Source: Clostridiales bacterium
GTDB taxonomy: Bacteria; Bacillota; Clostridia; Christensenellales; Aristaeellaceae
Assembly: GCA_015056015.1 (NCBI GenBank)
Contig: SVHD01000001.1
Span: 135,636 to 199,635 of the forward strand
Direction of reading: 5' to 3'
DNA length: 64,000 bases
The translations under genes and the position numbers were made by a program. The notes under the pieces are model-generated. The model saw only the letters and a program-made list of their open reading frames with translations. It was not told where the DNA came from and ran no database searches. Each line of letters starts with the position of its first letter. Positions within the stretch are counted from its first letter, which is position 1. This document shows, in pieces, positions 1 to 64,000 of this stretch.

Positions 1-1680
1 CAGACGGGGCCATACGGTTTCGCCGCGATGCTCAATGCCAGCCCACTGATAGCCGCCGGCGATCCAGGGCCGGGCCATGAAATACTGCCAGGTCTTTTCG
101 CGGGCCAGGAAGGATTTGTTGGTATCCCGGTCATAGCCATACACATAGCCGCGTTCGGGGCAATCAGCCAGATACCAGCCGCGGGTGGTGCTGGTGGCGG
201 CGCATTCGGAAGAAACCAGGGGCACATCGGGATACTTTTCGTGGAGCAGATCAAAGTGGGTCAGGTTATAATTGACGCCCATCACGTCGATGAGATCGGC
301 CACGGTGGAATGGGCCGGATCATGGGAAACGGCGGTGGTGACGGGGCGGGTGGGATCCAGCTGACGGGCACGGAAGAGCATGGCATGGGCAATGCGGCGG
401 CCGGCAGGGGTCTTATGCAGGGGTTCTTCATTGCCGGCGGACCAAAGCACCACGCAGGGATGGTTGCGGTCGCGCTTGATGAGCATATCCAGCTGCTCCA
501 TGCCTTCGGGGGTGCTCTGATACCAGCGGGTTTCCGCCATGGTAAGGAAGCCCAGCTCATCCAGCATATTCATGGTGTAATCATGATGGGGATAGTGGGC
601 GCAGCGATAGCCGTTGGCGCCCATTTCCTTGAGCAGCTCCAGCCGATAGCGCTGTACGCGCTTGGGAACGGCCTTACCGGTGAGGCCGTAATCCTGATGG
701 CAGCAGACGCCCTTGATCTTGACAGAGCGGCCATTGAGGAAGAAGCCCAGATCCTTATCAAAGCGGATGGTACGGAAACCGAAGCGATTCGTCTGCTTTT
801 CCACAATTTCCCCATCCACGGTCACGGTGGTTTCCACGGTATAGAGATTCAGGGGCGTTTCGATATCCCACAGGGCGGGATTCTTCACTTCGCCCTTCTG
901 CTTGAGGGTGGCCTTTTCCCGGGCGGGGATCAGGATTTCGCCTTCCAGGGTTTCCACCACATTGCCATCCTTATCCTTGGCAACGGAGAGCACCTTGGCG
1001 GTCTTTTCCACATAATCGTCATTGCGCAGCGTGGTATCAACGGGCAGCGCCCACACGTCGTTTTCGCCCTTTTCGGGATGGACGAATACGCCGTAGAGAT
1101 CCACGGCCACGGGCTCGGATTTGATCAGCCATACGGGACGATAGATGCCGGCGCCTTCATACCACCAGCCTTCATGCTCGCTGGTAGCATCGATATGGAT
1201 GGCCACCACGTTATGGCCGCCAAATTCCGCCACATCGGTGATATCCACTTCAAAGGAATTATAGCCGCAGTTATTGGTCAGCATATAGCAGCCGTTGACA
1301 TACACCTTGCAATGCACGCCAACGCCTTCAAAATACAGGCTGATGCGGCGGCCGTCATCCTCGGCGGGCAATTCAAAATGCTTGCGATACCAGGCATTTT
1401 CATATTTGAAGAAGCCCAGGGTGTTATTATTTTCGGGCTTGGGCTCCTGGCCGATAATATAGTCATGGGGCACATCTACCGGCAGCCAGGTTTCATGGGT
1501 GATCATACCGGAATCATTATAGTATTCGGTGCCGTCCATATAGCCGCGGGCAGCAGGGCCGCAGCGCTTGCGTTCGCACTTGGCTTCAATATACATAGGG
1601 GATTTCAGCTTTGCTTCCTGAACTTCAATATCGCCCAGATGGAATCGCCAATCTTTGTTGAAGGAAATGATCTCTTTCAT
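1..1680 (-). CDS. Glycoside hydrolase family 2 protein (beta-galactosidase/beta-glucuronidase type), 3' part cut by window edge
   Basis: Reverse-strand translation from ATG at 1680 (MKEIISFNKDWRFHLGDIEVQEAK...) has GH2 motifs: VPHDYI, YFEGVGVHCKVYVNG, GVCCHQDYGLTGKAVPKRVQRYRLELLKEMGANGYRCAHYPH, WSAGNEEP; RBS GGAGAAG upstream; open through base 1. Confidence 0.93.
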   Translation of the reverse strand, partial: MKEIISFNKDWRFHLGDIEVQEAKLKSPMYIEAKCERKRCGPAARGYMDGTEYYNDSGMITHETWLPVDVPHDYIIGQEPKPENNNTLGFFKYENAWYRKHFELPAEDDGRRISLYFEGVGVHCKVYVNGCYMLTNNCGYNSFEVDITDVAEFGGHNVVAIHIDATSEHEGWWYEGAGIYRPVWLIKSEPVAVDLYGVFVHPEKGENDVWALPVDTTLRNDDYVEKTAKVLSVAKDKDGNVVETLEGEILIPAREKATLKQKGEVKNPALWDIETPLNLYTVETTVTVDGEIVEKQTNRFGFRTIRFDKDLGFFLNGRSVKIKGVCCHQDYGLTGKAVPKRVQRYRLELLKEMGANGYRCAHYPHHDYTMNMLDELGFLTMAETRWYQSTPEGMEQLDMLIKRDRNHPCVVLWSAGNEEPLHKTPAGRRIAHAMLFRARQLDPTRPVTTAVSHDPAHSTVADLIDVMGVNYNLTHFDLLHEKYPDVPLVSSECAATSTTRGWYLADCPERGYVYGYDRDTNKSFLAREKTWQYFMARPWIAGGYQWAGIEHRGETVWPRL

Positions 1681-1737
1681 GGTCTTCTCCTTTTCTGTAT
1701 TAGGGACGGCACGCCATCCCCATATTTTGCTATTGTG

Positions 1738-1766
1738 ATTATACACCCAAATATTCTAAATTGCAA
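1738..1766 (-). promoter_or_regulatory. Sigma-A-type promoter for the GH2 gene
   Basis: Minus strand TTGCAA-17 bp-TATAAT. Confidence 0.6.
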
Positions 1767-1868
1767 TTTGCCTTTTTTTGTTTCTCATTGCATTATTTGA
1801 AATCCTTGTATTTTTTCTCCCCCTTTCCCCTCTTTTTTTGTAAAACGGATGCATTTTTTGAAATAATG

Positions 1869-1896
1869 TTTACATTTTGAAAAAATCCTCTATAAT
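1869..1896 (+). promoter_or_regulatory. Sigma-A-type promoter for the GH35 gene
   Basis: TTTACA-16 bp-TATAAT about 50 bp upstream of the ATG. Confidence 0.6.
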
Positions 1897-1946
1897 GAAA
1901 ATATCGTCTCAGCAAAATTTCGTTCAATAGAAAGGAAGAAATCAGC

Positions 1947-3740
1947 ATGAGCAAAGAATTGCTTGAAATCAAAAAGGATGGGCTGCTTCTGGGCGGCAAG
2001 CCCTTTTACCTGGCCAGCGGCTCTTTCCATTATTTCCGCACCATGCCCGGCGGCTGGAGAAAGCGCCTGGAACTGATGAAGGATTTTGGTCTCACTGCGG
2101 TGCAGACCTATGTAGCCTGGAATCTGCATGAGCCGGAAGAAGGAAAATTTGATTTTTCCGGTATGCTGGATCTTTCCGCGTTCCTTTCTTTATGCCAGGA
2201 AGTGGGGCTGAAGGTCATGCTTCGTCCCGCGCCCTTTATTTGCTCCGAATGGGAATTCGGCGGCATGCCCTGGTGGCTTTTGAAGGAAAAGAATCAGGCC
2301 CTGCGCTGCATGGACGAGCGCTTCACTAAGGCCGTGCACAATTTCTATCAAGCCCTGGCCCCCCAGTTTGTGCCCCACCTTTCCACCAACGGCGGCCCCA
2401 TCATCGCCGTGGACCTGGAAAATGAATACGGCGGCTATGGCAACGACAAAGAATATCTTCTCTTCTTGAAATCCGAGCTGGAAAACTGCGGGGTGGATGT
2501 GCCCTTCTACACCACCGACGGCAACATTATGCAGATGCTGCGGGAAGGCAGCCTGCCAGGTATCTGGGCGGGGGTGAATTACCGCATCGAAAGCAAGGAA
2601 GCCATTGCCCGTCTGCGCCAGGTGAAGCCCGAATTCGTACCTTTCGTGGGCGAATATTGGTCCGGCCGGGCCACTTACTTTGGCGAGCCCTTCGCCCCCC
2701 GGGAAGTGCCGCCCATCGCAAAAGCCTACCGGGAAGCGCTGGATGAAGGGGCCATGGTGAATTTCTATATGTTCTGCGGCGGCACCAATTTCGGCTTCAT
2801 GAACGGCGCCCGCATCACCCCGCCGTTCAACGGCAAGGGCGATAGAATCTATCGCGCCATCACCACCAGCTATGATGTGAACGCTCTGGTGGGCGAGGAT
2901 GGCTATCCCACCGAAAAATATTTTGCCTGCCGCAAGGAATTGGACGCCTTCCTGGGCAAGCCCGTCCGGGAAGCGGAGGAAGTGAAGCGGGAGGCCATCG
3001 TGCATGCGCCCGTGACCTTTACAAATTGCGCGCCCATGCTGGAAAATCTGCCCGCCCTGACCACGCCTGTCAAATCCGCCGGGCTCAAAACCTTTGAACA
3101 ATTGGATCTGGCCTACGGCTTTATGGTTTATGAAACGGAATTGCATGCCGGCTATCCCGAAGGGCTGCCCCTCAAGATTTTCGGGCTTCATGACCGGATG
3201 CAGGTTTTCGTGGACGGGGAATACAAGGGCTATTATCAGCGGGATGTGGAATCCGATTTCATTCAGCTCTCCACCGGCGACAAGCCTGCCAAGCTTTCCC
3301 TGGTGGTGGAAAATATGGGCCGCAATAATACCGGCCCCCATCTGCGGGATGAAAAGGGCATCCTGGAGGAAGTGCGCTGGGGCTTTCCCAATCTCTTCCA
3401 CTGGACCCATTGGCCCCTGGCCCTGAAGGATTTGAGCGGCCTTGCCTACACCGAAACCGAAACCGAAAAAGCCCCCGCCTTCTACAAGGCCGCTTTCACC
3501 CTGGATGCAATCAAGGATGGGCATCTGGTGATGGAAAACTGCGAAAAGGGCATGGTCTGGGTCAACGGCTTCAATCTGGGCCGCTACTGGAAGATTGGCC
3601 CGCAGCAGTCCCTCTATCTCCCCGCCGATATCCTCAAGGAAGGCGAAAACGAAATCATCGTGCTGGATCTGATGGGCGGCAAGGCCGCAGACAAGCGCGT
3701 CCTCTTCGCCGATCGTCCCCAGTGGGATATCACGGAGTAA
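1947..3740 (+). CDS. Glycoside hydrolase family 35 beta-galactosidase
   Basis: 597 aa; GH35 motifs GGKPFYLASGSFHYFRTMPGGWRKRLELMKDFGLTAVQTYVAWNLHEP, VDLENEYGGYG, GEYWSGRATYFGEP; RBS AAAGGAAG. Confidence 0.95.
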   Translation: MSKELLEIKKDGLLLGGKPFYLASGSFHYFRTMPGGWRKRLELMKDFGLTAVQTYVAWNLHEPEEGKFDFSGMLDLSAFLSLCQEVGLKVMLRPAPFICSEWEFGGMPWWLLKEKNQALRCMDERFTKAVHNFYQALAPQFVPHLSTNGGPIIAVDLENEYGGYGNDKEYLLFLKSELENCGVDVPFYTTDGNIMQMLREGSLPGIWAGVNYRIESKEAIARLRQVKPEFVPFVGEYWSGRATYFGEPFAPREVPPIAKAYREALDEGAMVNFYMFCGGTNFGFMNGARITPPFNGKGDRIYRAITTSYDVNALVGEDGYPTEKYFACRKELDAFLGKPVREAEEVKREAIVHAPVTFTNCAPMLENLPALTTPVKSAGLKTFEQLDLAYGFMVYETELHAGYPEGLPLKIFGLHDRMQVFVDGEYKGYYQRDVESDFIQLSTGDKPAKLSLVVENMGRNNTGPHLRDEKGILEEVRWGFPNLFHWTHWPLALKDLSGLAYTETETEKAPAFYKAAFTLDAIKDGHLVMENCEKGMVWVNGFNLGRYWKIGPQQSLYLPADILKEGENEIIVLDLMGGKAADKRVLFADRPQWDITE

Positions 3741-3757
3741 GGTTATTGAAAAATTTT

Positions 3758-3862
3758 CTGGGGGAACCATTCTTTGTGGCCAAAGAATGGTTCCCCCAGT
3801 CCCCCTCCAAGAAAGCTGTACTGGATATTTTATGCGTGTTCTGATCAGCTTGAATACCAGTG
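3758..3862 (+). repeat. Intergenic hairpin-tail element, copy 1
   Basis: Perfect 19-bp stem CTGGGGGAACCATTCTTTG/CAAAGAATGGTTCCCCCAG, tail CCCCCTCCAAGAAAGC..ACTGGATATT..ATACCAGTG. Confidence 0.85.
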
Positions 3863-3880
3863 TGAGGATAATGGAATATT

Positions 3881-3985
3881 GCGAGAGGGCCTTTCTTTTA
3901 AAAAAAGAAAGGCCCTCTCGCGCTCTCCCAAAGAAAACCGGCTCTGGATGTTTCCAACGTGTTCTCATTCACTTGAATGCCAGTG
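3881..3985 (+). repeat. Intergenic hairpin-tail element, copy 2
   Basis: Perfect 19-bp stem GCGAGAGGGCCTTTCTTTT/AAAAGAAAGGCCCTCTCGC, tail GCTCTCCCAAAGAAAACC..CTCTGGATG..AATGCCAGTG. Confidence 0.88.
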
Positions 3986-4042
3986 AAAAACGTCATGAAA
4001 CAGGGAGAAATTGTCGATCCGAAGGAAAACAACGTAATTTCC

Positions 4043-4106
4043 CAATTGCTTTCTTGGAGGGGGCGCGGGGGAGGGGTTCTTTGGCCACAAAGAACCTCTC
4101 CCCCGC
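4043..4106 (-). repeat. Intergenic hairpin-tail element, copy 3 (inverted relative to copy 2)
   Basis: GCTTTCTTGGAGGGGGC then stem GCGGGGGAGGGGTTCTTT/AAAGAACCTCTCCCCCGC (one mismatch). Confidence 0.8.
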
Positions 4107-4124
4107 AAAAATCCCCCACTCCCA

Positions 4125-4769
4125 TCAAATCTTCTCAAATTTTTCGGGGCCCTGCTTACAGATGGGGCATTTTTCCGGGGGCTGGTTTCCGGTGTGGACA
4201 TAGCCGCAGACGGTGCAGCGCCACTGGGGCTGATCGGATTCTTTTTTCGGGGCTTCCGGCTGGAAGGAGGACGCCTTGGGCGGGGTGACGCCCTTTTTCA
4301 CCAGATGATAATCCGCATAGGTGAGGGGCTTGCCATAGCCGGTAACAACCGCCTCTTCCACCAGGCCCACAAAGAGGATATGGGTGCCCACATCCAGGGA
4401 AGAAACCACCTTGCAGGAAAAGGCCGCGCCCACTTCTGCGCTGTCCAGCAGCATGGGATCGCCGGCGGCGGAATGGGTCACGTCCATCCCCGCAAATTTA
4501 TCGATTTCCCGGCCGCTTTTGAAGCCGTAACGGCCAATGAATTCCATATGCGCATCCTGAGTGAGCACATTCACGGAAAAATGCCCGCTTTTCTGAATCA
4601 TTTCGCAGGTGCAGTTTTCCTTATTTACGGCCACGGAAATCTGGGCCGGGGTGGCGGTCACCTGGCAGGCCGTATTGATAATGCAGCCGTAATCCTGGTT
4701 TTCGTAGGCGGTACCCAGCAGATATACGCCATAGGAAAGTTGAAAGAACGCTTTGAAATCCATAATCAT
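4125..4769 (-). CDS. Flavin reductase domain plus C-terminal rubredoxin-like domain (high-molecular-weight rubredoxin type)
   Basis: 214 aa; N-terminal flavin reductase-like (YGVYLLGTAYENQDYGCIINTACQVTATPAQISVAVNKENCT); C-terminal WRCTVCGYVHTGNQPPEKCPICKQG rubredoxin CxxC...CxxC. Confidence 0.9.
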   Translation of the reverse strand: MIMDFKAFFQLSYGVYLLGTAYENQDYGCIINTACQVTATPAQISVAVNKENCTCEMIQKSGHFSVNVLTQDAHMEFIGRYGFKSGREIDKFAGMDVTHSAAGDPMLLDSAEVGAAFSCKVVSSLDVGTHILFVGLVEEAVVTGYGKPLTYADYHLVKKGVTPPKASSFQPEAPKKESDQPQWRCTVCGYVHTGNQPPEKCPICKQGPEKFEKI

Positions 4770-4820
4770 TTCCTCTTTTCCTTTTGTTTTCGTTTTTATT
4801 CTACCCGTCTATTTCCATCA

Positions 4821-5666
4821 TCAAACGGATTGATAAATCTTTTGCATGGCCAGGGCGTCCTCAGCCATGGTTCCCTTGGATTCGCAGATGATTCTGGGCT
4901 GATACCCCCGCGCCTTCAGCAGCGGCGCAAGATTCTCAAACCGGGGGCCGTAATCCGCCTCCGCAAAGGTGCGATGCCGCTTTTCCCCGGCGGCGGTATA
5001 TTCGATGGTGGAAAAATGAATGTGGGTTTGCCGGGCGCGATCAATGCCCAGGATTTCCTCCATCCGATCCAGCACCCGGGCAAAATCTTCCGTGCCTTTC
5101 AGGCTGCCCTGGGTAATGGCGTGGAGATGGGCGAAATCAATGCAGGAATACAGCCGCTCATCCAGCAGGCAGAAATCCAGCGTCTGATCCAGATTGCCGA
5201 TCTGGCTTTTTTTGCCCATGGTCTCGGGGCAGAGATGAATATGGGAAAGGCCCAGATCATCCAGTCGGCGATAGGCCTCTCGGATGCCGTCCCGGCAATT
5301 TTGCAGCGCGGTTTCCCAATCCAGCTTCATCACCGCGCCTACATGCACCACCACCCGATCGCCCCCCAGGATATTCACCAGCCGGGCGCTTTCGGTAATA
5401 TAACGATAGGAATTTTCCCGTTTTTCGGGATCAGGATTGGCCAGATTGATGAAATAGGGCGCATGAGCGCTCATGGCAATATCCTGCGCCCGGGCTTCCC
5501 CGGCGATTTTTTCCGCCATTTCATCGGAAAGGGAAACGCCCCGGCCAAAGGAATATTCATAGGCGGAAAGCCCCATTTCCTTCAGCCATCCCGGCGCTTG
5601 CCAGGTGCTCTTATACCCCTGCGCGTAAAAGGATTCCGAATTGCCTGCCGGCCCGAATCGAATCAT
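4821..5666 (-). CDS. Deoxyribonuclease IV (endonuclease IV)-like TIM-barrel protein
   Basis: 281 aa; MSAHAPYFINLANPDPEKRENSYRYI, GGDRVVVHVGAVMK, LCPETMGKKSQIG motifs of AP endonuclease family 2. Confidence 0.85.
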   Translation of the reverse strand: MIRFGPAGNSESFYAQGYKSTWQAPGWLKEMGLSAYEYSFGRGVSLSDEMAEKIAGEARAQDIAMSAHAPYFINLANPDPEKRENSYRYITESARLVNILGGDRVVVHVGAVMKLDWETALQNCRDGIREAYRRLDDLGLSHIHLCPETMGKKSQIGNLDQTLDFCLLDERLYSCIDFAHLHAITQGSLKGTEDFARVLDRMEEILGIDRARQTHIHFSTIEYTAAGEKRHRTFAEADYGPRFENLAPLLKARGYQPRIICESKGTMAEDALAMQKIYQSV

Positions 5667-5689
5667 CTATTGCTCCTTTTGAGTTTTTT

Positions 5690-5766
5690 GCGGGAGGAGG
5701 CTTTTGAGCCAAAAGCCCCCTCCCGCCCCCTCCCGAAAAGCGATTGGAGAAATTTCAAATTACCAG
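5690..5766 (+). repeat. Intergenic hairpin-tail element, copy 4
   Basis: Stem GCGGGAGGAGGCTTTTG/CAAAAGCCCCCTCCCGC (one mismatch), tail CCCCTCCCGAAAAGCGATTGGAGA..TACCAG. Confidence 0.75.
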
Positions 5767-5820
5767 GATATCAGCAATTTCCTCCAGCTTATCGTTACAG
5801 GGAGACATTGATAATCAGAT

Positions 5821-5901
5821 GGCACCATAAATAATGCCAATAGTTTTCTTGGAGGGGGTGCGGGGGAACCATTCTTTGAAGCCAAAGAATGGTTCCCCCG
5901 C
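5821..5901 (-). repeat. Intergenic hairpin-tail element, copy 5 (inverted relative to copy 4)
   Basis: TTTTCTTGGAGGGGGT then perfect 19-bp stem GCGGGGGAACCATTCTTTG/CAAAGAATGGTTCCCCCGC. Confidence 0.82.
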
Positions 5902-5919
5902 AAATATCCCCATCCCCTC

Positions 5920-6630
5920 TCATCGGGAATACACGCCGGTGATGATTTCTTTTTTGAACAGCTCCGCGTTGGGCTGGCCGCGCCTGCCGGCGTCTTCGGC
6001 GTCGCGGACGGCCTGCTCCCGATCATAGGGCACGGTGACCATGGTAATATCCAGGGGCGAAAGGGTCTTGCTTTCCAATTCTCCGCGCAGGATGGCATAC
6101 TGCACCATGGGCACGCCGATGCCATTGCCCACGCTGCCCGTATTAAAGAGCAGCCCTTTATGGGCCAGTACCCTGGTGCCCTGGCGATGGACGTCTGCAT
6201 AGCCCACCACATCATAATCCGGTTCAAATAACGCGGTGAGAAATTCCTCTTCCCCATAGGTCTGCACGGCATAGGGCAGGAAGGGCCGGCCATGGAGCAG
6301 ACGCATTTTCCGCCCGGAAATATAGCAGGAATATTCCATGGGCAATTGGCACAGGGCCTTCATTCTTCTTTCGCCCAGCTGCCGATAATAAAAATCATCA
6401 TTGGGAAAGAGCATTTCGCCGATGCCCTCTTCCCAATTCCCCTGCAGAATAAATTCGCAGCGGCTTTCCGCCCAGTCAAAGGTGCGATCGGAGGAGGGGC
6501 CCTTGCCGATCACATCCCCCAGGCACCAGATTTTTTCAATGCCCCGTGCCCGCAAATCCCTGTCCAGGGCCTCAGTGGCAGGCCAATTGCCATGCAGATC
6601 GGCCACCAATGCAATTTCAGTCATCATCAT
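5920..6630 (-). CDS. Metallophosphoesterase (calcineurin-like, YfcE/PP-family)
   Basis: 236 aa; IALVADLHGNWPATEAL, IWCLGDVIGKGP, LQGNWEE, LLHGRP, VGYADVHRQ motifs. Confidence 0.9.
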   Translation of the reverse strand: MMMTEIALVADLHGNWPATEALDRDLRARGIEKIWCLGDVIGKGPSSDRTFDWAESRCEFILQGNWEEGIGEMLFPNDDFYYRQLGERRMKALCQLPMEYSCYISGRKMRLLHGRPFLPYAVQTYGEEEFLTALFEPDYDVVGYADVHRQGTRVLAHKGLLFNTGSVGNGIGVPMVQYAILRGELESKTLSPLDITMVTVPYDREQAVRDAEDAGRRGQPNAELFKKEIITGVYSR

Positions 6631-8069
6631 TCCTCACAGGCCTTCACAAAGGCATTAAAGAGCATTTGGGCGTCGGGCACATAATCACTGAGGGATTCGG
6701 GATGCCACTGAACGGACAAAACAAATTTCTTGCCCTCCAATTCCACACCCTCAATCAACCCATCGGGGGCATAGGCGGAGGGACGGAGGCCCTTGCCCAA
6801 TTCCTTGACCGCCTGATGGTGGCGGCTGTTGACCTTGATTTCGGAAAGCCCGGTGATTTTCTGGATCAGGGATCCTTCCTCCAGCTTTACGGCATGCACC
6901 TGATCCCGGGGCACTTCGTAGCGGGGATGCTTGAGCTGGGGGCCGAACTGGGCTTCAATATCCTGATACAGCTTGCCGCCCAGGGCGCAATTCAATACCT
7001 GATGCCCCCGGCAGATGGCCATGATGGGCTTATCCATTTCCAGGGCCTTGCGGCAGAGATAGAATTCCATCTTATCCCGCAGGGGCGCGGTTTCGCCGCA
7101 CAGGGACGTTTTTTCCTCGCCATAGGTATCCGGGCCCACATCCGCGCCGCCGGTAAGCAAAAGGCCGTCGATATGGGAAAGCATTTCATCCCAAAGCTCC
7201 TGATCATCCCCGTAAAGCGGCAGCAGCATGGACAGGGCGCCGGCCCGGCGGACGGCGTCCAGATAATCCTGATTGACGGTGATGCGGCCGGTCTTATCAT
7301 CCACGGAAGGGGTTACTCCGATTAAACGCATGGCTTTTTCCTCGCTTCTTTTTTCATCATTCTTTTCGTATTTTTCGCAGGCGCCGATGAAGGCGTCAAA
7401 AATTGCCTTGGCCTCCGGGGTAAAATCGGCCAGGATTTCGGGATGCCATTGCAGGCCCAGCACGAAATCCTTTTCCGGCATTTCAATGCCCTCCACGATG
7501 CCATCCGGCGAAACGGCGCTGGCAATCAGCCCCTTTCCCAGATCATGCACCGCCTGATGATGCAGGGAATTGACCCCGAATTCGGAAAGCCCGGTAATTT
7601 TTTTCAGCAGGGTATTTTCCGTTATCGCCACGGAATGCACCTTATTCAGATGCTGATCATGCCGCCGATGAGGCAGGGAATTGGGGCGCAGGGTATCAAT
7701 ATCCTGATAGATGGTGCCGCCCAGGGCGCAATTTAATACCTGCTCGCCCCGGCAAACGCCCAGAATGGGCATATCCATTTCCAGCGCCCGGCGGCAAAGA
7801 TATAATTCCATTTCATCCCGGGCGGCGCAGGGCGGATTGCTCTGGGGGATCATTTCTTCACCAAAATGCTTGGGATCAATATCCCCGCCCCCGGAAAGCA
7901 AAAGCCCGTCGATTTTTGCCAGCATGCTTTCCCATAATTCAGGATCATTGCCGTACAGCGGCAGCAGCAGGGGCAGTGCCCCGGCATTGCGCACGGCATT
8001 CAAAAATTGCCAGCTGATGATGATCCGCCCCGAATCGCTGGGCGTGGGGGTAATGCCAATGATACGCAT
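6627..8069 (-). CDS. Tandem class-I glutamine amidotransferase / gamma-glutamyl-gamma-aminobutyrate hydrolase (PuuD-like), two catalytic domains in one chain
   Basis: Two homologous halves, each with GGGDIDP/GGADVGP, CRGxQVLNCALGG and QWHPE; ATG at 8069 follows a GAAGGAAG RBS (track start 8087 is TTG). Confidence 0.9.
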   Translation of the reverse strand: MRIIGITPTPSDSGRIIISWQFLNAVRNAGALPLLLPLYGNDPELWESMLAKIDGLLLSGGGDIDPKHFGEEMIPQSNPPCAARDEMELYLCRRALEMDMPILGVCRGEQVLNCALGGTIYQDIDTLRPNSLPHRRHDQHLNKVHSVAITENTLLKKITGLSEFGVNSLHHQAVHDLGKGLIASAVSPDGIVEGIEMPEKDFVLGLQWHPEILADFTPEAKAIFDAFIGACEKYEKNDEKRSEEKAMRLIGVTPSVDDKTGRITVNQDYLDAVRRAGALSMLLPLYGDDQELWDEMLSHIDGLLLTGGADVGPDTYGEEKTSLCGETAPLRDKMEFYLCRKALEMDKPIMAICRGHQVLNCALGGKLYQDIEAQFGPQLKHPRYEVPRDQVHAVKLEEGSLIQKITGLSEIKVNSRHHQAVKELGKGLRPSAYAPDGLIEGVELEGKKFVLSVQWHPESLSDYVPDAQMLFNAFVKACEE

Positions 8070-8095
8070 CTGTATTTCTTCCTTCAATCAGTTGA

Positions 8096-8371
8096 TTATT
8101 CCCGCAGGATCAGCTCGGTGCAGCCCTCGCCTGCTTTGCGGATTTTCTTTACCCGGGGATGGGATGCATAGGAAAGGGTCATTTCTTTCAGGGCATCGCC
8201 CCCGTGATAGCCATGAATCACCCGGATGCGGTATACGCTGCCATCCGCCCTGCGAAGGGCGCTGTCCAGGCAAATCCGCGCCTGATAGGCATTTTTGCCG
8301 TGCAGATCAATTTCCGTCACGCCCGGCTGCGGCCCGGTATAGCCCATGGCTTTTCTCCCCTTTCCATTCAA
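8096..8371 (-). CDS. Smr (small MutS-related) domain protein
   Basis: EIDLHGKNAYQARICLDSALRRADGSVYRIRVIHGYHGGDALKEM; start may be the internal Met near 8347. Confidence 0.75.
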   Translation of the reverse strand: MNGKGRKAMGYTGPQPGVTEIDLHGKNAYQARICLDSALRRADGSVYRIRVIHGYHGGDALKEMTLSYASHPRVKKIRKAGEGCTELILRE

Positions 8372-8507
8372 AATTTATCATACGGCGCAGGGAAGGAAAA
8401 GTCAAGGCAAGGCGGGGAAAAAGCCAGCAAAAAGACGAATGGTAAAATCGTTTTGTGCTGTACAAATTGTCCTGTTTCGTGTATCATGCTATCGGAGGGA
8501 TCAAAGA

Positions 8508-9314
8508 ATGGAAATAAAGGATCTTTGGCAGCATGATTTTCATATCGGCATTGATTATGCGGTGCGCCAGCATTACAAACAGGGCGACATTTACAGCTGC
8601 CGCCAGAATCCCCGGCCCCAGCATGCGCTCCTGTATTTTTTGAGCTGCGAAGCCACGTATGAAACCAGACAGGGGCAGATTTTGCATGCACAGCCGGGGG
8701 ATTTGCTGTATTTGGCCAAGCATTCCGAATATACCGTGCGTTTTGGCACGGGAGATCCCCGGAAGCACAGCAGCCTGCTGATCAATTTTCAGTTATTTGA
8801 TGAAAATCATGAAGAAATCTCCCTGGACGCCAATGTATTGCCCCTGCCCTTCTATCCGGCAGAGGAAGCGGAAAAGGCGTTGACCCGCCTGACGGATTTG
8901 TATTATGATTCCGCCTATTCCCCTGGCGCCATGAAGGGCGTGCTGTATCAATTGCTTGCCGATATCAGCCGCAGGGCCAGCGGACAGATGGATTCCGATC
9001 AGACCAATCGGCTTTTTCCGGCGGTTCGCTGGCTGGAAAAGCATTATCATGAGGAAATCAGCGTGCCGAAGCTGGCGGAAATGTGCCGGATGAGCGAAAG
9101 CGGCTTCCGCAAAAAATTCACGGAGGAATTCGGACTTTCTCCCGTCCGCTACCGCCTGGAGCGGCGCATTGAGCAGGCCAAGCGCCTTTTGCAGCATGAG
9201 GCCCTTTCGGTCAGCGAGGTGGCCCAGGGCGTGGGCTTCAATGATCTGAATTATTTCTGCCGCATCTTTCGGAAAATTACCGGCATGAGCCCCGGCGAAT
9301 ATATAAAAGTTTAG
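8508..9314 (+). CDS. AraC family transcriptional regulator with N-terminal cupin-like domain
   Basis: MEIKDLWQHDF...; C-terminal HTH ISVPKLAEMCRMSESGFRKKFTEEFGLSPVRYRLERRIEQAKRLL...VSEVAQGVGFNDLNYFCRIFRKITGMSPGEY; RBS GGAGGG. Confidence 0.92.
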   Translation: MEIKDLWQHDFHIGIDYAVRQHYKQGDIYSCRQNPRPQHALLYFLSCEATYETRQGQILHAQPGDLLYLAKHSEYTVRFGTGDPRKHSSLLINFQLFDENHEEISLDANVLPLPFYPAEEAEKALTRLTDLYYDSAYSPGAMKGVLYQLLADISRRASGQMDSDQTNRLFPAVRWLEKHYHEEISVPKLAEMCRMSESGFRKKFTEEFGLSPVRYRLERRIEQAKRLLQHEALSVSEVAQGVGFNDLNYFCRIFRKITGMSPGEYIKV

Positions 9315-9344
9315 CGATTTGTGCTATTATTTAGCGTTTTGTTC
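9311..9344 (+). promoter_or_regulatory. Candidate AraC-type direct-repeat operator
   Basis: TTAGCGATTTGTGC (9311-9324) and TTAGCGTTTTGTTC (9331-9344), exactly 20 bp apart, ending just before a -35 box. Confidence 0.55.
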
Positions 9345-9345
9345 C

Positions 9346-9374
9346 TTGTATAAAGCAAAAATCTATCGTATAAT
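9346..9374 (+). promoter_or_regulatory. Sigma-A-type promoter
   Basis: TTGTAT-17 bp-TATAAT upstream of the Gfo/Idh gene. Confidence 0.6.
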
Positions 9375-9418
9375 GAGTATAAATTGGGGATTGCGCCCAA
9401 ACGAAGGAGGCTTTTCAC

Positions 9419-10564
9419 ATGAATTTTCCCTTCAAACCGGTAAAAACCGCCGTCATCGGCTGCGGCATGATCAGCGAAATCTACTTCAAAAACATGGTAG
9501 AGGTCTTCAATGTGCTGGATGTGGTCGGCTGTGCCGATCTGGTGCCCGAACGCGCCAAGGCCAAGGCTGAAAAATACGGCATCCGCCATATGACCAATGA
9601 AGAAATCTACAACGATCCCGAGATCGAACTGGTGGTCAATCTGACCTACCCCACCTCCCATTACGAAGTGAATAAGGCCGCGCTGCTGGCGGGCAAAAAT
9701 GTTCACTGCGAAAAGATGTTTGCCATCACCCTGGATCAGGCCAAGGAACTGCGCGCCATCGCGGAAGAAAAGGGCCTGATGCTGACCGCGGCCCCCGATA
9801 CCTGGCTGGGCGGCCGGCTGCAGACTGCTGCCCGCATCGTGGAAAGCGGCCTGATCGGCGAACTGATCTCCGCCGAAATCGTGCTGGATCGCTGCTATCG
9901 TCACAGCGAATGGAAGCAGGAAGAAGAAAAGCGCTTTGCTTTCTGCCCCGGCGGCGGCTTCATGAATGACCTGGGCGGCTACTATATCACCGCGCTGGTG
10001 AGCATGGCGGGCCCCATCGAAAAGGTGACCGGTTTCTACCGCACCTATCGTCCCTCCCGTCCCTTCTGCCATCCCAAGAATCCTGCCTATGGCAAGCCCA
10101 TGACCTATGAAGATTCCCCCAACTGCTACGCGGGCGCCATGCAGTTTGCCAATGGCATGCTCTGCGGCGTCAGCATGACCACCGAAGTGCGCGGCGGCGG
10201 CAGCTATTTCAATATCCACGGCACCCAGGGCACCCTGTTCCTGGATGACCCCAACAATTTCGGCGGCCCCCTGATGATTCAGCTGGCCGGCGGCAAGGAA
10301 CCCATGGAAATCCCCCTCTCCCATGCCTACACTGAAAACAGCCGCGGCCTGGGCGTGGCGGACGCCGCCTATGCCCTGCGCAATGGCCGCAAGCCCCGCT
10401 GCGATACCGATCTGATTTTCCACGTTTACGAAGCCTGCCAGGGCTTTGAAGCCAGCTGCGATTCCGGGAAGATCTATGAAATGACCTCTACCTGCGAAAA
10501 GCCCGCTCCCTTCGCCCCCGGCCACCTCAATTATCCCGAAATGGTCATGGATAATCTGGAATAA
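9419..10564 (+). CDS. Gfo/Idh/MocA family oxidoreductase
   Basis: 381 aa; TAVIGCGMISEIYFKNMVEVF, GKNVHCEKMFAITLDQAKEL, GGGFMNDLGGYY. Confidence 0.92.
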   Translation: MNFPFKPVKTAVIGCGMISEIYFKNMVEVFNVLDVVGCADLVPERAKAKAEKYGIRHMTNEEIYNDPEIELVVNLTYPTSHYEVNKAALLAGKNVHCEKMFAITLDQAKELRAIAEEKGLMLTAAPDTWLGGRLQTAARIVESGLIGELISAEIVLDRCYRHSEWKQEEEKRFAFCPGGGFMNDLGGYYITALVSMAGPIEKVTGFYRTYRPSRPFCHPKNPAYGKPMTYEDSPNCYAGAMQFANGMLCGVSMTTEVRGGGSYFNIHGTQGTLFLDDPNNFGGPLMIQLAGGKEPMEIPLSHAYTENSRGLGVADAAYALRNGRKPRCDTDLIFHVYEACQGFEASCDSGKIYEMTSTCEKPAPFAPGHLNYPEMVMDNLE

Positions 10565-10603
10565 TTCCATTTCCATGATAAAAATAGAAAGGAAGTAATT
10601 ACT

Positions 10604-11395
10604 ATGGCAATCATCGGTCTGCAAATGTATACCCTGCGCAAGCACATGAATGACAAGGAAGAAGTATTCGAATCCCTCAAGAAGGTGGCCGCCATCGGCT
10701 ATCAGCAGGTTCAGATCTCTGTTCCCGCTTTCATGACCGTGGAAGAACTCAAGGCCATGCTGGACGAAGTGGGCCTGAAGGCTGACTCTGCCATGTGCTA
10801 CGTGATGAAGGTTAACGAAAGCCAGGAAGAATTCGATAAGGTGATCCACCAGGCTGAAGTGCTGGGCACCAAGACCATCCGTCTGGATGGCATGCCCAAG
10901 GATATGGCCCAGACCCCCAATGGCTTTAAGGGCTACGCCGCGATCCTGGATCGCCTGGGCCGCCGCTTCCACGAAGCCGGCTACACCATGTATTATCATT
11001 TCCATGCCTTCGAATGGATCAACTTTGGTCCCGATTCCCGCGGCATTGATATCCTGCTGAACGAAACCAACCCCGAATATGTTGGCTTCCAGCCCGACGT
11101 TTTCTGGCTCACCAGCGCCGGCACCGAAGCTTCCGTCAGCCTGCGCAAGTTCGAAGGCCGCGCCAAGTATATGCATGTGAAGGACTATGCCGTGAAGGCC
11201 CGCACCGGCAAGCTGGAAGATATCCCCAATGCTTTCGCTTCCGTTGGCTATGGCAACCTGAACTGGCCCGGCATCATCAAGACCGCCAATGAAATCGGCA
11301 TCGAACAGTTCGTTGTGGAACAGGATCAGTGCGACGGCGACGAATTCGAAGCCATCACCGAAAGCTACAACAACCTGCGCAAATTCGGCGTGTAA
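10604..11395 (+). CDS. Sugar phosphate isomerase/epimerase (xylose isomerase-like TIM barrel)
   Basis: 263 aa; MAIIGLQMYTLRKHM, YYHFHAFEW, EYVGFQPDVFWLTSAG, YMHVKDYA, VVEQDQC. Confidence 0.9.
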   Translation: MAIIGLQMYTLRKHMNDKEEVFESLKKVAAIGYQQVQISVPAFMTVEELKAMLDEVGLKADSAMCYVMKVNESQEEFDKVIHQAEVLGTKTIRLDGMPKDMAQTPNGFKGYAAILDRLGRRFHEAGYTMYYHFHAFEWINFGPDSRGIDILLNETNPEYVGFQPDVFWLTSAGTEASVSLRKFEGRAKYMHVKDYAVKARTGKLEDIPNAFASVGYGNLNWPGIIKTANEIGIEQFVVEQDQCDGDEFEAITESYNNLRKFGV

Positions 11396-11427
11396 AAACA
11401 TCCCATAGATAAGATAAAAGAAATTAT

Positions 11428-11532
11428 GCGGGAGGGGTATTCTTTGTGGCCAAAGAATACCCCTCCCGCACCCACCCCAAGAAAGCCGTACTGGATATTT
11501 CTGATGGATACTAATCCACTAGAATGCCAGTG
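11428..11532 (+). repeat. Intergenic hairpin-tail element, copy 6
   Basis: Perfect 19-bp stem GCGGGAGGGGTATTCTTTG/CAAAGAATACCCCTCCCGC, tail CCCACCCCAAGAAAGCCGTACTGGATATTT..AGAATGCCAGTG. Confidence 0.9.
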
Positions 11533-11564
11533 AAACGCGAGGATAATGTCGACATCCACGAGCC

Positions 11565-11626
11565 GGGCGGCGTTTGCCGCCCAGCGGATGCAAAGCATCC
11601 GGGAAAACCAGGGTCATTGACCCTGG
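11565..11626. repeat. Triple stem-loop cluster
   Basis: GGGCGGCGTTTGCCGCCC (11565-11582), CGGATGCAAAGCATCCG (11585-11601), CCAGGGTCATTGACCCTGG (11608-11626). Confidence 0.7.
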
Positions 11627-11680
11627 ACCCAATTGCGGAATAATCGAAACTTTTCTAACAACATGTTTCCCGCTGATACG

Positions 11681-11725
11681 AAAAAACGGCAACGGAGAGA
11701 ATGAATTCTCTCCCGTGCCGTTTTT
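11681..11725. terminator. Bidirectional terminator-like hairpin
   Basis: AAAAAACGGCaacggGAGAGAatgaatTCTCTCccgtGCCGTTTTT. Confidence 0.6.
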
Positions 11726-11829
11726 GTTTTCGGTTGGCCCGTGGATTATTATTGCTCGTTTCTTCAATTTTTCGTTTTCACAAGTTTCGTGCGAAAACAA
11801 CTGTGTTTTTCCATCCAAGCCATTTCGCA

Positions 11830-11893
11830 AGCCGGAGTCCAGAGGAGAATCTCCTCTGGCGCGGGGTACAGGGGGCGCGGAGCCCCCTGCCTC
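11830..11893. repeat. Double stem-loop cluster
   Basis: CCAGAGGAGAATCTCCTCTGG followed by CAGGGGGCGCGGAGCCCCCTG. Confidence 0.6.
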
Positions 11894-11902
11894 CGACAAT
11901 TC

Positions 11903-12934
11903 TCAATACGCCCGGATTTCTTCCAGGAATTCCTGCTTGATGGCGCCCAGGCGGCTATAATCCATGGCGTCGATATAATAGCGCTCCAGTTCATCATGGC
12001 GGGCCTTGGCTTCTGCCAGCGCTTCCACCGCCTGATTCAGCGTCAGATCATAAACCGCCCGGTCAAAGGCCAGCCGGGGCCCTTCCCGCCGCAGAATGGC
12101 AGCATCCAATTGCGGGGTCAGGCAGGGGGCGTCCATCATCACGGCAGTGGTAAAGAGCCAATCCCCTACCGCCACATGGGCAAGGCAGGTTGCATCCAGG
12201 GGATCATGATAGGCAAAGCGCTGGGCACGCTGCCTGGCGGCGTCATTCCACAGCGGCAAAAGCAAAGCATGCACATCAAAGCCCCAGGGCACATCCAGAC
12301 AGCAGACATTTTCCTCCATCATGGAATCCAGCTGCTGCAATACCCCCTGGCAGGTGATTGCCTGGGCAAAGGCATGGCCGCTGCCGCCTTCCGGCAGGGA
12401 GGGCATCATGGAAAGCAATTCCTGCTCCAGCGCCCGCCGTTCCTTTTTCCCAAAGGCCGCATCATAGACCGCCGCCGCATCCTGGCGCACCGCCTTTGCC
12501 GCCGTCAGATAGCGATATGCCCGGGCAAAAGCGGCGGATATTTCCCCGCTCAGTTTTTCCAGGGCGTCCCGCTGGGCCGCCAGCTGCTTTTCATTCAGGC
12601 ATACCCCCAGATTGAGAATTCCATCCGCCGCTCCGGGCAGGCGGGGATCCACAATATGGGGGGCGGTGCCATCCATGGCCAGAAGCCCCGCTTCCGGGGC
12701 AAAAACGGCGTCCAGGCTATCGGGATCCCCGGAGCAATGGTAGTATTCCACCCGTTCCCCCGCTTCCTCCCATCGCTTGCCCGCTTCCCGCATCAGGGTG
12801 CTTTTCCCCACCCCCGGGCCGCCCTTGAAAATGATGGTTCTTTTAGCCCGCTGACGCAGATCCTCAAAAAAGCCCATAAATCCGGCGCTGGTATTGCTGC
12901 CGGGAAAAAGCCGGCGGATTTTTTCCTTGTTCAT
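11903..12934 (-). CDS. P-loop ATPase of unknown function
   Basis: Walker A FKGGPGVGKSTLM; ATG at 12934 with GGAGGC RBS. Confidence 0.75.
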   Translation of the reverse strand: MNKEKIRRLFPGSNTSAGFMGFFEDLRQRAKRTIIFKGGPGVGKSTLMREAGKRWEEAGERVEYYHCSGDPDSLDAVFAPEAGLLAMDGTAPHIVDPRLPGAADGILNLGVCLNEKQLAAQRDALEKLSGEISAAFARAYRYLTAAKAVRQDAAAVYDAAFGKKERRALEQELLSMMPSLPEGGSGHAFAQAITCQGVLQQLDSMMEENVCCLDVPWGFDVHALLLPLWNDAARQRAQRFAYHDPLDATCLAHVAVGDWLFTTAVMMDAPCLTPQLDAAILRREGPRLAFDRAVYDLTLNQAVEALAEAKARHDELERYYIDAMDYSRLGAIKQEFLEEIRAY

Positions 12935-13075
12935 GGCAAATGCCTCCTTCTGATGGCCGTGATATTGCAGGGTATGCAGGAAAGAATTCATTTATCCCTG
13001 GCCCCATCATTTTTTCTCAAGCCTTGCCATCCCCTCCAATATCCGCTATAATGAAACAGATAAAGGAGGCAGGGC

Positions 13076-13780
13076 ATGAAGCGATTGCTGGGCGAAATCC
13101 GCAGGGCGGATGAAACATATCATCTGATTGCGCCGGGGGATCATGTGGCCGTTGGGGTATCCGGCGGCAAGGATTCCATGGCGCTGATGATGCTGCTTGG
13201 CGCCTATCGTCAGTTTGCGCCCCATTCCTTTTCCCTTTCCGCCATCACCCTGAAGCTGGGGGATCCTTTCGATACGGCTCCCCTTCAGGCCCTGTGCGAA
13301 AAAGAAAATATTCCGCTGCATATTCATGATACGGGCCTTTTGCCCACCCTGGAAAAAGAAAAAAATCCATGCTCCCTCTGTGCCCGCATACGCCGGGGCG
13401 CCTTATCCAGAATTGCCGGGGAAATGGGCTGTAATAAGCTGGCCCTGGGCCATCACCGGGAGGACGTGCTGGAAACCTATCTGATGAGCGCCTTGCACGA
13501 AGGCCGCTTTTATCATCTGGCCCCCAAAGCGCCCATGGAACGGGCGGGCGTCACCCTGATTCGCCCGCTGATTGACGCCAGAGAAGCAGAAATTATCCGT
13601 TTAGCCAATCGGCTGCAGCTGCCCGTGATCAAAAATCCCTGTCCCGTGGATGGGCAGACCAAACGCAGCGAAATGAAAGCATTACTGACCGCCCTGGAAG
13701 GAAAAATCCCCGGGGCCAATGACCAGCTCTGCGCTGCTTTGCGCCGGGCGCGGGAGGATAAAAATGCCCTTGATGAATGA
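13076..13780 (+). CDS. tRNA 2-thiocytidine biosynthesis TtcA-like PP-loop ATPase
   Basis: VAVGVSGGKDSMALMMLL PP-loop, NPCSLCARIRRGAL CxxC, ALGHHREDVLETYLM. Confidence 0.85.
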   Translation: MKRLLGEIRRADETYHLIAPGDHVAVGVSGGKDSMALMMLLGAYRQFAPHSFSLSAITLKLGDPFDTAPLQALCEKENIPLHIHDTGLLPTLEKEKNPCSLCARIRRGALSRIAGEMGCNKLALGHHREDVLETYLMSALHEGRFYHLAPKAPMERAGVTLIRPLIDAREAEIIRLANRLQLPVIKNPCPVDGQTKRSEMKALLTALEGKIPGANDQLCAALRRAREDKNALDE

Positions 13781-16004
13781 TGACGCCCGCGCCGGCGAGC
13801 AATTGGAAGCCATTATTGAGGAAACCATTTTCCGCAATGAAGAAAACGGCTATTCCGTGGTAGAGGCCCGGGTAGGCCGGGAAGAAGTGACGGTGGTTGG
13901 CACGCTGCCCGCCCTGGCTGCCGGGGAACAGGTATTGCTCCAGGGCATGTGGGTGGAGCATCCCCAGTACGGCAAGCAATGGAAGGCCACGGGCTGCGAA
14001 ATCAAAAAGCCCACCACCTTGCTTGGCATTGAGCGCTATCTGGGCTCGGGACTGATTCACGGCATCGGCCCGACCACGGCCAAGCTGCTGGTGCAGGAAT
14101 TCGGCAAGCAGACCCTGGAAATTCTATCCGAGCATCCCGAGCGCCTGACCGAGGTGCAGGGCATCGGCAAAAAGCGGGCCGCCCAGCTGGCCGAATCCTT
14201 CCGGGAGCAATATGCCGCCCGGGAAGCCATGGTATTTCTGCAATCCTATGGGGTGCCCGCATCCCTGGCGGTGAAAATCAGCCGGGTTTATGGCGCGGAC
14301 GCCCAGCGGAAAATCCGGGAAAATCCCTATCGGTTGATTGATGATATTGAGGGCGTGGGCTTTCTCACCGCCGATCGCATTGCGCTTTCCCTGGGCATTC
14401 CCATCGACAGCGAATTCCGCCTGCGCTCCGGATTGAAATATGCCCTGAATGAAGCCGCCATGGGGGAAGGGCACACCTTCCTGCCCCGGGAAATGCTGCT
14501 GGATCGTGCTGCCCGCGGCCTGCGGGTGGGTGGCGAATTGCTGACCCATCAATTGGATTCCCTACTTTTCGCCCGGGAAATCATTGCGGTGGATCTGGAT
14601 GGGGAGGAAGCCCTGATGCTCTCCCCCTATTTCTATGCAGAAAAAGAAATTGCCAGATATTTAAAGCTGCTGATGGGCGGCGCCCAAAGCGGCAGCAAGG
14701 CCGAAATTGAAAAGAATATCCGGGCCTTTGAAAAGAATAACAAAATCCAGTTCAGCGAAAATCAGAAGCGCGCTGTATCGGAAGCTGTATCCAGGGGCCT
14801 GATTGTGATCACCGGCGGCCCCGGTACCGGCAAAACCACCATCATCAATTGCATTCTTTCCCTGCTGGGGAAGGATGTGCTTCTGGCCGCGCCTACGGGC
14901 CGCGCTGCCAAGCGCATGAGCGAAGCCACCGGCCATGAAGCAAAAACCCTCCATCGCCTGCTGGAATTTGCCGGCGAGGAAGGAAAATTTCAGCGGGATG
15001 AGCAAAATCCCCTGAATTGCAAATGCGTAATCGTGGATGAAATGAGCATGGTGGATGTATTCCTTATGCGTTCGCTGCTGCGGGCCTTAAAGCCCGGCAC
15101 CCGGCTGATTCTGGTGGGGGACGCCGATCAATTGCCTTCGGTAGGCGCAGGCAATGTACTGGGGGATATTTTAAAAAGCGGCGTGGTTCCCTCCGTGCGG
15201 CTGACGGATATTTTCCGGCAATCAGAGGAAAGCCTGATCGTTCTCAATGCCCACCGGATCAATCATGGGGAGGCCCCCATTCTCAACCGCCGGGACAGCG
15301 ATTTCTTCTTTGAGCGCCGTCCCTTTGCGGAAAGCGCTGCCGAGGCCATTGTGGGCCTTTGCTCCAAGCGGCTCCCTGCCTTTTTGCATACCGATTTCCC
15401 TGCCCGGGATATTCAGGTGCTCTCCCCTACGAAAAAATCCGGTGCCGGGGTTTATATTTTGAATGCCCAATTGCAGGCGGCGCTGAATCCCCCATCCCCC
15501 CGGAAGCCGGAAATCACCTACGGCAATCTCACCTTCCGCCTGGGGGATAAGGTGATGCACGTCAAGAATAATTATCAGCTTCCCTGGCGGGCCGATAACG
15601 GCGAAGAAGGGGAAGGGGTATTCAACGGGGACGTGGGCTTTGTTTCCAAGGTGGATCCCCAGGACCGGATCGTCACCGTGCGCTTTGATGATGAACGCAC
15701 CGTGGAATATGATTATCAGCAGCTGGAAGAATTGGAGCTGGCCTATTGCCTTTCCGTGCATAAAAGCCAGGGCAGCGAATTCCCCTGCGTGGTGATGCCG
15801 GTGGTTGGCGGGCCGCCCCGGCTGCTGACCCGCAATCTTTTCTATACCGCCCTCACCCGGGCCCGCAGCCTGGTGGTGCTGGTAGGCAAGGAAGAATCCA
15901 TCGCGGAAATGGTGCGCAATAATTACATCACCACCCGCTATACCACCCTGCGCCAGCGCCTGGAAGAAGAAAAAAATGCGTTTCCGCCGACGGGAGGCGT
16001 CTGA
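13764..16004 (+). CDS. recD2: SF1B DNA helicase RecD2
   Basis: N-terminal OB/HhH region (TIFRNEENGYSVVEA, LTEVQGIGKKRAAQL), Walker A ITGGPGTGKTTIINCIL, DEMSMVD, C-terminal ELAYCLSVHKSQGSEFPCVVMP, YTALTRAR; RBS GGAGG. Confidence 0.95.
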   Translation: MPLMNDDARAGEQLEAIIEETIFRNEENGYSVVEARVGREEVTVVGTLPALAAGEQVLLQGMWVEHPQYGKQWKATGCEIKKPTTLLGIERYLGSGLIHGIGPTTAKLLVQEFGKQTLEILSEHPERLTEVQGIGKKRAAQLAESFREQYAAREAMVFLQSYGVPASLAVKISRVYGADAQRKIRENPYRLIDDIEGVGFLTADRIALSLGIPIDSEFRLRSGLKYALNEAAMGEGHTFLPREMLLDRAARGLRVGGELLTHQLDSLLFAREIIAVDLDGEEALMLSPYFYAEKEIARYLKLLMGGAQSGSKAEIEKNIRAFEKNNKIQFSENQKRAVSEAVSRGLIVITGGPGTGKTTIINCILSLLGKDVLLAAPTGRAAKRMSEATGHEAKTLHRLLEFAGEEGKFQRDEQNPLNCKCVIVDEMSMVDVFLMRSLLRALKPGTRLILVGDADQLPSVGAGNVLGDILKSGVVPSVRLTDIFRQSEESLIVLNAHRINHGEAPILNRRDSDFFFERRPFAESAAEAIVGLCSKRLPAFLHTDFPARDIQVLSPTKKSGAGVYILNAQLQAALNPPSPRKPEITYGNLTFRLGDKVMHVKNNYQLPWRADNGEEGEGVFNGDVGFVSKVDPQDRIVTVRFDDERTVEYDYQQLEELELAYCLSVHKSQGSEFPCVVMPVVGGPPRLLTRNLFYTALTRARSLVVLVGKEESIAEMVRNNYITTRYTTLRQRLEEEKNAFPPTGGV

Positions 16005-16432
16005 TGGAAATTTTCTACGATACCAGGAAGGATATTCCCTGCCAGCCGCTGTATGAATTATTCCTGGCGGTGGGCTGGGCCGATGAAAAAAGCACCACGC
16101 CGGAAATGATCCGGCATTTCAATATCGGCTTTCTCCATTCCACCCTGGTTTTTTCCGCCTGGCAAGATGAAAAACTGGTGGGCTGTATCCGGGTACTCAG
16201 CGATCAGGTTTTCCGCTCGGTGATCTATGATCTGGCCGTGCATCCCGATTATCAGGGCTTGGGCATCGGCAAAACGCTGGTGGAAAAATGCATGGCCTGC
16301 TATCCCCGCTCGGAATGGCTGGTGGAAACGGAAAACGCCCAGGGCTTTTATGAAAAGATTGGTTTTCAGAAAAATCCAAATCATTTTCTGCATATTCCCT
16401 GCCCCCTGTTTCCAACGCGTGAAGGGAAATAG
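16004..16432 (+). CDS. GNAT family N-acetyltransferase
   Basis: VIYDLAVHPDYQGLGIGKTLVEKCM and FYEKIGF motifs. Confidence 0.88.
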   Translation: MEIFYDTRKDIPCQPLYELFLAVGWADEKSTTPEMIRHFNIGFLHSTLVFSAWQDEKLVGCIRVLSDQVFRSVIYDLAVHPDYQGLGIGKTLVEKCMACYPRSEWLVETENAQGFYEKIGFQKNPNHFLHIPCPLFPTREGK

Positions 16433-16459
16433 CGTATATTTTTACAGGAGAAATGATGC

Positions 16460-17224
16460 ATGCTCTATGTTACCCGGCTCATCAAGGAACGGGAGGAAAG
16501 GGGCTATCCCTTTTCCGTGCCCGCCATCGCCGCCACCCATGCGGTGGATTTTTCCGCGCCGGTTACCATTCTTTGCGGGGATAACGGCAGCGGAAAATCT
16601 ACCCTGCTATCTATTCTGGCGGCAAAGCTGCGGGCGGTGCGCATCGGGCAGGGCATTATCGAAAGGGAAAAGGCCGCCGATCTGGCCCAGGACGCCTTCA
16701 CCCTGCATAAGCGCGCCAGCAAGCGGAATTTTCTCTTTTCCGCCGAGGATTTCATCGCCTATATCACCTGGGTCAGCCAGACCCGGGCGGAGGCACGGGC
16801 GGAAATTGCCCGGATTGATGAAGACGATACCATTGCAGATAAGGCCTATGCCAAAATGCCCCATTACCGCACTTTGGAGGATCTTTCCGGCCTGTATGCC
16901 CAGGATCTGGCCCTGCAATCCCACGGCGAAGGATTTCTGGATTTTTTCCAGTCCCGTTTGAAGCCCGGCGGATTATATCTGCTGGATGAACCGGAAGGCG
17001 CCCTGTCCTACGAAAAGCAATTCGCCCTGGCGCTGATGATTCAGGAGGGCGCCGCCCACAGCCAGTTTATTCTGGCCACCCATTCCCCCATTCTGGCCGC
17101 CATCCCCGGCGCTCAGATCCTGGAGGCCACCGAAAATGGCTTCCTTCCCCGCCAATACGACGAGCTGGAAAATATCCGCTTCCTCCAGCTTTTCATGGAA
17201 TCTCCCTCCCGGATGTTCCGCTGA
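16460..17224 (+). CDS. AAA/ABC-type predicted ATPase
   Basis: ILCGDNGSGKSTLLSILAAKL, GGLYLLDEPEGALS, QFILATHSPILAAIPGAQILE. Confidence 0.88.
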   Translation: MLYVTRLIKEREERGYPFSVPAIAATHAVDFSAPVTILCGDNGSGKSTLLSILAAKLRAVRIGQGIIEREKAADLAQDAFTLHKRASKRNFLFSAEDFIAYITWVSQTRAEARAEIARIDEDDTIADKAYAKMPHYRTLEDLSGLYAQDLALQSHGEGFLDFFQSRLKPGGLYLLDEPEGALSYEKQFALALMIQEGAAHSQFILATHSPILAAIPGAQILEATENGFLPRQYDELENIRFLQLFMESPSRMFR

Positions 17225-17229
17225 ATGAA

Positions 17230-17277
17230 TAAAAAATGCAGGAAACAGCATTTCACTGTTCCCTGCATTTTTCTTTT
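17230..17277. terminator. Bidirectional intrinsic terminator between convergent genes
   Basis: AAAAAATGCAGGAAACAGcatttcaCTGTTCCCTGCATTTTTCTTTT. Confidence 0.8.
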
Positions 17278-17291
17278 ATGATTCTTTTGCT

Positions 17292-17371
17292 TCACCGGCA
17301 ATATCCAATACAGCTTTCTTGGGGTGGGTGCGGGAGGGGGATTCTTTGGCAGCAAAGAATCTCCCTCCCGC
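17292..17371 (-). repeat. Intergenic hairpin-tail element, copy 7 (short-tail variant)
   Basis: Reverse strand: stem GCGGGAGGGAGATTCTTTG/CAAAGAATCCCCCTCCCGC (one wobble), tail CACCCACCCCAAGAAAGCTGTATTGGATATTGCCGGTGAA with the ~25-30 nt internal spacer absent. Confidence 0.82.
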
Positions 17372-17393
17372 AATATTTTCCCTTCCGTTCCCC

Positions 17394-18587
17394 TCACCAA
17401 GTGGCGCAGGCGTCCTGATAGAAGGCGTCCATTTCTTCCTTGGTGGGGAAATTGGCCACATACATCTGATTGCCCATGGCGCCGGAGAGGGCGTCGGGGA
17501 TGCGATCGACCATGCGCATCTGCTTCTGATATTTATTCACCAGTTCATCATGGCTGAGCTTGAAATTCTTGCCATCCCGGCGTCCGGCAAAGGCGCAGAA
17601 ATTCTTTTCGCCGCAGGCCTTGAGGGTAGAATCATAGGCGATCATATCGGCATAAATCTTGTAAACGTCGGTGGCGTTGGCAAAATTCATCATATCGGGA
17701 GAGAAACCGCCGCAGGGGCGCATATTCACTTCCAGAGCCACCACATCGCCCTTCTTGCCCATATGGGGATGATCGGCAGTGAGACGGAAGAATTCAAAAT
17801 GCACGAAGCGATTCTTCACCCCAAAGGATTTCACCGTGGCGCGGCCCGCCTTGCGGGTATCCTCGGGCAATTCGTTGACGATGTAATAGATGGAATTATC
17901 GCCGTTATTCACCACGTCCATGATGGAATTGGGGGTCACATTGCCGGTTTCAAAGATAGGCTCCCCGCGGCTGTCGATGATAGCGTCGTAGCTGTTCACT
18001 TCCGCGGTGATGAATTCTTCCATGATATAGCTCACATGGCTTTCCTTTTCATTGAGGAAGGTATGCAGATCGGCGTCATTCTTCAGCTTGTAGGTGCTGG
18101 AAGCGCCCACGCCGTTATCAGGCTTGACGATGACGGGATAATTCACCTTTTCGATGAATTTTTTGCAGTTTTCGTAATTATCCACGATATGATACCGGGC
18201 CGTGGGGATGCCCACCGCCTGATAATAGGGCTTCATCTTGGATTTGTATTTGATGCGCTCCATATCCTCCGTTTGGAAACCGGAGGTAATATGGAAATCA
18301 GTGCGCAGCATGGCGTCCCTTTCCAGCCAGTATTCATTGTTGCTTTCCAGCCAGTCAATGCGGCCATACTTGCTGATGAAGAAGGCCACCGCCCGATACA
18401 CTTCATCGTAATTCTCCATGGAATTGACCTTGTAGTATTCATGCAGGCTTTCCTTGAGTTCAGGCAGCAGGGTATCGTAGGTCTGATCGCCCACGCCCAG
18501 CACCCGCAGGCCATTATCCTTCAGATGCTTGCAGAACTGCCAGTAGTTGGTGGGGAAATTGGGGGAAATGAACACGAAATTTTTCAT
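17394..18587 (-). CDS. ATP-grasp family carboxylate-amine ligase-like protein
   Basis: 397 aa; YPVIVKPDNGVGASSTYKLKN, YIMEEFITAEVNSYDAII, FVHFEFF, VALEVNMRPCGG. Confidence 0.88.
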   Translation of the reverse strand: MKNFVFISPNFPTNYWQFCKHLKDNGLRVLGVGDQTYDTLLPELKESLHEYYKVNSMENYDEVYRAVAFFISKYGRIDWLESNNEYWLERDAMLRTDFHITSGFQTEDMERIKYKSKMKPYYQAVGIPTARYHIVDNYENCKKFIEKVNYPVIVKPDNGVGASSTYKLKNDADLHTFLNEKESHVSYIMEEFITAEVNSYDAIIDSRGEPIFETGNVTPNSIMDVVNNGDNSIYYIVNELPEDTRKAGRATVKSFGVKNRFVHFEFFRLTADHPHMGKKGDVVALEVNMRPCGGFSPDMMNFANATDVYKIYADMIAYDSTLKACGEKNFCAFAGRRDGKNFKLSHDELVNKYQKQMRMVDRIPDALSGAMGNQMYVANFPTKEEMDAFYQDACATW

Positions 18588-18635
18588 GATGCCTCTCTCC
18601 TTTGGTGTGTTTGCAGATTCGTTGATTTGCGAAAA

Positions 18636-19847
18636 TCAGATTCCGTAAAGCCGCCTGATGGCGTGCAAATAATAGAGCATACAGGAGGAATACCACTGGG
18701 AGCATTGGGATGGCTCCCCGGTGATGGGGTGCAATTCCTGCCCGAACTGGGTGGTGGTGCTATGGGACCATGCGGAAACCCAGCGCCGCATGATTTCCTC
18801 CATTTCGGCGGTGCGGCCGTATTGGGGCATCCAGCGCATGGAGCGCAGCGCCGTCAGCCCCTGAGAATAGAATCCCCAGGAATTGCCCGGCAGATTCTGG
18901 ACCCACTGCGGATCGGAAACGGAAACCGCCGGCAGCGGATACGGCGTCCAGAATTCCCTGGGATTGGCGATATAGCGATCAAAAACCTCATTGCCCAGGT
19001 CATAATCCATCACGCCTTCAGAAAAAACATTGGTAATATAGATCGAGCGGATTTTATGCTTCTTTCCGTGCTTATCCACATCGTAAAAATACTGATCCTT
19101 TTCATCCCATAAATGTTCAAACATCTTTTGCCTGACGATCTCTGCCCGCTTCCGCCATTCTGCCGCTTCTTCCGGAAGGCCCAGCAGATCTGCCATATCG
19201 CCCAGCACCCTCAAATTGCCAAAGAAGCAGGCATTCATATCCGGGGCGAGCATGGGCAGCACATCGCAATCCTCGGGGGCGGCGCTGCCGGGCATGCGAT
19301 GGCCGTCGCGGGTATATTCCGTCGGGTATTTCAAAGGATTCAGGCGGGCGGAATTATCATGCCCGGTATCATAGCCGCAGAACATTTCGATCAGCCCTGT
19401 GCCCTGCGTCATATGGGTGTTGCAAAGCCATTCCACCCAGCGCCGTACCCCCTGGTAGCAGCGATTCAAAAATTCGCTGTCCTGGGGATTCTGATGGATG
19501 GCCTCTACGCAGACCGAGCCTACCGATACGCATTCCTGCGTCCAGCCATAGCCAATTTCATTGGCCCAGATATAGCAGGGCAGCTGGCCTTCCGGTGTCT
19601 GCCGGGATAAAAAAACGTCGATATGATTCTTGGAAATTTCGTTTTGACCGGGCATATAATCCGCCCACGAAACACCGTCATAAAGATGCTCCATCCAGAC
19701 ACCGGGATATTGATCGGAAATGAAAAAGACATTGCCCTTCGATCCGCCCCACAAGCGCAGATGGTGATCATAGATGCGATCCAGAATACGCTGCTTCTGC
19801 CTGCGCATCAGCGCCTCGGAAGGAATGGGATATACATCGTGATTCAT
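18636..19847 (-). CDS. MGH1-like (alpha/alpha6 barrel) glycoside hydrolase
   Basis: DGVSWADYMPGQNEIS, LPCYIWANEIGYGWTQECVSVGS, LIEMFCGYDTGHDNS, YDVDKHGK; ATG at 19847 after AGGAGC. Confidence 0.72.
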   Translation of the reverse strand: MNHDVYPIPSEALMRRQKQRILDRIYDHHLRLWGGSKGNVFFISDQYPGVWMEHLYDGVSWADYMPGQNEISKNHIDVFLSRQTPEGQLPCYIWANEIGYGWTQECVSVGSVCVEAIHQNPQDSEFLNRCYQGVRRWVEWLCNTHMTQGTGLIEMFCGYDTGHDNSARLNPLKYPTEYTRDGHRMPGSAAPEDCDVLPMLAPDMNACFFGNLRVLGDMADLLGLPEEAAEWRKRAEIVRQKMFEHLWDEKDQYFYDVDKHGKKHKIRSIYITNVFSEGVMDYDLGNEVFDRYIANPREFWTPYPLPAVSVSDPQWVQNLPGNSWGFYSQGLTALRSMRWMPQYGRTAEMEEIMRRWVSAWSHSTTTQFGQELHPITGEPSQCSQWYSSCMLYYLHAIRRLYGI

Positions 19848-19873
19848 GATCGCCGCTCCTCTTGCATTATTGT

Positions 19874-20620
19874 TTACAGAATATGGGGAATATGATGGGC
19901 GGCCTGGAGATACCACCAGTCCCAGTCATGCTTGACGTCATGGCCCCAGATATCAAACCAGATATGGATACCCTTTTCCTGGCAGATATCCCGCAGGCGG
20001 AAGGTGCTTTCGGGCATTTCCCAGGGGCCCTGCCCCACCACGATAACCGCCTTATGATTGTTATACTGCTGAATATAGGGATGATCCGGGCTCATGCCGG
20101 CCAGGTAATGCACGGGGCTGTTGCGGTATACCTCTTCATCCATATAGCCGGGGAAGCCGTAATCGGAAGTATAGATGCCGCTGAGGGCCAGGGTGCCGTC
20201 AAAAATTTCCGGATAGCGGAAGAAAAGATTGGCGGCGTGGGTGGCGCCCAGGCTGCAGCCGAAGGTGGCAATGCCGGGATTTCCGTCCCAGCCGTTATGC
20301 TCGTTGGTATAATTGCGGATGAAAGGCGCCACTTCATTGACGATATACGCCATCCACTGCTCATGGCGGCGGATGCGGAAATAGGGATCGTAGGTGGCGG
20401 AATAGGTTTCCAGATCCAGGGTATCAATGGAAAATACCATGCATTGCCCGCTTTCAATCCAGGGGGCCCAGACATCGGTCATTTTATAATTTTCAAAATC
20501 AAAAAATCTTCCGTCCTGACAGGGAATGAACAGCACGGGGCGGCCTCCATGGCCGTATACTTTGATTTCCATTTCCCGGTTCAGGGAAGGGCTGTACCAT
20601 TTGGTGTAATAGGTTTCCAC
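19874..20620 (-). CDS. Esterase family protein (alpha/beta hydrolase)
   Basis: GIATFGCSLGATHAANLFFRYPEIFDGTLALSGIY (nucleophile elbow GCSLG), terminal HDVKHDWDWW. Confidence 0.85.
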   Translation of the reverse strand: METYYTKWYSPSLNREMEIKVYGHGGRPVLFIPCQDGRFFDFENYKMTDVWAPWIESGQCMVFSIDTLDLETYSATYDPYFRIRRHEQWMAYIVNEVAPFIRNYTNEHNGWDGNPGIATFGCSLGATHAANLFFRYPEIFDGTLALSGIYTSDYGFPGYMDEEVYRNSPVHYLAGMSPDHPYIQQYNNHKAVIVVGQGPWEMPESTFRLRDICQEKGIHIWFDIWGHDVKHDWDWWYLQAAHHIPHIL

Positions 20621-20635
20621 GTTGTTTCCTCCGTA

Positions 20636-21403
20636 TTAATCCCGCTGATACAGCAGGGCGTTCATGAAAAAGGGGATCTGCTCTTCCCAGCATGCCTCGC
20701 AATGATCCCCATTGGGGACGATGCGGCAGGAAATCATCATTTTCCGTTCCATCAGTTCCTTGATGATGGAGGAAAAGCAGGTAAGCATCTGATCGTGATT
20801 TTTCATTTCCCGGGATCCGTAATCCAGATAAATCCGGGTATCCCTGGTCAGGGAGGCCGTGCGGATCAATTCCTTCATTTTTTTCGGATTGGTCCACACC
20901 GAAGGGGACAAACAGGCCGCCCGGGAAAAGACGTCATTATGGGCCAGAACCGCATACAGGCTCATCAGCCCGCCCATGGAGCTGCCTGCAATGAGGGTAT
21001 GCGCCCGGTCCGGCAGGGTGGGATAATTTTCATCGATCATGGGCTTTAATTCATGAATCAGCCAATCCATGTATTTTTCGCCCCGGCCAACGATCCGCCC
21101 CGTGTTCTTGCGGGTAAAGGTGAAGGGGGAATATTCCTTGAGCCGGGCGTTGTTTTTCCCGTGATTGCATTCCACGGCCACGATGATCATGGGCGTTTTC
21201 GTTTCATCCATGTAAGCGCCCATGCCCCAGGATTTGCCGTAGGTGGCGTCCTCATCAAAAAATACGTTATGCCCGTCAAACATATAGAGCACCGGGAAAC
21301 GGGCATTTTCATTTTCCCTGGCTTCCTCCGGCAGATAAACGTACACATTGCGCTTTTTCCTGCCGGTCAAGGCCGGTAAAGTAATCGGCCATTTTTCAAT
21401 CAT
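20636..21403 (-). CDS. Esterase (esterase D / Fes-like alpha/beta hydrolase)
   Basis: FPVLYMFDGHNVFFDEDATYGKSWGM, TLIAGSSMGGLMSLYAV, VPNGDHCEACWEEQIPFFM. Confidence 0.9.
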   Translation of the reverse strand: MIEKWPITLPALTGRKKRNVYVYLPEEARENENARFPVLYMFDGHNVFFDEDATYGKSWGMGAYMDETKTPMIIVAVECNHGKNNARLKEYSPFTFTRKNTGRIVGRGEKYMDWLIHELKPMIDENYPTLPDRAHTLIAGSSMGGLMSLYAVLAHNDVFSRAACLSPSVWTNPKKMKELIRTASLTRDTRIYLDYGSREMKNHDQMLTCFSSIIKELMERKMMISCRIVPNGDHCEACWEEQIPFFMNALLYQRD

Positions 21404-21550
21404 GTCAAATCCCTCGCAATCTTGATGGTTGTGCCAGGCGGCACAACGGTATATTTTACCATATTATTCCTCGGGATACAACCCCGGATCACCTATCCAT
21501 TGCATTTATGTACACAAAAAGGGGCGGCTTCCCGCCCCTAAATACAATTT

Positions 21551-21805
21551 TCAGCGAATTTCCTGCTCCAGATTCCGGAAAGCCTCCGTATCAAAAAATT
21601 CCGTCAGGGAAATATTCAACCCATCGCAAAGCATTTTGATGGTCACAATGCCCGGATTTTTGCTGGCGCCGTTGATAATGCTCTTCACCGTGGAGGGCGC
21701 TACCCCGGCGCTGCGGGCCAGCGCATGAAGGGCCAGATTACGTTCCCGGCATAATTCCAGAATCCGATTGGCCACACACTGTCTCGTCGTCATTTGTTCC
21801 ACCAT
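21551..21805 (-). CDS. XRE-family HTH transcriptional regulator
   Basis: ANRILELCRERNLALHALARSAGVAPSTVKSIINGASKNPGIVTIKMLCDGLNISLTEFFD. Confidence 0.88.
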   Translation of the reverse strand: MVEQMTTRQCVANRILELCRERNLALHALARSAGVAPSTVKSIINGASKNPGIVTIKMLCDGLNISLTEFFDTEAFRNLEQEIR

Positions 21806-21855
21806 CCCGTCTTATTCTGTGCAGGATAAGCGTAACAAATTCTTTTTGATCAGAC

Positions 21856-21893
21856 GGACGATATATAGACTTTTGGACGATATATCGCTATAA
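21856..21893 (+). promoter_or_regulatory. Direct repeat GGACGATATAT x2 (candidate repressor operator) followed by TATAAT
   Basis: GGACGATATAT at 21856-21866 and 21875-21885, 19 bp period, then TATAAT at 21890. Confidence 0.5.
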
Positions 21894-21926
21894 TAAATTG
21901 ATTCTTCATAATCAGGAGCCTTCACG

Positions 21927-21986
21927 ATGAACTATGCCGATCTGGGCCTGCAAATCCGCAGGCTGCAAAAAAATATTAAAGCATAA
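21927..21986 (+). pseudogene. Truncated HTH/XRE N-terminal fragment (19 codons)
   Basis: Upstream GGAGCC RBS-like sequence then MNYADLGLQIRRLQKNIKA*; resembles the first helix of XRE regulators and stops where an HTH would continue. Confidence 0.4.
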
Positions 21987-21990
21987 AAAT

Positions 21991-22025
21991 CGGGAGGGTG
22001 CTTTTGAATCAAAAGCATCCTCCCG
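21991..22025. repeat. Hairpin of the intergenic element family, copy 8, no tail
   Basis: CGGGAGGGTGCTTTTGA/TCAAAAGCATCCTCCCG (one G-T). Confidence 0.65.
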
Positions 22026-22040
22026 CAAATTATCTTTGAA

Positions 22041-23693
<1,653 letters not shown>

Positions 23694-23703
23694 TTATAAA
23701 AGA

Positions 23704-24030
<327 letters not shown>

Positions 24031-24057
24031 TTAGCACTCTCGATGGTCGAGTGCTAA
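24031..24057. promoter_or_regulatory. CIRCE element (HrcA operator)
   Basis: Perfect TTAGCACTC-N9-GAGTGCTAA upstream of groES. Confidence 0.97.
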
Positions 24058-24070
24058 ATCTTCCTTGGAT

Positions 24071-24099
24071 AGTGTACTTCATTACGCTTCAGGATGCAA
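24071..24099 (-). promoter_or_regulatory. Promoter of groESL
   Basis: Minus strand TTGCAT-17 bp-TACACT immediately upstream of CIRCE. Confidence 0.6.
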
Positions 24100-24281
24100 A
24101 TTCCATTTTCCCTGAAATCCGGAAATATCTTCCGAAATTTTGATTTATTTCCATTTATTCTTCGTTTAACATATGTTTTCTCTTCTTTTCTCTTGTTTTC
24201 TTCATTTTTTAAATTTCATGGTGCAAAGGCACAGGCAGGTATGCTATAATGAAACTGTTTCTTACAAAGGAGGAATATTTT

Positions 24282-25793
24282 ATGCTTGCCACCCTGCTGC
24301 TGGCCTGGTATGACGGGCACAAGCGCGTATTGCCTTTCCGCGGCACGAAGGATCCTTATCGCATCTGGCTGAGCGAAATCATGCTGCAGCAGACCCGCAC
24401 CGAAACGGTGGGCGCTTATTATGAACGATTCCTTTCCTTATTTCCCGATGTTTTTGCCCTGGCCCGGGCAGAAGAGCAGGCCGTGCTCAAGGCCTGGGAG
24501 GGGCTGGGATATTATTCCCGTGCCCGGAATCTGCATAAGGCCGCCAAGGTCATTGCGGAGGATTATCAGGGAATTTTCCCTGCCGATCTGGATTTATTGC
24601 GTGCCCTGCCCGGGGTGGGGGATTATACCGCGGCGGCGGTGGCCTCCATCGCCTTTGATCTGCCCGCCCCCGCCATGGACGGCAATCTGACCCGGGTGCT
24701 TTCCCGGGTGCATGGAATCCGGCAGGATGTGGGCATGCCTTCCGTAAAACGGGAATTACTTTCCCTGGGGCAGCAGGATATGCCCCATCAGCGCTGTGGG
24801 GATTTTAACCAGGCATTGATGGATCTGGGGGCCATGATATGCACCCCCGGCACCCCGGATTGCGAAAAATGCCCCCTGCGGCCCTTATGCAATGCCTGCG
24901 CCGCCGGGGATGCGGAGGATCTGCCCGTCAAGGCCGCCGCCAAGGCCCCCAAAGAAATCAAAACAGGGATTGCCATTGTTACCTGCGGGGCAAGAACGCT
25001 GCTGATGCAAAGAAAGGAAGCGCTACTGAACGGGCTTTGGGTATTTCCCATGACCGAAGAGGGGGATACCAGGGCCGATGTGGAAAAGCGGCTGAAATCC
25101 CTGGGGATTCGCGCCCGCTTCCGTCAGAAAATGGGCGAAGCCAGGCATGTATTCACCCATCGCATCTGGCAGATGCAGGTGTATCATTATATAGCCGATG
25201 AGCCCCAAAGCAGGGAAGGGCAATGGGCCGATCTGAAAATGATTGACGCCCTTCCCCTGCCCACCGCCGTCCGTGCGGCCCGGGCCTGGGCCTGCGATTT
25301 GCTTACGCCCCGGATTGCCCCGGCACAAAAGGAGGAATTGCCCGCTCTTTCCGCCGTTTATGCGGCCAGCTGGCAGGATTCCCATCAAAAGCATTGTTCC
25401 CCCGCCTTTGTGGCCGAGCATACGCCGCTGCATATGGAAATGATTCTGCGGGGGCATCTGGATACCGGCAAAACGGTGCACGCCATCCGCTGCGCCGGGG
25501 AAATCGCCGGGGTAACGGTGCTTTCCCCCGAAAAAAACGAATTGGTTTCCCTCTATATTCATCCCCTGTATCAGGATGGCGGCCTGGGCAAGGCCGCCGT
25601 GGCATACGCCGTGAATACCCTGGATGAACGCAGGGATATGCGGGTAACGCTGCTTTGCGATAACGAAAAAGCCCGGCATATTTACAGCCAGGCAGGCTTT
25701 ACCCATGTGCAGACAATCCGGGTGCTGAATCCGGACAGAGACATCCGGGAAGAAGACCGCATCCGCAAAGCCAAGGAGGAAAAAACGCAATGA
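24282..25793 (+). CDS. mutY: A/G-specific adenine glycosylase MutY with an additional C-terminal GNAT acetyltransferase domain
   Basis: YRIWLSEIMLQQTRTETV, LPGVGDYTAAAVASIAF, FNQALMDLGAMICTPGTPDCEKCPLRPLC (Fe-S); C-terminal LVSLYIHPLYQDGGLGKAAVAYAVNTL and NEKARHIYSQAGF (GNAT). Confidence 0.95.
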   Translation: MLATLLLAWYDGHKRVLPFRGTKDPYRIWLSEIMLQQTRTETVGAYYERFLSLFPDVFALARAEEQAVLKAWEGLGYYSRARNLHKAAKVIAEDYQGIFPADLDLLRALPGVGDYTAAAVASIAFDLPAPAMDGNLTRVLSRVHGIRQDVGMPSVKRELLSLGQQDMPHQRCGDFNQALMDLGAMICTPGTPDCEKCPLRPLCNACAAGDAEDLPVKAAAKAPKEIKTGIAIVTCGARTLLMQRKEALLNGLWVFPMTEEGDTRADVEKRLKSLGIRARFRQKMGEARHVFTHRIWQMQVYHYIADEPQSREGQWADLKMIDALPLPTAVRAARAWACDLLTPRIAPAQKEELPALSAVYAASWQDSHQKHCSPAFVAEHTPLHMEMILRGHLDTGKTVHAIRCAGEIAGVTVLSPEKNELVSLYIHPLYQDGGLGKAAVAYAVNTLDERRDMRVTLLCDNEKARHIYSQAGFTHVQTIRVLNPDRDIREEDRIRKAKEEKTQ

Positions 25794-26167
25794 CCCTGGA
25801 ATTGCTGCCGCAAAAATTTTCCGTCTGCCAGATTGAAAATCCCGGCCAGGCGGATCTGACCGCCCCCTTTACCTTTCTCTCCCGAACCGATGAAGAAATT
25901 TCCCTGGTATGCGAGAGCGAAAAAGCGCCCAAGGATGTCCTGAAGCGGGAGGATGGCTGGCGGGGCTTGCGCATCGCCGGCCCCCTGGATTTTTCCCTGA
26001 TCGGTATCCTTGCGAAAATCGCCGGCCTGCTGGCGGCGCAAAAAATCTCCATTTTCGCGCTTTCTACCTATAATACGGATTATGTGCTGGTCAAAGAAGA
26101 AAAACTATCTGCAGCGCTGGATACGCTGAAAAAATCGGGGTACACCCTGAACGCGCTTCCCCAATAA
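25790..26167 (+). CDS. ACT domain-containing protein
   Basis: 125 aa; GWRGLRIAGPLDFSLIGILAKIAGLLAAQKISIFALSTYNTDYVLVKEEKLSAALDTLKKSGY, CASTOR/ACT-like. Confidence 0.82.
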   Translation: MTLELLPQKFSVCQIENPGQADLTAPFTFLSRTDEEISLVCESEKAPKDVLKREDGWRGLRIAGPLDFSLIGILAKIAGLLAAQKISIFALSTYNTDYVLVKEEKLSAALDTLKKSGYTLNALPQ

Positions 26168-26234
26168 ACAGGGCGAAATCTTTTTATTCCCCCATCTTCT
26201 GTCCTTTGGATGCCATTTTTTTGCCACATAGTGG

Positions 26235-26375
26235 ATATAGAATGGATCTCGTCAAAGGGGAATGAGCAGTGCCGCCCTGCGGCTGCCCCCTCGGCCCATC
26301 GGGCCCGCTGCTTGATCCATATATTTGTACCCCTGGCCAGCCCGCCGCATCCCCTCGCGGCGGGTTTGCATTTTT
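26235..26375 (+). ncRNA. Candidate structured RNA ending in an intrinsic terminator
   Basis: Nested pairings ATGGATC(26242)/GATCCAT(26314), GAGCAG/CTGCTT, GCCGC/GCGGC, GGCCC/GGGCC, then CCCGCCGC-atcccctc-GCGGCGGG-TTTGCATTTTT. Confidence 0.4.
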
Positions 26376-26446
26376 GGAAAAATGAAGGACTTTTGCTTTT
26401 TATAGCGAAAAAGATAGAAAAACCGACGCAGAAAGGGGCCCTGCCC

Positions 26447-26854
26447 ATGTCTCAGAATCGAAAAAAAGAATTCTTTCGCGCCCTGAAATTTCTTCTCTTT
26501 TCCATTTCAGCAGGTATTATCCAAATTGCCAGCTTTACCCTGCTTCTGGAAGTGGTGGGCCTGGTATACTGGCAGAGCTATCTGATTTCCCTGATTCTCA
26601 GCGTGCTTTGGAATTTCACCTTCAATCGCCGCTATACCTTCCAATCCGCTGCCAATGTGCCCCGGGCCATGGCGCTGGTGGCGCTTTTCTATGTAGTCTT
26701 TACCCCCCTGAGCACCTGGGGCGGCCATCTGCTGGCCCAGGCCGGCGTGAATGAATATATCATCGAAGCCGGCACCATGATCCTCAATTTCGTGCTGGAA
26801 TTCCTCTATCAGCGCTTCGTGGTCTTTAAAAATTCCCTGGATACGAGGAAGTAA
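26447..26854 (+). CDS. GtrA-like family membrane protein
   Basis: RALKFLLFSISAGIIQIASFTLLLEV, LSVLWNFTFNRRYTFQSA, LNFVLEFLYQRFVVF. Confidence 0.88.
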   Translation: MSQNRKKEFFRALKFLLFSISAGIIQIASFTLLLEVVGLVYWQSYLISLILSVLWNFTFNRRYTFQSAANVPRAMALVALFYVVFTPLSTWGGHLLAQAGVNEYIIEAGTMILNFVLEFLYQRFVVFKNSLDTRK

Positions 26855-26870
26855 GGGACAGGGATATATT

Positions 26871-26978
26871 GCGGGAGGGCCTTTCTTTTTGAAAAAAAGA
26901 AAGGCCCTCCCGCACCCTCCCAAAGAAAAACCTGCACTGGATATTTCTATTCTTTTCCACCCCAGCTGTGTGCCAGTG
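26871..26978 (+). repeat. Intergenic hairpin-tail element, copy 9
   Basis: Perfect 20-bp stem GCGGGAGGGCCTTTCTTTTT/AAAAAGAAAGGCCCTCCCGC, tail ACCCTCCCAAAGAAAAACCTGCACTGGATATTT..GTGCCAGTG. Confidence 0.9.
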
Positions 26979-26991
26979 AAAAATGGCATAC

Positions 26992-27026
26992 AAAAAAAGA
27001 TCTGCATTTTCATGCAGATCTTTTTT
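26992..27026. terminator. Bidirectional terminator
   Basis: AAAAAAAGATCTGCATtttcATGCAGATCTTTTTT between convergent genes. Confidence 0.88.
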
Positions 27027-27029
27027 CAT

Positions 27030-28367
27030 TTACAGGGCAGTCAATTCCACCAGATAGCTGGTAAGCGACGGCAGATGCAGCGGAATAAAGGCTTCATTGC
27101 CCGTAAAAATTTCCTGGCGGATGCAAACCAGATCATGATTTTCATCCAGCAGATAATAATCTGCCTTCACGCCCTTTTCCCCCTTCAGGCCGGAAAAATG
27201 CAGAGTAATATCCTGGGCAGGTGCCTCATCATCATCCTCAAAATGGGTAAGCATGATGGCCGCGCGATCATCCTTCCGGGCAGCGCAGGCATAAATTCCC
27301 TCTTCCTCCGCCGTGCATTCCACACCCGTTCCCAATTGATACAGGGAATTGAACATTTTAAAGGGATAATAGCCCTTGAGGCAATCGCTGATCATATCGG
27401 TGGAAAACAGGCTGTTCCATGCGCCGGGCCGGGCGTCATAGCACATGAGCATATCCACAGGGGCCTTCTGGCAGGCCATCATGGAAGCGGCGATAAAGGA
27501 AGCGGCCTTGAGCCCCTTAAGAGCCCGCTTGGTATAAATCCAGGGATCGCCCTTCCAGCCCCGCACATAATTCCATTCATTCAGAATGCTTTCCTTATCG
27601 CCAAAGCCGTATTCCTGCATCAATGCCCGAATTTCCTCGGCCCGGCTGACAACCTTCCGGGGATCGGCGGCATAAATATGCCAGGAGAAGAAATCCAGGG
27701 GCGCTTTCAGCTGGGCCAGGAATTCCCGGGCCCATTCCGTATCCCGGGCCAGGGCAGGCCCGCCGATTTTCAGATGGGGGAAGCAGCCCTTCAGATGCCG
27801 GGCAGCAATATCATAAAATTCAAAGAATTGCTTTTTGGTGCCGCCCCAGCAGCGCTTGTTGGCGGAATCATCCGGATCCAGATCGGGCTCATTCCAGATT
27901 TCCCAGTATTCAATATTCATTTCAAATCCGTCGGCCCAGCCTTCGTTATAATGGCGGATGATATGCTCGCAAATCACCGCCCATTTTTTGAAATCCTTGG
28001 GGGGCAAGGTGCCATATTTCTTGGGCCAGTGCTCAATTTTATTGCCCAGCCGATAAAATACCTGGGCGCCGCTGATCTGGATCACCTTCATATAATGATC
28101 CGTCAGGCAAAAATCGTAGGAGGCGGGGTCATAAGGATCCTTGTCAAAATCCGGGAAAATGGCCATGACATCCACCGTATGCTCCCCGCCGTAGGTGGAG
28201 CAGAAGGAAGCGTCATGGGTGCGGGCAAAGGGAATCCCCGCCGCCTGATAAGCCGGCATATTGGTAAGGCGCTGATCCGAATGGAATTTATAAACCGGGC
28301 CGTTATTGACAGCATGCATGGGCTTGATTTGCCCTTCCGTCCTGGTAAAATCCACATGAATTGCCAT
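27030..28367 (-). CDS. GH39-like glycosyl hydrolase (beta-xylosidase-type)
   Basis: VDFTRTEGQIKPMHAVNNGP, FARTHDASF, MNIEYWEIWNEPDLD, DFFSWHIYA, ILNEWNYVRGW. Confidence 0.85.
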   Translation of the reverse strand: MAIHVDFTRTEGQIKPMHAVNNGPVYKFHSDQRLTNMPAYQAAGIPFARTHDASFCSTYGGEHTVDVMAIFPDFDKDPYDPASYDFCLTDHYMKVIQISGAQVFYRLGNKIEHWPKKYGTLPPKDFKKWAVICEHIIRHYNEGWADGFEMNIEYWEIWNEPDLDPDDSANKRCWGGTKKQFFEFYDIAARHLKGCFPHLKIGGPALARDTEWAREFLAQLKAPLDFFSWHIYAADPRKVVSRAEEIRALMQEYGFGDKESILNEWNYVRGWKGDPWIYTKRALKGLKAASFIAASMMACQKAPVDMLMCYDARPGAWNSLFSTDMISDCLKGYYPFKMFNSLYQLGTGVECTAEEEGIYACAARKDDRAAIMLTHFEDDDEAPAQDITLHFSGLKGEKGVKADYYLLDENHDLVCIRQEIFTGNEAFIPLHLPSLTSYLVELTAL

Positions 28368-28477
28368 GGGAAACCTCCTGATTTCAAAAAGTATTCGTGC
28401 TGCAACCGACTTTATTATAGCATCCAATCAAAAATCCGGCAATAAAAAAGGCGGCTTTCGCCGCAGAGAATTTCCAA

Positions 28478-29062
28478 TTATAATACGCCGAAATGCTCCA
28501 GCAGAATTTTCACGCCCAGCAAAATCAGGATCACGCCGCCCAGAATTTCCGCTTTCTTTTCATATTTCGCGCCGAAAATACTGCCCATCTTCACGCCGAT
28601 CATGGAAAGGAGGCAGGTAATGACGCCAATCATGGCAACGGCGGCAAAAATATTCATGCCATCCCCCGCTTCCCCCATGGCGAAGCTGACCCCAACGGCC
28701 AGGGCGTCAATGCTGGTGGCAATGGCCATGGGGAACATGGCCTTGGCAGACAGCGCCCCGCAGGCACAGGCCGTTTCCTGATCTTCCTCTTCACTCAGCG
28801 CTTCGCGGATCATATTGATCCCGATAATCGCCAGCAGGGCAAAGGCAATCCAATGGGTATAGGCGTCCACGATGCTGCGGAACTGCACCCCCACAAAATA
28901 CCCGATCAGGGGCATCAGCGCCTGGAAGCCGCCGAACCAGAGCCCCACAATGCCCGCGCTTTTCAGGCATACCTTTTTCAGGGAAAGGCCCTTGCAGACC
29001 GATACGGCAAAGGCGTCCATGGAAAGGGCCACGGCAGTGAGCAGAATCGTCAGAAAATCCAT
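28478..29062 (-). CDS. mntP: Manganese efflux pump MntP
   Basis: [42 protein letters not shown]; preceded by an Mn2+ riboswitch. Confidence 0.95.
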
Positions 29063-29087
29063 TGCGTTATCCTCCCCGATAATAAGC

Positions 29088-29222
29088 AAAAGACCCACCG
29101 GACCGGCAAACAGAATCTGCCGGCCCGTGGGTCTTGCTGTTTCAGGTAATACCAGAAATGAATCAGTATGTTGATATTACCACGGCGCTTATTCGCCGCC
29201 AACTACTCCCCCACAGGGTATG
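29088..29222 (-). promoter_or_regulatory. yybP-ykoY family (Mn2+) riboswitch with terminator stem
   Basis: Minus strand GTGGGGGAGTAGTTGGCGGC...ATCAACATACTG...CCTGAAACAGCAAGACCCACGGGCCGGC...GCCGGTCCGGTGGGTCTTTTGCTT directly upstream of mntP. Confidence 0.88.
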
Positions 29223-29247
29223 AAGGGAATGAACGGGTTATGATAGC

Positions 29248-29640
29248 TTAGGCCAGCACTTCGCCGTCGTTTTCCACGGTGACTTCTTCCACCTGACGGA
29301 TGGCCCAGCGGGCAACGGTCATTTCAGTGGGAGCCTGGTTCTTCTGGCCGATCGCCAGGGTGATGGTATCATCCTTGATGGCAACGATGGTGCCGTAGAT
29401 GCCGCCGATGGTGGTGACCCGATCGCCATGCTTCAGGTTATCCAGCATTTCCTTGACTTTCTTATCCTTCTTGCGCTGGGGACGGATGAGCATGAAATAG
29501 AATACCAGGCCCATCAGCAGCAGGGGCATGAGCATACCCAGCAGGCTGGCAACGGGAGACAATTCTTCCGCAGCAGCAGGATCAGTAGCAACGGTTTCCG
29601 CAACCGCAGAGGAAATACCAAACAGCCAATTCTTCAACAT
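29248..29640 (-). CDS. yajC: Preprotein translocase subunit YajC
   Basis: LLGMLMPLLLMGLVFYFMLIRPQRKKDKKVKEMLDNLKHGDRVTTIGGIYGTI. Confidence 0.95.
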   Translation of the reverse strand: MLKNWLFGISSAVAETVATDPAAAEELSPVASLLGMLMPLLLMGLVFYFMLIRPQRKKDKKVKEMLDNLKHGDRVTTIGGIYGTIVAIKDDTITLAIGQKNQAPTEMTVARWAIRQVEEVTVENDGEVLA

Positions 29641-29813
29641 TTGAGTTAAACCGCCTTTCAAGCATAAATGAACAACTAACATTATATAATGAATTTCATT
29701 TTATGTAAAGCCCATTTTCCCGAAAAATCCGGAAGAGATCGTCGCAAATTCCGTCAAAAGAATGGCAATGCCATGATTTCCATCAGTTTTTCCCGCATTG
29801 GCCCTGCCTTTTC

Positions 29814-29842
29814 TTGCGGGCCATGGGCAGATGTGATATAAT
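29814..29842 (+). promoter_or_regulatory. Sigma-A-type promoter for the ecf operon
   Basis: TTGCGG-17 bp-TATAAT. Confidence 0.55.
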
Positions 29843-29896
29843 CAGAATGCGGTATTCCGCGCAAATCTGATGATGAAATGGATAAAGGGGATCAGC

Positions 29897-30733
29897 ATGA
29901 GTGAACCCATTATTAGCCTGGATCATGTATCCTATGCTTATGAAGAAAACGGAAAAGAAGCGGTGCAGGATGTATCGCTTGCCATTCCCCGGGGGGCCTT
30001 CCATGCCATCCTGGGCCAGAATGGCTCCGGCAAATCCACCCTGGCCAAACTGATCAATGGCCTGTATGCCCCCACAGGCGGGAAAATCACCGTTTGCGGT
30101 ATGGATACCCAGGATGAAAAGAATACATGGGAAATCCGCCGCCGGGCCGGGATGGTATTCCAGAATCCGGATAATCAATTGGTGGCCACCATCGTAAGGG
30201 AGGATGTGGCCTTTGGCCTGGAAAATATCGGCGTACCCACGGAAGAAATGCCTGCCCGCATTGAGCAGGCCCTGCGCGACGTGGGCATGACGGAATATGC
30301 CGATCGGGCGCCCCATCTGCTTTCCGGCGGGCAAAAGCAGCGGGTGGCCATTGCGGGCGTGCTGGCCATGCAGCCCGAAGCCATTATTTTTGATGAATCC
30401 ACCGCCATGCTGGATCCCAAAGGCCGGCAGGAGGTTTTTTCCGCCGTGCAGCGGCTGAATCGGGAACAGGGCATTACCGTGCTCTGGATCACCCATTTTA
30501 TGGAGGAGGCCGCCGCCTGCCAGGTTGCCCATATCATGCACGAGGGCAAATTGGTATCCTCCGGCGATCCCCGGGAAATTTTCAAGGACACCGCTGCCCT
30601 GGCCCCCTATCATCTGGATGCGCCCCCCATGGCCAAGCTGGCCCAGGAATTGAGAGAGGCGGGAATGCCCCTTGCAGACGGCATTCTCACCGCGGAAGAA
30701 ATGGCACAGGAGGTGGCAAAGCTGTGCAGATAA
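29897..30733 (+). CDS. ecfA1: ECF transporter ATPase subunit EcfA1
   Basis: ILGQNGSGKSTLAKLINGLY, FQNPDNQLVATIVREDVAFGLEN, LSGGQKQRVAIAGVLAM. Confidence 0.93.
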   Translation: MSEPIISLDHVSYAYEENGKEAVQDVSLAIPRGAFHAILGQNGSGKSTLAKLINGLYAPTGGKITVCGMDTQDEKNTWEIRRRAGMVFQNPDNQLVATIVREDVAFGLENIGVPTEEMPARIEQALRDVGMTEYADRAPHLLSGGQKQRVAIAGVLAMQPEAIIFDESTAMLDPKGRQEVFSAVQRLNREQGITVLWITHFMEEAAACQVAHIMHEGKLVSSGDPREIFKDTAALAPYHLDAPPMAKLAQELREAGMPLADGILTAEEMAQEVAKLCR

Positions 30734-31590
30734 CCCTGGAAAATGTATCCCATACCTATCAGCCCGGCAGTCCCTTCCAGTCCACTGCCATCCGGGATGT
30801 GAATCTTACCATTGAGCAGGGAGAATTTCTGGCCCTGATCGGGCATACGGGCTCGGGCAAATCCACCCTGGCCCAGCATATCAACGGCCTGCTCAAGCCC
30901 ACTGCCGGCCGGGTGTTGATAGACGGCAAGGATATTCACGATAAAAGCTTTGATAAAAAAGAAGTACGTCGCCGGGTGGGCCTGGTATTCCAGTATCCGG
31001 AGCATCAGCTCTTTGAGGAATCGGTGGAAAAGGATATCGCCTTTGGCCCGAAAAATCTGGGCCTTTCCGCCGAAGAAATCAAAATCCGGGTGCAGGAAGC
31101 GCTGGAAAAGGTGAATCTCACCCAGGATGGCATCAAGGAAAAATCCCCCTTTGAATTATCCGGCGGGCAGATGCGCCGGGTGGCCATCGCCGGGGTATTG
31201 GCCATGCGCCCCGAAATTCTGGTATTGGATGAACCCGCCGCCGGGCTGGATCCCAAAAGCCGAGAGGATATGCTGCAATTGATCGCCAATCTGCATCGGA
31301 ACGGCACCACGGTTGTGATGGTTTCCCATGCCATGGATGATGTGGCCCGCTTTGCCACCCGGGCGGTGGTCATGGAAAAGGGCACCGTCGCCATGACCGG
31401 CACCCCGGAGGAAATTTTCCGTCACGGCCCCCAATTGGAAAGGATGGGGCTGGGCGTGCCCGCCGTATGCAAGATGGGCATGCTGCTGAGGGAAAAGGGA
31501 ATTGCCTTCCCCGAAAATATTTTCCGGCAGGAGCAGGCGGCAGGCGCTCTGCTGGCCCTGTGGAAGGAGGGGACGCATCATGCTGAATAA
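30724..31590 (+). CDS. ecfA2: ECF transporter ATPase subunit EcfA2
   Basis: LIGHTGSGKSTLAQHINGLLKPT, FQYPEHQLFEESVEKDIAFGPKNLG, LSGGQMRRVAIAGVLAM. Confidence 0.94.
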   Translation: MQITLENVSHTYQPGSPFQSTAIRDVNLTIEQGEFLALIGHTGSGKSTLAQHINGLLKPTAGRVLIDGKDIHDKSFDKKEVRRRVGLVFQYPEHQLFEESVEKDIAFGPKNLGLSAEEIKIRVQEALEKVNLTQDGIKEKSPFELSGGQMRRVAIAGVLAMRPEILVLDEPAAGLDPKSREDMLQLIANLHRNGTTVVMVSHAMDDVARFATRAVVMEKGTVAMTGTPEEIFRHGPQLERMGLGVPAVCKMGMLLREKGIAFPENIFRQEQAAGALLALWKEGTHHAE

Positions 31591-32383
31591 TATCACCCTG
31601 GGCCAGTATTATCCGGCCGACAGCATTGTGCATAAATTGGATCCCCGGGTAAAAATCCTGCTGCTGGTGGCGCTGATCGTGGGCATTTTCCTGGGGCAGA
31701 ATCTGCTTTCCTATGTGCCGGTAGCGTTGTTTCTGTTCCTGGCTGCCCGGCTTTCCAAAGTGCCCTTCTCCATGCTGCTCAAGGGCTTAAAGCCCCTTCG
31801 CTTCATTCTGGTTTTCACCTTTGTGCTCAATATCTTTTTCCTCCAGGGGGAAACGCCCCTGCTGAATCTGGGCTTTGCGGTCATCAAAACGGAATCGGTG
31901 ATCACCGCCATTCATTATTGCCTGCGCCTGGTGCTGCTGGTGCTGGCCTCCAGCCTGCTCACCCTCACCACCGCCCCCGTCACCCTCACCGACGGGCTGG
32001 AAAGGCTGCTCTCCCCTCTGCGGGTGATTCATTTCCCCGCCCATGAAATGGCCATGATGATGACCATCGCCCTGCGCTTTATTCCCACCCTGCTGGAAGA
32101 AGCGGATAAAATCATGAAGGCCCAGACCGCCCGGGGCGCGGATTTTGAATCGGGCAATCTGCTCAATCGCGCCAAGGCCATGGTGCCCCTGCTGGTGCCC
32201 CTGTTTGTGGGGGCCTTCCGCCGGGCCGGGGATCTGGCCATGGCCATGGAAGCCCGCTGCTACCATGGCGGCGAAGGGCGAACCCGGCTGCGGGTGCTCA
32301 AATGCCAGAAAAACGATTATCTTTCCTGCCTGATCATGGCGCTTGTGATTCTGCTTATCATTCTTTGCGGCAAGGTTTATTAA
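31580..32383 (+). CDS. ecfT: ECF transporter transmembrane subunit EcfT
   Basis: LGQYYPADSIVHKLDPRVKILLLVALI, MMTIALRFIPTLLEEADKIMKAQTARGADFESGN. Confidence 0.95.
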   Translation: MLNNITLGQYYPADSIVHKLDPRVKILLLVALIVGIFLGQNLLSYVPVALFLFLAARLSKVPFSMLLKGLKPLRFILVFTFVLNIFFLQGETPLLNLGFAVIKTESVITAIHYCLRLVLLVLASSLLTLTTAPVTLTDGLERLLSPLRVIHFPAHEMAMMMTIALRFIPTLLEEADKIMKAQTARGADFESGNLLNRAKAMVPLLVPLFVGAFRRAGDLAMAMEARCYHGGEGRTRLRVLKCQKNDYLSCLIMALVILLIILCGKVY

Positions 32384-32399
32384 CCGGAAAGGCGTCGCT

Positions 32400-33782
32400 A
32401 TGACCACATTGCAAAAGAAGGAAACCGCCGCCAACGCCATCGTGGAGGGCGTAATCTGGAAGCAATTGCTGATTTTCTTTTTCCCCATCCTGCTGGGCAC
32501 CTTCTTCCAGCAGCTGTATAACACGGTGGATACCATCATCGTGGGAAAATTCGTAGGGAAAGAGGCTCTGGCCGCCGTGGGCAGCAGCGCCGCATCCCTG
32601 ATCAATCTGATCACAGGCTTCTTTATCGGCCTTTCTTCCGGTGCCACGGTCATCATTTCCCAATATTACGGCGCGAAAAATGACCGGGATGTGAATCGCA
32701 CCGTGCATACCAGCATGGCCATCGCCGTGGTATTCGGCCTGGTCATCACGGTGCTGGGGATAACCATTTCCCCCTGGCTGCTGCGAATTCTGGATACGCC
32801 GGAGGATATCATCCCCCCTTCCCTGGAATACATCAATATCTTTTTTGCCGGCATGATCCCTTCCCTGGTCTATAATATCGGTTCGGGTATTCTGCGGGCT
32901 ATCGGGGATTCCAAACGCCCCCTGTATTTCCTGATTATCGCCTGCGTAATCAATGCGATGCTGGATATTGTGTTTGTCGCCGGGATGAATATGGGCGTTG
33001 GCGGCGCGGCCCTGGCCACCGTGATTGCCCAGACGGTATGCGCGGTGCTGGTGGTGCTGGTATTGATGCGCTCCCGGGAATCCTATCATCTGCAGCTGAA
33101 AAAAATCCGCTTTCACGGCGATCTGATGAAGCCCATCCTGCGCATCGGTCTCCCTGCGGGCATTCAGGCCACCATGTTCAATTTTTCCAATCTGCTGATT
33201 CAGGGCAATATCAATTCCTTCGGCACCAATACAGTGGCGGGCTGGTCCGCATGGATGAAGCTGGAAGGCATTGTATGGATGTTTATCAGTTCCTTCGGCA
33301 TTGCCATCACCACCTTCGTGGGCCAGAATTTCGGCGCGCAGAAATATGACCGGATGCGAAAGAGCGTGTTCCAGTGCTGGCTGATGGCCACCATCGCCGT
33401 GCTTGCCAGCAGCGCCGTGATGATGTTTTTCGGGGAACGGCTGTATCATCTCTTCATCAGCGATCCTCTGGTGATTGCGGACGCCGTGAAGATCATGAAA
33501 TTCATGCTCTGCTTCTATTTCCTCTTCGTCTGCATCGAGGTATTTTCCGGGGCGCTGCGGGGCGCCGGGGATTCCCTGATCCCCACCGTGATGATGCTCT
33601 TTGGCGTATGCGTGCTGCGGCTGATCTGGCTGTGGGGCGTGCTGCCCAATCTGGAGCACAATTTTATTTATACCATCCTTTGCTATCCCATCACCTGGAC
33701 CATCACGGCCGCCATGTTCCTGCTCTATTATTTCAGAAGCGATTGGCTGAATCGCTGCAAGAAAAAGGCGGGCTTCCTGTAA
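32400..33782 (+). CDS. MATE family efflux transporter
   Basis: 460 aa polytopic; LGTFFQQLYNTVDTIIVGKFVGKEALAAVGSSAASLINL, RGAGDS. Confidence 0.93.
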   Translation: MTTLQKKETAANAIVEGVIWKQLLIFFFPILLGTFFQQLYNTVDTIIVGKFVGKEALAAVGSSAASLINLITGFFIGLSSGATVIISQYYGAKNDRDVNRTVHTSMAIAVVFGLVITVLGITISPWLLRILDTPEDIIPPSLEYINIFFAGMIPSLVYNIGSGILRAIGDSKRPLYFLIIACVINAMLDIVFVAGMNMGVGGAALATVIAQTVCAVLVVLVLMRSRESYHLQLKKIRFHGDLMKPILRIGLPAGIQATMFNFSNLLIQGNINSFGTNTVAGWSAWMKLEGIVWMFISSFGIAITTFVGQNFGAQKYDRMRKSVFQCWLMATIAVLASSAVMMFFGERLYHLFISDPLVIADAVKIMKFMLCFYFLFVCIEVFSGALRGAGDSLIPTVMMLFGVCVLRLIWLWGVLPNLEHNFIYTILCYPITWTITAAMFLLYYFRSDWLNRCKKKAGFL

Positions 33783-33835
33783 GGCATATCCCGTCCTCCC
33801 CTTCGCATATGCTTTTGTGAAGGGAGGCGGCGGCC

Positions 33836-34633
33836 ATGCAAAAAATCATCCCAACCATCCTGGCGCTGCTGGCAACGGCGGCGCTTTTTTTCATGCTTTT
33901 TCAGCCTGGAAAAAGCGAAGCCCCCGCCCGGGAAACCATTACCCGGGTATGGCTGGTGAATCCGGAAAAGGAGGGCAGCGCCTTTTTTAAAAAACAGGCG
34001 GCAGCATGGGAAAAAGCCACAGGAAAGCAAATCTATCTTCGCAGCGCCACGGCCCAGGAAGCGCTTTCTGCCTTAAGCGGCGACGCCCATGTGATCCCCC
34101 CTGATCTGATTATCGGCCTGGAAGCGGGGGAAAAAATCTACGCCATGGGCTATGCCCTGATTCTGCTTGATACCGGCGCGCCCATCCATTCCCCGGCCCC
34201 CACCAGCCTTTTGTTTTCTCCGCCCACCCCTTCCCCGGGGCCCACCTTTACCCCCGCGCCCACGCCGGATTGGGCTGCCCTTTCCCCCGTTCTCTGCCCG
34301 GAAAGAATGAAGCATGCGCTGCCCGGCTGCATCGTCAGCGAAAATCCCGTAAATGATCTGCAAAATCAAAAGGCCCGTGCTGCGCTGCTCACCGCCGGGC
34401 AGGCCGCCCTGCTGCAAACCGGCTATCAGGCCCATGCCCTGCCCCAGGGCGCGGGGGTTTATTTCCGCTTCGGCCAGGCACTTTCTGCCAAGGGCGCTTC
34501 CTTTCTTGCCTTCTTGAAAACAGAAAACGCCCAGCGGGGCCTGCGCGATCACGGGCTCTATTCTCCCTGTTTTGCCCTGTACGGAAGCGATGATCCCCTG
34601 CGGGCGAAAATTGATCAATCCATTCCGAGATAA
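33836..34633 (+). CDS. Secreted/anchored protein with solute-binding-like segments and a Pro/Thr-rich insert
   Basis: N-terminal TM segment, VNPEKEGSAFFKKQAAAWEKATGKQIYLRSA (SBP-like), insert SPPTPSPGPTFTPAPTPDW. Confidence 0.6.
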   Translation: MQKIIPTILALLATAALFFMLFQPGKSEAPARETITRVWLVNPEKEGSAFFKKQAAAWEKATGKQIYLRSATAQEALSALSGDAHVIPPDLIIGLEAGEKIYAMGYALILLDTGAPIHSPAPTSLLFSPPTPSPGPTFTPAPTPDWAALSPVLCPERMKHALPGCIVSENPVNDLQNQKARAALLTAGQAALLQTGYQAHALPQGAGVYFRFGQALSAKGASFLAFLKTENAQRGLRDHGLYSPCFALYGSDDPLRAKIDQSIPR

Positions 34634-34702
34634 AAAAATTTTCCAGCTATACATATTTTTTCTTTTTCAGGGAATCCTCCGGAATGGAAGGGAGGAATTT
34701 CC

Positions 34703-34867
34703 ATGAACGAAGACCGGTGCATTCTCTGCGGGCGATCCTTTCCCACAGGGCTGAATATTCTGGGCTGCCTGATTTGCTTTCCCTGCGAAAAACGCTTGCT
34801 GCAGGGGGGGATGCCGGGCAGGAAAAGAAAGCGCCTCTGCCATATTTACCGGCAGATGGAGGCTTGA
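34703..34867 (+). CDS. Sigma factor G inhibitor Gin/CsfB-like zinc-ribbon protein
   Basis: 54 aa, below the ORF-track cutoff: MNEDRCILCGRSFPTGLNILGCLICFPCEKRLLQGGMPGRKRKRLCHIYRQMEA; paired CxxC motifs around a G-x-N-I-L-G core as in Gin; RBS GGGAGG. Confidence 0.72.
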   Translation: MNEDRCILCGRSFPTGLNILGCLICFPCEKRLLQGGMPGRKRKRLCHIYRQMEA

Positions 34868-34932
34868 TTTTTATCGCCGCACAAGGTACAATAACATCCG
34901 ACCGATACTTTTTTCGGAAGGATGTTTTTTGC

Positions 34933-37286
<2,354 letters not shown>

Positions 37287-37303
37287 GAAGAGGAAGGGGA
37301 ATT

Positions 37304-37565
37304 GCGAGAGGGACTTTCTTTTGAAAAAGAAAATCCCTCTCGCGCTCTCCCAAAGAAAACTTGCTCTGGATTTTTCTTATCCGCATGAAAGCCGCTTGAA
37401 TGCCAGTAGAGCAGAGGAAAAGAAAGTCCCTCTCGCATTCTCCCGAAGAAAACTTGCTCTGGATTTTTCTTATCCGCATGAAAGCCGCTTGAATGCCAGT
37501 GGAGCAAGGGAAGGGTTAAGAAAAATCCCTCCCGCGCTCTCCCGAAGAAAACCTGCACTCCCTTT
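37304..37565 (+). repeat. Tandem array of three tail units of the intergenic element (copies 10-12)
   Basis: Stem GCGAGAGGGACTTTCTTTT..GAAAATCCCTCTCGC, then CTCTCCCAAAGAAAACTTGCTCTGGATTTTTCTTATCCGCATGAAAGCCGCTTGAATGCCAGT repeated almost identically 83 bp later, plus a third partial unit. Confidence 0.88.
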
Positions 37566-37656
37566 CGAGGGTGTTTTTTTATTTTCTAAATTGTCGGTGC
37601 AGACTTGCGGATAATTGTTCGCAGCTCCAGAAAAAATAATCTTGGAGGCGAAGCAT

Positions 37657-37998
37657 ATGAAATCATTTTTCTTTGGTGCTTTGGCGTATCCCTTCCTGGA
37701 AATCATCCATCGCGGGCGCACCCATCCATCCATGGCGCTGGCGGGCGGGCTGGGGATGCTGGCGCTGAAAAGATGCCGGCGATTGCCCCTGCCCTGGTTT
37801 TTGCGTGCATTCTGCGGGGCGCTTTCCATCACGGGTATAGAATATGCCGCCGGTCTTTTATTCAACCGGCGGCATCATATCTGGGATTATCGAAAGCAGA
37901 AAGGCCATCTGCAGGGGCAGATTTGCCCCGCCTTTTTCGGCGTATGGCTTTTCTTATCTTTTTTATTTACGATGCATATTTCCTTCAAAAGGCCTTAA
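37657..37998 (+). CDS. Putative ABC-transporter type IV / CmpB-like small membrane protein
   Basis: MKSFFFGALAYPFLEIIHRGRTHPSMALAGG..ITGIEYAAGLLFNRRHHIWDYRKQKGHLQGQICPAFFGVW; RBS GGAGGC. Confidence 0.78.
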   Translation: MKSFFFGALAYPFLEIIHRGRTHPSMALAGGLGMLALKRCRRLPLPWFLRAFCGALSITGIEYAAGLLFNRRHHIWDYRKQKGHLQGQICPAFFGVWLFLSFLFTMHISFKRP

Positions 37999-39329
37999 TC
38001 CTTTTCCGGCTCTGCCTGCATTTCCGTTTCCTCATCCTTCCGGCGATAGAGCACGGTCATGCGGCCTTCCTCCAGCATTTTCACCACGGCGGCGGCCACC
38101 TCGGGATGGAATTGCTTGCCCGCCTCTTCCCGGATAATTTCCCTGGCTTTTTCCATGGGCATGCCCAGCCGGTAGGGCCGATCGCTGGTCATGGCGTCAA
38201 AGGCGTCGGCAATTGCCAAGATATAATCGGAAATGGAAGCCTCATCCCCCTTGATGCCATCGGGATAGCCCTTGCCATCATAGGTTTCATGGTGATGCAG
38301 CACCATATTTTTCACCTGTTCGTAATAATGGGTATTACGAAGCAGATTCATGCCGATCCGGGGATGCGTCTTCATCACGGCCCATTCCTCTTCCGTCAGC
38401 CGGGCCGGCTTGCCCAGGATGGCGTCCTCAATGCCGATTTTACCGATATCATGGAAAAGCGCCGCCAGCCGCAAGGTTTCCGCCTGGGCGGGCATCAGAT
38501 GCATCTCCCGGGCGATATTGGCCGCATATTCGCTCACCCGTGCCGAATGGCCCTGGGTATAGGGATCCTTGGCTTCAATCACGTCATTGAGGGTCTGGAT
38601 CATGGCCATCTGCTGTTTCTTACCATCCAGGAACAGCTTGAAGGAATACCGTGCCAGCACCAGCGGCAGCATAAACAGGGCCGCAATATATGCACCGGAG
38701 GAAAGCTGCATCAGATACGCCAGGAAAAAGCCCACCGGCGCAGCGCAAGCCATAGACGGCAGCAGCTGGACAAACATGCCGAAAATATTGGGGAAGAAAG
38801 GCATTTCCATTTCCAGGGCCATCAGGATCATCATAATCAGGGAATTGACCACGATGGCCACCAGGATATACACCGTCATGGGCCCCAACACCCCGGGCAA
38901 AATAATATTGCCCGCTTCGCCGCCCGCCAGATAAAAAAACACCCCGGCTGCGGCCACTGTCAATACCAGATTGGCGGTATTAAAGATGCTCTTGATGGGA
39001 TCTGTATTGAAAATATGATAATAGCTTTTTCCGTCGTCGGAGGGCACCACCACAAAGGGCGATGTAATCAGGCACATAACCGTGGTGGCCAGGGGCCCCT
39101 CAATCAGGGTAATGGCCAGCACGCTGATAAAGGACATATCGATGGTGCAATCCGCCCGCACATACAAGGGCAGGCAGCGGCAGGAAAACAGAATCAGGCT
39201 GAGAATTACAAAGCGCACGGGATCAACCTCTCCCGTATTGCCGCCAAAATATTGCGTACAGGAAAGAATGCCCACGATCAGGCCCAGCGCGCCGATTGAC
39301 AGCGCATAAATCTTTGTGCTCTTTTTCAC
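37995..39329 (-). CDS. HD-GYP domain protein with N-terminal multi-TM region
   Basis: DPYTQGHSARVSEYAANIAREMHL..LAALFHDIGKIGIEDAILGKPARLTEEEWAVMKTHPRIG..HHHETYDGKGYPDG; GTG at 39329 after GGGGGAG. Confidence 0.92.
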   Translation of the reverse strand: MKKSTKIYALSIGALGLIVGILSCTQYFGGNTGEVDPVRFVILSLILFSCRCLPLYVRADCTIDMSFISVLAITLIEGPLATTVMCLITSPFVVVPSDDGKSYYHIFNTDPIKSIFNTANLVLTVAAAGVFFYLAGGEAGNIILPGVLGPMTVYILVAIVVNSLIMMILMALEMEMPFFPNIFGMFVQLLPSMACAAPVGFFLAYLMQLSSGAYIAALFMLPLVLARYSFKLFLDGKKQQMAMIQTLNDVIEAKDPYTQGHSARVSEYAANIAREMHLMPAQAETLRLAALFHDIGKIGIEDAILGKPARLTEEEWAVMKTHPRIGMNLLRNTHYYEQVKNMVLHHHETYDGKGYPDGIKGDEASISDYILAIADAFDAMTSDRPYRLGMPMEKAREIIREEAGKQFHPEVAAAVVKMLEEGRMTVLYRRKDEETEMQAEPEKD

Positions 39330-39422
39330 AGGCAATCTCCCCCTTTCGCCCAATGCTTTTTTCATCAGGACGGGCTGTTTCAAAAACAGCCCGCCATCTT
39401 CACCCATCCCTCTGACAGGATT

Positions 39423-39503
39423 TTAGCGCCACATAAAGAAACCGCAGGACAGAATGGTAGCAGCCAGAGAGGTCAGCGCCTGGAAGAACTTGCTCATCTT
39501 CAT
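39423..39503 (-). CDS. 26-aa hydrophobic Cys-containing peptide
   Basis: MKMSKFFQALTSLAATILSCGFFMWR* with AAGGAGGC RBS, same strand as and between flanking genes; too short for the ORF track. Confidence 0.5.
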   Translation of the reverse strand: MKMSKFFQALTSLAATILSCGFFMWR

Positions 39504-39605
39504 GAAAATAGCCTCCTTATTCAAGGCTCTGTCATTCGCTAACAGACAGGCTATTTTCCGCTCCGCTTAAAGCATATTCCAGGGATGGGGAAAGATCAAA
39601 ATAAT

Positions 39606-40289
39606 TTAAAACCGGATCCGGCGGTTAATGGCGTCCAGCACCGCATGCACCACCGCGCTATCCGCATCCTCTTTTTCAAAGGCGGCGCCCACCAGATATT
39701 CCGCGCCGTATGGATTTTCCATGGCTACCGACGCCAGCATCACCCGCCGGCCGTCCAGCATGGTGCTGCCCGTTTCGGTAATGCGCACAAAGGTATCATC
39801 CGATAAAAAATGATTGATGGCATTGGCCGCAGCCAGGGCGATCACCCGCTGCTTTTCCGCCAATCGGCCCTGGGCTATCCCCTGAAAGGCCTGATCCCCC
39901 AGGGAAAGATGAACGGTGGCCTCCGCCTCCCGTTTATTCATGGAAAGGGACAGCCGATCGCATACCAGCCGGGAGGGCCCGGCCAGGGCATTTTTCCCGG
40001 CCGAAAAGGCGCAGGGAATCTGGGCGATGGAAATCACCCGATGATCGATATACAGCCCAAACTGCGCCATCAGCGCCGATTGCACATCCCGGGCAATCTG
40101 TTTGGGAGAGCGGGAATCATCCGCCAGGATATGAATTTCCCTGGGCAGCCCATTTTCTTCCAGCATACGGCAGGCCTGAACGCCGGGCAATTTTTCTACC
40201 AGCGTTCCCATATCCACCGCCTTCTGGCTGGGCTTTTCATGCATCGATCCGGGCATATATCCTTCTCCCGCTTGAATATTTGCGTTCAT
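39606..40289 (-). CDS. Conserved hypothetical protein
   Basis: 227 aa; LPGVQACRMLEENGLPREIHILADDSRSPKQIARDVQSALMAQFGLYIDHRVISIAQI; no confident family name. Confidence 0.65.
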   Translation of the reverse strand: MNANIQAGEGYMPGSMHEKPSQKAVDMGTLVEKLPGVQACRMLEENGLPREIHILADDSRSPKQIARDVQSALMAQFGLYIDHRVISIAQIPCAFSAGKNALAGPSRLVCDRLSLSMNKREAEATVHLSLGDQAFQGIAQGRLAEKQRVIALAAANAINHFLSDDTFVRITETGSTMLDGRRVMLASVAMENPYGAEYLVGAAFEKEDADSAVVHAVLDAINRRIRF

Positions 40290-40466
40290 TGCGCCGGTCT
40301 TTCACGGGCAAAATACAAAATTATTGTAGCAAATTCGACGATATTCGTCAATGGCATTTCTTTTGCAGACAGCGGATTTTCCCTCCGAAATCTATCCCCT
40401 CGTCTTGCCAGCCAACGGAAATGAGCGTATAATAAATGCAATACCTGGAAAATGGAGGGAAAAACC

Positions 40467-41189
40467 ATGAATCCGGAAAAAATTAAATTGGTGGCCTTCG
40501 ATCTGGATGGCACCCTGACCCAGCATAAGAGCAAGCTGGGCGATCAGAACCGCCAGATTCTGGATGCTCTGGGGAAAAAATACCGCTTGGTGATGGTGGG
40601 CGCAGGCATGTGCCGCCGGATTTTTGAGCAGATGAATCATTATCCCCTTGATATCATCGGCAATTATGGCATGCAATACGCCAAATACAATCCCGAAACC
40701 GGGGATATTGATATCGTTCGCAACGCCCAGCTGCCCTGCGATCGGGAAAGCGTGGAAAAGCGGGTAACCGCCATGCGGGAAAAATATGGCTTTACGGAAT
40801 TCGCCGGGGATAACGTGGAATATCATGATTCCGGCTGCGTCACCTTCCCCATCCTGGGCACCAAGGCCGCCCTGCCCGATAAGCTGGCCTTTGACCCGGA
40901 TCGCTCAAAGCGCCGGAAGATTTATGCCGATATCAAATCCGTATTCAGTGATTATATCGTATTCGTGGGGGGATCCTCCTCCTTCGATATGACCCCCGCC
41001 CCCTATGACAAGGCCTATGCCCTGGATCTGTATTGCAAGGAGCATGGCATCGCCCATGATGAAGTGGTCTTCGTGGGGGATGATTACGGCGAAGGCGGCA
41101 ATGACGAATCCGTTTTCAAGGCTGATTTCAATTTTATCAAGATCGACAATTATGAAAAGCTGCCCCAGGCCGTGGCCGAACTGCTGTAA
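40467..41189 (+). CDS. HAD-superfamily hydrolase (IIB/phosphomannomutase-like)
   Basis: KLVAFDLDGTLTQHKSKLGDQNRQILDAL, HDEVVFVGDDYGEGGND. Confidence 0.88.
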   Translation: MNPEKIKLVAFDLDGTLTQHKSKLGDQNRQILDALGKKYRLVMVGAGMCRRIFEQMNHYPLDIIGNYGMQYAKYNPETGDIDIVRNAQLPCDRESVEKRVTAMREKYGFTEFAGDNVEYHDSGCVTFPILGTKAALPDKLAFDPDRSKRRKIYADIKSVFSDYIVFVGGSSSFDMTPAPYDKAYALDLYCKEHGIAHDEVVFVGDDYGEGGNDESVFKADFNFIKIDNYEKLPQAVAELL

Positions 41190-41203
41190 AGGAGGAAATC
41201 ATC

Positions 41204-41989
41204 ATGAAAAATTACTGGACCCTCAGTGAAGATAATATCTTCGTCGCCGCCCACCGTGGCTTTTCCGAAAAATATCCGGAAAACACCATTCCTGCCTTTC
41301 AGGCCGCCATTGATCTGAATGTGGATCAATTGGAAATTGATATCCGGGTTACCAAGGATGATCAGCTGGTGATCATTCATGACGCCACCGTGGATCGTAC
41401 CACCAACGGCACCGGCAAGGTATGCGATTATACCCTGGAAGAATTGCGCCGCCTGGACGCCGGATCCTGGAAGGGCGAAGAATTCAAAGGCCTGCAGATT
41501 CCTACCCTCATCGAATTTATGGATCTGGTGAAGGATCTGCCCGATATGACCATCGATTTTGAACTCAAGGAATATCCCGTGGCGGGCTGGGAAGAAAAAT
41601 CCTATTCCGTCTGCGATCGGGTGATGAAAATCATCGATGATTACGGCTACACCGATCGCTGCGTGATCAATACCTTCAATGGCAAGCTGCATGGCTATAT
41701 CCATAAGAAATACGGCAAGAAATATCGCCAGCATGTGTATTATCCCCCGGCCTACATGGGCGAATATGACGAAGAGCCCTACAACTACGCCTATTGCAGC
41801 TGCATGTTCCGCTCCGTCAAGAAGGATTACGATTGGATGAAGGCCCGCGGCGTGCAGCCCTGGGCGGGTGCCTCCGTCAAGAATGCGGAAACCGTGGATC
41901 AGGCCATCGCCGATGGCGCCGTGCTGATCACCTGCAATAACCCCGATGTGATTCTGCAGCTGCTCCGGGAACGGGGAAAGCATAAGTAA
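41204..41989 (+). CDS. Glycerophosphodiester phosphodiesterase
   Basis: VAAHRGFSEKYPENTIPAFQAAIDLNVDQLEIDIRVTKDDQLVIIHDATVDRTTNGTGKV. Confidence 0.95.
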   Translation: MKNYWTLSEDNIFVAAHRGFSEKYPENTIPAFQAAIDLNVDQLEIDIRVTKDDQLVIIHDATVDRTTNGTGKVCDYTLEELRRLDAGSWKGEEFKGLQIPTLIEFMDLVKDLPDMTIDFELKEYPVAGWEEKSYSVCDRVMKIIDDYGYTDRCVINTFNGKLHGYIHKKYGKKYRQHVYYPPAYMGEYDEEPYNYAYCSCMFRSVKKDYDWMKARGVQPWAGASVKNAETVDQAIADGAVLITCNNPDVILQLLRERGKHK

Positions 41990-41990
41990 G

Positions 41991-42070
41991 AAGGGTGTGG
42001 CTAAGCCCCCCCTTCCGGGAAAGCCGCACCGGATATTTCCGATATGTTCGAATTTGCCTGAATGCCAGTG
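41991..42070 (+). repeat. Degenerate intergenic hairpin-tail element, copy 13
   Basis: Tail GGGAAAGCCGCACCGGATATTTCC..GCCTGAATGCCAGTGAA; hairpin eroded. Confidence 0.6.
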
Positions 42071-42074
42071 AATC

Positions 42075-42121
42075 AAAAAACGGCACCGGAGAGAAAATCG
42101 TCTCTCCGGCGTCGTTTTTTT
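42075..42121. terminator. Bidirectional terminator-like hairpin, second copy of the 11681 sequence type
   Basis: AAAAAACGGCACCGGAGAGAaaatcgTCTCTCCGGCGTCGTTTTTTT. Confidence 0.7.
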
Positions 42122-42158
42122 GTTTTCATTCCGTTTGTGGTAATATTGATTCGTTTCC

Positions 42159-43529
42159 TTAGGCAGCTGCAGCTTCCGTCTTCAGATAGCGCTTTCTCAC
42201 CGCGAAATAGCAGATCAACTGCCCTGCCGTGCCCAGCACCCAGGAAACGGGATAGGAAATAAAGAGGCATTCCAGGGTGGGCCAGACGGCAAAGACGGTA
42301 TAGACCCACGCAACCCGTAAGCCGCAGATAAAGGCCAGGGAAATCAGCATGCTGGGCATGGAGCAGCCAATCCCCCGCAGATGCCCCACGCACACCTCAT
42401 TGGTGCCCAGGGCGAAATGGAACAGGCATTTATTTTTCAAATGAATCATGCCCATGGCAATGACGGCGGGATCGCTGTTATAAATCGAAAGCAGCACCGG
42501 CCCCAGGAAATAAAGCCCCAGGCCAATAGCCGTGGAAATACAGCAGACCAGGCCCAGGCAAATCCAGAGAATTTTTTTGACCCGTTCCGGCTTTTGCGCC
42601 CCCATATTCTGGCTGGTAAAAGTCATATCCGCCTGCTGCATGGAGCTCATGGCAGTGAACGCAAAGCCCTCCAGATTGCCGGCTGCGGTATGCCCGGCCA
42701 TGGTTACCGAACCAAAGGAATTGATGGCCGATTGAATCAGCACATTGGATATCGCAAACAGAGAGCTCTGCAGCCCCGCCGGCAGCCCCACCCGCACAAT
42801 GGCTGCAAACTGACGCTTATCAATCTTCAATTTCCGCAGATCCAGCCGGATGGAGGAATCCGCACGCATCAGCCGCCGGAGCACCAGGAACGCAGACACC
42901 GCCTGGGATGCAATGGTGGCCAGGGCCACGCCATCCACCGACATGCCAAAGCCCAGCACAAATATCAGATTCAGGCCCACATTGATCAGCCCGGAAAAGG
43001 TGAGAATATACAAAGGCCGCTTGCTGTCCCCTGCACCGCGAAGAATAGCAGCACAGAAATTATACATCAGGTTAAAGGGCATGCCCGCAAAATAGATTTG
43101 CATATAAAGGGTGGCGCCCTCAATCACATCATCCGGCGTACCCATCCAATTCAGGAAAATCCGGGCAAAGGAAACGCCGATCACCGTCAGAAACAGCCCG
43201 CAGACCCCTGCCACCAGAACGGCCGTATGCACCGCCTGATGCACGCCCTTTTCATCCTTGGCGCCCCAGGCCCGGGCCACCGCCACGCTGGCGCCCACGG
43301 AAAGCCCCATAAACAGATTCACAATCAGGTTAATCAGCGCCGATGTGGCGCCCACGGCGGCCAGGGCCTCTTTTCCCGAAAACTGGCCCACCACCACAAT
43401 ATCCGCCGCATTATATAATAATTGCAAAACACCGGTCAGGATCAGCGGCAGGGCAAAGCGAAGTATTTTCCCCGTCAGCGGCCCGGAACACATATCCATG
43501 GTCTCACGGCCCGTTTTTCTTCGGAACAT
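42159..43529 (-). CDS. MATE family efflux transporter
   Basis: LTGKILRFALPLILTGVLQLLYNAADIVVVGQFSGKEALAAVGATSALINL; ATG at 43529 after AGGAGG. Confidence 0.92.
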   Translation of the reverse strand: MFRRKTGRETMDMCSGPLTGKILRFALPLILTGVLQLLYNAADIVVVGQFSGKEALAAVGATSALINLIVNLFMGLSVGASVAVARAWGAKDEKGVHQAVHTAVLVAGVCGLFLTVIGVSFARIFLNWMGTPDDVIEGATLYMQIYFAGMPFNLMYNFCAAILRGAGDSKRPLYILTFSGLINVGLNLIFVLGFGMSVDGVALATIASQAVSAFLVLRRLMRADSSIRLDLRKLKIDKRQFAAIVRVGLPAGLQSSLFAISNVLIQSAINSFGSVTMAGHTAAGNLEGFAFTAMSSMQQADMTFTSQNMGAQKPERVKKILWICLGLVCCISTAIGLGLYFLGPVLLSIYNSDPAVIAMGMIHLKNKCLFHFALGTNEVCVGHLRGIGCSMPSMLISLAFICGLRVAWVYTVFAVWPTLECLFISYPVSWVLGTAGQLICYFAVRKRYLKTEAAAA

Positions 43530-43678
43530 GGCCATCCTCCTGCGTTTTATTTTCCCATTTATTGTAACACAGATTTTTCCCGGCGGATACCTTTTCCGCA
43601 ATTTTCGTTTCATTCTTTTCACCCGCCTTTTCCCGCCGCATACCATAAAAGCGAGGGCAGAAAAAAGGAGGAGATTGC

Positions 43679-43903
43679 ATGAATTATCCCACCCCCAATT
43701 GTAACCGGAAGGCCTGCTGCCTGCGCACGGGCGGCGCTATCTGCTTCTTTGCTTTTCTCTTCGCCCTGGCCCTGGGCCTGATTCTGGGCGCCGTCTTTTA
43801 TGAAACCATCCTGCCCGCCCTGGCCGCCGTCATCGTTTTTGCCGCGGTTATTCTGGCAGTCATTATCGCGCTGGTGATTTCCTGGCGCTTCCGGGGCGAT
43901 TAA
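43679..43903 (+). CDS. Small membrane protein with Cys-rich N-terminus
   Basis: MNYPTPNCNRKACCLRTGGAICFFAFLFALALGLILGAVF... two TM segments; AAAGGAGG RBS. Confidence 0.7.
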   Translation: MNYPTPNCNRKACCLRTGGAICFFAFLFALALGLILGAVFYETILPALAAVIVFAAVILAVIIALVISWRFRGD

Positions 43904-43935
43904 CGCCCCGCCCGGCCGCCCTCGCCGGGTACATC

Positions 43936-44016
43936 CGGCAGAATAATGCGGCAGAATAATGCGGCAGAATAATGCGGGAGGGTATTTCTTTTGAAAAAGA
44001 AATACCCTCCCGCACC
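43936..44016 (+). repeat. Three 13-bp repeats followed by intergenic hairpin element, copy 14
   Basis: (CGGCAGAATAATG)x3 at 43936-43974 then perfect 19-bp stem GCGGGAGGGTATTTCTTTT/AAAAGAAATACCCTCCCGC and tail ACCCTCCCAAAGAAAACTG. Confidence 0.85.
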
Positions 44017-44080
44017 CTCCCAAAGAAAACTGCTTCGGGAAGATTCAATTCAATATCAATTCCGGGTTTCCCCGTATTTT

Positions 44081-45124
44081 TTATTTTTCCAGTTCGTAGC
44101 GGAAGGCCTGCCAGGGAATATCCACCGGCTTCTTTTCCACAATAATTTCATAGATGTGCATCAGCAGGGGGAAATCCTTTTCCTGCAGTTCGCCGGCGGC
44201 GATCTTCTTTTTCACCGCCCGGGCAGAGCGGGTGGCAATCACGATGGATTCCAGGGTAACGCCCTTGAGGGTTTCCATGGCCTCATCAAAGGAAAGGCCC
44301 CGGCCCAGCAGGGTGCCGATTTTCCGGGTGCGGCCGCCAAAGACCGTCACATACAGATCGCCGATGCCCAGCATCAGGCTGTCTTCCTCCGCGCCCATAT
44401 AGGCCAGCAGCTTTTTCATTTCCTTGGCGCTCTGGCCAAAGAGGGCGGCCTGAGAATTGTAATGCTCCTTGCCGATAACGCCCTCCCGCTTTTCGGAAAG
44501 ACCGATGGCCAGGCTGACGCCCAGGGCGTAAGCATTCTTCATGGCCACAGAGGCCTCCACACCGATAATATCATTGGAAATGCTCACATGATAATAGCTG
44601 GTTTCAAAGAGAGAGCGAATCCAGCGCAGCAGATCCATATCCTTGCCGCAGAAGGTCACTTCGGACCAATCCAGATCGGCCAATTCATAGCTGGTGCAGG
44701 GGCCGCCCACCGCATTGAGCTTAAGGCCCCGATTGCCGGAAAGCTGTTCAAACAGATCGGGATACACCATCAGATTGCCGTCTTCATCATCCATCATACC
44801 CTTGGTGACGGTGAGAATGGGCAATTCCTTATCCACTACCTTGAGCACATTTTCCGCAAACCATTCCACGCCGAAGGAGCTGACGCCGCCCACCAGCAGA
44901 TCTGCGCCCTTGAGCGCTTCCTGCATTTCTTCAAACTGGTAGTAGGTATAGCTTTCCGGCAGCTGCCGCTTCATGGTCATATGGAAGCCGGTTTCCCGGG
45001 CATGATCGATGATTTCCCGATCCAGGGGGGTGCCCACCAGGCGGACGGTATGGCCGTTATCGGCGGCAGGGATGCCAATGGCGCTGCCCATCATGCCGGC
45101 GCCCACAATCGTAATAATGCTCAT
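44081..45124 (-). CDS. NAD(P)H-dependent glycerol-3-phosphate dehydrogenase
   Basis: IITIVGAGMMGSAIGIPAADNGHTVRLVGTP, TVTKGM, GVEASVAMKNAYALGVSLA, LGIGDLYVTVFGGRTRKIGTLLGRG. Confidence 0.9.
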   Translation of the reverse strand: MSIITIVGAGMMGSAIGIPAADNGHTVRLVGTPLDREIIDHARETGFHMTMKRQLPESYTYYQFEEMQEALKGADLLVGGVSSFGVEWFAENVLKVVDKELPILTVTKGMMDDEDGNLMVYPDLFEQLSGNRGLKLNAVGGPCTSYELADLDWSEVTFCGKDMDLLRWIRSLFETSYYHVSISNDIIGVEASVAMKNAYALGVSLAIGLSEKREGVIGKEHYNSQAALFGQSAKEMKKLLAYMGAEEDSLMLGIGDLYVTVFGGRTRKIGTLLGRGLSFDEAMETLKGVTLESIVIATRSARAVKKKIAAGELQEKDFPLLMHIYEIIVEKKPVDIPWQAFRYELEK

Positions 45125-45268
45125 GGCTGATTTCTCCTTTATGCTTCAATGGCCGGTTTTCCGGCTGATTCCATTGTAATCCGGATGGAATAAATGTCAA
45201 GCTATGATTCAAATCTTGATAATTTTGCAAAATAAAGCAAAACTTTTTCAAACTTTATCATTTTCATC

Positions 45269-45297
45269 TTGACGAATCATTCCTCCTGTGCTACCTT
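45269..45297 (+). promoter_or_regulatory. Sigma-A-type promoter for the DeoR-family gene
   Basis: TTGACG-17 bp-TACCTT. Confidence 0.5.
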
Positions 45298-45328
45298 CAA
45301 AGCAGCAAACGGCGCAGGAGGGGAAAAT

Positions 45329-46036
45329 ATGCTGCAAAAAGAGAGACAGGATCAGCTGCTGAAAATTCTGCAGGAGCGGCGTTATGCCAGCATCACGGAA
45401 CTGGCGGGAGAAATTTTCGTCAGCACCGCCACCATCCGGCGGGATTTAAAAATTCTGGAGCAGCAGGGCCTGGTGCATTTAAGCTACGGCGGGGTATCCC
45501 TGAGCCAGTCCGGACGGAAAAATGTGCCCCTTCCCCTGCGCCAGGCAGAGCATGTGGCCGTCAAGCAGCGCATTGCCCAGCGGGCGGCGACGCTGATTCA
45601 GCCCCATGATACGATCATCATGGACGGCTCTTCCACGGTGCAGCATATCGCGGAATTTCTCACCCCGGATATGGATCTGACCATTTTTACCTATTGTGTG
45701 GATACCGCCGCCCTGCTGGCCCGGAAAAATATCCCGGTGCATTGCCTGGGCGGGCAGTATCAACTGCATTCCGCCGTCACCACCGGCTATTTTGCCGAAA
45801 AGAATGCGGAAATGATCACTGCGGATCTTTGCTTTCTTTCTTCTCAGGGGCTGAATACCGAAACGGGCTTTATCACCGATTCCAGCGCTGAAGAAACCCG
45901 GCTGCGCCAGATTTTCATGCGCCAGTCCAAGCGCCGCATCTTCCTCTGCGATTCCTCCAAATTCGGCCAGAATCATCCCTTTATCCTGGCCAATATTCGG
46001 GAAATGGACGAAATCATCAGCGATGAAAATATATAA
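45329..46036 (+). CDS. DeoR/GlpR family transcriptional regulator
   Basis: MLQKERQDQLLKILQERRYASITELAGEIFVSTATIRRDLKILEQQGLVHLSYGGVSL. Confidence 0.95.
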   Translation: MLQKERQDQLLKILQERRYASITELAGEIFVSTATIRRDLKILEQQGLVHLSYGGVSLSQSGRKNVPLPLRQAEHVAVKQRIAQRAATLIQPHDTIIMDGSSTVQHIAEFLTPDMDLTIFTYCVDTAALLARKNIPVHCLGGQYQLHSAVTTGYFAEKNAEMITADLCFLSSQGLNTETGFITDSSAEETRLRQIFMRQSKRRIFLCDSSKFGQNHPFILANIREMDEIISDENI

Positions 46037-46051
46037 AGGCGGAATATACGG

Positions 46052-46378
46052 ATGAAGCCATGCTATTGCGGCCATGATTGCAGCCGCTGTATCACCTATC
46101 TGGCCACCATACGGCAGGATGAGGCGCTGCGGAAGGAAAGCCAGCGCTTTTATCAGGAACACTTTCACCAGGAACTGCCCCTTGCGGAAATATCCTGCCT
46201 TGGCGGAAGAAGCAATCAGGTAATGCCCCTGTGCCGGGAGTGTCCCTTTGCCCGATGCTGTCGGGAAAAGGGATTGGATTCCTGCAGTGCGTGCCCTGCC
46301 CCCTGCCGGGAATATCTGCAATACCGGAAAAAATACGTCAATCGCTGCCTGCAAATTGAAGAAGAATCCTTACTGTAA
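46052..46378 (+). CDS. Cys-rich DUF3795-like protein
   Basis: MKPCYCGHDCSRCITYLAT..LCRECPFARCCREKGLDSCSACPAPC. Confidence 0.75.
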   Translation: MKPCYCGHDCSRCITYLATIRQDEALRKESQRFYQEHFHQELPLAEISCLGGRSNQVMPLCRECPFARCCREKGLDSCSACPAPCREYLQYRKKYVNRCLQIEEESLL

Positions 46379-46430
46379 AAAACGCCTTTTGCAGAAATTT
46401 TTCCTGCATCTTTATGGATAACTGGCACTC

Positions 46431-46523
46431 AAAATAATTCGTACACCCCTGAAATATCCAGAATAAGTTTTCTTTGGGAGAGCGCGAGAGGGTCTTTCTT
46501 TTTCAAAAGAAAGACCCTCTCGC
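46431..46523 (-). repeat. Intergenic hairpin-tail element, copy 15
   Basis: Reverse strand: perfect 19-bp stem GCGAGAGGGTCTTTCTTTT/AAAAGAAAGACCCTCTCGC, tail GCTCTCCCAAAGAAAAC..CTGGATATTTC..GTGCCAG. Confidence 0.88.
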
Positions 46524-46541
46524 ATATATTTCCTCATTTCG

Positions 46542-47843
46542 TTACTTACCCAGCATGATATTGAGGATTTCGTGATCGGTATCGCGCATGCCGTCCCGGC
46601 CCATGCGGGCGGTATTGGCAATGGTCTGATCGATGCTTTCATCCACGATGCCTTCCCCGTCGCCGAATACCTTGCCTTCCTTGGCCATCAGATGGCCCAG
46701 AATCGCGGCGTCCACGGCGGAGGCAATCTTGGCCGCGCAGGAGGGCTTGGCGCCGTCACAGACGATGCCAGCCACATTGGCCAGGGTATTTTTGATGGTA
46801 TCGGCAATTTCCTGATCGGTGCCGCCGGTGACGAAGGTAATCCCCGCGCCGCAGCCGCCCGCCGCGGAAACCGCGCCGCAGAAAGCGCTCAATTTGCCCA
46901 TATCCCGCTTGATATAGATGCTCACCAGATTGCTCAGCGCCAGCGCGCGATATTTCATTTCTTCCGTGGCATTCACTTCTTCTGCATAGGCCAGCACGGG
47001 CAGGCTCACCGTGATCCCCTGATTGCCGCTGCCGGAATTGATCACCACCGGCATCACGCAGCCGCTCATGCGGGCGTCGCTGCCGGCCGCAGCCAGGGCG
47101 CGGGCGCGCACCTTGATATCTTCCTTGCCGTAATAGCGCATCAGCGTTGCGCCTACCTGTTCGCCATAGGGATGGGAAAGCCCTTCCTGCGCGATGGAGG
47201 TATTGAGCTCCTCCTGCTTTTTCAGCACGGGAATGACGCTGCTGATATCCCCTTCCCGGCAAAACGCAATAATATCCTGCAGATTCAGATTGCCGTATTC
47301 CGGGGCAGGGGCAGCCGCCTTGGGCGCATCCGGCGTTTTTTCCAGCAAAATCTGCCCGTTCTTTTCAATCCGGGTAATCTGGGTATGGGCATCCTTGATT
47401 TCCACCAGGGCGTAATCATCCCCCGCTTCCGCCCGCGCCCGAATCAGCAGATTTGGCACATTGGGAATCAGATCTACCCCGCAATAATCCGTTTTCAAAA
47501 GGGCCTTGGTCTTTTCCAGATCCGCTTCCGTAATCTGGGAGAGCACTTCCAGCTTCAGTTCGGCCTTTCCCCCGACCGTGCCCAGAATGGCGCTGGGCTC
47601 CACGCCCTTGAGATTGCCGGTGCCGGGCACAATAACGCCCTTCACATTCTTGATAATATTTCCGGAGCAGCCCACCCGGATTTTTTCCGGCATTCTGCCT
47701 AAGATATCCCTGGCGGTGGCGGCGGCGTATGCAATGGCAATAGGCTCGGTGCAGCCCAGGGCCAGCATCAATTCATTTTCCAGAATTTCGGCATAATTTT
47801 TTTCCAGCAGGGCCAGATCGGCGCCTGTTTTTTTCATATCCAT
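46542..47843 (-). CDS. L-serine/L-cysteine deaminating UPF0597 (CyuA/SdaA-alpha-like) family protein
   Basis: ENELMLALGCTEPIAIAYAAATARDILG, VIVPGTGNLKGVEPSAILG, VINSGSGNQGITVSLPV, GAVSAAGGCGAGI. Confidence 0.9.
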   Translation of the reverse strand: MDMKKTGADLALLEKNYAEILENELMLALGCTEPIAIAYAAATARDILGRMPEKIRVGCSGNIIKNVKGVIVPGTGNLKGVEPSAILGTVGGKAELKLEVLSQITEADLEKTKALLKTDYCGVDLIPNVPNLLIRARAEAGDDYALVEIKDAHTQITRIEKNGQILLEKTPDAPKAAAPAPEYGNLNLQDIIAFCREGDISSVIPVLKKQEELNTSIAQEGLSHPYGEQVGATLMRYYGKEDIKVRARALAAAGSDARMSGCVMPVVINSGSGNQGITVSLPVLAYAEEVNATEEMKYRALALSNLVSIYIKRDMGKLSAFCGAVSAAGGCGAGITFVTGGTDQEIADTIKNTLANVAGIVCDGAKPSCAAKIASAVDAAILGHLMAKEGKVFGDGEGIVDESIDQTIANTARMGRDGMRDTDHEILNIMLGK

Positions 47844-47974
47844 CGTTCCGCCTCCGCAGCATCATCATTTGCAATGGCTGGGCATATATGCCCACCTTAT
47901 TTTATTATAGCCCCTTCCCGCTGTTTTGCAAAGCCCTTTTTGCAAAAATCTTGAGATTGCTTGATGGGGAATTA

Positions 47975-48076
47975 GCGGGAGGGGATTCTTTGCGGCCAAA
48001 GAATCCCCTCCCGCGCCCACCCAAGAAAGCCATACTGGAATATACAAATTTTCACAGAATCATCTTATGTGCCAGT
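47975..48076 (+). repeat. Intergenic hairpin-tail element, copy 16
   Basis: Perfect 18-bp stem GCGGGAGGGGATTCTTTG/CAAAGAATCCCCTCCCGC, tail GCCCACCCAAGAAAGCCATACTGGAATATA..TGTGCCAGTG. Confidence 0.88.
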
Positions 48077-48097
48077 GCTACAATCATATTTTCACGC

Positions 48098-48201
48098 TTC
48101 ACTGGAAATCCTGCCGATTCAATAAGAACATGCAGCATCCAGAGTCGGTTTTCGGAGGGGGCGCGGGGGAACCGCTTTTGCCTCAAAAGCGGTTCCCCCG
48201 C
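48098..48201 (-). repeat. Intergenic hairpin-tail element, copy 17 (inverted relative to copy 16)
   Basis: Reverse strand: perfect 18-bp stem GCGGGGGAACCGCTTTTG, tail CCCCCTCCGAAAACCGACTCTGGATG..CCAGTGAA. Confidence 0.88.
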
Positions 48202-48229
48202 AATATCCCCGTTTCCTCCAAAGCCAAAA

Positions 48230-48257
48230 TGAAAAGGCCCCGCATTGCTGCGGGGCC
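48230..48257 (-). terminator. Intrinsic terminator of the ABC transporter operon
   Basis: Minus strand GGCCCCGCAgcaaTGCGGGGCCTTTTC. Confidence 0.8.
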
Positions 48258-48292
48258 CGAAAGAATAACTCAGAAATTATTCAATTCAGAAA

Positions 48293-49930
48293 TTATTCTT
48301 CGCCGTAGAAGTACAGGCCCTGAACTTCAACCAGACGGGACAGGCCCTTGGATTCCAGATCGGCCTTGTAGGCTTCCCAAACGGCGTCATCGTTCACATC
48401 CAGCTTGCCCATGATGAAGTTGGTCACGTATTCGGTGACGAGGGGATCCAGCTGGGTCTTCAGGTCAGTGCGTTCGTCGATCAGATCCTGATCTTCGCAC
48501 CACACGATCTGGGGAACGGTGGAGTAGGTGACGTAGGGAGCATAAGCATCGCAAGCCAGGCAAGCCATCAGCTGGTTATCGGTAGCGGTGTCAGCAGCAG
48601 CCTTGGCGTCGTAGTCGGCACGGGTACGATAGGTGTTGGGACCCCAACCCTGAGCCCAGTACACATTCTGAGTGGTGCCCCATTCGACCAGGGACTTGAC
48701 GGACTTGTCAGAGCCGCCGAAGGAGGGAACATCAGCCCATTCCCAATGCTTGCCTTCCTGGCCATAGAAGTTGGACCAGGCGCGGCCTTCGTCAGAATAC
48801 CAGTAGTCCAGCCACTTGATGGCGACTTCGGGGTTTTCGCAGTTGGAGGTGATGAAGGTACGGGCGCCCACGTTGAATTCGCGGCGGCCAGCGATGTGCT
48901 GGGTGCCATCGGGACGCTGCAGGGGTTCGATCACTTCCCAGTCAGTCCACTGGGTGTAGGAAGGATCAGCATTGTAGGTGAGCAGACGATAGGGATAAGG
49001 AGCAGCGGCAACGCAAACGGTCAGGCTGTCCTTGGGAACGGAGGTCAGAAGACGGAACTGGAACAGATCCTGTACATAGGTATCTTCAACCAGCAGCTTT
49101 TCGTCGAACAGTTCGTTGGCATACTTGAGGGCAGCGCGGAATTCGTCGGTGTTGGCAACGAAGTTGAAGCCGCCTTCGCCATTGGGCATATAGTAGGTTT
49201 CGATGCCGGCGGTCACGTCAACGAAGCAGTTGGCCAGCCAGTAGATGGGATCCTGACCATCGGCGCCATAGTGATAGGTACCGGTCAGCGGGATTTCGTC
49301 AGCCTTGCCATTGCCGTTCATATCGTTATCGCGGAAATAGATCAGCATATCCTTGAATTCGGCAGTGGTAACGGGCTTGCCCTTGCCAGTAGCGGCAGTG
49401 TAGGCTTCCAGATAGGGCTTATACACCCACATCTTGGGAACGGCTTCCTGAGCCAGATACATGAAGTTGACCAGCTGATAGATGTGGCCATCGGGAGCAG
49501 TCAGCTGTTCGCGGACGGCGGGATTTTCTTCCAGCAGCTTCTTGATGTACACGGTGTGTTCATCGATCAGATCTTCCAGGGGGATGATGACGCCGTCTTC
49601 GGCATACAGCATGACTTCGTCATTGCTGATGGATTCGAGATAAACGTCAGCACGATCGGGAGAAGCGATGGAGAGGTTGAACTTTTCGGTCTTTTCGGAA
49701 GAGTTCGCGGCGGTCCAGACAACGTCAACGCCGGAGAATTCTTCGAACCATACGTTCTGTTCGCTGGTTTCGAAATCTTCGAAAGTAGCCAGCTGACCAG
49801 ACCATACATTCAGGGTCACTTTTTCATTGGTGATGGGGTATACGCCAGGGGCGGATACTTCCACTGCCAGAGCGGGAACCGCGCTGAGCAGCATGACCAG
49901 GGTGAGAACCAGAGCAAATGCCTTTTTCAT
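48293..49930 (-). CDS. Extracellular solute-binding protein (LipO-type oligosaccharide ABC transporter)
   Basis: Signal peptide MKKAFALVLTLVMLLSAVPALA; FKDMLIYFRDNDMNGNGKADEIPLTGTY; followed upstream by two permeases. Confidence 0.92.
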   Translation of the reverse strand: MKKAFALVLTLVMLLSAVPALAVEVSAPGVYPITNEKVTLNVWSGQLATFEDFETSEQNVWFEEFSGVDVVWTAANSSEKTEKFNLSIASPDRADVYLESISNDEVMLYAEDGVIIPLEDLIDEHTVYIKKLLEENPAVREQLTAPDGHIYQLVNFMYLAQEAVPKMWVYKPYLEAYTAATGKGKPVTTAEFKDMLIYFRDNDMNGNGKADEIPLTGTYHYGADGQDPIYWLANCFVDVTAGIETYYMPNGEGGFNFVANTDEFRAALKYANELFDEKLLVEDTYVQDLFQFRLLTSVPKDSLTVCVAAAPYPYRLLTYNADPSYTQWTDWEVIEPLQRPDGTQHIAGRREFNVGARTFITSNCENPEVAIKWLDYWYSDEGRAWSNFYGQEGKHWEWADVPSFGGSDKSVKSLVEWGTTQNVYWAQGWGPNTYRTRADYDAKAAADTATDNQLMACLACDAYAPYVTYSTVPQIVWCEDQDLIDERTDLKTQLDPLVTEYVTNFIMGKLDVNDDAVWEAYKADLESKGLSRLVEVQGLYFYGEE

Positions 49931-50014
49931 ACCGGGTGAGCCTCCTTATAATATTTATCTCCATGCGGAATTCGCTTTCCGCATTAAAGATTCAAAAGAT
50001 GGGGATCAAGGGCA

Positions 50015-50950
50015 TTAACCCTTGACGGCGCCGATCATAACGCCCTTGACGAAATACTTCTGAACGAAGGGGTAGAGCATCATGACGGGCAGAGAGGAAA
50101 CGATGATCAGGGAATAGCGCATAACCTGGGAACGCATTTCCAAGAGGGCCAGCGTGGTGGAGTCCATCTGAACGTTGGATTCCATACCCAGGGACTGATT
50201 CTGGATCAGCAGTTCGCGCAAAACGTTTGCCAGGGGCAGCTTGGCCTTATCCTGCAGATAGACCATGGCGTTGAAATAGCCATTCCACAGATCAACCGCA
50301 TAATACAGGCCGATAACGGCGATGATGGGGCCGGACAGGGGCAGCACGATCTGGGTGAGGAAGCGCCATTCGCCGCAGCCATCGATGGAAGCCGCTTCGT
50401 GCATTTCATCGGGGATGCTGGTGCGGAAGTAGGTGCGCATAACGATCATGTTATACACGGACAGGGAAACCGGCAGAATCAGCGCCCAGATGGTATCCAG
50501 GATGCCGTAGCCGCGGATGGTCAGGTAGGTGGGGATCAGACCGCCGGAGAAATACATGGTGAATACGCACAGGAACATCATGTATTTGCCGTTTTTGAAG
50601 GTGCGGCGGGACAGCGGATAGGCGCAGAGGATGGTGGTCAAGAGCGCCAGAGCAGTACCGGAAATGGTGTAGATCAGGGAATTGCCGTAGCCGCGCCATA
50701 CGGAAGCGTCCTCGATAACGGCCGTATAGCCTTCCAGGGTCGCCTGCAGGGGAATCAGGGAGGCGCCGCCGCCCACCATCTTGCCGCCGGAGAAGGAGCA
50801 AGAGATAACATAGAGCAGGGGATAGAGGATGATGATGAAGATCAGGGTCAGAATCAGGGTATCAAAGGCAAGGAAAGCATAGTCCGATTTCATGTATTTG
50901 ATGGCCGTGCGCTTCTTTTTCTTGCCGGTTTTCATATCAATCGTGCTCAT
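50015..50950 (-). CDS. Carbohydrate ABC transporter permease (YtcP/MalG-type)
   Basis: ILYPLLYVISCSFSGGKMV, EAASIDGCGEWRFLTQIVLPLSGPIIAVIGLYYAVDLWN EAA loop. Confidence 0.93.
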   Translation of the reverse strand: MSTIDMKTGKKKKRTAIKYMKSDYAFLAFDTLILTLIFIIILYPLLYVISCSFSGGKMVGGGASLIPLQATLEGYTAVIEDASVWRGYGNSLIYTISGTALALLTTILCAYPLSRRTFKNGKYMMFLCVFTMYFSGGLIPTYLTIRGYGILDTIWALILPVSLSVYNMIVMRTYFRTSIPDEMHEAASIDGCGEWRFLTQIVLPLSGPIIAVIGLYYAVDLWNGYFNAMVYLQDKAKLPLANVLRELLIQNQSLGMESNVQMDSTTLALLEMRSQVMRYSLIIVSSLPVMMLYPFVQKYFVKGVMIGAVKG

Positions 50951-50968
50951 TTTATTCTTCCCCCTTCC

Positions 50969-51928
50969 TTAGAACATGGAATTGCCGGTCAGCTTGCCGG
51001 TGATGGTGTTCACAGTCAGCAGCATGATCATATTGAAGATGGACTGGAACAGGCCGATAGCGGCAGCGTAGGAATACTGGGGACGGGAAGCAGCAATACC
51101 CTGGCGATAAACGAAGGTACTGATAACTTCGGAAACGGAGGTATTGATGTTATTCTGCAGCAGCAGCACCTTTTCAAAGCCGATATTCAGCAGGGAGCCG
51201 CAGCGCATGATCAGCAGAATGCAGAAGGTGGGCAGGATGGAAGGAATATCCACGTGCCAGATACGCTTGATGATATTGGCGCCGTCCACGATGGCCGCTT
51301 CATGCAGTTCGGAGGATACGCCGGACAGGGCGGAGATATAAATGATGGCGCCGTAGCCCATTTCCTGCCATACGCCGGACCACACATACACGGAATAGAA
51401 GTATTCGGGATAGGCCATGTAGTTGACCGAGGGAATACCGAAGATGCCCAGCACTTCATTGAGCAGACCGCCGCGGGCGGAGAGGAACTGCAGAATCAGG
51501 CTGGCCATAACCACGGTGGAAATAAAGTGAGGAGCATAAGAAATCATCTGCACGGTTTTCTTATACTTCTGAGAAGGCATGTAGTTGAGCAGCAGGGCGA
51601 AAATCAGGGAAATGGGGAAAGTCGCCAGGCTGTAAAGGTTAATGCTCAGGGTGTTGCGCAGAATCTGCCAGAACTGATCGTTGGTCAGGAAGCGGATTAC
51701 ATACTTCAGGCCCACCCAATCGCATTTTTCCATGGCACGGGTAATACGGAAATCGCGGAAAGCGATCTGAATGCCGTACATGGGGGCGTATTTGAACGCC
51801 AGCAAAATCGTCAGGGGCAGCAGCAGCATGATATACAGCGCGCCATGCCGGGTCATTTCATTTTTGAAGGATTGAATAAACCGTTTCCCGCGAACGGGGG
51901 CAATCGCCTTGGCCGTCACTTTGACCAC
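50969..51928 (-). CDS. Sugar ABC transporter permease (LplB-type)
   Basis: LYIMLLPLTILLAFKYAPMYGIQIAFRDF, EAAIVDGANIIKRIWHVDIPSILPTF EAA loop. Confidence 0.93.
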   Translation of the reverse strand: MVKVTAKAIAPVRGKRFIQSFKNEMTRHGALYIMLLLPLTILLAFKYAPMYGIQIAFRDFRITRAMEKCDWVGLKYVIRFLTNDQFWQILRNTLSINLYSLATFPISLIFALLLNYMPSQKYKKTVQMISYAPHFISTVVMASLILQFLSARGGLLNEVLGIFGIPSVNYMAYPEYFYSVYVWSGVWQEMGYGAIIYISALSGVSSELHEAAIVDGANIIKRIWHVDIPSILPTFCILLIMRCGSLLNIGFEKVLLLQNNINTSVSEVISTFVYRQGIAASRPQYSYAAAIGLFQSIFNMIMLLTVNTITGKLTGNSMF

Positions 51929-51974
51929 ATCCTCTCAAGAATTAAAAAAATCGTGTTTAAATCACTTGTGACTT

Positions 51975-52003
51975 ATTATATCATATTTTGGTTAAAAAGT
52001 CAA
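51975..52003 (-). promoter_or_regulatory. Sigma-A-type promoter of the ABC transporter operon
   Basis: Minus strand TTGACT-17 bp-TATAAT. Confidence 0.7.
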
Positions 52004-52233
52004 TGTTATTATTATAATTATTTCATCCATTTCCCGGCGATTCTTTGTGAGAATATTGTAAAACAGCAAAAATTCCCCCATTTTATCCAATCTCCGGAAG
52101 GAAATAAGCCCCCGTTTCCCCGCGAAAACCGTTTCATTTTCTTCCGTTCATCCGATTATTCGTTCATCCAATTTTATGAATAACGGATCAAATCATTCCA
52201 CAGTAAAATTCTCTCCGGCTCCCATGACAAATT

Positions 52234-52270
52234 TGAAAAGAAAAAGGGCTTTTCTTTTCAGAAAAGCCCT
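52234..52270 (-). terminator. Intrinsic terminator of the eda/uxaC operon
   Basis: Minus strand AGGGCTTTTC-tgaaaa-GAAAAGCCCTTTTTCTTTTC. Confidence 0.85.
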
Positions 52271-52289
52271 CTCTCCTGTCATCAATCCA

Positions 52290-53252
52290 TTACTTGAGCA
52301 GCAGATGGATGCCGAAGCCGCCGATTTCATCCTTCAGATAGATGAACTTCATCCGGCCGTCGGGGGTATAGGTAGCGGTTTCTTCGTCGAATTCGAAGCC
52401 GCGCTGTTCCATATGCCACTTGGCCCGATCCACGTTGCTGGTGCCGATGGCCAGATGGCCATGGGTGCCGCGGAACCAGGTCTTCATCATTTCGAAGCTG
52501 CCGCCAACGAACACGCCCTTGGCGCTGTCCTTATTCATGGGCCAGCCCAGCAGGGTGGAAAGCTTCTTGGCTTCGGTCATGGCGATTTCAGCGTTTTCGC
52601 TGTTGATGCCCACATGCACCACGCTCAGGCCCAGCATCACATTCACGGCTTCGCGGGCCAGATTTTCAATGCGATCCCAATCCTTGTTTTCGATGGCGTC
52701 ATCGGGCACCATCCAGCTGCCGCCGCAGGCCGCGATCTTGGGGAAGGCCAGGTATTCGGGCAGATTCTTTTCATTAATGCCGCCGGTGGGCACGAATTTC
52801 ACATCGCCGTAGGGGGCCGCCATGGCCTTGATCAGCTTGAGGCCGCCCAGGGCTTCGGCGGGGAAGAATTTCACGGTCTTCAGGCCCAGGGACAGGGCCA
52901 TTTCGATATCGCTGGGATTGCCGCAGCCGGGCAGCACGGGATAGCCCTTATCCACGCAATGCTTTACCACCACGGGATTGAGGCCGGGAGAAACGATATA
53001 GCCCGCGCCGGCGTTCCAGGCGCGATCGGCCTGTTCGGTGGTCAGCACGGTGCCGGCGCCCAGCAGCACTTCGGGCAGCGCTTCATGCACCAGACGGATG
53101 GCTTCTTCAGCGGCGTCGGTACGGAAGGTGATTTCGGCCACGGGCAGGCCGCCGTCCTTGAGGGCCTTGCACAGGGGCACGGCGTCTTCGGCGTGCTTCA
53201 CTTTGATTACGGGAACCAGGCCGGCCAGGGACAATTGTTTCAGCATATCCAT
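52290..53252 (-). CDS. KHG/KDPG aldolase fused to a C-terminal VOC/glyoxalase-like domain
   Basis: GLVPVIKVKHAEDAVPLCKALKDGGLPVAEITFRTDAAEEAI, GAGTVLT, KFFPAEALGGLKLIKAMAAPYGDVKFVPTGGI; C-terminal VVHVGINS..HLAIGTSNVDRAKWHMEQRGFEF..FIYLKDEIGGFGIHLL. Confidence 0.92.
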   Translation of the reverse strand: MDMLKQLSLAGLVPVIKVKHAEDAVPLCKALKDGGLPVAEITFRTDAAEEAIRLVHEALPEVLLGAGTVLTTEQADRAWNAGAGYIVSPGLNPVVVKHCVDKGYPVLPGCGNPSDIEMALSLGLKTVKFFPAEALGGLKLIKAMAAPYGDVKFVPTGGINEKNLPEYLAFPKIAACGGSWMVPDDAIENKDWDRIENLAREAVNVMLGLSVVHVGINSENAEIAMTEAKKLSTLLGWPMNKDSAKGVFVGGSFEMMKTWFRGTHGHLAIGTSNVDRAKWHMEQRGFEFDEETATYTPDGRMKFIYLKDEIGGFGIHLLLK

Positions 53253-53276
53253 GATTGTTTCCTCCTGAATGATATA

Positions 53277-54677
53277 TTAGATGCCAAAGTATTCTTTCGC
53301 GTTATTGTAGCAGATATCCCGGACCAGGCCCTTGAGGGTTTCCATATCCGCGGGATATTCGCCGTTTTCCACCCAATTGCCGATCACATTGCACAGGATG
53401 CGGCGGAAATATTCATGACGGGGATAGCTGATGAAGGAACGGCTGTCGGTGAGCATGCCCACGAAGGTGCCCAGCACGCCCAGATTGGCCAGATAATGCA
53501 GCTGATCTTCCATGCCGTCCTTCTGATCCATGAACCACCAGCCGGAGCCCATCTGGATCTTGCCCTTGATGCCGCCCTGCTGGAAATTGCCCAGCATGGT
53601 GCCAATGATGCCGTTGGCGGCGCCATTGAGGCAATAGAGGATGGTCTTGGGCAGCTGGCCCTGGGTATCCTGCAGATCCATCAGGCGGGAAAGGTTATGG
53701 GCGATGGGCTGATCGGTGATGGAGTCAAAGCCCACATCGGGCCCATAGCGGCGGAACATGGCGGTGTTGTTATTGCGCATGGCGCTCATATGATACTGCT
53801 GGGTCCAGCCGCGCTGGGCATACATGGCGCCCAGGCCCGCCAGAATGACGGTGCGGTAGCTGTCGATATGCTTCTGCTTCATTTCTTCCCCTGCCATGGC
53901 GGCCTTGAAAGCCTTATCCGCCTGCTTGAAGGAAGGTTCGCCATAAGGCACGGTATCCATGCCATGGTCGGAAATGCGGGCGCCCAGGGCGTGGAAATAT
54001 TCCACCCGGCGTTCCAGGGCGGTGAGCACATCGGCGGTGGATTTGATTTCCATCCCCGCCACCCGGGACAGCTGCTGAATATAATCGGCGAAACCGGCGC
54101 GATCCACATTCACCGCCTTATCGGGGCGGAAGGTGGGCAGCACCCGGGCCTTGAGCTTGCCTTCGGCGGCAATGGCCTGATGGAAGGAAAGATCATCCAC
54201 GGGATCATCGGTGGTGCACAGATAATCCACATTGAATTTATCCACCAGGGCCTGGGCACGGAAATCATCCTGCTGCAGCAATTCGCTGGTGTAATCATAA
54301 ATTTCGGAAGCGGTATCCTTATTCAGGGGCGTATCCACGCCGAATACCCGCTGCAGTTCCAGATGGGTCCAGTGATAGAGGGGATTGCCGATGGCATGGG
54401 CCACGGTATCGGCAAAGGCGATGAACTTTTCCTTGGGATCGCCGTCGCCGCGGATCAGGCGTTCTTCCACTCCCCAGGAAAGCATGGCGCGCCACTTGTA
54501 ATGATCGCCGCCCAGCATCAGATGGGTGATATTGTCAAATTTTATGTTCTGGGCAATTTCCCTGGGCTGCAGATGGCAGTGGTAGTCAATGATGGGCATA
54601 TCTTTCGCAGCTTCGTGGAAAAGCACCCGGGCCGTTTCCGTGGAAAGCAGAAAATTTTCATCCATAAACGGTTTCAT
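53277..54677 (-). CDS. uxaC: Glucuronate isomerase
   Basis: MKPFMDENFLLSTETARVLFHEAAKDMPIIDYHCHLQPREIAQNIKFDNIT; YLCTTDDPVDDL. Confidence 0.96.
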   Translation of the reverse strand: MKPFMDENFLLSTETARVLFHEAAKDMPIIDYHCHLQPREIAQNIKFDNITHLMLGGDHYKWRAMLSWGVEERLIRGDGDPKEKFIAFADTVAHAIGNPLYHWTHLELQRVFGVDTPLNKDTASEIYDYTSELLQQDDFRAQALVDKFNVDYLCTTDDPVDDLSFHQAIAAEGKLKARVLPTFRPDKAVNVDRAGFADYIQQLSRVAGMEIKSTADVLTALERRVEYFHALGARISDHGMDTVPYGEPSFKQADKAFKAAMAGEEMKQKHIDSYRTVILAGLGAMYAQRGWTQQYHMSAMRNNNTAMFRRYGPDVGFDSITDQPIAHNLSRLMDLQDTQGQLPKTILYCLNGAANGIIGTMLGNFQQGGIKGKIQMGSGWWFMDQKDGMEDQLHYLANLGVLGTFVGMLTDSRSFISYPRHEYFRRILCNVIGNWVENGEYPADMETLKGLVRDICYNNAKEYFGI

Positions 54678-54730
54678 GGAAAATCCCTCCTTGCAATTTG
54701 GTTTTATTATAATCTTTTTACAGAGCAAAG

Positions 54731-55345
54731 TCAATCTTTGGAAATTAGCGCGCCCTTTAAATATCCCGAAAGAATTTCCACAATCCGGGCGTTTTTCCCG
54801 CCCCGCATCACCACCACATCCGCTTCATTCACATAATTGCGGATATAGCGATCATACATGGGCTTGACCGTGCCCAGATACTGGGCGGCAATATTTTCGA
54901 TTTCCCTTCCCCTGTCCCGGATATCCCTTTTGATCCTGCGCAGCAGGCAGATATCCGGCTCCACATTGATATATAATTTGAGAAACATTTTTTCCATCAG
55001 CCGCTGATCGTAAAAGGCGTGGATGCCCTCCACCACCACCACATCCGCCGGCTGAATGATTTCATTGGTATCGGCCCGGCGATGGGCGGCAAAATCATAG
55101 GCCTTGCGGGTGATGGGCTTGCCCGCCATCAGATCGCAGATATCCTGATACAATAAATCATGGTCAAAAATGCAGGGTTCGTCATAATTCAGGGTGACCC
55201 TTTCCTCAAACGTCATATCCGGATGATCCAGATAATAGGCGTCCTGATTGATCACCACGCTGCGCTTGCCGCAATCCCGCACCAGTTCCCGGGCCAGGGT
55301 GGTTTTTCCCGATCCGCTGGCGCCGCATATTCCGATCAAAAGCAT
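54731..55345 (-). CDS. udk: Uridine kinase family protein
   Basis: MLLIGICGASGSGKTTLARELV, VINQDAYYLDHPDMTFEERVTLNYDEPCIFDHDLLYQDI, VVVEGIHAFYD. Confidence 0.88.
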   Translation of the reverse strand: MLLIGICGASGSGKTTLARELVRDCGKRSVVINQDAYYLDHPDMTFEERVTLNYDEPCIFDHDLLYQDICDLMAGKPITRKAYDFAAHRRADTNEIIQPADVVVVEGIHAFYDQRLMEKMFLKLYINVEPDICLLRRIKRDIRDRGREIENIAAQYLGTVKPMYDRYIRNYVNEADVVVMRGGKNARIVEILSGYLKGALISKD

Positions 55346-55427
55346 GGAGATTCCTCCTTGTTTTCTTCTTTTCACCAAGATACCGCAAAAACCGCCCTGC
55401 GTCAAGGGAGGAAAGGGGGAAAAATAT

Positions 55428-55490
55428 GAGGGAGGATGCTTTTGAGGCAAAAGCACCCTCCCGCTCCTAGCCGAAAACCCATTCCGGATG
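55428..55490 (+). repeat. Degenerate intergenic hairpin-tail element, copy 19
   Basis: GAGGGAGGATGCTTTTG/CAAAAGCACCCTCCCGC, tail TCCTAGCCGAAAACCCATTCCGGATG. Confidence 0.65.
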
Positions 55491-55540
55491 TAAGAAAAAT
55501 GATAGGAAACAGCATGCTTCCCGGTAAAACAAAGGGATAT

Positions 55541-56428
55541 TTATTCCTGCCGCAAATCCCCTTCAAAGAACAGGGCCACGGTGCCCGGGCCGGTATGGCT
55601 GCCGATGGTGGTGCCCACGCTGTTGATAAGCACCTTGCCATTCAAATGGGGGAATTTTTCCTCCACCAGCGCCGCCACGGCCTGGGCGTCCTCCAGGCAA
55701 TCGGAATGGGAAATGAAGCATTTTCCGCTGTAATTTTCCCGATCCCTGGCATAGGTCATCATTTTTTCCACAATCCGCACAATCACCTTTTTCTTGGTGC
55801 GGATTTTTTCCTTGGGAATCAGCTTGCCCGCCTGATCCATATGCAGAAGGGGGCAGATATGCAGCACGCTGCCCACCAGCCCGGAAGCCCGGGAAACCCG
55901 GCCGCCCTTGACGTAGTAGGTCAGATCGGTGGAAAAGAACCAGGCATGGAAATTCAGCCGATGGGCCAGGCCCCAGGCGTATGCTTCCGCCGCCGTCATG
56001 CCTTCATCCCGCCGGTCGGCCAGGGCGTCCATCAAAAGGCCATAGCCCGAGGAGGCCAGAAGGGAATCCAGCACGAAAATTTTCCGTTCCGGATATTTTT
56101 CTTCCAGCGTCCGTTTCGCCAGCATGGCGGAATTATACACCCCGGAAATGCCGGAAGAAAGGCAGACATGCACGATATCCTGTCCATTTTCCAGGAAGGG
56201 CGTGAAATACGCCTCAAATTCATCCTCATTCACCTGGGAGGTCTTGGTTTCCGCGCCCTGGCGCATGGCCTCGTAAAAATCCGGGAAGGAAATGCTCCGG
56301 CCCAGATCATCGGCGTATTGCCGGTCGTTAAGAGAAAAATGGAAGCAGATATAATGGATATTCCGTTCTTCAAAATGACCTTTGGCCAGATCAGCAGTAG
56401 AACAGCAACTCAGAATAAAATTTCCCAT
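55541..56428 (-). CDS. DegV family protein
   Basis: SCCSTADL, HVCLSSGISGVYNSAMLAKRTL, WFFSTDLTYYVKGGRVSRASGLVGSVLHICPLLHMD, SHSDC. Confidence 0.95.
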   Translation of the reverse strand: MGNFILSCCSTADLAKGHFEERNIHYICFHFSLNDRQYADDLGRSISFPDFYEAMRQGAETKTSQVNEDEFEAYFTPFLENGQDIVHVCLSSGISGVYNSAMLAKRTLEEKYPERKIFVLDSLLASSGYGLLMDALADRRDEGMTAAEAYAWGLAHRLNFHAWFFSTDLTYYVKGGRVSRASGLVGSVLHICPLLHMDQAGKLIPKEKIRTKKKVIVRIVEKMMTYARDRENYSGKCFISHSDCLEDAQAVAALVEEKFPHLNGKVLINSVGTTIGSHTGPGTVALFFEGDLRQE

Positions 56429-56468
56429 TGTCTATTTCCTCCTCTTTTCCTGTTCTGATTGGAATGGC

Positions 56469-57089
56469 TCATTGGCCTCTTTGCCAGAGGCCCACCTGAT
56501 AATCAATCCATCGTTTTCTGTTATGATCATCCTTCAGCCGGCTATCCCCCACGCCCATCAATTCCGCAGCCAGATGATAGAGCATCAGGGAATCCAGCAT
56601 TTCGGCGGCGCTTTCAAAATCCATAGGCGCAATCTGGCCCCTTTCCGCCTGAACGGCCAGAAGATGGGCAAACCATTGCTGCCGTTTTTTCATCACCAGG
56701 CGCAATTGGTCATCCAGAATCCATTCCCGGATTTCCCCTTCCCGAATGATGATCCGGAACAGATCGGCATAGCGCATCACCGTCCGGTCAATGCCCTGGT
56801 AGAGGGCCTCCAGCATTTCCGTCACAGGCAGGTTTTCCAGAAAATCCTTCTGGGCATTCAGTTCATTGAGCAGCTGCAGCATATTTTCCTGGATCAGCAC
56901 CTGCATCAATTCCTTTTTCCCGCCTGGAAAATAATGATACAAAAGGCTGTCCGCCACCCCAAGCCCATCGCAGATGGCATGAACGGATGTGGCAGCATAG
57001 CCCCGCTGGGAAAACAGGGCAAGGGCGGCGGCCAGCAGCCGCTGCCGGCGTTCCTGTGCCTGCTCCTGCCGCCGGGTTTTCTTTTCCAA
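56469..57089 (-). CDS. TetR family transcriptional regulator
   Basis: RRQRLLAAALALFSQRGYAATSVHAICDGLGVADSLLYHYFPGGKKELM; TTG start with AAAGGAG RBS. Confidence 0.92.
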   Translation of the reverse strand: MEKKTRRQEQAQERRQRLLAAALALFSQRGYAATSVHAICDGLGVADSLLYHYFPGGKKELMQVLIQENMLQLLNELNAQKDFLENLPVTEMLEALYQGIDRTVMRYADLFRIIIREGEIREWILDDQLRLVMKKRQQWFAHLLAVQAERGQIAPMDFESAAEMLDSLMLYHLAAELMGVGDSRLKDDHNRKRWIDYQVGLWQRGQ

Positions 57090-57101
57090 TACGCTTCTCC
57101 T

Positions 57102-57127
57102 TTTCACTGAATGTTCGTTCAGTGAAA
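57102..57127. promoter_or_regulatory. Palindromic TetR-type operator
   Basis: TTTCACTGAA-TGTTCG-TTCAGTGAAA, 10-bp perfect arms, directly upstream of the TetR gene. Confidence 0.75.
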
Positions 57128-57284
57128 TTATACAGGTTTTCTTCATTCCTTGTCAACCCTTCAATATCCCCGCCATTTTTTCGCCACATTATCGTTGCCC
57201 AAAACAGAAAAAGAATGGGAAATACAAAAATTTCCCATTCCTTCTGCGAAAAGACGCGGATGGTATCCCCCGTCCTTCCTTCGT

Positions 57285-58289
57285 TTATTGCTGCTTGCCA
57301 AAGGCCAGATCCATGGCGTCCAGGGAAAGCTCCACAGAACGGGCGCCCTCCTTCAGGGATGCGATCTGGGGCAGGGCAGGGTTTTCCAGCAGCATTGCAA
57401 AATAGCGCAATTCCTTGTAATAGCCCCCCAGGCTGGAAATATTGCCGCTGCCCGCCGTGCCTTCAAAGCTCTTTTCAATCACGGGGGTGAATTTTTCCCC
57501 ATCCACGGGATAGACGGTAAATTCTCCCGTTCCGGAATCAAAGTATACGGTGGCCTTTTCAAATTTCACGCAATAGGCCATGCTGAAACGGAAATCGGCG
57601 GGATAATTCCAGCTGCCCTCCGCCTGGCACATGGCGCCGTCGTAGAGGTAGGTGGTGGTCATATATTCGGAAAGGCCATCCTTTTCCTGAATGCCGCAGG
57701 CCAGAATTTTCTTAGGTTCGCCCATCAGATAGCGGATAAAATCCACATCATGCACATGCAAATCCAGGGCCATGCCGCCGCTCTTTTCAAATTGATGCAG
57801 CCATCCTTCCCAGGCCCATTCGGGGCGAGGAGAAAGGCGGGTGAACATGCCGGTGACGACTTTCCCGTAGGTATTCTTTTCTTTCACATTTTTCAGCCAT
57901 TCATATTCATCCCAGAAGCGGACCACCTGGCCCACCTGCACCATTTTTCCCGTTTCTTCCTGCACCTTCAGCAGATACGCCGCCTCTTCCCGGGTGCGGC
58001 ACAGGGGCTTTTCCACAAAGGCGTGGAAGCCATGCTGCATGGCGGAAGCGGCATATTGGGCATGCAGATAGGTGGGCAGGCAGATATCCACATAATCCAC
58101 CTGGGCATTTTCAATCAGCGCCTGGGCGTCCGGATAGATTTCTGCGCCGAACATGGCGGCGATTTCCTCCGCCTTTTCCTTGTGCACATCCGCCACCGCC
58201 GCCACCTGCACCTGATCCGCAAGCGCCTTATAGCAATTGGCATGCATGGTGCCCATGTAACCGCAGCCGATCAAACCAACTTTCAGCAT
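57285..58289 (-). CDS. Gfo/Idh/MocA family oxidoreductase
   Basis: MLKVGLIGCGYMGTMHANCYKAL, HAFVEKPLCRTREEA, GGMALDLHVHDVDFIRYLMG. Confidence 0.93.
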   Translation of the reverse strand: MLKVGLIGCGYMGTMHANCYKALADQVQVAAVADVHKEKAEEIAAMFGAEIYPDAQALIENAQVDYVDICLPTYLHAQYAASAMQHGFHAFVEKPLCRTREEAAYLLKVQEETGKMVQVGQVVRFWDEYEWLKNVKEKNTYGKVVTGMFTRLSPRPEWAWEGWLHQFEKSGGMALDLHVHDVDFIRYLMGEPKKILACGIQEKDGLSEYMTTTYLYDGAMCQAEGSWNYPADFRFSMAYCVKFEKATVYFDSGTGEFTVYPVDGEKFTPVIEKSFEGTAGSGNISSLGGYYKELRYFAMLLENPALPQIASLKEGARSVELSLDAMDLAFGKQQ

Positions 58290-58294
58290 AATTT

Positions 58295-59131
58295 TCACCC
58301 TCCGATAATTCTGTTCATCGCATTGGAAGTATTATAGAGAATGGTTTCCGGATACTGGGCATAAGGCGGCAGCATTTCAGCGGTAACCCAGCCGTCATAG
58401 CCGTTTTTTTCCAGCGCCGCCCGGACATTTTTCCAGTTCACATCCCCGGAAAGCAAATCGCCGAAGCCATCCAGGGTGCCCACGCTGCGCTTGAAATCCT
58501 TGAAATGCACCTTGCGGATGCGCTTGCCCAGAATTTTGATCCACTGCTCCGGATAGCCGCAATAGAGCACATTGCCCACATCAAAATAGGAACCCACCCA
58601 GGGAGAATTGACCTTGTCAATCAAATCCCGCATTTCCAGAGGAGAAAGCAGGAATTTATTCCATACGTTTTCGATGCATAATTCCACCTGATATTCTTCC
58701 GCCACGGGGGCCAATTCCTTCAGGGCCTCCAGGCAGCGATCATAGGCCACGTCATAATCCACGATTTCGCTGCCCGGTTCAAAATCCACTCCCACAGCGC
58801 CGGGCACCACCAGAATGCTCTGGCAGCCCAGCCAGGAAGCCACCTGCAATTGCTTTCTGGTGATTTCTTTGGCTTCCTTCCGGATTTCTTCGCTGCTTGC
58901 GGTGTAATTCTTTTTCCAGTAAAGGCCGCTGGCCACGCTGTAAAGGGCGACGCCGGCTTCCTTTGCCCAGGCCTTCACCGTTTCCGCGTCTTCCTTCGTG
59001 CTTTCCAGGCTTACCATGCCCTTTTCATCCAGCGCCACTTCCACGCCGTCAAAGCCTGCGTCCCGGGCCAGCTGAAAGCATTTTTTCAAATCCGTTTCCG
59101 CAAAGGACCAGATGCTGATGCCTTTTTTCAT
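58295..59131 (-). CDS. Sugar phosphate isomerase/epimerase (TIM barrel)
   Basis: ISIWSFAETDLKKCFQLARDAGFDGVEVAL, LCIENVWNKFLLSP, SYFDVGNVLYCGYPEQWI, KVHFKDF. Confidence 0.92.
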   Translation of the reverse strand: MKKGISIWSFAETDLKKCFQLARDAGFDGVEVALDEKGMVSLESTKEDAETVKAWAKEAGVALYSVASGLYWKKNYTASSEEIRKEAKEITRKQLQVASWLGCQSILVVPGAVGVDFEPGSEIVDYDVAYDRCLEALKELAPVAEEYQVELCIENVWNKFLLSPLEMRDLIDKVNSPWVGSYFDVGNVLYCGYPEQWIKILGKRIRKVHFKDFKRSVGTLDGFGDLLSGDVNWKNVRAALEKNGYDGWVTAEMLPPYAQYPETILYNTSNAMNRIIGG

Positions 59132-59149
59132 ATTTTTTCCTCCTCTTCC

Positions 59150-60427
59150 TCATTCGGGAATAATGGGAATTTCGGGCAGATTGGTAATAACGTCCAGAGA
59201 ATATTTGCCATCGTTGGGGCTCTCTCTGCGGAACCATTTGCCATTGGTGAAATCGGGGAATTCCACCGGCGCGCCGCCCCGGGCCAGGGATGCTTCCGAC
59301 AGCGGCCCGATGGCCAGCCAGGTGAGGGTATCATAAATATCAATGGGGGGCGTTACCCCATCCTTCACGCTTTCCACGAAGGCCCGCATCACCAGCCAAT
59401 CCAATCCGCCGTGGCCGCCCTTATTTTCCATGGTGGCATATTCCGCCCGGAGGGGATGATCGTATTTTTCATAGAAATCCGTTTCATTATCGAAGCATTC
59501 CTCCATACCCTCCAGATAGAAAGTGCAATGATTCTTGCCGGATTCTTCGCACATGCCCAGGGTGCCGCGGACGGAAAATTCCCGGCTGTAGAAAGCCCGG
59601 GGCAGGGTGGTATCCAGGGTCAGGCGGATCTGCTCGCCCCCGGCGCAGGTAATCACTGTGGTCACAATATCCCCCTGCCTGAAATCCGCATTATAGAAAG
59701 GATGATCGGCGGGCACATGATCCTTCATATATTGCTTCAGGCCGCAGGCCTTGGTGGAAAAGGCGGAAAGGCTCACCATCCGGTTGCCCCGGTTGATATT
59801 GAGCAGCTTGGCAATGGGACCCAGGGCATGGGTGGGATATTGCTCGCAATTGCGGTAGGCATATTCCGCCAGGCGATAATGCTCGGTATCCACCTTGCCG
59901 TTTTCATCTTCCTTGAAAAGCTCCACCTTATTCAGATAATGATGGTAAGCGCCGGTGCAAAAAACGATTTCCCCCAGCAGCCCTTCCCTGGCCATGCGCA
60001 GGGCCATCATTTCCCTGCGGCCATAGCAGCAGTTTTCCAGCATCATGGCATGAATACCGGTGCGCTTGTAGGCATCCAGCAGGGCCTGGCATTCCTCCAT
60101 GCTGTAGGCGCAGCCCACCTCGATGGCGGTCTGCTTACCGGCGTCCATGCAATCAATGGCGCACTGAATACGGCTGTTCCAGGCGGTCATGATCACCACG
60201 GCGTCCATTTCCTTGATTTTGAGCATTTCATGGTAATCGGTAAAAAGCAGGGGGGCGGGGCGGCCCTTCTTTTCCACATCCGCGCAGCTTTTCTTCAATC
60301 GGTCTTCCTTCAGATCGCAGATGGCCACGATCTCCACATCCGTCATTTCGGCAAAGCAGCGATCCAGAATAAAGGATCCCCGGCGGCCCAGGCCGATGTA
60401 GCCCAGCTTGATTTTTTCTTTTTGCAT
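59150..60427 (-). CDS. Gfo/Idh/MocA family oxidoreductase
   Basis: IKLGYIGLGRRGSFILDRCFAEMTDVEIVAICDL, AIEVGCAYSMEECQALLDAYKRTGIHAMMLENCCYGR, THALGPIAKLLNINRGNR. Confidence 0.9.
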   Translation of the reverse strand: MQKEKIKLGYIGLGRRGSFILDRCFAEMTDVEIVAICDLKEDRLKKSCADVEKKGRPAPLLFTDYHEMLKIKEMDAVVIMTAWNSRIQCAIDCMDAGKQTAIEVGCAYSMEECQALLDAYKRTGIHAMMLENCCYGRREMMALRMAREGLLGEIVFCTGAYHHYLNKVELFKEDENGKVDTEHYRLAEYAYRNCEQYPTHALGPIAKLLNINRGNRMVSLSAFSTKACGLKQYMKDHVPADHPFYNADFRQGDIVTTVITCAGGEQIRLTLDTTLPRAFYSREFSVRGTLGMCEESGKNHCTFYLEGMEECFDNETDFYEKYDHPLRAEYATMENKGGHGGLDWLVMRAFVESVKDGVTPPIDIYDTLTWLAIGPLSEASLARGGAPVEFPDFTNGKWFRRESPNDGKYSLDVITNLPEIPIIPE

Positions 60428-60551
60428 ATTTCATTCCTCCGTTTTTCATGGATTGACAACGTGCCTTGATTCAATTATAATTTTATTCAAGCTAATAATA
60501 TATTTCAATTCATAATCGGTCACAAAAATTATAAAATCAGGTACAAATTAT

Positions 60552-61373
60552 ATGAAAAATTATCGTGTTCATCCGGTTCATTATCCCTTCCGCATCACTG
60601 CTTTTCATTCCGCCTATGATTTTTCCTGGGATGATACCTTTCGTTTCCTGGGCGAAAGCCATGATTTCTGGGAATTTGTATGCGTGCTGGATGGAGAGGT
60701 AGAAGTGGTGGAGGATGAAAAGGTCTATTCCCTCTACGGCGGGGATATGATCTGCCATGGGCCCAACGAATTTCACCGCATCTGCAGCGCCGGTGGATCC
60801 CATCCCCATGTGCTGGTGCTCACATTCAATCACGAAGGGGAATTGCCGCCCCGGCTGTGGGAGGATGTATTTTTTCTCAGTCCGGAAGAAAAAACGGAAT
60901 ACTATGAAATTTTCAAGCGGGTATATGCCGCCTTCCACGGCGTCAATACCGATCCTTATGCAGAGGCCGAGGCCGCCTATGCCCTGGCAGCCTTTCTGGT
61001 TCGCCTCGCCGCCCACAAGCCCGCCTCCCGCCCGCCCCTGCGGGCCAGCCGCAGCGCGGAAATGTATCAGGAATTGATTGAAACCATGAAGGCCGGGGTG
61101 GCGGAAAATTATTCCCTGAATGATCTGGCCAAGCGCCACGCCATCAGTGTCAGCGCGGTGAAAAAACTATTCCGTGATTATGCAGGCATCGGCGCCATGA
61201 GTTATTACGCCATGCTCCGGGGTCAGGAGGCCCTGCGGCTGCTGACAAACGGAAAGAGCATTGAGGAAACGGCAGAAATGCTGAATTTTTCTTCCGTCAA
61301 TTATTTTTCCTTATGCTTTAAAAAGCAATTTGGCGCGCCGCCGGCCAGATATTTACGGGAACGGAAAAAATAA
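60552..61373 (+). CDS. AraC family transcriptional regulator
   Basis: N-terminal cupin; ENYSLNDLAKRHAISVSAVKKLFRDYAGIGAMSYYAMLRGQEALRLLTNGKSIEETAEMLNFSSVNYFSLCFKKQFGAPPARY. Confidence 0.93.
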   Translation: MKNYRVHPVHYPFRITAFHSAYDFSWDDTFRFLGESHDFWEFVCVLDGEVEVVEDEKVYSLYGGDMICHGPNEFHRICSAGGSHPHVLVLTFNHEGELPPRLWEDVFFLSPEEKTEYYEIFKRVYAAFHGVNTDPYAEAEAAYALAAFLVRLAAHKPASRPPLRASRSAEMYQELIETMKAGVAENYSLNDLAKRHAISVSAVKKLFRDYAGIGAMSYYAMLRGQEALRLLTNGKSIEETAEMLNFSSVNYFSLCFKKQFGAPPARYLRERKK

Positions 61374-61439
61374 AAAAATTGCAGATCAAAAAGACCCATG
61401 CTATAATGAGCTCAGAATCAGGAAAGGAGATTTTGAAAA

Positions 61440-62465
61440 ATGACGAAGAATATTCGCTGCGCCATTTACGGCGCGGGCTCCCTGGGCACGGTGCTGGGGG
61501 CATATATGACAAAAAACGGCGCCAAGGTGGATCTGATCAACCGGAATCAGGCCCATGTGGCGGCGCTGAAGGCGCATGGCGCGAAAATCAATGGCACGGT
61601 GGATCTGACGGTGCCGGTCAGCGCCCTGACCCCCGATGAAATGGAAGGCGTTTATGATGTGATCCTGCTGCTTACCAAGCAGCTGAAAAACCCCGAAGTG
61701 GTTTCCATGCTCAAGGATTATCTGGCGGATGACGGCGTGCTGGTTACCCTGCAAAACGGCATCCCCGAGCCCGGCATTGCCGAAATCATCGGGGAAGGGC
61801 GCACCATGGGCTGCGTGGTGGAATGGGGCGCCACCCTTTCCGCGCCCGGGGTTTGCACCCTCACCAGCCATCCCGACAGCCTGTCCTTCCATATGGGCAA
61901 AATGAAGGGCATCACGGATGAACAATTTGCCATGGTCAAGGAATTGCTGGAATTGATGTGCCCCGTTTATGAAGAAACCAATCTGCTGGGGGCGCGCTGG
62001 TCCAAGCTGCTGATCAACGGCGTATTTTCCGGGCTGGGCACCGTCATCGGCGGCACCTTCGGCGATGTGGCCGGGGATCCCCAGGCGCGGAAGGTGGCCC
62101 TTGCCTGCATGAAGGAATGTATCGATGTGGGCCATGCCGCCGGGGCGGAATTCGTGCCGGTGCAGGGCAAAAATATCATCAAATTATTCTATTATAAAAA
62201 TCCCCTCAAGCGGGCCTTTGCCAATCTGCTGATCCCCATCGCCATGAAAAAGCATCGGGCCATCGAGCCTTCCATGCTCCAGGATCTGAAAAAAGGCAAG
62301 CCCTGCGAAATCGACGCCATTAATGGCGTGATCTGTGAATGGGGCAAAAAATGCGGCGTGAAAACCCCCATCAACGATAAAATCGTGGAAATCGTGAAAA
62401 AGGAAGAGGCCGGCGAGCTGAAATGGGAAAAAAGCAATCTCCGCTTCTTCGAGGGCCTTGTGTAA
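61440..62465 (+). CDS. Ketopantoate reductase family protein
   Basis: IRCAIYGAGSLGTVLGAYMTKNGAKVDLINRNQAHVAALKAHG, VLVTLQNGIPEPGIAEIIG, RWSKLLINGVFSGLG. Confidence 0.92.
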   Translation: MTKNIRCAIYGAGSLGTVLGAYMTKNGAKVDLINRNQAHVAALKAHGAKINGTVDLTVPVSALTPDEMEGVYDVILLLTKQLKNPEVVSMLKDYLADDGVLVTLQNGIPEPGIAEIIGEGRTMGCVVEWGATLSAPGVCTLTSHPDSLSFHMGKMKGITDEQFAMVKELLELMCPVYEETNLLGARWSKLLINGVFSGLGTVIGGTFGDVAGDPQARKVALACMKECIDVGHAAGAEFVPVQGKNIIKLFYYKNPLKRAFANLLIPIAMKKHRAIEPSMLQDLKKGKPCEIDAINGVICEWGKKCGVKTPINDKIVEIVKKEEAGELKWEKSNLRFFEGLV

Positions 62466-62478
62466 ATCGTTCAATATT

Positions 62479-62582
62479 GCGAGAGGGTGTTTCTTTTAAA
62501 AAAGAAACACCCTCTCGCGCTCTCCCAAAGAAAACCAACTCTGGAACACACGATTCGCCTTAAATCCAATTGTATTCCAGTG
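62479..62582 (+). repeat. Intergenic hairpin-tail element, copy 20
   Basis: Perfect 19-bp stem GCGAGAGGGTGTTTCTTTT/AAAAGAAACACCCTCTCGC, tail GCTCTCCCAAAGAAAACCAACTCTGGAA..TATTCCAGTG. Confidence 0.88.
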
Positions 62583-62657
62583 ATACAAAAAGGGATTCCC
62601 CGTTTCGTTTTCCCCACGCATCACGGGAAATTGCCAATTCCATAACAGATTAAATAT

Positions 62658-62726
62658 TCCCGAAACAGCTTTCTTGGAGGGGGTGCGGGGGAACCATTCT
62701 TTGGCTTCAAAGAATGGTTCCCCCGC
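62658..62726 (-). repeat. Intergenic hairpin-tail element, copy 21 (inverted relative to copy 20)
   Basis: GCTTTCTTGGAGGGGGT then perfect 19-bp stem GCGGGGGAACCATTCTTTG/CAAAGAATGGTTCCCCCGC. Confidence 0.85.
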
Positions 62727-62746
62727 AATCTTTCCCCCCACAATTT

Positions 62747-63865
62747 CTATTTCGTCATCTCCCCCACCGCGGCGATCAGCGCGTCCACGTCGCCCTCGGT
62801 GTTGAAAGGGCCCAGGCTTGCCCGGACGGCGCCCCGGGTGCCCAGCCAGGCATGGATAGCCGGCGCGCAATGCAGCCCGCCCCGAAGCGCAAATTTTTGC
62901 ATGCTCAGGGTGTCGGCCACCTCGCCGCTGTCCCTGTCCCGGATATTGAAGCTGACCACCCCCACCCTGGGCGCGTCATCCGCCCCATATACCGTCAAGC
63001 CGGAAATATTTTTCAGTCCCTGCCGCAATCGCAGGGCCAGAAAATGCTCATATTCCGCAATAGCCCCCTGATGCCGCAGGATGAATTTCAGGCCCTGGCT
63101 AAGCCCGGCGATCCCGGGCAGATTGGCCGTGCCGCTTTCCAGGCGATCGGGCAGCATGGCGGGCTGCAGCATGCTTTCCGAGGCCGATCCCGTTCCCCCT
63201 TCCCGCAGCGGCCGGGGCAAAATACCCTTCCCCACATAAAGCAGCCCCGTGCCCATGGGCCCCAGCAGCCCTTTATGCCCGGGCATGGCGATCATATCCG
63301 CATGAATGGGGGCTAAATCCTCGGTTCCGGCGGTCTGGGCGGCGTCCAGCAAAAGGGGCACGCCCTTTTCATGGCAGGCCCGGGCGATCTCCCGGGCAGG
63401 CTGGATCACGCCGGTCACATTGCTGGCATGGCAAAGCACGCAAAGGGCCGTTTTCGGGCCGATGGCGGCACGCACCGCATCCGGGGAAAGCAGTCCCCTT
63501 TCATCCGGCGGCAGCATCCGCAGGGTAATCTTCCCTGCGGCATGATAGCCCATCAGCGGCCGCATCACCGCATTATGCTCCCCATGGGAAACGATTACTT
63601 CATCCCCCTGATGCAATGTGCCCCTGATGGCCATATTCAGCGCATCGGTGCAATTGAGGCAGAAAATAATATTTTCCGGGGTGGAAACGCGCAAATACTG
63701 CGCCGCCAGTTCCCGGCAATTTTCCATGATCCTGCCGCCCGCCAGCGCCCCCGCATGCCCGGCCCGGCCCGGGTTCCCGCCAATCTTTTCCATCACCCCC
63801 GCCATGGCGCGAATCACCTCCGGGGGCTTGGGGAAGCTGGTGGCCGCATTATCCAGATAAATCAT
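62747..63865 (-). CDS. Class V aminotransferase / cysteine desulfurase family protein
   Basis: MIYLDNAATSFPKPPEVIRAM, HGEHNAVMRPL, LLDAAQTAGTEDL, MPGHKGLLGPMGTGLLYVG, LRGGLHCAPAIH. Confidence 0.93.
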   Translation of the reverse strand: MIYLDNAATSFPKPPEVIRAMAGVMEKIGGNPGRAGHAGALAGGRIMENCRELAAQYLRVSTPENIIFCLNCTDALNMAIRGTLHQGDEVIVSHGEHNAVMRPLMGYHAAGKITLRMLPPDERGLLSPDAVRAAIGPKTALCVLCHASNVTGVIQPAREIARACHEKGVPLLLDAAQTAGTEDLAPIHADMIAMPGHKGLLGPMGTGLLYVGKGILPRPLREGGTGSASESMLQPAMLPDRLESGTANLPGIAGLSQGLKFILRHQGAIAEYEHFLALRLRQGLKNISGLTVYGADDAPRVGVVSFNIRDRDSGEVADTLSMQKFALRGGLHCAPAIHAWLGTRGAVRASLGPFNTEGDVDALIAAVGEMTK

Positions 63866-63937
63866 GCTTTTCCTCCCTCGCGGCTGCACCCGCCGCCTCT
63901 TTTCACCATAGAATATATGAGAAAGAAGGGAGGAGCA

Positions 63938-64000
63938 TGACCATGCAGGAAACATTCGGCATCGGCGCTTTTCGTTCCCGGCAGCAGGTGATGCGCTTTG
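63938..64000 (+). CDS. Start of a DUF3343-like (putative Se/S carrier) small protein, cut by window edge
   Basis: GGGAGGAGC-ATG; MTMQETFGIGAFRSRQQVMRF...; divergent to the cysteine desulfurase-like gene. Confidence 0.4.

Follow-up and report, generated by a model that had tools for sequence, protein, structure and literature searches.

A BIME-like family of putative pseudoknotted, intrastrand-triplex-type hairpins behind stop codons in an uncultured gut Clostridia bacterium

The window analyzed here is a 64,000-nucleotide stretch of contig C74 from G000, a draft metagenome-assembled genome (2.9 Mb, 106 contigs, 84.5% complete) of an uncultured gut Clostridia bacterium. At a serine dehydratase locus it carries two inverted, noncoding elements separated by a short AT-rich spacer (pair 1). 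Further copies lie elsewhere in the window, three more inverted pairs among them (Table 1); across the window we counted 16 strong hairpins of one kind, all but one with a common 3' linker. The unit is about 115 nucleotides (nt) long and consists of a long perfect hairpin (SL1), a C-rich linker, and a weak second stem (SL2). SL2 (CTGGA...CCAGTG or CGGGA...TCCCG) is also more variable than SL1.

Table 1. Repeat elements located in the window
Feature	Position	Strand	Evidence
Pair 1, plus element (SL1, linker, SL2)	47975..48077	+	Sequence; CM R1, 61 bits; alignment A1
Pair 1, plus SL1, GCGGGAGGGGATTCTTTG-CGGC-CAAAGAATCCCCTCCCGC	47975..48014	+	Hairpin listing
Pair 1, plus linker, GCCCACCCAAGAAAGCC	48015..48031	+	Sequence; mirror test; loop-pairing tests
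Pair 1, plus SL2 (CTGGA...CCAGTG)	48035..48077	+	Sequence; folds of homologous copies (weak, variable)
AT-rich spacer separating the pair 1 tails	48078..48099		Sequence
Pair 1, minus element, short-loop class	48100..48201	-	Sequence; CM R1, 55.7 bits
Pair 1, minus SL1, GCGGGGGAACCGCTTTTG-AGG-CAAAAGCGGTTCCCCCGC	48163..48201	-	Hairpin listing
Pair 1, minus linker, GCCCCCTCCGAAAACC; stem mirror GGGGG/CCCCC, CTTTTG/GAAAAC	48146..48162	-	Sequence; mirror test
Tandem plus copy upstream of pair 2, after stop at 3740	3758..3862	+	Hairpin listing; CM R1
Pair 2, plus element	3881..3985	+	Hairpin listing; CM R1
Pair 2, minus element, 19 nt past stop of gene 4125-4769 (-)	3998..4106	-	Hairpin listing; CM R1
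Pair 3, plus element	5689..5783	+	Hairpin listing; CM R1
Pair 3, minus element, 18 nt past stop of gene 5920-6630 (-)	5794..5902	-	Hairpin listing; CM R1
Pair 4, plus element, 14 nt past stop of gene 61440-62465 (+)	62479..62586	+	Hairpin listing; CM R1
Pair 4, minus element, 20 nt past stop of gene 62747-63955 (-)	62617..62727	-	Hairpin listing; CM R1
Single element	11427..11537	+	Hairpin listing; CM R1
Single element, 22 nt past stop of gene 17394-18587 (-), then intrinsic terminator	17262..17372	-	Hairpin listing; CM R1
Single element, 16 nt past gene end 26854; intrinsic terminator next (26993-27026)	26870..26978	+	Hairpin listing; CM R1
Single element, 18 nt past stop at 37286; two 5'-truncated tandem copies next	37304..37413	+	Hairpin listing; CM R1
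Single element	43973..44080	+	Hairpin listing; CM R1
Single element, 19 nt past stop of gene 46542-47843 (-)	46414..46523	-	Hairpin listing; CM R1

A first-pass annotation of the window had described four pairs with tails facing inward and hairpins outside. All four are present at or near the positions it gave, but its minus members were drawn too short, with SL2 left out (about 3998-4106 instead of 4043-4106, and about 62617-62727 instead of 62658-62726). It missed the mirror linker, the pairing between loop and linker, and the spacing from stop codons described below.

SL1 has 15 to 19 bp, made up of a G-rich purine block, two or three variable pairs, and a T-rich pyrimidine block (TTCTTT, TTTCTTTT, or CTTTT). 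Block by block, the C/A-rich linker complements these SL1 blocks in parallel and so reads as a mirror image of the 3' arm. G-rich blocks and their linker matches include GAGAGGG/CTCTCCC, GGGAGGG/CCCTCCC, GGGGGAACC/CCCCCTCC, and GGGGGAAACC/CCCCCTTCC; further matches are TTCTTT/AAGAAA, TTTCTTTTG/AAAGAAAAC, and CTTTTG/GAAAAC. In the plus member of pair 1, the linker mirrors the SL1 3' arm (CCCACCC, AAGAAA) and then reads GCC, which is able to pair with the loop GGC. In its geometry, the linker departs from the foot of SL1, ascends parallel to the 5' arm, and reaches the loop.

The mirror match between linker and stem exceeds both of its controls. Linkers scored a mean of 9.56 against their own stems, compared with 7.82 (maximum, 8.12) when permuted among copies, a permutation that ignores the shared ancestry of subfamilies, and 4.46 when their letters were shuffled. 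We also considered that the linker might pair with the SL1 5' arm in antiparallel orientation and rejected this, as it showed no such coupling (6.13 versus 6.05 in the control). When hairpins were scanned without regard to sequence, 42 of the 77 strong ones here had a mirror linker; two other families of the order yielded such hairpins too, and shuffled controls yielded 0. By own-versus-shuffled mirror score and by scan, the elements carry the three-block triplex code (duplex arm, arm, and third strand).

The loop and the end of the linker covary as well. A full Watson-Crick triple between them was complete in 67 of 91 copies (24 expected from permutation, again without regard to subfamily ancestry), and slid registers gave 0. 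In relatives, 84 of 103 copies had the full triple against 19 expected, with seven types (GGC/GCC, AGC/GCT, TGC/GCA, GCC/GGC, GTC/GAC, AAC/GTT, and ACC/GGT) and base exchanges at each of the three positions. Pseudoknot covariation was 0.517; shuffled partners gave 0.184, and slid partners did not exceed 0.246. In pair counts, the covariation of both SL1 and the pseudoknot held against both controls. Since the linker mirrors the 3' arm and pairs with the loop with covariation, the element is a pseudoknot with a potential third strand. With this polarity, the linker could form triplets of the pyrimidine motif along the G block and of the purine motif along the A block. The former need low pH when C residues are consecutive, and RNA does not form triplexes of the latter kind. 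Read from the opposite strand, the element would instead give G·G-C and T·A-T, which should be more favorable at neutral pH by the rules in PMC4666352.

The linker motif occurs 25 times in the window against 3.4 expected, and a covariance model (CM) of SL1 and linker (R1, from alignment A2 of the window copies) matched at least 150 places in G000 with E values down to 1e-18, which excludes chance as the source of the repeat family. A profile scan of 720 kb of G000, sampled as stretches that make up about a quarter of the genome, gave 189 copies. The family was present in 24 of 25 genomes sampled from the genus and two other families of the order. Its range as defined by sequence is narrow, with few copies elsewhere in the class; mirror hairpins of similar structure and other sequences occur in several other families. 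There were no above-threshold Rfam matches in the window, only subthreshold ones near pair 1. CCCC..TTCAAAAACTTT, a consensus proposed for other Clostridia, was set aside after matching none of 391 genomes. Weak matches at four loci of other Clostridia (L194, L196, L197, and L198) correspond to a hairpin, GGGACGGTTCTTTT...AAAAGAACCGTCCC, of a distinct long-stemmed family.

The elements are strongly positioned relative to genes, which we called with a simple, purpose-written dicodon caller (starts are approximate; a stop is exact if its frame was called correctly). Of the 185 elements in the 720 kb that have a gene on each side, convergent gaps held 91, tandem gaps 92, and divergent gaps 2; only 1 of 80 divergent gaps was occupied. 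SL1 started 5 to 30 nt past the stop codon in 117 of the 151 elements that lie behind a codirected gene. None of the 131 tandem and convergent gaps shorter than 100 bp had an element, and all 19 convergent gaps of 250 to 399 bp were occupied, so the length of these gaps comes from the element. Sites behind stop codons and between convergent genes, together with tails or spacers that in some cases lead into a hairpin and T tract, would suit bidirectional transcription terminators. We regard this explanation as improbable: the sequence after SL1 is C/A rich rather than T rich, E. coli PIT motifs showed no terminator activity (PMC4666352), and intrinsic-terminator-like sites were about equally common in convergent gaps with (46%) and without (50%) an element. 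A terminator role was rejected on this last count, as intrinsic terminators are not depleted at element-bearing gene ends.

Next to each other, the elements keep a restricted order. Among 58 neighbors less than 300 bp apart in the 720 kb, 42 were tail to tail, none were head to head, and 16 had the same orientation (9 plus-plus and 7 minus-minus). Stretches from other genomes added six tail-to-tail pairs, one same-orientation pair, and no head-to-head pair. One possible explanation is that the pairs are not units at all: each gene would have one 3' element, and convergent genes would yield tail-to-tail pairs by geometry. This agrees with the 41 of 84 elements of tail-to-tail pairs that are in convergent gaps, mostly with SL1 5 to 30 nt past each stop. 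However, 21 tail-to-tail pairs lie between codirectional genes, where the second member is not behind any gene, and head-to-head pairs are absent. With half of the pairs between codirectional genes, gene orientation alone cannot explain the inversion. For tandem gaps, the geometric explanation is already contradicted, also by the composite conserved between the codirectional genes pgk and tpiA (see below), and overall we consider it distinctly unlikely.

The members of a pair differ from each other more than chance would give. Only 1 of 42 pairs shared both stem and loop class (5.6 expected; P = 0.014), and SL1 similarity was lower within tail-to-tail pairs than between random pairs (0.381 versus 0.448; P = 0.0024), these tests resting on 40 to 42 pairs; the tails of pair members showed no significant difference in similarity (40 to 42 pairs). 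The rule by which the plus member has a GAGG stem and the minus member a GGGGG stem describes the four window pairs and fails as an orientation rule for the genome. Across the 720 kb, class was not coupled to orientation: in pairs between tandem genes, the gene-proximal member was of class A2 in 9 cases and B in 6, and the distal member was B in 8 and A2 in 7. The plus/minus rule is a small-sample effect. Unlike partners are probably the outcome of losing identical inverted neighbors, which would form perfect palindromes of about 250 bp of the kind that bacteria lose.

Near-identical single units occur at unrelated sites, where the shared sequence is about 115 to 120 bp with clean ends, from about -6 to +113 relative to the start of the hairpin; one such match has 95% identity over 119 bp. 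A single element can thus be the dispersed unit. Most copies are single rather than paired. The earlier proposal of a BIME- or MITE-like composite is borne out in its BIME-like part, i.e., two inverted, nonidentical units, by the codirectional half of the pairs and by persistence at pgk-tpiA. A composite as the only mobile unit is not supported, given the dispersed single elements with clean ends and the convergent-gap half of the pairs, which amounts to one 3' element per gene. An ordinary MITE, in which the composite is mobile, the two elements are its terminal inverted repeats, and a DDE transposase moves it, could account for inverted ends, a size of 200 to 290 bp, and high copy number. 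We consider it highly improbable, as most copies are single, no autonomous partner was found (one transposase family searched), and pair members resemble each other less than random pairs do, whereas the terminal repeats of one unit should be alike.

To follow a composite across species, we relied on the pgk-tpiA gap. The locus of pair 1 is not syntenic in relatives, neighboring species share about 75% protein identity, and a comparison with G001 yielded 19 orthologues and 2 conserved gaps; the pgk-tpiA gap was used instead. This gap lies between codirectional genes that are orthologous across the genus (TpiA is 86 to 100% identical to the query). A tail-to-tail composite was present in 16 of 21 readable species. 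The gap is down to one hairpin or element in G006 and G004 and has a related hairpin without linker in G019, and in G007 (L168) and G022 (L177) it holds different, unrelated long inverted repeats of AGGGATTAGGGAATAGGG or GGAATTCGGAATTCGGAATT units. Stem class varies by species, yet the linker changes with the stem and still matches it, which indicates that the fold is kept while the sequence is rewritten.

These data bear on whether the family is a purely selfish REP/BIME-type repeat, perhaps spread via single-stranded DNA, that survives where it is harmless, behind stops. The mirror and pseudoknot would then be recognition features of a mobilizing enzyme, and IS200/IS605-type transposases do use base triples and hairpins. 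The clean-ended dispersal of near-identical single units and the avoidance of promoter gaps are consistent with such a repeat, as is a very uneven copy number among species: within the genus it ranges from 0 in G018 (95% complete; zero copies by model) to about 14 to more than 130 elsewhere, with most sister species having tens to hundreds. Such wide variation is as compatible with a tolerated repeat as with a function. G018 is a natural comparison genome. On the other side, Y1_Tnp/RAYT was not found in G000 or in the element-rich G006, G007, G010, G036, and G040, and the pgk-tpiA composite is kept across the genus, with other long inverted repeats replacing it in two species. RAYT/Y1_Tnp is probably not the mobilizer: PF01797 was not found in G000 (84.5% complete); it was present in 12 of 34 other genomes searched, and its presence does not follow element number. 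We think a purely selfish repeat rather unlikely.

We instead favor, at somewhat better than even chances, a BIME-like family whose unit is a pseudoknotted hairpin of the intrastrand-triplex type with a likely structural role at the 3' ends of genes. The linker would turn back on SL1 and run alongside the 5' arm in parallel, as a block-wise mirror complement; its last three bases would pair with the SL1 loop, and SL2 follows. Units accumulate directly behind stop codons and are nearly absent from promoter gaps, and neighbors retain only tail-to-tail or tandem order; identical inverted pairs would be lost as palindromes and unlike pairs would stay. At transcript 3' ends or between cistrons, the structure may block 3' exonucleases and/or read-through and would be retained during sequence turnover. 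Such a transcript-end or intercistronic function is our leading inference, held with moderate confidence and drawn from sequence comparisons.

The closest known relatives are the BoxC, PIT, and TM (TM_ECO) intrastrand-triplex repeats of E. coli, described by Holder et al. (2015; PMC4666352, which cites Hoyne and Maher) and known since 2000 (PMC4666352 and its references). Like TM_ECO, the present repeats are intergenic and multicopy and consist of a hairpin plus a third block with triplex polarity after a turn of about 3 nt (GGGAGGG-N3-GGGAGGG...CCCTCCC on the opposite strand). The E. coli TM/PIT motifs showed no promoter or terminator activity and no stable triplex in vivo (PMC4666352). Close inverted pairs of TM_ECO always combine type A with type B (5 of 5; PMC4666352), and here 41 of 42 pairs differ in stem or loop class. 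Unlike TM_ECO, which has one block, the elements have two blocks of opposite strand polarity (an alternate-strand pattern), their third strand Watson-Crick pairs with the loop (PMC4666352 mentions no pseudoknot), and SL2 is added. The sampled quarter of the genome holds about 190 copies, versus 23 of TM_ECO in E. coli. They lie at a fixed distance past stop codons, whereas TM_ECO showed no distance preference (PMC4666352). The TM_ECO consensus CCCTCNCCCN3-6GGGNGAGGGN3GGGNGAGGG was not found in the element sequences; between the G-block arms there are about 20 nt, including the second stem block, compared with 3 to 6 nt in TM_ECO.

Enterobacterial REP/BIME sequences are extragenic palindromes with hundreds of copies, 3' to genes and in alternating orientation (PMC2817692), and many REPs lie 1 to 20 nt from the end of an open reading frame (PMC12306157). 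The present family shares the high copy number, extragenic location, alternating orientation, and unlike units. It differs in that no RAYT was found in the 84.5% complete G000 and in that the mirror linker and pseudoknot fall outside the REP definition. The REP foot tetranucleotide GTAG or CGTC (PMC3733652) was not seen at the hairpin foot, where the sequence upstream of SL1 is A/T and purine rich and ends in T-T before GCG. The elements resemble MITEs in being short, noncoding, and dispersed, with inverted ends in the composite, but single units without terminal inverted repeats predominate. They are best filed with the intrastrand-triplex/BIME type, the covarying loop pseudoknot and the positioning at stop codons being the new features.

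The family has hundreds of copies per genome in several unlike sequence classes with one fold. These copies and classes, the covariation of stem, third strand, and loop, and the orthologous sites in the genus make selection on the fold directly testable. The literature on the E. coli intrastrand-triplex repeats held no evidence for such selection among the papers examined. That inverted neighbors are unlike, as in the type A plus type B pairs of E. coli TM motifs, now holds in an additional, unrelated lineage and suggests that such neighbors are constrained in general; an element so strongly positioned at 3' ends should aid the study of mRNA ends in uncultured Clostridia. More tentatively, and with the chances somewhat against it, the fold (hairpin, alternate-strand third strand, and loop pseudoknot) may be clade-wide, rapidly rewritten, and a standard 3'-end/intercistronic module in these Clostridia. 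If so, the covariation would be the first comparative evidence of selection on a bacterial intrastrand-triplex-type fold, and unlike inverted partners would be a general rule that keeps such modules from becoming palindromes.

Several further repeats were seen near the elements. The two truncated copies at 37400-37560 each retain linker and tail but lack the left SL1 arm, which suggests local duplication with hairpin loss. A hairpin with the same style of stem (CGGGAGGGTGCTTTTG...) and no mirror linker lies at 21991-22025, 16 nt past the stop of the gene at 22041-23669 (minus strand). After the element at 11427, positions 11550-11900 hold a longer multihairpin repeat (CGGATGCAAAGCATCCG, CCAGGGTCATTGACCCTGG, and AGAGGAGAATCTCCTCT); a copy at C33:32800 matches over about 350 bp at 81% identity, and contigs C25, C34, and C101 share shorter stretches. 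Finally, a different repeat of about 95 to 150 nt (CATCGCATRCCC...GTCACAAACCC..GGGTTTGTTCC) sits in the SL1 loop of several elements (in the G000 pgk-tpiA gap, L183, and at C25:2707, C34:22323, C74:17154, and C74:77813 of G000), as if it targeted these hairpin loops.
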